23,173 nucleotides of DNA from a virus. Within the stretch, counting starts at the first letter, position 1, and each line of letters begins with the position of its first letter. Below, one piece after another: positions 1-23,173 of the stretch. The position numbers and the translations under genes are program-made. The notes below the pieces were generated by a model, which did no database searches, was not told the origin of the DNA, and was given only the letters and a program-made list of their open reading frames with translations. The stretch covers positions 1,025 through 24,197 of IMG/VR virus record IMGVR_UViG_3300030430_002883; one strand, written 5' to 3'.

Positions 1-2
1 AT

Positions 3-101
3 GACGAGTTAGACCCTGACCCTGCTGGTCATGCATGGTCGAGTCGGCCCCAGCTCAATCTGATTCATGTGTCTCAAATCAAGTTGTGGAGGAGAGTGTG
101 A
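3..101 (+). CDS. possible 3' end of an upstream gene (partial)
   Basis: One frame is open from the window edge for 32 codons and stops at 99-101, where the TGA shares one base with the ATG of the next gene. That is the same tight junction used by most genes downstream, so this may be the tail of a gene that begins outside the window. The encoded peptide resembles nothing I recognise. A competing reading is that the previous gene ends at the TAG at 10-12 and the rest is a short leader. The evidence is only frame openness and the overlap style. Confidence 0.25.
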   Translation, partial: DELDPDPAGHAWSSRPQLNLIHVSQIKLWRRV

Positions 102-262
102 TGAAAAAGGTCATGACCAAGGAAGAGGTTTTGGACGCGCTGACAAAATTATACGACATATGTGTGCTTGGCAGTTCCGAACCTGATGACGGCTGGTCAC
201 GCATGGCTGATGCGATTTCAACCGCTGAAGATGTGGCACGGCAGGAGGCGACTGATGACTGA
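101..262 (+). CDS. small acidic protein of unknown function (53 aa)
   Basis: The ATG at 101 is chosen over upstream in-frame starts because a strong GGAGGAG ribosome site sits just before it. The product starts MKKVMTKEEVLDAL and is largely predicted helix, with two helical stretches (about residues 6-18 and 29-47) joined by a Gly/Ser/Asp-rich turn. It has no cysteine cluster or membrane segment. It overlaps the next gene by 8 bp, so the two are probably translated together. It heads a run of tiny phage genes in the same orientation. Function not recognised. Confidence 0.7.
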   Translation: MKKVMTKEEVLDALTKLYDICVLGSSEPDDGWSRMADAISTAEDVARQEATDD

Positions 263-548
263 CATTCATTATCACTATCGGGACGATGGCCGTCCCAAGC
301 ATGGTAGTCCAGAGGATCGTGGTTCGGCGGACAGGTATTATGGTCGCCAGTACAATCCACATTGGAACTGCCCTGTTCATGACAAGAGGGGCAATCTTTT
401 GCGGTGGGAGACCGTCACATCTGAGGGCATGAGTGTCTCGGAGATTGCGGCCTACAACGTGGGTTTCCATAAGGAGACAGACCGCAAGGACTGGGGCGAT
501 GGCCCTGTGTCGGATTACGATTTGACTTTGATTCAGGAGATAGAGTGA
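255..548 (+). CDS. small phage protein with HGSPEDRGSADRYYGR motif (97 aa)
   Basis: The start ATG at 255 follows a GGAGG site and overlaps the previous stop by 8 bp. Residues about 16-31 carry a His-Gly-Ser...Asp-Arg-Gly-Ser-Ala-Asp-x-Tyr-Tyr-Gly-Arg stretch that I recall from many short phage proteins of unknown role. The next segment has a Cys and several His residues (HWNCPVH), which could bind metal, although only one cysteine is present. The C-terminus is acidic. It ends with TGATG into the next gene. No enzymatic motif is visible. Confidence 0.75.
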   Translation: MTDIHYHYRDDGRPKHGSPEDRGSADRYYGRQYNPHWNCPVHDKRGNLLRWETVTSEGMSVSEIAAYNVGFHKETDRKDWGDGPVSDYDLTLIQEIE

Positions 549-817
549 TGTCACAGACTATCGAAGCCGAATATCGTGTCAGTAGGACACAGTTCTGGGA
601 ACCCAAGCACATTGAGGGTTGGCCCACAGACAAGGAGGGTGCGCCGCGTGATATCAAATCAGCACACAACTTCTACATCAAGTGGGGACTGCTGCATGTG
701 CAATGGGACAAAGACGATGGGTCTGACGAGTATGAGCCGACACATGAAGAAGACGCCGACGCTTTTGATTTCAAGTGGCCGGACGCCGAGTATGTCGATG
801 GCGAGAGGATGGACTGA
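548..817 (+). CDS. acidic protein of unknown function (89 aa)
   Basis: ATG at 548 shares a base with the preceding TGA; a GTG one codon earlier is possible but less likely. A GGAG site lies about 8 bp upstream. The protein has an aromatic-rich middle (FYIKWGLLHVQW, beta-like) followed by a very acidic C-terminal third rich in Asp and Glu. Such a tail can mimic DNA or bind basic proteins, but nothing here proves that. It is part of the continuous small-gene operon and overlaps the next start by one base. Confidence 0.75.
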   Translation: MSQTIEAEYRVSRTQFWEPKHIEGWPTDKEGAPRDIKSAHNFYIKWGLLHVQWDKDDGSDEYEPTHEEDADAFDFKWPDAEYVDGERMD

Positions 818-1005
818 TGAGTTTTGATTTTGAACAGACAGAGTATGTCTGTGAGAAGTGCGGTGGCAGTGCTTGGCACGCCAACCGCTTTTTCTGCAAC
901 AGAAGCAAAGCGTGGTTAGATGATGACATTTCGCAATGGTGTTCCGACTGCGAACAAGAGGTCGAGCTAATCAAGGCAGACGAATGGGAGGGTGTTCCGG
1001 CATGA
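817..1005 (+). CDS. small zinc-ribbon protein (62 aa)
   Basis: Cysteines form two pairs, C12-x2-C15 and C42-x2-C45, with an extra Cys at 27. This is the layout of a single zinc ribbon or zinc finger. The pairs are separated by an aromatic and basic segment, then an acidic segment (LDDDISQ). The start ATG overlaps the previous stop by one base and has a GAGAGG-type site. Small zinc ribbons are common phage early genes that bind nucleic acid or host proteins; the specific partner is unknown. Confidence 0.75.
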   Translation: MSFDFEQTEYVCEKCGGSAWHANRFFCNRSKAWLDDDISQWCSDCEQEVELIKADEWEGVPA

Positions 1006-1178
1006 GGTACGAAGTGACGATGGTGATCACCAACACCTATTTGGTGGACGCTGACAACGAGCAAGATGCGGAGTTGCAGGTGCGTGATCTGGGAGTCTGG
1101 GACACGCTTGCGAATGCGGATTTTGCCGTGACCAGTGTGGTTCCTGACCCATTCAATGAGGAGGCAGACAATGGCTGA
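1002..1178 (+). CDS. small beta-alpha protein of unknown function (58 aa)
   Basis: The ATG overlaps the previous stop as ATGA and is preceded by GGGAGGG. The protein begins with a beta-strand-like segment (YEVTMVITNTYLVDA) followed by a helix with Glu, Asp and Ala (NEQDAELQV). This 'strand, V-x-A, acidic helix' pattern recurs in the genes at 1409 and 2856, suggesting a shared small fold resembling the DpnD/PcfM type. No catalytic residue can be named. It overlaps the next gene by 8 bp. Confidence 0.7.
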   Translation: MRYEVTMVITNTYLVDADNEQDAELQVRDLGVWDTLANADFAVTSVVPDPFNEEADNG

Positions 1179-1416
1179 GAAGTGGGTGGTCGTGTTCGAC
1201 ACGTTATGTGAGGGCTGGCAGGCTTGGATCGGTGAGGATGACAAGCCTGCCCTGTTTGACTCCAAGGCGGAGGCCGAGTCGGAGATCATGGATGACTTTC
1301 AGGCTCTGCGGCACAATCAAATCGAGTCTGGCATGGAGCCTGACGAGGAGCCGGATGCATTTCCGGTTCCGCTGTCGGAGTACATTCAGGGAAGAAAGGC
1401 GATTTACTATGGCTAA
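1171..1416 (+). CDS. conserved small phage protein, W-x-V-x-F-D-T-L-C-x-G-W type (81 aa)
   Basis: The start ATG lies 5-6 bp after a GAGGAGG site. The N-terminus (KWVVVFDTLCEGWQAW) followed by 'DDKPALFDSKAEAESEI' is a pattern I associate with a widespread family of short phage proteins of unknown function: two beta strands, then 'F-x-(S/T)-x-x-E-A-E' leading into a helix. The rest is acidic and ends in a Tyr-rich tail. It overlaps the previous gene and the following ATG by 8 bp each, so expression is probably coupled. Confidence 0.75.
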   Translation: MAEKWVVVFDTLCEGWQAWIGEDDKPALFDSKAEAESEIMDDFQALRHNQIESGMEPDEEPDAFPVPLSEYIQGRKAIYYG

Positions 1417-1951
1417 GTTTGGTGTGGATTTCGTTTACAAGACCTACCACACGGTGGAGATCGAGGCCGAATCACCGGACAAGGCTTTGGATCAGGTTAT
1501 GAAGAAGACCTATGGAGTCCAGCCTGACTGGAAGCCTGACGAGGAGTTCCTGAAACAGACCTTGGAGGAGGAGGAATACTATCGGACATCGGTGGAGGCT
1601 CATGTGCACTGTCAGTATGTCTGGCACGTTCACATGCCCGACGAAGGCTGGCACGAGTTCGACATCTTTGATACCGAAGAAGAAGCTCGTAAAGAGTCTG
1701 ATGGCAAGTATGAGATTACGCCGGAAGTTCAGGCATTTGACAAAAAAGAATATGCCATTCAGTGCAAGTTCGATGAGTTCGACGCCTACAAGGTCGCCCT
1801 GCGTGAGGAGCACATTCTTGCCATCTTACCCGCCCTGAAGCGAGAGATTGAAGGGGATCGTGATTCGGTGGCCGCGAGGATTGCTTACAACAGATTGGTT
1901 ATTGCACTCGATGGCGAGAGAGCAAGGGGTCGTTTTTATGCTACCAGTTAG
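1409..1951 (+). CDS. protein of unknown function (180 aa)
   Basis: This is the largest of the small-gene block. The ATG at 1409 overlaps the previous stop by 8 bp. The first 35 residues show a strand followed by V-E-I-E-A-E-S and a helix (PDKALDQV), matching the pattern in the genes at 1002 and 2856. The middle has His/Trp-rich strands (HVHCQYVWHVHMPDEGWHEF) and another 'F-D-T-E-E-E-A-R-K-E' helix, so it may be two copies of a beta-beta-alpha unit. The C-terminal 60 residues are helical and mixed charge. No enzyme motif is recognised. Confidence 0.75.
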   Translation: MAKFGVDFVYKTYHTVEIEAESPDKALDQVMKKTYGVQPDWKPDEEFLKQTLEEEEYYRTSVEAHVHCQYVWHVHMPDEGWHEFDIFDTEEEARKESDGKYEITPEVQAFDKKEYAIQCKFDEFDAYKVALREEHILAILPALKREIEGDRDSVAARIAYNRLVIALDGERARGRFYATS

Positions 1952-2141
1952 CAGATGCCACAAGTGTGGCGAGAAGGCTGATGCAAAGGATGGTGAAAGC
2001 CTCCTTTGCACAGATTGTTGGTTCAAAATCTACGGAGGTAGAAATGGGAAAAGTAAAAGCATGGCTCATGGACATGGAAGAGGACGCTATCGACATGACC
2101 GTAGAGGAGTGGTGCGAGAAGCATGGCGAAAGCCTGATTGA
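1938..2141 (+). CDS. small zinc-ribbon protein overlapping the next gene (67 aa)
   Basis: The ATG at 1938 overlaps the previous stop and has AGGGG upstream. The first 30 residues carry C7-x2-C10 and C24-x2-C27, a clear zinc-ribbon layout. The remaining 35 or so residues are encoded entirely over the start of the next gene (2044) in a different frame. They are Arg/His/Gly-rich, as expected of an unselected second frame. So the zinc ribbon looks genuine, but the tail may be incidental or may reflect a lost stop codon. Confidence 0.55.
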   Translation: MLPVSRCHKCGEKADAKDGESLLCTDCWFKIYGGRNGKSKSMAHGHGRGRYRHDRRGVVREAWRKPD

Positions 2142-2223
2142 CGTTTACCACGAAGCGAGACGCAAGTTCTCAGGCGAAGCAGACGGTGATCCAGATGGGC
2201 CACCGGAGGGTTACGATGAGTGA
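2044..2223 (+). CDS. small helical protein with MTVEEW motif (59 aa)
   Basis: The ATG at 2044 follows a strong GGAGG site with 5-6 bp spacing. The product is acidic and mostly helical: 'DMTVEEWCEKHGESLIDVYHEARR', seen at about residues 17-40, reads like a small helix-turn-helix-like unit. A similar phrase (ADMTVEEFAEELARI) occurs in the gene at 2493, so the two may be related. The tail is Asp/Gly/Pro-rich. It ends with an 8-bp overlap with the next ATG. Function unknown. Confidence 0.7.
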   Translation: MGKVKAWLMDMEEDAIDMTVEEWCEKHGESLIDVYHEARRKFSGEADGDPDGPPEGYDE

Positions 2224-2524
2224 TATGGATTGGACATTGAGCTACCTGTCTTCAGTCGCAGGGCAAGTGACCGCGACATCAGGCGAGGGTTTAACGACTC
2301 GCCTGTATGCGTGGGGCGCGGATGATGTGTCGGATTACTGGTTGCGTTTTATCGTGGACGACAATGGCAAGCAGGGTGTGGTGATAAGCGAATTTCATGC
2401 ACCAAGCGAGAAGATGTATGCAGTGATCGGATACTGCGAGTATCACGACATTGACTATGCTTTGGACGAGAGTCTACCGGAGGAGCTGTGTGATGAATGC
2501 GCCAGAGAATCTACGTCTCATTAA
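2216..2524 (+). CDS. protein of unknown function (102 aa)
   Basis: The start follows a CCGGAGGG site and overlaps the preceding stop by 8 bp. The first 70 residues alternate hydrophobic and polar residues (LYAWGADDVSDYWLRFIVDD), as in a beta sandwich. The C-terminal 30 residues are acidic, with cysteines in C-x2-C (ELCDECAR) and one further Cys upstream, possibly a partial metal site. Nothing identifies a family. It is embedded in the small-gene operon and overlaps the next gene by 32 bp. Confidence 0.7.
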   Translation: MSDMDWTLSYLSSVAGQVTATSGEGLTTRLYAWGADDVSDYWLRFIVDDNGKQGVVISEFHAPSEKMYAVIGYCEYHDIDYALDESLPEELCDECARESTSH

Positions 2525-2681
2525 GAGCGCAGCCGACATGACAGTCGAGGAGTTCGCCGAGGAGTTGGCTCGAATCAGACACGAGGCCTGGTTCATCAAA
2601 ACCTCGGTGGGCACCCGGCAAGACCGCAGATACGCAGGCCAAAAGCGCGGCGATTTCTTTGGGAAAGGAGAAAGTAAATGA
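2493..2681 (+). CDS. small helical protein (62 aa), possible paralog of the 2044 gene
   Basis: The ATG at 2493 lies after a CGGAGGAG site that is inside the previous gene, giving a 32-bp overlap. The N-terminal half is helical with 'ADMTVEEFAEELARI', close to the phrase in the gene at 2044. The C-terminal half is basic (TRQDRRYAGQKRGDFFGK) and could contact nucleic acid. The stop overlaps the next ATG as ATGA. Function not known. Confidence 0.7.
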   Translation: MNAPENLRLIKSAADMTVEEFAEELARIRHEAWFIKTSVGTRQDRRYAGQKRGDFFGKGESK

Positions 2682-2893
2682 GTAGACCAACGAAGCTGGG
2701 GGGCGCCGGAAAGATGTTTAGTCTCATGCTACGCAAAAGACAGCACCAGATTTTGCTGAACAAGTCAGAGGAATTGACTCGACTTACGAACAAGCAGGTC
2801 AGTGTGGCAGACATCGTGAGACTCTGCATCGACATACACATGGAGAAAACTTGTGATGAGATCGAGCGAAGATTCCGCGCCGAAACATACTAA
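2678..2893 (+). CDS. putative ribbon-helix-helix-like DNA-binding protein (71 aa)
   Basis: The start ATGA overlaps the previous stop and follows AAAGGAG. Residues about 12-55 fit a short strand (KMFSLMLRKRQ), a helix (HQILLNKSEELTRLT), a turn and a second helix with 'SVADIVRLCIDIHM'. This is the ribbon-helix-helix arrangement seen in small Arc/CopG-type repressors. The basic N-terminus and first strand suit DNA contact. It lies close to a second RHH-like gene (3488) and may regulate phage promoters, but no operator has been matched to it. Confidence 0.65.
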   Translation: MSRPTKLGGAGKMFSLMLRKRQHQILLNKSEELTRLTNKQVSVADIVRLCIDIHMEKTCDEIERRFRAETY

Positions 2894-3077
2894 GCAATAT
2901 CTGATTGCCCAAGACTTCGTCGCCCACGGCATACACTACTATGTCGTGGAGGCGGAGACCATGGGCGAGGCGATTCAAAAAATCGAGGATGATCCAGACC
3001 TGCTGCCTGTCAAAGGCGAGACGCAGATCTTCAAGATCATGGGTTATACCGAAGCTGAAGACAACTATGACTGTTGA
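2856..3077 (+). CDS. small beta-alpha protein of unknown function (73 aa)
   Basis: ATG at 2856 is preferred; a GTG one codon upstream also exists, with GGAG about 11 bp upstream. The gene overlaps the preceding one by 38 bp. After a short polar N-terminus, residues about 15-40 read 'QYLIAQDFVAHGIHYYVV' and then E-A-E-T and a helix (MGEAIQKIEDD). This is the strand, V-x-A, helix pattern of the genes at 1002 and 1409. The C-terminus is acidic. It probably shares a small fold with them; function unknown. Confidence 0.65.
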   Translation: MRSSEDSAPKHTKQYLIAQDFVAHGIHYYVVEAETMGEAIQKIEDDPDLLPVKGETQIFKIMGYTEAEDNYDC

Positions 3078-3546
3078 CAGCAAGCAAAATAAAAATAAAA
3101 TACTGGATTACACAATCACCCTATATTCTAATAGGTTAAAGATTGTGAAGGAGGTGGTGTGCAAACCCACCGAAGTGGAGAAGGTGATCGATGAACTGGA
3201 CGAACAAGCCAGCATCCCCAGAAGGGGAGACGGTCACCATGGTTACTACATCGAAGTCGAAGTAAGGAGATACAAGGATGTCTATGGTATCGCTGGTAAA
3301 CGACCAGCTAAATCTGATTCGCGGAAAGTCAATTCGGTTCATGCTGGAGGACAACGATCTAAGGATGATCGCAAACCTGGTGGCGGTGGTGGACGAATTG
3401 AGGCTGGAGTACGACGGGGAGTCGATGGTGTATCGCGAACCGAAGACCATCCGAAAGCGCGGACGCCCAAAAAACGGGGACAAGTAGATGGCAACAAAGC
3501 GAGGCAGACCTCCGGTAAAAGACGAGCAAAAAGCAAAGTTTCGTAA
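3067..3546 (+). CDS. unknown protein with long basic tail overprinting the next gene (159 aa)
   Basis: The ATG at 3067 overlaps the previous stop but has only a weak GAAG-type site. The first 75 residues look natural: a strand (LDYTITLYSNRLKIVKEVV), a helix (PTEVEKVIDELDEQ) and another strand (HHGYYIEVEVRR). The frame then stays open across the whole of the gene at 3278 and into the gene at 3488. That part encodes a Gly-rich, strongly Lys/Arg-rich tail. The N-terminal part is probably real; the tail may be incidental, or a true overprinted DNA-binding tail. A candidate promoter overlaps its first codons. Confidence 0.5.
   Translation: MTVDSKQNKNKILDYTITLYSNRLKIVKEVVCKPTEVEKVIDELDEQASIPRRGDGHHGYYIEVEVRRYKDVYGIAGKRPAKSDSRKVNSVHAGGQRSKDDRKPGGGGGRIEAGVRRGVDGVSRTEDHPKARTPKKRGQVDGNKARQTSGKRRAKSKVS
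3074..3101 (+). promoter_or_regulatory. candidate sigma70 promoter for the AT-hook gene cluster
   Basis: A perfect -35 hexamer TTGACA (3074-3079) is followed by 16 bp and the -10-like TAAAAT (3096-3101, 5 of 6 matches). The spacer and following bases are A/T-rich. It would start RNA near 3108, upstream of the genes at 3278, 3488 and 3670, and the unit would end at the hairpin at 3921-3943. It is the best plus-strand promoter match I found; activity is inferred from sequence only. Confidence 0.55.
3278..3487 (+). CDS. small protein with C-terminal AT-hook (69 aa)
   Basis: ATG at 3278 follows a good AGGAG site. The body is helical (residues about 24-45, DNDLRMIANLVAVVDELRLEY), perhaps a dimerisation helix, and the C-terminus carries the AT-hook core K60-R-G-R-P64 followed by KNGDK. 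AT-hooks bind the minor groove of A/T-rich DNA. The gene directly abuts 3488, whose product begins with the same core, and precedes 3670, whose product ends with it. It probably acts in DNA architecture or regulation; the exact role is unknown. Confidence 0.75.
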   Translation: MSMVSLVNDQLNLIRGKSIRFMLEDNDLRMIANLVAVVDELRLEYDGESMVYREPKTIRKRGRPKNGDK

Positions 3547-3673
3547 CGTGGCCGTCCCGTTAGAACACTATGAAATGTTACGTCAGATATCAGAGGAACA
3601 GGACAGGTCGATGGCAAGACAGTTGGCCGTCCTGATTCGAGAAGCATATCAGCAAACACGAGGTGCAACATGA
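3488..3673 (+). CDS. ribbon-helix-helix protein with N-terminal AT-hook (61 aa)
   Basis: The ATG immediately follows the stop of the previous gene, with CGGGGA upstream. K4-R-G-R-P8 forms an AT-hook core at the N-terminus. Residues about 17-55 then fit a ribbon-helix-helix: strand (FRNVAVPLE), helix (HYEMLRQISEEQD), turn and helix (SMARQLAVLIREAY), as in Arc/CopG-type dimeric repressors. It may therefore bind DNA in two modes, beta ribbon in the major groove and AT-hook in the minor groove. The stop overlaps the next ATG. Probably a regulator or DNA-organising protein. Confidence 0.8.
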   Translation: MATKRGRPPVKDEQKAKFRNVAVPLEHYEMLRQISEEQDRSMARQLAVLIREAYQQTRGAT

Positions 3674-3915
3674 TTGAGAAGTTTTTGAAAATGTTCTTTC
3701 CGACCTTTGTGACTCACAAAAGAAACATCGAGTCTGCAAAGGTGTTCGAGAGAGCACGAGATGACAAGGGCAGATTGAAAGCCGACGACAAGAAGACGCC
3801 CACGTTCAACGAAGCGTGGGTCGGGGGTCAGGCGCCAGCCAAAAAGAAAGCGGCGCCCAAGAAGGCCGCACCGAAGAAGCGAGGCAGGCCGAAGGGTAGC
3901 AAGAACAAGAAGTAG
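3670..3915 (+). CDS. Lys/Ala-rich AT-hook protein (81 aa)
   Basis: The ATGA start overlaps the previous stop and follows GAGGTG. The N-terminal 50 residues contain 'ESAKVFERARDDKGRLKADD' and 'TFNEAWVGG', phrases I recall from short phage proteins of unknown role. The last 25 residues are a histone-H1-like tail of K-K-x-A-A-P repeats that ends with the AT-hook K70-R-G-R-P74 and GSKNKK. The protein should bind DNA strongly and non-specifically. It is the last gene before a strong terminator, so its transcript is well delimited. Confidence 0.8.
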   Translation: MIEKFLKMFFPTFVTHKRNIESAKVFERARDDKGRLKADDKKTPTFNEAWVGGQAPAKKKAAPKKAAPKKRGRPKGSKNKK

Positions 3916-3920
3916 GAATC

Positions 3921-3943
3921 GGGCGGCGTGAGCCGCCCTTTTT
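3921..3943 (+). terminator. rho-independent terminator closing the left plus-strand block
   Basis: GGGCGGC (3921-3927) and GCCGCCC (3932-3938) form a perfect 7-bp G+C stem with a GTGA loop, followed by five T residues (3939-3943). It begins six bases after the stop of the AT-hook gene. The minus-strand operon ends at 3943 from the other side. Read on the minus strand the hairpin lacks a T-run after it, so it should stop that operon poorly. Confidence 0.9.
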
Positions 3944-4395
3944 CATGCCTCCCACCGGAACTTCAGTTGCCCGTAGATCGGTTGCCAGTCCCGATTCCGA
4001 TTCTTGCGATCCCAGCCCTGCGAGGTGGGCTTGACCTCTCCGACGATCTTCCAACCGGCGCCCCGAAGCGAAGATCCAGACTCTTCTTGCAGGGTATATG
4101 TGACCATGCGCTTGCCACCCATTTGCTGCCAGATTCGCCAACACCGCCCGTAAAGAAAACTGCACGAGTTTTTGGGTGCGTGATCCACGACACAAACTCT
4201 GGTAACCTCGGCTGTTAGGCCGTCGTCTAACATTCGAGCCACCGGTCTGCCTACAATAGCTACCCCGACAAGTTCACTGCCGTAGCTCGCCCCGATAGCA
4301 AACTTACCGCCACCGGTAGGCTTGTTGTGCCGATGAAAGTTTTCGACAAACTCATTCGCCTCCCGAATACTGACGGGTGTGACTTCCAGTTTCAC
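3943..4395 (-). CDS. XF1762-like, GNAT-related phage protein (150 aa)
   Basis: This starts with GTG at 4395 inside a GTGA overlap with the gene before it. The sequence (N-F-H-R-H-N-K-P, then GGGKFAIGAS and ELVGVAIVGRPVAR, then LTAEVTRVCV, YGRCWR and SGSSLRGAGWKIVGE) matches my memory of the XF1762 family. That family is common in phages and prophages and related to GCN5 N-acetyltransferases. The V-x-x-V-G-R-P-V-A-R stretch falls where the acetyl-CoA-binding region would be. Substrate and role in infection are unknown. It is the last gene of the SNF2 operon. Confidence 0.8.
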   Translation of the reverse strand: MKLEVTPVSIREANEFVENFHRHNKPTGGGKFAIGASYGSELVGVAIVGRPVARMLDDGLTAEVTRVCVVDHAPKNSCSFLYGRCWRIWQQMGGKRMVTYTLQEESGSSLRGAGWKIVGEVKPTSQGWDRKNRNRDWQPIYGQLKFRWEA

Positions 4396-4583
4396 GACAA
4401 GGATCCCGTCTCGTTGGTGGTGTCAAAGTCGTAGTCTTCTTTGTCTCGTGATCCCCCGATAACAAGACCACAGATACGGCATCGAAGATCAAACCGGCGC
4501 TCTTCTAAACTACGAGACGAGCAATGAGGACACATTCCTGCATCCAACCGTTTTTGAATGATGTCATCATCATCTACGATCAC
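4392..4583 (-). CDS. small zinc-ribbon protein (63 aa)
   Basis: The start is GTG at 4583, supported by a GGAG site 8 bp upstream. An Asp-rich N-terminus (IVDDDDII) is followed by C18-x2-C21 and C35-x2-C38, a classic zinc ribbon, then an acidic tail. It overlaps the preceding gene by 14 bp and the following GTG by 4 bp. Phage zinc ribbons of this size are often nucleic-acid or host-protein binders; the target here is unknown. Confidence 0.75.
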   Translation of the reverse strand: MIVDDDDIIQKRLDAGMCPHCSSRSLEERRFDLRCRICGLVIGGSRDKEDYDFDTTNETGSLS

Positions 4584-4752
4584 GTTTCGTCTCCGTCCTG
4601 ACGCATACCGCTTCCTGATTCACTGGCATGTTCTCCCAAAGAATCTGAGTCGCTGCCGAGTGACAGTCCTGCACCGTTGGAAATCCCGACAGAATCTTTG
4701 TTTCGACCCTGTCGATCTCCGTGGCGGTCACCAGGACGAGGAGCCAGATCAT
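4570..4752 (-). CDS. small protein with hydrophobic N-terminus (60 aa)
   Basis: The ATG at 4752 overlaps the preceding stop as ATGA, with AGGA directly before it. The first ten residues are hydrophobic (MIWLLVLVTATE), followed by 'DRVETKILSGFPTVQDCHSAATQ' split by two conserved-looking Cys residues (C30 and C50). This resembles short exported phage proteins with one disulfide. The hydrophobic stretch is too short and too near the start to be a confident signal peptide or a holin. An overlapping longer frame in this region has shadow-like composition and was rejected. Confidence 0.6.
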   Translation of the reverse strand: MIWLLVLVTATEIDRVETKILSGFPTVQDCHSAATQILWENMPVNQEAVCVRTETKRDRR

Positions 4753-4967
4753 TCCTGCGTCTGCTTTGACTCAAGAACTGATTTCTTTGCCTGAAGCGAT
4801 ACGACATTTTCTCGACTCATCCCTTTCAAGAATGTCTTTGCTATCTCGTAGTTCAAACCCGTTAGTTTTCGGAATCGATCAATCGCCTGTTCGGCGGTCA
4901 ACAAACCTTTCTTGTAGTCCATGATTACGGTTATGCTGCCCTCGAGTTGGGCGTCAGTGTTAGCCAT
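4749..4967 (-). CDS. small helical protein of unknown function (72 aa)
   Basis: The ATG at 4967 has a perfect AGGAGG site 7 bp upstream. The gene starts within the 3' end of the SNF2 gene (37-bp overlap). The product is mainly helical, with 'DYKKGLLTAEQAIDRFRKLTG' spread over residues 17-37, then 'YEIAKTFLKGM'. This looks like a short helical bundle of a kind frequent next to phage replication genes. No catalytic motif is seen. Its strong ribosome site suggests high expression relative to the rest of the operon. Confidence 0.75.
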   Translation of the reverse strand: MANTDAQLEGSITVIMDYKKGLLTAEQAIDRFRKLTGLNYEIAKTFLKGMSRENVVSLQAKKSVLESKQTQE

Positions 4968-6403
4968 TGTCTGGCCTCCTCTCCAAGTACCTTGGCACCT
5001 ATGTTGATTTTGTTTCGTAGTGAATCAACGATCTTCTCATCAACTGTATCTTCACAGATCAGATCGATGTATGTCACTGGGTTCTTCTGACCAATACGAT
5101 GGCAGCGATCCTCCGACTGAATCCTTGTTTCAAGATTAAAGTCATTTGCATAATAGATCACTGTGTTGGCCTCGGTCAGTGTCAGGCCATATCCAGCGGT
5201 AGCGGGGTTCGCCACAAAGAAGCGTGCGTTACCGTTCTGGAATCTGTCAATCGCGCTCTGCCGATCAGCATCACTGGTGTCACCATAGTATGTGACCACA
5301 GACTGTTCTCCATACTCGGCGGCAAGCGTGGCTTGAATCCTTGTGATGTCGTAGCGGAAGCGCGACCAGATGATGACCTTGCCAGATGCCTCGTCTACAC
5401 ACTCCATCATTGCATCGAGCCGCCGTGATGGGAACTCGGACATCTCACCGTCGTCAGTCTTGAGGTGCCCCGACAGTATCTGCTGATATCTCAGAAGCTG
5501 TGTGATGACCTGCATGGCCGTGACCAGCTTGTTGTCTTCAAGCAATGTCATGGCCTCCTTGACGATGTCATCATACATGCGCCGCTGTTCGGGAGTCATG
5601 GTCACATACCGCACGGTGTACAGCTTGTTGGGCAAGTCCAAGCAATCTTTTTTCAAGACTCGGAAGCTAAAGCTATCGATCTTGTCAGTCAGCTCATCCA
5701 GATTCTTGTAGCCAACGACCTGCTGGAAGCTGTGCGATCCCATGTTGCGCTTCTGTATGATGGCGTAGCGTGCCTGAAACGCATAGTAGGAGTCGTAACC
5801 CAAGAGCCGTGGGTCGAGGAACGCGCACTGTGAATACAAGTCCAAGGGCGACTTTGTGACGGGCGATCCGGTCAGCAACCTACGATACTTGAACTTTTGT
5901 GAAATTTTGAGAAGTGACTTGGTTCGTGCAGCCTTTGGATTCTTGATGGTTGTAGATTCATCAATCGCAATCATGCCATGCGATCCAAACCTGTCAGCGA
6001 TCCACTCGCCGGCTTTCTTGCCACGTTGTGAAGAGAACGCCTCGACATTCATCACAAAGATCTTCACGCCTGGGTCTTGTGACGCAAAGAATGCTTTGGC
6101 TGCATCCTTATACTTCTTTGTGTTGTTCGGCTCCCAATGAAACACAGAGTGCCGGATGTCAGTGGGAAAATGCTGCGGCACTTCCTTGTTGATCCAGTTT
6201 TTGTACACACCTTTGGGTGCGATGATCAGAGCAAAGTCGATGCGGTTGATGTTGCCCATATACGCAATCGTGTCGATCAAGACCTTTGATTTACCCGTAC
6301 CCATCTCCATGAAATACGCAAAGTATTCTCGGTCAAGGTTCTGTTCCCAGGCCTCGAGTTGATGCTTATATGGTTCTGTTCTAAATTTGTAGTTGACTTC
6401 CAT
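4931..6403 (-). CDS. SNF2-family (SF2) helicase/translocase (490 aa)
   Basis: Two RecA-like lobes of an SNF2-type DNA-dependent ATPase are present. Lobe 1 has Walker A M-E-M-G35-T-G-K-S39, Walker B D148-E-S-T151 followed by IKNP (DEST in place of DEAH, as in other phage SNF2 proteins) and motif III L-T-G-S-P (to about 181). Lobe 2 has 'VIIWSRFRYD', 'NPATAGYGLTL' and motif VI R433-C-H-R-I-G-Q439. Phage members are thought to act in recombination, replication restart or DNA remodelling. The ATG at 6403 has a GGAGGA site and a near-consensus promoter upstream. The gene leads the minus-strand operon. Full length, no obvious defects. Confidence 0.95.
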   Translation of the reverse strand: MEVNYKFRTEPYKHQLEAWEQNLDREYFAYFMEMGTGKSKVLIDTIAYMGNINRIDFALIIAPKGVYKNWINKEVPQHFPTDIRHSVFHWEPNNTKKYKDAAKAFFASQDPGVKIFVMNVEAFSSQRGKKAGEWIADRFGSHGMIAIDESTTIKNPKAARTKSLLKISQKFKYRRLLTGSPVTKSPLDLYSQCAFLDPRLLGYDSYYAFQARYAIIQKRNMGSHSFQQVVGYKNLDELTDKIDSFSFRVLKKDCLDLPNKLYTVRYVTMTPEQRRMYDDIVKEAMTLLEDNKLVTAMQVITQLLRYQQILSGHLKTDDGEMSEFPSRRLDAMMECVDEASGKVIIWSRFRYDITRIQATLAAEYGEQSVVTYYGDTSDADRQSAIDRFQNGNARFFVANPATAGYGLTLTEANTVIYYANDFNLETRIQSEDRCHRIGQKNPVTYIDLICEDTVDEKIVDSLRNKINIGAKVLGEEARQWLTLTPNSRAA

Positions 6404-6423
6404 ATATGTCCTCCATTACGTTA

Positions 6424-6452
6424 TTTATAAGTTGGCTGGACGAGCTAGTCAA
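6424..6452 (-). promoter_or_regulatory. sigma70-type promoter of the SNF2 operon
   Basis: On the minus strand, TTGACT (6447-6452; 5 of 6 matches to -35) is followed by exactly 17 bp and TATAAA (6424-6429; 5 of 6 matches to -10). This would start RNA near 6417, giving a short leader that holds the GGAGGA site (6409-6414) and the ATG at 6403. It lies in the only sizeable intergenic gap of the window. Confidence 0.75.
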
Positions 6453-6453
6453 C
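6431..6453. promoter_or_regulatory. inverted repeat over the SNF2 promoter (candidate operator)
   Basis: Arms GTTGGCTGG (6431-6439) and CTAGTCAAC (6445-6453) are separated by 5 bp. Seven of nine positions are exact inverted matches and the other two would be G-U pairs in plus-strand RNA. The dyad covers the promoter spacer and the -35 box, so a bound repressor would block the SNF2 promoter. It could equally be a hairpin in the leader of the divergent gene at 6480. Confidence 0.5.
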
Positions 6454-6479
6454 ATAAACCTGAAGAGGATATACTTGTT

Positions 6480-7058
6480 ATGAGTAGTGAAGTAGACATC
6501 TTCGATGATGAAGATAAGTCCTTTGATGCTAGCACGCTGGAGGGCGTGCAAGCAGAAAAAGGCAAACAACTATCTGGTCTGGTGCGCCAGTTGAACAGCA
6601 TTCAACAGCAGATTGAAGACGCTGAACAACACTTGAAAGCACTAAAACAAGACAAACAGCGGATCGCGTTTGAACACATCCCTATGCTCATGGATGAAAT
6701 GAGCATGGAGCGTATTGATGTTGACGGTCTTGTCGTCAAGCTCAAGCCGTTTGTGACGGCGTCGATCCCTGCTGACCGGAAGCAGGATGCTTTTAACTGG
6801 CTCCGTGAACATGGTCTGGACGACATCATAAAGAACGACATCATCGTGTCGTTTGGTCGTGGGCAGGACAACCAAGCCGGGGACGTAATGTACGACCTTG
6901 AACAAAAGGGATTCCACCCAGAACAGAAGACTCATATCCACAGCATGACCTTGAAGGCGTTTGTTCGTGAACGTGTCGAGAAGGGCTTGCCTATCGATTT
7001 GGATATGTTTGGAGCGTTTGTAGCAAGAACTGCTGAGATAAAGAGGAACTCGAAATGA
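6480..7058 (+). CDS. coiled-coil protein upstream of the ssDNA-binding protein (192 aa)
   Basis: The ATG at 6480 has GAGGA about 10 bp upstream. Residues about 20-65 form a coiled coil (LVRQLNSIQQQIEDAEQ and LKALKQDKQ with heptad spacing). A strand-rich region follows (IDVDGLVVKLKPFVTASIP) and then a helical domain with 'LREHGLDDIIKNDIIVSFG'. I do not recognise a named family. The layout, coiled coil then a compact domain next to an SSB-like gene, is reminiscent of phage DNA-end-binding or annealing-accessory proteins such as Gam, but sequence support for that is weak. Its stop overlaps the next ATG, so the two are co-translated. Confidence 0.8.
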   Translation: MSSEVDIFDDEDKSFDASTLEGVQAEKGKQLSGLVRQLNSIQQQIEDAEQHLKALKQDKQRIAFEHIPMLMDEMSMERIDVDGLVVKLKPFVTASIPADRKQDAFNWLREHGLDDIIKNDIIVSFGRGQDNQAGDVMYDLEQKGFHPEQKTHIHSMTLKAFVRERVEKGLPIDLDMFGAFVARTAEIKRNSK

Positions 7059-7876
7059 GTACAGAAGTAGCAAAGAAGAAGGAGACCGCTGTCTCCACCG
7101 ATCTGCTTGATCAGATGATGTCTGATGAAGGCGCTGGAGTGAACTTCGACGTTAACGACATGGAGATTCCATTTGTTCGTCTAGCGCACCCAATGTCTGA
7201 TGTAATGAACAAGACTAAGTCTGCGTTCATCAAAGAACTGCGTGCCGGTGAAATCTACAACACGATCACCAAGCAGATTTGGGATCCAGAGAAAGGCATT
7301 ACCGTCATTCCAGTGCATCAGGAAACCGTCTACACCCATAAGATCGATGACAAGACCGTCAAGCGATACGGCATGGCCGATACCGAGTTGGTTACGTTGT
7401 TGAAGCGTGTGACACGGGAGGGTGCCAAGGAATACATCAAGGACGCACAGGGCAAAATCGAAAGTGAGTTGGTCAAGTCTGACAACTTTTACTGTGTGAT
7501 CATCGATGATGACGGTAGCACACAGAAAGCTATCATCGACTTTCGGTCTACTGGTTTGACAGTCAGCCGCCGCTGGAAGACACAGATCTCCATGCAGAAA
7601 GTTCAGGATTCCAAGGGCAACTTTCGGACTCCGCCACTGTATGGTGTGATGTGGAAATTCACCGGCGTTGATCAAGCCAATGATAAAGGCGCGTGGTCTT
7701 CGTGGTCGATCTCCAAGATCGGGATCGTAGATCGTGCAGATGTACTCGCAGAAGTGAAGGGCTTCCGTGGACAGATTTTAAAGGGTGAGGTCAAGCCCCA
7801 GCAAGAGGACGAGCCTGCACAGGACTCGGCGCCGGCTGGCAACGACATCCCGTCTGACGACGACATCCCCTTTTAA
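7055..7876 (+). CDS. putative ssDNA-binding protein with SSB-type C-terminal tail (273 aa)
   Basis: The protein has a strand-rich core (about residues 30-215, including 'FYCVIIDDDGS', 'IIDFRSTGLTVSRRWK' and 'YGVMWKFTG') and a flexible Gln/Glu/Pro/Ala linker. It ends D268-D-D-I-P-F273, matching the last six residues of E. coli SSB. In SSB that tail recruits repair and replication proteins. The core does not obviously match the bacterial SSB OB-fold sequence, so function is inferred from the tail, the linker and the position beside primase and polymerase genes. The start overlaps the previous stop and follows GAGGA. A terminator follows directly, so its message can be made alone. Confidence 0.75.
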   Translation: MSTEVAKKKETAVSTDLLDQMMSDEGAGVNFDVNDMEIPFVRLAHPMSDVMNKTKSAFIKELRAGEIYNTITKQIWDPEKGITVIPVHQETVYTHKIDDKTVKRYGMADTELVTLLKRVTREGAKEYIKDAQGKIESELVKSDNFYCVIIDDDGSTQKAIIDFRSTGLTVSRRWKTQISMQKVQDSKGNFRTPPLYGVMWKFTGVDQANDKGAWSSWSISKIGIVDRADVLAEVKGFRGQILKGEVKPQQEDEPAQDSAPAGNDIPSDDDIPF

Positions 7877-7882
7877 TCAGTT

Positions 7883-7917
7883 GGGGCGGCAGGTAGCACG
7901 GCCTGTCGCCCCTTTTT
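7883..7917 (+). terminator. strong intrinsic terminator between SSB-like and primase genes
   Basis: An 11-bp stem (7883-7893 with 7902-7912, one G-T pair) with an 8-nt loop is followed by TTTTT (7913-7917). It lies 6 bp after the SSB-like stop and 13 bp before the primase ATG. There is no room for a promoter after it, so downstream genes need read-through, antitermination or a promoter inside the SSB-like gene. Confidence 0.9.
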
Positions 7918-7930
7918 CGCGGAGTGAATT

Positions 7931-9460
7931 ATGGATTTAGTTGACCGCTTTGCGGCAGCGTTTGAGGGATCAGACAAAGCCCACGGTCAAACAACAGTCG
8001 GAGCGAAACGGCGCAACGGAAAGACAGAGGCTAAGAGTCTTATTGTTAAAGAGCCGTTAACCAAGGAGTTGATTGCACAGCATCTGAACGGTCACAAAGG
8101 TGTGGGGTCTATACCTATCACAGATCAGAACGTCTGTAAGTTTGGTGTGTTGGATATCGATAAGTATCCAATTGACCATTCACAGATTCAGAAGAAGTGC
8201 GACAAGCTAGGTATTCCTTTTGTTGTTTGCCGGTCAAAATCAGGTGGGGCACACCTCTTCCTTTTCATGAAGGACTGGGTTCGGGCCGTGGACATGCGTG
8301 ACTATCTCACGGAGTTCTCGGCTGTGCTCGGATACTCTGGCTGTGAGGTATTTCCAAAGCAGGATCAGATTCTCGCGGAGCGTGGTGACGTTGGTAACTT
8401 TATCAACCTGCCATACTTCGATTCTGAGAACACGCTTCGTTATGCTGTTAACGCCAAAGGTGCAGAGCTGTCTCTTGAACAGTTCCTGAACCTGGTGGAG
8501 AAACGCAAGGCAAGTCTTGATGATTTATCAAAGTTAAAGTTCGAGTCGAAAGAAGAAGAGTTCGACTCGTTGATTCCGTGCATCAAGAATCTGGTCTTGA
8601 TGGGCATACCTCAAGGTATGCGGAACAATGCCATGTTTCATACCGGTGTTTATTTAAACAAGAAGTATCCAGACAACTGGAAGAAGAAGCTGGAGGAATG
8701 GAATCAAAAGATTTGCAAGCCACCGCTGCCGGCAGACGAAGTGGTGCAATTACAAAAGTCGATTGAGAAAGACAAGTATGGTTACAAGTGCAAAGAAGAG
8801 CCGATGGCTAGCCACTGTAATCGTGATCTATGCACAACCATGGAGCATGGTGTGGGCGGCGCGTCCGCCATACCGTCGATGGGTGGCCTGACGATATTGA
8901 AGTCAGAGCCACGGCTGTACTTCCTCGATGTAAACGGGAAGCGGCTTGAGTTGTCCACCGAGCAACTACAGATGCCGATACAGTTCCAGCGTGCCTGCAT
9001 GGAACAGATCGACTTTATGCCACCAACGATGAAGCCGGCAGACTGGCAACGCTTGGTGAACAATCTGATGTCCAACGCCACAACGATTGAAGCATCACCT
9101 GAACTGACCACGACAGGTCAGTTTGAGGAACTGCTTGAAAACTTCTGCACCAGCAGGATTAGAGCCAGATCGCCTGAAGAGTTACGCATGGGCAAGCCAT
9201 GGACAGAGACTGACCTGACATATTTTACGATGAAGGGCCTGCAAGAGTTCCTGCGGAACCGAGGCTTCACATCGTTTAACAGACCGCAGATACAAGAGCG
9301 CCTGAAGAGACTGAACAGCGGAGCCGAGTGTAATGGCTACTACAAGCTGAAAGATGATTCTGGCAAGTGGCACAACGTCAGAGTCTGGTGGGTGCCTGAG
9401 TTTGACCAAACAGAAATCTCAATACCAAACAAGGAGACAGAGCATGACATCCCCTTCTAA
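7931..9460 (+). CDS. AEP-superfamily DNA primase (TOTE/phage type) with DIPF tail (509 aa)
   Basis: An archaeo-eukaryotic-type primase fold is indicated by L-D75-I-D77 (metal-binding acidic pair), S-K-S104-G-G-A-H108, the K143-Q-D-Q region and G155-N-F-I-N-L-P161, in the order and spacing of TOTE-type AEP domains. A following helical region and the cluster C287, C296, C301 (H-C-N-R-D-L-C) fit a zinc-binding PriCT-like segment. The C-terminal third is unassigned. The protein ends E504-H-D-I-P-F509, an SSB-like tail. It would make primers for the PolA encoded downstream. The ATG has GGAG 8-9 bp upstream and lies just after a terminator. Confidence 0.85.
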   Translation: MDLVDRFAAAFEGSDKAHGQTTVGAKRRNGKTEAKSLIVKEPLTKELIAQHLNGHKGVGSIPITDQNVCKFGVLDIDKYPIDHSQIQKKCDKLGIPFVVCRSKSGGAHLFLFMKDWVRAVDMRDYLTEFSAVLGYSGCEVFPKQDQILAERGDVGNFINLPYFDSENTLRYAVNAKGAELSLEQFLNLVEKRKASLDDLSKLKFESKEEEFDSLIPCIKNLVLMGIPQGMRNNAMFHTGVYLNKKYPDNWKKKLEEWNQKICKPPLPADEVVQLQKSIEKDKYGYKCKEEPMASHCNRDLCTTMEHGVGGASAIPSMGGLTILKSEPRLYFLDVNGKRLELSTEQLQMPIQFQRACMEQIDFMPPTMKPADWQRLVNNLMSNATTIEASPELTTTGQFEELLENFCTSRIRARSPEELRMGKPWTETDLTYFTMKGLQEFLRNRGFTSFNRPQIQERLKRLNSGAECNGYYKLKDDSGKWHNVRVWWVPEFDQTEISIPNKETEHDIPF

Positions 9461-9665
9461 GGATCAGTATCTCAAAGTTGGAGATCTGACAGAATGGTTA
9501 GGTGTGTCTCGGACAGCCATATACATATGGGTGAAAGAGGGACACTTCCCAAAACCGGTGGTCCTGGGTCCATCTACAGACAAGAACAGCACGACGCGCT
9601 GGTTGCGCTCAGAGGTCGATGAGTGGTTGGCTAATCGTCCACGGGGCAAGGTTGATGAGGACTGA
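9444..9665 (+). CDS. AlpA/MerR-like helix-turn-helix regulator (73 aa)
   Basis: The ATG at 9444 lies within the last codons of the primase gene, after AAGGAG. The sequence 'YLKVGDLTEWLGVSRTAIY' (residues 9-27), followed by W-V-K-E-G-x-F-P-K-P and W-x-x-S-E-V-D-E-W-L, is typical of AlpA-family and excisionase-like winged helix-turn-helix proteins. It would bind DNA and may control phage operons; no integrase is present in the window to suggest an excisionase role. It overlaps the helicase gene by 11 bp. Confidence 0.85.
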   Translation: MTSPSKDQYLKVGDLTEWLGVSRTAIYIWVKEGHFPKPVVLGPSTDKNSTTRWLRSEVDEWLANRPRGKVDED

Positions 9666-11169
9666 GACACTAATCTTTGGCCCTCCTGGCTGCGGAAAGA
9701 CATACACGCTGATCAACTTGATCAGGGATGAGCTTGCCAATGGCACGCCACCAGATCGTATTGGGTTTGTTTCTTTTTCTAAAAAATCTATCGAAGAGGC
9801 TAGAACACGGGCCGGTTCGGAGTTGGGCCTGACAGGCAAGGACTTGCCGTGGTTCAGGACACTGCACTCTATTGGTCACCGTTGGCTTGGCCTGAATCAT
9901 GAAGACATCATGAGCTATAACGACTTTCAAAATCTGGGACGGGATTTGGGGATGGTCTTCGATCCTAACACAGCGAAAGTTTTTGAAGATGGCTTGGTCC
10001 CTTTGTCAAACAAGGAGGGCAACAAGTATCTGGAGATCATTGCACGGTCTGCCATGCGGTGTGTGACGCTCGAGGACGAGTTCAATGACCGCGCTGACTA
10101 CAGCCTGTACTGGGAAAACCTGAAGCACATCAACCGCGTTTACACGGCGTACAAGACCAACAACATGCGGCACGACTATACGGACATGGTAACGAAGTTC
10201 GTGTCTCAAGGCACGGCGCCCACGCTTGATGTGTTGATTGTTGATGAGGCACAAGACCTGACGCCTTTGCAGTGGCAACAAGTGTCAGTCCTGAAGCAGC
10301 ACGCTGCACGGGTGTATTACGCCGGAGACGACGACCAGTGTATCCATCGCTGGAACGGGGTCGAGGTCAGTCATTTCATGAATGCTTGCGATGTTCGCAG
10401 AATACTGGATCAGAGTTACCGTGTGCCAAAAGAAGTGTTCAAGCTGGCGAATCAAATCGTCAAGCGGATTCATTACAGGCAGGACAAGCAGTGGAGACCC
10501 ATGGAACGAGAGGGCGCCATTCACTGGCACAGCAACTGGTTTGATGTCGATATCGACAAGGGTTCATGGACAATCATGGGGCGGACAAACTTGATAGCTA
10601 CCAAGGTAGCCAACCAACTCCGTGAAGACGGCCACTTGTTCAGGATGTATGACAAGCTGAGTTTTAACGAGGACTTGATTTATGCCATGGCTATTTGGCA
10701 GCGGTTGTCAGATGGCGAGTCGATTGGTTTCGAGGATGCCAAGTATCTGTACAGACAGGTTCCAAAGCAGGGTCCGAGGGCCGTGGTAAAGCGCGGTTCG
10801 ATCAAGACTTTTGATGCAGTTGATCCGCAGTCTGTATTTACATACGAGCAATTGGTTCGCGATCACGGACTGATTGCAGCAAAGACTGCTGATGGAAGAG
10901 ATGTTTGCAACGTGTCGAAGGATGACCGGCTGTATATGTCTGCGATTAAACGCCGAGGAGACTTCAAGCCTAGAATTACGGTATCGACCATACATCGTAT
11001 GAAAGGCGGGGAGGATGATAACATTATGCTCCTCACAGAATCCTGCTATCCAGCAGTAAACAACCCTAATCAGGACGACGAGCATCGTGTGTTTTACACG
11101 GGCATCACCCGCACAAAGCACAACCTGCATATCGTGGATTCTGAATGCAAGTATAGGTATGTGATATGA
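9655..11169 (+). CDS. UvrD/Rep-like SF1 DNA helicase (504 aa)
   Basis: SF1 motifs are present in order: Walker A G9-P-P-G-C-G-K-T16, motif II D197-E-A-Q-D201, motif III region G-D-D-D-Q (about 222-226), motif V 'TIHRMKGGE' from T445 and motif VI 'YTGITRTK' around 481-488. At 504 aa it is shorter than UvrD or Rep (about 670-720 aa), so subdomains are reduced, as in other phage UvrD-like helicases. The ATG at 9655 is preferred to one at 9619 because it gives the usual short lead into the Walker A strand and has a GGGG site. It probably unwinds the fork for PolA or acts in recombination. Confidence 0.93.
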   Translation: MRTETLIFGPPGCGKTYTLINLIRDELANGTPPDRIGFVSFSKKSIEEARTRAGSELGLTGKDLPWFRTLHSIGHRWLGLNHEDIMSYNDFQNLGRDLGMVFDPNTAKVFEDGLVPLSNKEGNKYLEIIARSAMRCVTLEDEFNDRADYSLYWENLKHINRVYTAYKTNNMRHDYTDMVTKFVSQGTAPTLDVLIVDEAQDLTPLQWQQVSVLKQHAARVYYAGDDDQCIHRWNGVEVSHFMNACDVRRILDQSYRVPKEVFKLANQIVKRIHYRQDKQWRPMEREGAIHWHSNWFDVDIDKGSWTIMGRTNLIATKVANQLREDGHLFRMYDKLSFNEDLIYAMAIWQRLSDGESIGFEDAKYLYRQVPKQGPRAVVKRGSIKTFDAVDPQSVFTYEQLVRDHGLIAAKTADGRDVCNVSKDDRLYMSAIKRRGDFKPRITVSTIHRMKGGEDDNIMLLTESCYPAVNNPNQDDEHRVFYTGITRTKHNLHIVDSECKYRYVI

Positions 11170-11693
11170 CAGACATCTTAAAATCTTTCGGATATGAGGC
11201 TGTCGTTCCTGTTTGGATAAGCAAGGATGGGACACGGATACATCGTCAACAGGTTCTCAAAGGCAGAACTTTAAGAACAGTGTGTGAAAAGATACACACG
11301 ATGTCTCAAGATTTACGTCAATCGGACAGAGATGAAGATGAAATATGGCGCTGCCCAGTTATCAACGTGTCCTTGTTTGGAAAGCATCAAGGGTTTTACA
11401 AGTGGTATCAGAACTATTCTCCTCACACTAATCGCGCGTATCACGCCGTTGGCAAACTTATAAAACTGCATTGGAAATTCCAAAGCAGAGATCTAGTTCC
11501 AGAAGAATTTGCAGAGCAGCTTAGACATAAGGAGCTGTATGAAGTTGACCATGTGTTTTGGGTCTACAGTAAGATGACCAGCGGTAAGAGACAGCTTTAC
11601 AGTTTGCATAAGTATCAAGATTCAATACCTCACGTTTGCCGGCCACCAATAAGGCCAAATCTTTATATGGAGGGCCAGACAAATGAAACGTGA
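11166..11693 (+). CDS. unknown protein (175 aa)
   Basis: The ATGA start overlaps the helicase stop. The protein mixes strands and aromatic-rich segments: 'YEAVVPVWISKDGTRIHRQQ', then 'FGKHQGFYKWYQNYSPH' and 'YEVDHVFWVYSKMTSGKR'. It is basic and rich in Tyr, His and Trp. There is no complete nuclease motif; a lone 'YEVDHVFW' recalls the D-H pair of some HNH proteins, but the partner residues are absent. Its place between helicase and polymerase genes suggests a replication-linked accessory, which is only context. Function not recognised. Confidence 0.75.
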   Translation: MTDILKSFGYEAVVPVWISKDGTRIHRQQVLKGRTLRTVCEKIHTMSQDLRQSDRDEDEIWRCPVINVSLFGKHQGFYKWYQNYSPHTNRAYHAVGKLIKLHWKFQSRDLVPEEFAEQLRHKELYEVDHVFWVYSKMTSGKRQLYSLHKYQDSIPHVCRPPIRPNLYMEGQTNET

Positions 11694-11946
11694 CAAGCTA
11701 CTCGACACCGCCAAGGACTTGGTCAATGGGCCGAGAGCCAAGGATTATGGTGATGCATACGAGAATCATGAGCGCGTGGCGCAACTCTGGTCTGTCATAC
11801 TAGAGAAGGACGTATCGGTTTCTCAAGTCTATCAGTGTCTTACGGCATTGAAACTTGCTAGACTGATTGTTACGCCAACGCATCAGGATTCGTGGATCGA
11901 CATTGCTGGTTATGCCAGCCTTGGAGGAGAAATAAAAGATGACTAA
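11683..11946 (+). CDS. DUF6378-like phage protein (87 aa)
   Basis: The ATG at 11683 follows GGAGGG. The signature 'NGPRAKDYGDAYENHERVA', then Q-L-W-S-V-I-L, then 'ALKLARL' and 'DSWIDIAGYASLGGE' fits the DUF6378 family as I remember it. The acidic residues in the last motif and the all-helical look recall MazG-type all-alpha NTP pyrophosphohydrolases. A role in nucleotide metabolism is plausible but unproven. Its last 12 codons and the following ribosome site are nearly duplicated 343 bp downstream. The stop overlaps the next ATG by 8 bp. Confidence 0.8.
   Translation: MKRDKLLDTAKDLVNGPRAKDYGDAYENHERVAQLWSVILEKDVSVSQVYQCLTALKLARLIVTPTHQDSWIDIAGYASLGGEIKDD
11911..11942 (+). repeat. 32-bp direct repeat, copy 1
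   Basis: This copy spans the last codons of the DUF6378-like gene (Y-A-S-L-G-G-E-I-K-D), the GGAGGAGA ribosome site and the ATG of the next gene. It matches 12254-12285 with two differences in 32 bases, at a spacing of 343 bp. Both copies are read in the same frame at the protein level. Confidence 0.9.
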
Positions 11947-12295
11947 CAAGTCTTACAGCACAGATGGCAACTTTGAACTTCCTTGGTCGTTTCGCGTGCG
12001 GGGCAAATACATCGATCAGATGGACCGTGTACGAACCTTTCAAATGTACCTTTGTTGTTCGCGTGACCAATTGCAGCGAGAAACACAAAGTGCCCTATCG
12101 CGAGGCAAAAGAAATCGAAGAGGAGTGATACCGGGGAGTCAGTTTAAAAAATTTGCGGAACCGTGGTTTGAATATAAACCAAATCGTCGGATGAACTCGA
12201 ACACCGCGACGGCTATCAAGTTGTCATCTGTCCTTAATTATTCAACAGGAGACTACGCCAGCCTTGGAGGAGAGATAAAAGATGAAAAAATGTGA
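11939..12295 (+). CDS. unknown protein, first member of a tandem pair (118 aa)
   Basis: The N-terminus carries 'DGNFELPWSFRVRGKYIDQ', closely matching the product of the next gene (DGN-x-x-LPW-x-x-x-V-x-G-x-Y-x-D). Later 'FKKF...YKPN' and 'NYSTGD' also have counterparts there (FQKF, YENP, YNTSGD). After 'STGD' the last 12 residues are a near copy of the DUF6378 protein's C-terminus (YASLGGEIKD). So this gene appears to have had its end replaced by the end of its upstream neighbour during a duplication. Function unknown; no known family recognised. The start has a strong GGAGGAGA site. Confidence 0.75.
   Translation: MTNKSYSTDGNFELPWSFRVRGKYIDQMDRVRTFQMYLCCSRDQLQRETQSALSRGKRNRRGVIPGSQFKKFAEPWFEYKPNRRMNSNTATAIKLSSVLNYSTGDYASLGGEIKDEKM
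12254..12285 (+). repeat. 32-bp direct repeat, copy 2
   Basis: This copy encodes the last residues (Y-A-S-L-G-G-E-I-K-D) of the 11939 gene and supplies the ribosome site and start codon of the 12282 gene. It differs from copy 1 at two bases, while the two downstream coding regions are far more diverged from one another. Confidence 0.9.
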
Positions 12296-12548
12296 TGGTA
12301 ATATTCACCTGCCTTGGGACTACATGGTTAAGGGTTATTACTTGGACCGTTTGGGCCAGAAGGAGAGGTTTCGTGAGACACTGGTTGGTGTAGAACTCTC
12401 GGAAATTCCAAAGGTTTTAGCAGAAACCTTAAAGCCTAGAGGGTTTCAAAAGTTCCTGCCGGATACGATAAAACTTTATGAAAACCCCAAAATAGATGAG
12501 GTCAACTTTTACAACACCTCTGGAGACGACATTGGCAAAAGAGAGTAG
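12282..12548 (+). CDS. unknown protein, second member of a tandem pair (88 aa)
   Basis: The ATG at 12282 follows the duplicated GGAGGAGA site. Residues 5-25 ('DGNIHLPWDYMVKGYYLDR') align with the previous gene's N-terminus, and 'RGFQKF', 'LYENPK' and 'FYNTSGDD' align with later parts. It is shorter because it lacks an Arg/Ser-rich insertion found in its neighbour. It is probably the ancestral-type copy that keeps its own C-terminus. It contains the ribosome site of the polymerase gene near its 3' end. Function unknown. Confidence 0.75.
   Translation: MKKCDGNIHLPWDYMVKGYYLDRLGQKERFRETLVGVELSEIPKVLAETLKPRGFQKFLPDTIKLYENPKIDEVNFYNTSGDDIGKRE
12522..12534 (+). promoter_or_regulatory. ribosome site supporting a TTG start for DNA polymerase
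   Basis: GGAG (12522-12525) lies 6 bp before the in-frame TTG at 12532. The next in-frame ATG (12571) has no ribosome site, and an upstream ATG (12496) would add a stretch that is a shadow of the previous gene. The TTG start gives a 17-bp overlap with the 12282 gene. Confidence 0.6.
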
Positions 12549-14430
12549 TCAGATCAGCTTCCTGCACCGTATGGACTTGGACACCATCGAGAAGGATTGG
12601 TTGCCGCCCGAGGTATTTCCTGATCTGCGGAACAGCGAGTACATGGCTATCGACCTCGAGACCAACGACCCGAATCTCACGACGTTGGGGCCAGGATGGG
12701 CGCGTGGTGACGGGTTCATCGTAGGTGTGGCTGTCGCTGCCGGCGACTTTGTAGGCTACTATCCCATAGCTCATGAAGGCGGGGGCAACATTCCGCAAGC
12801 CAAGGTCATGAAATGGCTGGCTGCACAGCTTGCCACGCCCGACATTCCCAAGATCATGCACAACGCCACCTACGACTCCGGCTGGCTCCGGTGGGCAGGG
12901 GTCAAGATTCAGGGCACGATCATCGATACCATGGTGGCGGCGCCGCTGCTGAACGAGAACCGGTTCAGCTACAGCCTTAACAATCTGGCACGCGACTATC
13001 TGAACGAGCGCAAGGACGAGAAGACTCTACGCGCCGCTGCGGCAGACCATGGCTTCGATCCCAAGGGGGAGATGTGGCGCCTGAACTCACGGTTTGTGGG
13101 GGCGTATGCTGAGAAAGATGCAGAGCTGACCCTCAAGCTGTGGAACATGATGCGCGTGGATCTGGAAAAGCAAAGCCTGATGGATGTGTTCAACCTAGAG
13201 ACTTCCTTGATTCCGGTGCTTTTGGACATGCGAGAGAAGGGCGTCAAGGTAGATATCAGCAAGGCCGAGGTAGCAAGAAAGAAGCTGATCGAGTCGAAAA
13301 AAGAACTGATATCAGCCATCAAACACGACACCGGTGTGAGCGTAGAGCCGTGGGTTGCGACTAGCGTAGCCAAGGTCTTCGATCATTACGGCCTGTACTA
13401 CAAGAAGACAGAAAACAACGGACAGCCGTCCTTCACCAAAGCGTTCTTGCAAGCCTGTCCGCATGAAGCTGCCGCTAAAATTTTAAGACTCCGTGAACTA
13501 GATAAGGCTAGCAATACATTTATCGATAACATCCTCAAGTTCTCACACAAGGGGCGCATCCACTGCGAGTTTCACCAGCTTCGATCTGATGATGGCGGCA
13601 CTGTCACCGGGCGCTTTTCCTCGAGCAACCCCAACCTCCAGCAGATTCCGGCGCGAGACCCAGAGATCAAAGCCATGATCCGTGGTTTGTTTGTGCCGGA
13701 TGAAGGCTGCAAGTGGGGCAGCTTTGACTACTCAAGTCAGGAGCCGAGGCTCCTTGTTCACTACTGCGCCAGCCTGAACGACAAGATGCGGCACCCGTTG
13801 ATAAAGGGCATGGTCGAGGAGTACCACAACGGTGATCCTGACTTTCATCAAATGGTGGCTGACATGGCTGAGATTGATCGCAAGCAGGCCAAGACGGTGA
13901 ATCTGGGCATCATGTACGGTATGGGTAAAGGCAAGCTGGCTCACACTCTGGACATCAGCACCGACGAGGCCACCGATCTGTTGAATCGGTATCACACAAA
14001 GGTGCCGTTTGTGAAAGGTCTGGCAGATCTGGTATCGACTCAAGCTGGCAAGCATGGACAGATACGCACCATGTCAGGGCGGTTGTGCCGGTTTGATATG
14101 TGGGAGCCAAAGACTTTTGGATACAACAAGCCTATGCCACGGGAGCAAGCCGAAAAAGAGTACGGCATGAACATCCGTAGAGCCTTCACCTACAAGGCCC
14201 TTAACAGGCTCATACAAGGCTCTGCGGCGGACCAAACGAAGGTTGCCATGGCAGAGTGCTACAAGGAGGGTTTGGTGCCGCTCCTGACCGTTCACGACGA
14301 GTTGTGTTTCAACGTCGAGTCCAAGGAGCAAGCGTCGAGAATCACAGAAATCATGGAGACCAGCACCAAACTCAAGGTGCCGAGCAAAGTAGATCAGGAG
14401 TTGGGCAGCAACTGGGGGGAAGTAGGATGA
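12532..14430 (+). CDS. polA: family A DNA polymerase with 3'-5' exonuclease (632 aa)
   Basis: The exonuclease motifs are intact: ExoI D41-L-E43, ExoII H110-N-A-T-Y-D115 and ExoIII Y192-A-E-K-D196. The polymerase motifs are motif A D399-Y-S-S-Q-E-P-R406 (catalytic Asp; Glu at the E. coli E710 position), motif B R-K-Q-A-K-x3-L458-G-x2-Y-G and motif C V-H-D589-E. There is no 5'-3' exonuclease domain, as usual for phage PolA. The position equivalent to E. coli Phe762 is Leu458. The protein replicates the phage genome with the primase and helicases upstream. Start choice (TTG) is the main uncertainty. Confidence 0.97.
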   Translation: MAKESSQISFLHRMDLDTIEKDWLPPEVFPDLRNSEYMAIDLETNDPNLTTLGPGWARGDGFIVGVAVAAGDFVGYYPIAHEGGGNIPQAKVMKWLAAQLATPDIPKIMHNATYDSGWLRWAGVKIQGTIIDTMVAAPLLNENRFSYSLNNLARDYLNERKDEKTLRAAAADHGFDPKGEMWRLNSRFVGAYAEKDAELTLKLWNMMRVDLEKQSLMDVFNLETSLIPVLLDMREKGVKVDISKAEVARKKLIESKKELISAIKHDTGVSVEPWVATSVAKVFDHYGLYYKKTENNGQPSFTKAFLQACPHEAAAKILRLRELDKASNTFIDNILKFSHKGRIHCEFHQLRSDDGGTVTGRFSSSNPNLQQIPARDPEIKAMIRGLFVPDEGCKWGSFDYSSQEPRLLVHYCASLNDKMRHPLIKGMVEEYHNGDPDFHQMVADMAEIDRKQAKTVNLGIMYGMGKGKLAHTLDISTDEATDLLNRYHTKVPFVKGLADLVSTQAGKHGQIRTMSGRLCRFDMWEPKTFGYNKPMPREQAEKEYGMNIRRAFTYKALNRLIQGSAADQTKVAMAECYKEGLVPLLTVHDELCFNVESKEQASRITEIMETSTKLKVPSKVDQELGSNWGEVG

Positions 14431-14609
14431 GCCTGAAATGTTTTGGATGCGGCGGTGACGTAATCTGGGGCGGAGATCATGACAACGAGGATGACGAGGA
14501 CTATTTCATCGTCTCAAATCTAACGTGTCAGGATTGCGGTATGTTCTATTTGATGTACCACCCGACTCCAGAGGACGAGCCTACTCCGCTAGAGCACGCA
14601 TCCTCTTAA
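14427..14609 (+). CDS. small zinc-ribbon protein (60 aa)
   Basis: The ATGA start overlaps the polymerase stop and follows GGGGGGAAG. C5-x2-C8-G-G and C34-x2-C37-G form a zinc ribbon separated by an acidic loop (DHDNEDDEDY). The opening 'LKCFGCGGDVIWGGDHD' is a phrase I recall from small proteins encoded near phage replication genes. The tail is Pro/Glu-rich. Its last 29 bp overlap, tail to tail, the lysozyme gene on the other strand. Confidence 0.8.
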   Translation: MSLKCFGCGGDVIWGGDHDNEDDEDYFIVSNLTCQDCGMFYLMYHPTPEDEPTPLEHASS

Positions 14610-15027
14610 CCAAACGCTTGGCGCGGTTAGGCACCTGGTCGTGCCAGCGGCTGTCTACCATCTCGTCTGCTGCGCGATTCCAATCACGCGCATCGACACC
14701 AGCCTTCATGCCCTTGAATTTGGACAAGCGAGGGCGCCCCATATTAAACATCATATTGGCGATGATTAACTGACACTCCTCGGGTAAGTCATCAAAGTCA
14801 GGATACAGCACCTGGCACTCGTCCAGCGTCGAGGCGATATCTAGGTTGAATACCTGACGCACGCGCTCCTCATCGACGGGCGTGCCTACGGGCTGGCCGT
14901 ACTCTGGATCGTCTTCAACCACAAGATGTCCAATCCCGTATGTAGGTAGGCCGAGGTGGTCTAGGTAAATCTCGAACTTGCAGCCTTCGTCCTCTGCAAG
15001 CTCTTCACGAAGCTGATCTTTGTTCAT
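14581..15027 (-). CDS. T4-type lysozyme / endolysin, GH24 (148 aa)
   Basis: The catalytic triad has T4 lysozyme spacing: E14 in 'DEGCKFEIY', D23, and T29 in 'LPTYGIGH' (T4: 11, 20, 26). The C-terminal lobe includes 'NMMFNMGRPRLSKFKGM' and 'WHDQVPNRAKRL', matching GH24 enzymes. It cleaves the peptidoglycan glycan backbone at lysis. There is no signal peptide or N-terminal anchor, so release should need a holin, which is not evident in the window. The ATG at 15027 overlaps the preceding stop (ATGA) and has GGAAGGA. It is the last gene of the virion block. Confidence 0.95.
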   Translation of the reverse strand: MNKDQLREELAEDEGCKFEIYLDHLGLPTYGIGHLVVEDDPEYGQPVGTPVDEERVRQVFNLDIASTLDECQVLYPDFDDLPEECQLIIANMMFNMGRPRLSKFKGMKAGVDARDWNRAADEMVDSRWHDQVPNRAKRLVKRMRALAE

Positions 15028-18000
15028 GTGGTAGTCCTTCCAAGTTGAGCAGCAAGCTGTTGTGTAGCCAAATTGCCGCCCAAAAGAATTGGTGATACTT
15101 GTCCTGCGCTAGCTGTAGCAGCAGGCGGTGATACTTGCGGAGCCGCTGTCGGTGCAGCAGCAACCGCTGTTGTTGGTGCGGGTGCAGCCGGAGCCACACT
15201 CGGAGAGACGGAAGATGTCGGAGTCAAACCTAGATCGATCTTGATCCCGCTTCTTCGACGCCCTGATCTGACTGAATCTATGTCTTGACCAAAACCCATA
15301 TTACGTTGAGATCTCTGAATCTCTCTAATGGCATCGCGTGGCAACAGATCAAAGGTTCCGTTGCGGCGCATATCTTGTATGACACTGCGTCCAATCTCGA
15401 AAGGTTCGTATTCGCCTCTCAAAAGTTTGTTGATGCCGCCGACGTTTGCGTTCTTAAGCGTGGTGCGGATCTCTCTTTCGGTCATGCCAAGAGTACGCAT
15501 ATCCTGCACCACGTTATAAAACTCGGTGAAGTTACGATATCGAGCCGCGTTAGCATCGTTGTATGCGTTCAAAAGCTGTTCACTATCAACATTCTGCCGG
15601 CGTGCAACGCTGTTGAAGATGTTTGCCGAATCCTGCCTGGCTCGTGAGAACTCAAAACCTTTGAACCTGATTGATCGTGCGGGATCGATCTCTGAACTAG
15701 AGAAACCAGACAACGCACGATTTATTTCCTCCTGAAATGTTCGCTCACGACCCATGCGATCCATGGTCGAGATTCCTGTTACCTCTTCACCGCCCATTGC
15801 TTCAGATAATCCTCGAGCAAAGCGGCTAGGTTCTAATTCACCACTGCGAACATCGATAGGAATCACGGCAGGGATCATGGCCTCAAAAACATGCGCGAAA
15901 GATTTTGCAGCTTTGTCGCCATCAGAATCTTCTGGATTGTAGACTCGTGCACCCGAGGCCGTCTTACCGCCGCCGCCACCTACCAGTGCTGCAAGCTGAG
16001 ACACACCAAGAATGTTGCTGTCACGAGGCAGCACATCACGCAGTGCCTCGGTTATGATCGCTTCGTCCGTAAAGGGTGCAACAAGTTCTGCAAAAGCCTC
16101 ATTGAATGCCTCCAGAGCGATCCTGCCTCCGCTCTTACCAAGACGCCGGCCCTCTTCAGATTTGTTCATTGCGCCGGTAACGGCACGTTCAAGCAAGTCA
16201 TACGGATTTGAATAGCTGTAATTTATATAGTCAATCGTGCCATCGTCGTTTCTTGCAACCGGAATTAGACGAGCGTTTTTCTCCCACTTTGGGGCAGCAG
16301 ATCTTTGATACGCTTCCATCTCTTCCCGTGTAACACCACTGACCGTGTAACCAAATTCAGTCAACGCATCTGGCACAACATAGAAGGTGGAACCAGCTCC
16401 GATCAAACGACGCATACCAATCTTTTGAATCTCGGCGTTGGTAGAGGCTAGCTCATCAATGCCTCGGCCAATTGTATTTATACCGGTGCGAAGGATCTCG
16501 TATGGAAAAGCGATGAAGTTACCAATCGGCAACTTACGAAGACCCTGAATGAACTCTGGTGCGAGATTGTAGTTCGGCACCGTGTTGCGAACAATCCTAG
16601 AGGCCTCTTGTTTATACGCCTCATCCAAAGTCTGACGAGTTACGTTACCTACATTTTGTACATCTGTGCGAGTCAAGAATGCCATTTGCTCTTCAGGACT
16701 CATGCCGCGAAGTGCATTGCGAAGTTTGTTTTGTTCAAACTTAAAGTTGTAGATCTTCCACAGATCATCACCCGCCTGATATGCATCAGTGGCCTTTTTG
16801 CCAACACCTGCCACAAAATTGCGGAGGTAACCATCCCCAACTCCGCTGGCTATGTTCCGTCCTGTAGAGAATCCGTTGACGAACTTGTCTGCGTTGTCAG
16901 TGTAGCCAAGACCCTCTTTGATCAATGACTGAAGTTCACGAAGCTGTGTCTGTGTGCCAACGACACCCAGCCGCTGCATGTCAGCCAGTTCTTCTGTGAC
17001 TTCTTCAGAAGTGCGGTTGAAACGCAGGTCATCAAATACCGTGCGTACCGATTCACCCAGGTTGGCTCCACGACCCACATTACCCTGTGCCAAAGCAAAC
17101 ATAGATGCAGTGGTTACGTTGCGAAGTTGTGTGACAGGTGACAAAACTGTTTTGCCAAACTGCGAGACACCTTTCATTCTAAGGAAGCCGCTGTATGTGC
17201 TGCGGAGTGCGTTTCCAAATACTCCTAAATCACCAACAACGACGCGAGTCAGATCATCATACACTCGTTGAGGAACGGCATAGCCGTGCAAAGAACCCCA
17301 CCCAGAAGCTAACTTGTCTTCCGCTTCAGGAGCCTTGTTCTTGTTGCGTGCATTGGATGGAGCGGTGCTTCCGCCGAGCACTTGATAACCGTCGTTTTCA
17401 AGCTGTTTAATCTGCGCTGGAGTCAAATCGTCTGTCTTCACAAACATCTTCGATGCAATTGAATCTGGATTACTTGCAAGCTGACGGATGTTGGCAAAGT
17501 AATCATCAACCGCACGAAACTCTGCCAGGTCTGCGATTGTGCCAATGAACGCCTCTTTTGGATCTTTGATCTCACCAAGCAAAGCCTTCTGGAACGGTTT
17601 CAAATTTTCTCGTTCCTTAAACATACCCGTCTGAAGACGATCTTTTGCGACTCGGTTGAAGGTTTTTGTCTTGTCACGATTCTTGACGCTAAACCTGTTC
17701 AAAAAGTTTTCGACAGCAAGTTTTGCCTGACCGTCTGATACTTCGCCAACAATCCGGCCTTTTTCGTCTAATCCATACTCGCTGAACTTACGACCTTGAG
17801 CGGCGGCAATGTGCTGTAGTTCCTTTTCCGCATATCGTTTGTTGGACTTGAAACCGGCAATACCTGCTTCAACTGTGGCTTCGTCCGGCTTGTACTTTGC
17901 ATCTTCAAAGATACGATAGCGGCGCCTTAGATAGCTGTTCAGATTCTTCTGGATGCTTTGACGAATCGCCTCCGCCATATCTTCACCAGCTTCTGTGGTC

Positions 18001-19232
18001 TGTCCCTCCAGACGTTTGACAAAGTCACTGCCCATGATATCGCGGCTGAGACCGTCGATTTGACCACGCATCTGTTGCACATCACGACGCACAGCCTCCG
18101 GCAACCTGTTAAGAGCCGCATCTTTGCGCTTCTGGCTGGGACTGGTCAAAAACTCTTCGATGTCGCTCATGAAGTTCTGGCGCATGAGCGAAGAGTCTTG
18201 CTTCGACATCTTGCCATATTCTTTCATGACACCGTCGAGACCATCTTCAATACGATCCAAGGTATTTGTCGCTTTGCGAATTTCTGCTTGTGCCGCACCA
18301 CCAACCAAGGATCTGGCCTCTGCCACCTCTTGAGGTAGACGGCCCTTGTATCTCAAGATCGATGCCACATCAGCGGCAGCGTTAGCAAGCCTGCCCTGTT
18401 CGATACCAAACGTGCGATTCAGTTCTGCTTCTTCAAGAACGTCAGCAGTTTTCTTGATGCCCTTTTGAACTTGACGCGCACCAGCACCCAGACCGGCTCG
18501 TACTACGGGTGAAACACCTGTAGCCTCACCGACTGCACTCACACCTCTGGCCGTAGCTCCAATAACAGCAGGTGCAACAATCGTGGCTCCGGCGCCTTCA
18601 ACACCGACCTTAACCTTGTTAACTAGGCGTCGTACAGCTTCTTCTCTGCCGCTCAAACCAACTTCTTTATCGGTTTGTGTGGGACCGCCTTCAAAAAAAT
18701 CACCAATCGTATGTGTGCCATCAGTAGCTACAGCAGCATCTGCAAGACCGGCAGCAACAACCTGTTGAGCGCCCAACGATAGTCTTTCTGTTTTTGTAAG
18801 ACCCTGACCTGGCAGTGCTGTTGCTTTGCCTGATCGAAGAGCCTTTTGCAGACGACCTGCCTTGGATAGCTTACTGACAGCACCAGCGGCGCCCAGACCA
18901 GGCACTGCAAACTGTGTGATAAGTTCTGTGGTGGTGCCCACAACTCCTGTGGGGTCAAGACCCTCTTCGCCAAACACCGCCCTAAGACCAGGCACCTTAC
19001 CAAAGCCACGGCGCAAATCATCTGCGGCATCTGTGACCTTGGACGAATAATCCGTATCTGCAATCAGATCTATGCCGCTTGCTCCAAGCTCGGCGATACC
19101 TTGAACAGCACCAATGCCACCAGAAAGCACGCCCTCCACCGCTTCGATGATTACACCTTCGTCGGCAGGATCCCTGTCGGCTCGTTCAAAAGCCTTCTTG
19201 TCGCTTTCTGAAAGTCCGAGATCTATCTTCAT
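15024..19232 (-). CDS. large virion (internal/DNA-ejection type) protein (1402 aa)
   Basis: The size, composition and position suggest the large internal or ejection protein of a podovirus-like particle, as gp16 is in T7; the sequence itself gives no named domain. The N-terminal 250 residues contain Gly/Ala-rich, weakly hydrophobic helices (VEGVLSGGIGAVQGIAELG; GVVGTTTELITQFAVPGLGAAG). The centre is long and helical, and 'LSPVTQLRNVTTASMFALA' and 'PEFIQGLRKLPIGNFIAFPYE' resemble large proteins of uncultured marine phages. The last 70 residues are Pro/Ala/Thr/Ser-rich. The motif KIDLGL occurs at residues 2-7 and again at 1331-1336. No transglycosylase motif was found. The ATG at 19232 lacks a good ribosome site, so translation probably relies on coupling. 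Confidence 0.8.
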   Translation of the reverse strand: MKIDLGLSESDKKAFERADRDPADEGVIIEAVEGVLSGGIGAVQGIAELGASGIDLIADTDYSSKVTDAADDLRRGFGKVPGLRAVFGEEGLDPTGVVGTTTELITQFAVPGLGAAGAVSKLSKAGRLQKALRSGKATALPGQGLTKTERLSLGAQQVVAAGLADAAVATDGTHTIGDFFEGGPTQTDKEVGLSGREEAVRRLVNKVKVGVEGAGATIVAPAVIGATARGVSAVGEATGVSPVVRAGLGAGARQVQKGIKKTADVLEEAELNRTFGIEQGRLANAAADVASILRYKGRLPQEVAEARSLVGGAAQAEIRKATNTLDRIEDGLDGVMKEYGKMSKQDSSLMRQNFMSDIEEFLTSPSQKRKDAALNRLPEAVRRDVQQMRGQIDGLSRDIMGSDFVKRLEGQTTEAGEDMAEAIRQSIQKNLNSYLRRRYRIFEDAKYKPDEATVEAGIAGFKSNKRYAEKELQHIAAAQGRKFSEYGLDEKGRIVGEVSDGQAKLAVENFLNRFSVKNRDKTKTFNRVAKDRLQTGMFKERENLKPFQKALLGEIKDPKEAFIGTIADLAEFRAVDDYFANIRQLASNPDSIASKMFVKTDDLTPAQIKQLENDGYQVLGGSTAPSNARNKNKAPEAEDKLASGWGSLHGYAVPQRVYDDLTRVVVGDLGVFGNALRSTYSGFLRMKGVSQFGKTVLSPVTQLRNVTTASMFALAQGNVGRGANLGESVRTVFDDLRFNRTSEEVTEELADMQRLGVVGTQTQLRELQSLIKEGLGYTDNADKFVNGFSTGRNIASGVGDGYLRNFVAGVGKKATDAYQAGDDLWKIYNFKFEQNKLRNALRGMSPEEQMAFLTRTDVQNVGNVTRQTLDEAYKQEASRIVRNTVPNYNLAPEFIQGLRKLPIGNFIAFPYEILRTGINTIGRGIDELASTNAEIQKIGMRRLIGAGSTFYVVPDALTEFGYTVSGVTREEMEAYQRSAAPKWEKNARLIPVARNDDGTIDYINYSYSNPYDLLERAVTGAMNKSEEGRRLGKSGGRIALEAFNEAFAELVAPFTDEAIITEALRDVLPRDSNILGVSQLAALVGGGGGKTASGARVYNPEDSDGDKAAKSFAHVFEAMIPAVIPIDVRSGELEPSRFARGLSEAMGGEEVTGISTMDRMGRERTFQEEINRALSGFSSSEIDPARSIRFKGFEFSRARQDSANIFNSVARRQNVDSEQLLNAYNDANAARYRNFTEFYNVVQDMRTLGMTEREIRTTLKNANVGGINKLLRGEYEPFEIGRSVIQDMRRNGTFDLLPRDAIREIQRSQRNMGFGQDIDSVRSGRRRSGIKIDLGLTPTSSVSPSVAPAAPAPTTAVAAAPTAAPQVSPPAATASAGQVSPILLGGNLATQQLAAQLGRTTT

Positions 19233-21415
19233 CGGTCTAACGTGCCGTCTGGATCAACAATTTCTAGTGTGCCATCGTCTTTCACAACCAAATATCCAGG
19301 CTGTGTGTTCCCGCGCTTGGCAGGAGGACGACCAATTAGGACTCCGTTTGCATCAAATATGCTACCCGGCACAAACTTGCCCGGTAATTTTTTGCCAGCC
19401 AAGTTCGTAACTTCAACCAGCTTAATGCCCGACTTCTCCATTTGATCAGAGTAAAGACGCTGGAACTCTGGGTTGTTGTAAAGTTCCTGAGAGGCTTCAG
19501 CGAAAGTGGACTGATTAGCTTTCATGATGTCAGGAACCATGGTGATAACAGCACGCTTCAGGCTATCCGGCCCAGTCAGAGATGCTTCGGCAGCAAACTT
19601 CTTACCGTTATCGATGGTGTAATCCAGCAATGCTTCGCCTTCGAGACCTTGGTTCTTAGCTTCAAGCATCGCGAGACTGTAGCCATCTGGTAAGTTGGCA
19701 ATGACAGCTCGATCAAACTGCGCCGCGTTTCCAGCCTCGGCAATCTTTTCTGCTGATACAATACGGTCAAAGGCGATGCCTTCGGCAGATTCACGACCCA
19801 GTCGAGCAACATCTTCGTTTGACTCCAGGCGCTTGATCAACATGTTCATGTCGTTCTGCATACGAGCATTTAACATGTCGATTTCTTTGTCTTTAAGTGC
19901 CAGCTTCAGCGCGTTGCTCTGATCGAGCGCGTAGCCTCTGAAGTTAAGATCGGCAGCAAACCGCTTCATCTGAGACGCATCCTGAAGCGAGAACTTCTTG
20001 AGATCATGTTTGTTAGACACATCCAGAAGTTCTCTACGGAAGTTCTGATCCGACTCTTTGTCTTCACGACCAAGAACGGTAGAGACAACAAGACCATTGA
20101 TCTTGTCTTCTCGAGCCATGCGTTCTTGCTTCGTCTTCTTAATCTCTTTAATACCTTGAACACTTCCTCTAGCAATATTTTGAAGCGCGTTTGGACTATC
20201 ACCAGAGGCGATCAAGAAACCAAGCATTGCTACATTCAGTGCATCGACACGGTTTTCTTCTTCAACATTGCGACCAAAGAATTTACTGATAGTTTCTTTC
20301 ATCTTTGCTAGGCGCTCGTCAGTGGACAACTTGCCGGCATCAGCAGGATCAATTTGTCCGAGCGCCGCCAAAGCTGTATCCGCAGCAGCGTCTGGGTTGT
20401 CATTGTCCTGAAAATCTTTAATTAGGTTTGTTACAAAATCCGCTGCACCCTTACCCTCTGCAAGAGTCGCGGCTTCAGGATCCATTCTCTCAACAGTTTC
20501 TGCCGCCGCTGTTGCCGCCGCACCGGCAGGATCAGTCTGCTGTGACAGGCTTGGATCCTCTCCTTTCGCCACAACACCCGTTCTTACGTCAGAGTCTGTA
20601 ACCCCTGCCTCTGGATCGGGGATCGAGAGATCTGGGAAACCAAGCGCATCTTCTCTTCGACCTGCCGCCTTTGCGGCCTCTTCTTCGGCGAGTGTGGGGA
20701 AGCCGACCTGATCTCGTCTTTGTCCCGCTGCCTTTGCGGCCTCTTCTTCGGCGAGTGTGGGGAAACCAATCCCATCTTCTCTTCGACCTGCCGCCTTTGC
20801 AGCTTCTTCTTCAGCAAGTGTGGGGAAACCAGCTTGTGCAGAGGTTCCCATTCCCGGCTGTCCTACTACATTGCCTCTGGTCAAGGTGCTTGCTCCAGGG
20901 GCAGCAAATCCAGGAGCCGATGGATCAGGAATCGCACGACTGCCATCAAGATTCTCGGCTGCGCCGCTCACGTTTGGTGCTGACGGTCCCGGCGGAAACG
21001 GCGGAATTTGCGATGCTGCATCTGCAATACGTTGATTAAACCGTTCATCCATCCGAGCCGCACCCGACAGAATCTCGTCAATCGTCATGTCGTTTGCTGT
21101 CTGCGGAATAGGAGTTCTGGAGGCATTCAATAAACGCTGACCCTCTGGGCCTAAAAGATTTCGCAAGCTAGCCGGCTGATTGGCAAAAGCGTTAAAGGCC
21201 CCCGTGTTAAACATAGGCAAGGTGCCAATCCCCGCTCTGTTGCCCCGACTCATGGCTCGAGAAGGCCTAGGGTTCGCTGCCCTCATCATCGCAGACATGC
21301 GGTTTTGTCTGGCTGCATCTGCCATCAAACGCGGATCAACCGCCGGTATGCCAGCGGTTTGATTAAGCCTGTTACGAGCGTTACGTCTAAATAGTCTGCG
21401 ATTAGTGACACTCAT
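19229..21415 (-). CDS. virion-associated protein with 21-aa tandem repeats (728 aa)
   Basis: The first 190 residues are Arg/Asn-rich and then Pro/Ala/Gly-rich, probably disordered. Three exact-length repeats of 21 residues (GFPTLAEEEAAKAAGRRED plus two variable residues) follow at about residues 196-258. The middle is long and helical (about 350-600, Lys/Glu/Asp-rich). The C-terminus is strand-rich (PGYLVVKDDGTLEIVDPDG). This layout suits an internal core or ejection protein. It is joined by TAATG to the gene before and by ATGA to the 1402-aa protein after it, so the three are probably made together. No enzymatic domain is recognised. Confidence 0.8.
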   Translation of the reverse strand: MSVTNRRLFRRNARNRLNQTAGIPAVDPRLMADAARQNRMSAMMRAANPRPSRAMSRGNRAGIGTLPMFNTGAFNAFANQPASLRNLLGPEGQRLLNASRTPIPQTANDMTIDEILSGAARMDERFNQRIADAASQIPPFPPGPSAPNVSGAAENLDGSRAIPDPSAPGFAAPGASTLTRGNVVGQPGMGTSAQAGFPTLAEEEAAKAAGRREDGIGFPTLAEEEAAKAAGQRRDQVGFPTLAEEEAAKAAGRREDALGFPDLSIPDPEAGVTDSDVRTGVVAKGEDPSLSQQTDPAGAAATAAAETVERMDPEAATLAEGKGAADFVTNLIKDFQDNDNPDAAADTALAALGQIDPADAGKLSTDERLAKMKETISKFFGRNVEEENRVDALNVAMLGFLIASGDSPNALQNIARGSVQGIKEIKKTKQERMAREDKINGLVVSTVLGREDKESDQNFRRELLDVSNKHDLKKFSLQDASQMKRFAADLNFRGYALDQSNALKLALKDKEIDMLNARMQNDMNMLIKRLESNEDVARLGRESAEGIAFDRIVSAEKIAEAGNAAQFDRAVIANLPDGYSLAMLEAKNQGLEGEALLDYTIDNGKKFAAEASLTGPDSLKRAVITMVPDIMKANQSTFAEASQELYNNPEFQRLYSDQMEKSGIKLVEVTNLAGKKLPGKFVPGSIFDANGVLIGRPPAKRGNTQPGYLVVKDDGTLEIVDPDGTLDR
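20642..20830 (-). repeat. three in-frame 63-bp tandem repeats
   Basis: Units at 20768-20830, 20705-20767 and 20642-20704 each encode GFPTLAEEEAAKAAG plus six residues (RREDGI, QRRDQV, RREDAL). A partial fourth (GFPDL) follows. The repeats are nearly identical in DNA, differing mostly at third positions and in the last few codons. They encode a short predicted helix rich in Glu and Ala. Confidence 0.95.
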
Positions 21416-22287
21416 TATTTTTGTGCTCCCAGACCAAAGATCCCGCCACCATCAAACAGGCCCGATTGACTGAGACCAGCGATGCCAAGACCGAGACCAG
21501 CAACCTGAGACAGGGTGCTAGGTGAAGGAGCCGTGCGACTGGTTAACGTGCTGGTTGTGGTCGGTACGCCACGGAAGATGTCGGACATAAAACCAATGCG
21601 CTGGAACGGTTCAAACTGCCGTTCAAGGCTCGTGGCACGTTGCGCTTCAAGCTCGGCTTGCTGTTGTTGCTGTTCCTGACCACCAAGCTGTGACAGTATT
21701 CCAACGTCGCGTGCTTGTGCCGCCTGTGCCGACTCGCCCAGAGCCGCTTGCTGTAGTCCCAGCTTGCCAAACAGTTCTGCCCCCTGTTGTGCTCGATCTT
21801 GCGCCGACTCAAAGGCTTGTGCACGAAGCTGCGCTGACTGCCTAGCAAAAGCGTCCGCCGTGTTGCGCTGTAATTCTTGTTCGGCTATGGCCTGACGAGA
21901 TCCGCCAAAGGCTCCGGCTTGCACAGCCGCAGAACCAATGCGCTGCCGCTCCATGTCTGCTTGACGCTGGAGATCGGCAAGGCTCTGATCAATGACTTGA
22001 TCCGTAAACGGCGACATGTATTGCTGAAAGGCACCAGGTTGCAGTGCCGCTACACCTTGACCCAGAGTCGTGGCACCAGCTTGCATCATCGGTTGATAGG
22101 CACCCACACCAGAGATGCCAAGCTGGATCGCCTGCTGTTGCGCTGGTGTCAAACCAGCGACTTGATACTCAGGGATGGCAGTGGCTCGATTGGCAAGAGT
22201 CGAGGTGCTGGCAAGAAGATCCTTGAGGAAGGTTTCTTGATACTCTGGCAGAACCTGTAGCTGTTCGGTGCGGACTGTCTGACTCAT
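21415..22287 (-). CDS. putative DNA-ejection / internal virion protein (290 aa)
   Basis: 'YMSPFTDQVIDQSLADLQRQ' followed by 'AAVQAGAFGGSRQAIAEQEL' is the pattern of small phage DNA-transfer or ejection proteins: helices rich in Gln and Ala, with a conserved G-A-F-G-G-S-R-Q turn. Residues about 30-230 are Gln/Ala-rich helices, including a poly-Gln run (QEQQQQQ). The C-terminus is Ser/Thr- then Gly-rich. It probably sits inside the capsid or at the portal and enters the cell with the DNA. It overlaps both neighbours by one base (TAATG). Start supported by GAGAGGA. Confidence 0.8.
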   Translation of the reverse strand: MSQTVRTEQLQVLPEYQETFLKDLLASTSTLANRATAIPEYQVAGLTPAQQQAIQLGISGVGAYQPMMQAGATTLGQGVAALQPGAFQQYMSPFTDQVIDQSLADLQRQADMERQRIGSAAVQAGAFGGSRQAIAEQELQRNTADAFARQSAQLRAQAFESAQDRAQQGAELFGKLGLQQAALGESAQAAQARDVGILSQLGGQEQQQQQAELEAQRATSLERQFEPFQRIGFMSDIFRGVPTTTSTLTSRTAPSPSTLSQVAGLGLGIAGLSQSGLFDGGGIFGLGAQK

Positions 22288-23087
22288 TACGCCATCCTCT
22301 CAAACTTATCCATCATGGCATACATACGTTTGGCGCCCAAATTGGTGTCGCCATTACCCGCACCCGCGACGGCTTTCTTCGTCATAACAAACTCTTCGTC
22401 CGAAAGCCTAGCCTCCTGAACCTTTTTACCATTCTGATATATGCCAGCTTTGATGCTATCTGATGTGCCGGTGCCCGGTCCTTCAATCAAACCACCAGCG
22501 TTTAGTGACACAATGCCGCCCAAAGCCATGGCAGTAACTTGTTGTTGACGCTTTTTGATCGCTTCTTCCAGCTCTTCTGCCGTGTCATATTTGATATCTG
22601 TAACAGGGTCCACAAACAGTCCTTTGATCGGTGTACCTTTGTAATCTGGACGAGACTCAAGTTCACGAGGGCCATCATCTGTGATGTCCTCTTCATCACC
22701 CAAACCCGCTATGCCTAACAAAGAAGAACCTAAGAAAATATCTCCGCCAGTGATTCCTGTGCCAAAAATGCCGCCTTTTGCCGCCTCACTAGCAACGGCC
22801 TGTTTGGTTGCCTCTTCGGCTACCGCTTTTTGTGCCGCCGCTTCAGTGGCCGCTTTACCAGCCGCAGACTGTGCCGCGCCTGGGCCTACGCCCATGGCAC
22901 CAAGACCGGCGGTTGCGCCACCACCAATAATCGCGTTCTTGATTGCGTCCTCGGCATTGCCACCGGCCACAAGCGTGCCGATTCCAGATCCAAGAGCCGA
23001 GTTTAGGGCAGCACTGCCAGCGGGGCCAAAATAAGCACCGGCTATCCCGCCTATGACTGGTAGTAATGATTTTAAACTAAGACCCAT
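22287..23087 (-). CDS. glycine-rich virion protein with conserved C-terminal EEFVMT motif (266 aa)
   Basis: The N-terminal 110 residues are Gly/Ala-rich with glycine-zipper-like spacing (VIGGIAGAYFGPAGSAALN; GSGIGTLVAGG), which could pack into or insert in a membrane. A charged middle follows, then 'MALGGIVSLNAGG'. The C-terminus reads 'RLSDEEFVMTKKAVAGAGNG' and then GAKRMYAMMDKFERMA. I recognise this as a recurrent C-terminal module in structural proteins of marine podovirus-like phages; its role is unknown. The ATG at 23087 has AAAGGTG upstream. Probably a tail or internal virion component. Confidence 0.8.
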   Translation of the reverse strand: MGLSLKSLLPVIGGIAGAYFGPAGSAALNSALGSGIGTLVAGGNAEDAIKNAIIGGGATAGLGAMGVGPGAAQSAAGKAATEAAAQKAVAEEATKQAVASEAAKGGIFGTGITGGDIFLGSSLLGIAGLGDEEDITDDGPRELESRPDYKGTPIKGLFVDPVTDIKYDTAEELEEAIKKRQQQVTAMALGGIVSLNAGGLIEGPGTGTSDSIKAGIYQNGKKVQEARLSDEEFVMTKKAVAGAGNGDTNLGAKRMYAMMDKFERMA

Positions 23088-23096
23088 AATACACCT

Positions 23097-23173
23097 TTAA
23101 GACACTGACACTGTAACAGAACCCAAGGATATTGTCGCTACATTACTCGGAGCGAACACCTCCCCCGCTCTTA
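23097..23173 (-). CDS. 3' end of an upstream virion-block gene (partial)
   Basis: One minus-strand frame is open from the window edge for 24 codons to a TAA at 23097-23099, 9 bp before the next ATG. The visible tail reads R-A-G-E-V-F-A-P-S-N-V-A-T-I-S-L-G-S, then VTVSVS, an alternating hydrophobic/polar beta-strand pattern typical of structural protein C-termini. The rest of the gene is outside the window. Confidence 0.6.
   Translation of the reverse strand, partial: RAGEVFAPSNVATISLGSVTVSVS

Follow-up and report, generated by a model that had tools for sequence, protein, structure and literature searches.

AT-hooks and other tails as exchangeable parts of small proteins in a modular cassette of a marine podovirus

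Homologues of xenogeneic silencers have been found in phage genomes (PMC7074111), and proteins p16.7 and p1 of phi29 are membrane-linked DNA organizers (PMC4974454). In SPP1, as in other phages, the scaffolding protein binds the N-terminus of the capsid protein (PMC6813328). Among marine podoviruses, phages have been assigned to the HTVC023P-type group when their PolA is at least 45% similar to that of cultured members (PMC9599517). Here, we analyzed a window, meaning the whole stretch of 23,173 nucleotides, that comes from a 29,292-base virus record and whose phage origin, assumed in an earlier note on this DNA, was confirmed. The annotated phages closest to its helicase and DNA polymerase were 023Pt_psg01, DSL-LC04, and the pelagiphages HTVC023P and HTVC027P (46-55% identity; 48-55% for the polymerase and 46-51% for the helicase). 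PolA of the window shares 48-50% identity over 98-99% of its length with HTVC027P and HTVC023P, a likeness that does not imply a SAR11 host. By this measure the polymerase falls within the HTVC023P-type group, and the replicon hosting the cassette is, judging by sequence similarity, a marine podovirus related to that group. HMO-2011 phages were considered as the closest group and were dropped in favor of the HTVC023P group. No mention of AT-hooks was found in the literature searched on HTVC023P-type phages, and a search for phage AT-hooks combined with a ribbon-helix-helix domain likewise returned no paper.

The cassette and its flanking elements are as follows, in window positions:

3041..3140, no strand: A/T-rich island where gU begins, falling to 25% GC; its position is conserved among relatives, and the candidate promoter hexamers inside it are not conserved
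3067..3546, plus strand: gU, a conserved gene with a predicted folded core at residues ~12-73 and a long basic disordered tail whose coding sequence covers g1 completely and extends 59 bases into g2
3278..3487, plus strand: g1, predicted two helices and a beta-hairpin, with RKRGRPKNGDK as its C-terminal AT-hook; other alleles bear a capsid N-terminal arm
3488..3673, plus strand: g2, which opens at the N-terminus with an AT-hook, MATKRGRP, and continues with a likely ribbon-helix-helix domain; conserved in helicase relatives
3670..3915, plus strand: g3, a hydrophobic amphipathic N-terminal helix, a RARD-DD-TP-NEAW module, a Lys/Ala/Pro linker and a C-terminal AT-hook, KKRGRPKGSKNKK
3921..3943, plus strand: intrinsic terminator between g3 and a Mom-like gene, which converge here

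Relatives for comparison comprised 80 sequences fetched via the helicase and further ones via g1, gU, and g3. Upstream of the cluster lies a small conserved gene (2678-2893; MSRPTKL...DIVRLCIDIHMEK) whose product is helical and ribbon-helix-helix-like in appearance, with no family match. Downstream of the capsid gene, complete relatives (L410-L414) carry several consecutive small genes with very basic products, possibly virion DNA-binding proteins.

The motif KRGRP occurred three times in the 7,510 amino acids of the 33 predicted window proteins, always in the consecutive genes g1, g2, and g3; within-protein shuffles gave a mean of 0.006, and three occurrences were never reached in 3,000 of them. 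The open reading frames 3278-3487, 3488-3673, and 3670-3915, with their motifs at the C-, N-, and C-terminus, respectively, were found as the earlier note had listed them, as was the Lys/Ala/Pro tail of g3. Its expectation that the hooks would be conserved in homologs also held: hook residues were invariant amid synonymous codon changes in hooked g1 (7/7) and g3 (13/13), as was GRP in g2 (17/17), and the arginine codons varied among relatives, including changes from CGN to AGR. Since residues stayed constant while codons changed, the hooks are selected, and codon comparison indicates that they are under purifying selection in the relatives. A conserved GRP core with flanking basic residues places them in the AT-hook class, for which DNA binding would be expected. 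No match to Pfam AT_hook was obtained up to an E-value of 1 for the window's g1, g2, and g3, and in relatives the model scored 12.6-13.6 bits, below its cut-off of 17.4. The g3 sequence RGRPKGSKNK closely matches an HMGA1 hook.

The genes are adjacent in relatives, as the earlier note had anticipated, but co-occurrence stood only in part, all three hooked genes being present together in only ~5 distinct clusters. Hooks come and go gene by gene: that of g1 gives way to a capsid-protein arm, that of g3 was lost in one relative (L026), and g2 is often hookless; g3 itself was not found at all in some relatives. Across the relatives compared, hooks and other tails exchange on constant domains, and the trio is best described, from these alignments, as modular with swappable tails rather than as a fixed set. 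The ribbon-helix-helix fold previously proposed for g2 is credible from its match to Pfam RHH_5 (E 6e-5), but the score of 23 bits lies under the curated cut-off of 26, and Arc-like PHROGs gave weak matches only. In most distant relatives this domain lies near the helicase and is without a hook, and the hook of g2 is therefore an add-on.

g1 consists of a constant N-terminal part and a variable tail, which among distinct clusters is a hook in 8, a match to the capsid N-terminus in 13, and both in 1. Alleles with a capsid match of ~20 residues (L003, L006, L007, L010, L014, L017, L021, L024, L032, and L071) carry a segment, RAQLAKELEPGLNALFG..Y, that aligns with the beginning of the major capsid protein (phrog_371, Pfam Phage_capsid_4); the other distinct proteins bearing it were all capsid proteins with the segment at their start (79/79). 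Within g1, 17 of its 20 positions were invariant with synonymous variation. Compared with the phage's own capsid gene, 18 of 20 residues match but only 42-46 of 60 bases, and the likeness is an old, selected one. The window's own g1 lacks the capsid arm. Three comparisons bear on how these alleles move. The helicases of L002 and L003 are near-identical (synonymous difference 0.05), with g1 alleles of different class (0.59); L006 and L010 have near-identical flanks on both sides of a locally different g1; and the window and L019 have close g1 genes (0.06 in the core) and helicases that are 0.71 apart. These patterns indicate that g1, together with the tail of gU, is exchanged on its own, i.e., between sister phages and independently of g2 and g3. 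Searches placed g1 in no family of Pfam or PHROGs and gave no fold match in the PDB, where the hits were dropped as not significant; a 76-residue viral protein with no annotation (A0A516LN93) resembles it (TM 0.71, E 0.02).

The gU frame was overlooked in the earlier note. It meets no stop before g1, crosses all of g1 and ends at 3546 within g2; its start and core are conserved in relatives, the core being predicted as strand-strand-helix-strand and the tail as disordered. In 15/15 gU-bearing sequences the frame is open over 210-410 bases of g1, where synonymous recoding under genome codon usage would leave 26-44 bases (P<=0.002 each, for sequences that are related and non-independent). A harsher control, in which g1's own codons were reshuffled, gave P values of 0.0003-0.21, again across related sequences. 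Only 1.2% of 70-codon stretches in ordinary window genes were fully open in the corresponding frame, and in three g1 genes with no detected gU the frame was open over merely 20, 32, and 134 bases. In L124, an apparent broken gU start persists upstream of g1, and gU is ~83 residues or shorter in the few clusters where g1 was not found. Openness beyond chance, tied to the presence of the overlapping gene, argues for an overlapping gene pair in which g1 likely arose, or is maintained, atop the basic tail of gU; the pair is a clear example of such overprinting, for which the relatives lacking gU serve as a natural loss control. No family was found for gU in Pfam, PHROGs, or solved-structure searches, and a resemblance to the fold of the T4/RB69 antitoxin Dmd (E 2.4-2.5, TM to target ~0.5) was not significant and was dropped.

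The N-terminal helix of g3 has a calculated hydrophobic moment of 0.53 and a mean hydrophobicity of 0.91. In L177 a plain transmembrane-like segment replaces the helix before the same module and hook, and some g3 genes keep helix and hook without the NEAW module. The module (RARD..G.L..DD..TP..NEAW) is shared by many otherwise unrelated phage proteins, in which a hook or lysine-rich tail comes after it; in a less biased sample of 60 distinct tails, 24 contained KGRP or RGRP and 56 were basic. A broader form, RAR[ND]..G.[LY]..DDPSTP.[VI]NEA[WY], with a basic or AT-hook tail was seen in unrelated marine phage proteins (L168-L244 and L250-L329), often by the major capsid gene. Two types of NEAW protein adjoin the major capsid genes of two different lineages, at 51/55 and 35/39 loci; these counts, like those of the tails, come from searches seeded with related, non-independent sequences. 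In the window's clade the module was absent from the five capsid regions inspected and, where found, occurred in g3 only. Neither g3 nor the module matched a family in Pfam, PHROGs, or solved-structure searches, and we consider the NEAW module previously undescribed.

Taking these observations together, we put the probability at about 0.5 that the cassette encodes DNA-tethering adaptors and one hooked ribbon-helix-helix regulator, not a DNA-coating complex. According to this reading, it is a recombining modular cassette near the replication genes, whose small proteins would grip DNA by interchangeable minor-groove or basic tails. g2 would be an Arc-type ribbon-helix-helix regulator with an added AT-hook arm that strengthens its grip, and its target may be the A/T-rich island with which the cassette begins. 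g3 would act as a tether, with its hydrophobic N-terminal helix in the membrane or on a protein partner and its hook on DNA, and g1 as an adaptor whose tail either grips DNA (the hook, in the window) or presents a capsid N-terminus (other alleles); gU is a basic protein whose tail shares its coding DNA with g1. The sub-threshold RHH_5 score, the want of a PDB fold for g1, and the failure of the Pfam AT-hook model count against this reading, and the tether role is weakened by the shortness of the g3 helix and by the ability of hydrophobic helices to serve as binding sites for proteins. AT-hooks emerge from this comparison as interchangeable parts in phage proteins.

The alternative that survives best, although we regard it as unlikely, is one of head-linked adaptors: g1 and g3 would join phage DNA to the assembling head, or would themselves be virion components. 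In long g1 alleles, the capsid arm would bind a partner of the capsid N-terminus (e.g., scaffold, as the SPP1 interaction illustrates), NEAW in g3 would contact a head protein, and DNA would be held by the hooks or basic tails. The residue match between the arm and the major capsid protein, its restriction elsewhere to capsid proteins, and the adjacency of NEAW proteins to capsid genes in two lineages favor such a link. However, the window's own g1 is armless, proteins like g3 with a hydrophobic helix do not adjoin the capsid gene, some g3 lack the module, and the cassette lies outside the structural region. A related idea, speculative and no more probable, would have early-region tethers built from pieces of the phage's own head proteins: the hook or basic tail would mark the DNA, the capsid N-terminus (g1) or capsid-neighbor module (g3) would recruit scaffold or procapsid, and sister phages would swap alleles. 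A capsid N-terminus on a small non-structural protein, together with the NEAW module, may help to show how phage DNA becomes connected to the assembling head.

The earlier note favored an abundant DNA-coating, xenogeneic-silencing, or counter-silencing set that binds A/T-rich DNA together, made from a dedicated transcription unit. Three conserved AT-hooks in neighboring genes, the basic H1-like tail of g3, and the silencer homologues of other phages are in keeping with it. The unit was to begin at a TTGACA-16-TAAAAT promoter (3074-3101). Its hexamers match at 11/12 positions, but TTGACA is absent in 12/15 relatives, and the hexamers lie astride the stop codon of the preceding gene (2853-3077) and the gU start. 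Because the gU start is the lowest-GC 80-mer of the locus in 10/14 sequences, a regulatory role for the island there is possible, though not evidenced by the hexamers. A second A/T-rich low spot, with TATATGG/CCATATA arms, lies where the helicase and replication genes start divergently (6350-6470). The island had no 8-mer in common with this divergent region near 6400, no common inverted repeat was found, and the search gave no g2 operator. The strong terminator proposed at the other end is credible in the window, its hairpin (3921-3938) with T5 being the most GC-rich terminator candidate in 6.5 kb, with candidates as a class not enriched over shuffles. Different hairpins of equal strength lie 3' of g3 in L027-L029 and L123, but several relatives have no terminator after g3, and therefore the three genes do not generally form a closed unit. 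With the promoter not conserved and gU overlapping as well, the dedicated transcription unit is unsupported. Beyond the terminator, a Mom-like DNA-modification gene (3943-4395; PHROG 1384 E 2e-40, Pfam Mom) converges on the cluster; it was not detected at the corresponding place in L006 and is present in its close relative L010. The genome is 51% GC with 80 A/T runs vs. 117 expected, which does not point to a need for A/T coating, and Pfam and PHROGs gave no match to H-NS, Lsr2, or a related domain in the window trio. With hooks lost gene by gene, the set rarely complete, and g1 exchanged alone, a mixed coating or silencing complex was not borne out, and we judge it improbable. Least probable of all is a counter-defense or phage-competition cassette, in which g1 alleles are exchanged under diversifying selection, the capsid arm serves as a decoy for host capsid sensors or an inhibitor of competitor assembly, and hooks place the proteins on DNA, as local g1 replacement in otherwise near-identical phages, a pN/pS higher in g1 than in neighboring genes, and the adjoining Mom-like gene might suggest, but overlapping coding likewise raises pN/pS and recombination by itself is common in phages.

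Tethering adaptors with one hooked regulator, the preferred reading, resemble several known systems in part. In annotated phages, including HTVC023P-type phages, 023Pt_psg01, and DSL-LC04, no g2 relative was found, and a long-form g1 query matched capsid proteins only. H-NS/Lsr2-type xenogeneic silencers likewise use AT-hook-like minor-groove binding (PMC7074111), which in the trio is predicted from sequence, whereas the trio matches no such family and has no demonstrated oligomerization domain. HMGA-type AT-hook proteins (Pfam PF02178) share the GRP core flanked by Lys/Arg, but here single hooks sit on three unrelated phage domains, with no significant Pfam or PDB match for the trio proteins. 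g2 aligns with the Arc/MetJ repressors (Pfam RHH_5, Arc) over the ribbon-helix-helix region, at sub-threshold score, and differs in its added N-terminal AT-hook. Finally, phi29 p16.7 and p1 share with g3 the proposed principle of a membrane segment combined with DNA binding, with no homology claimed; unlike them, g3 is tiny and would use a hook in place of a folded DNA-binding domain.
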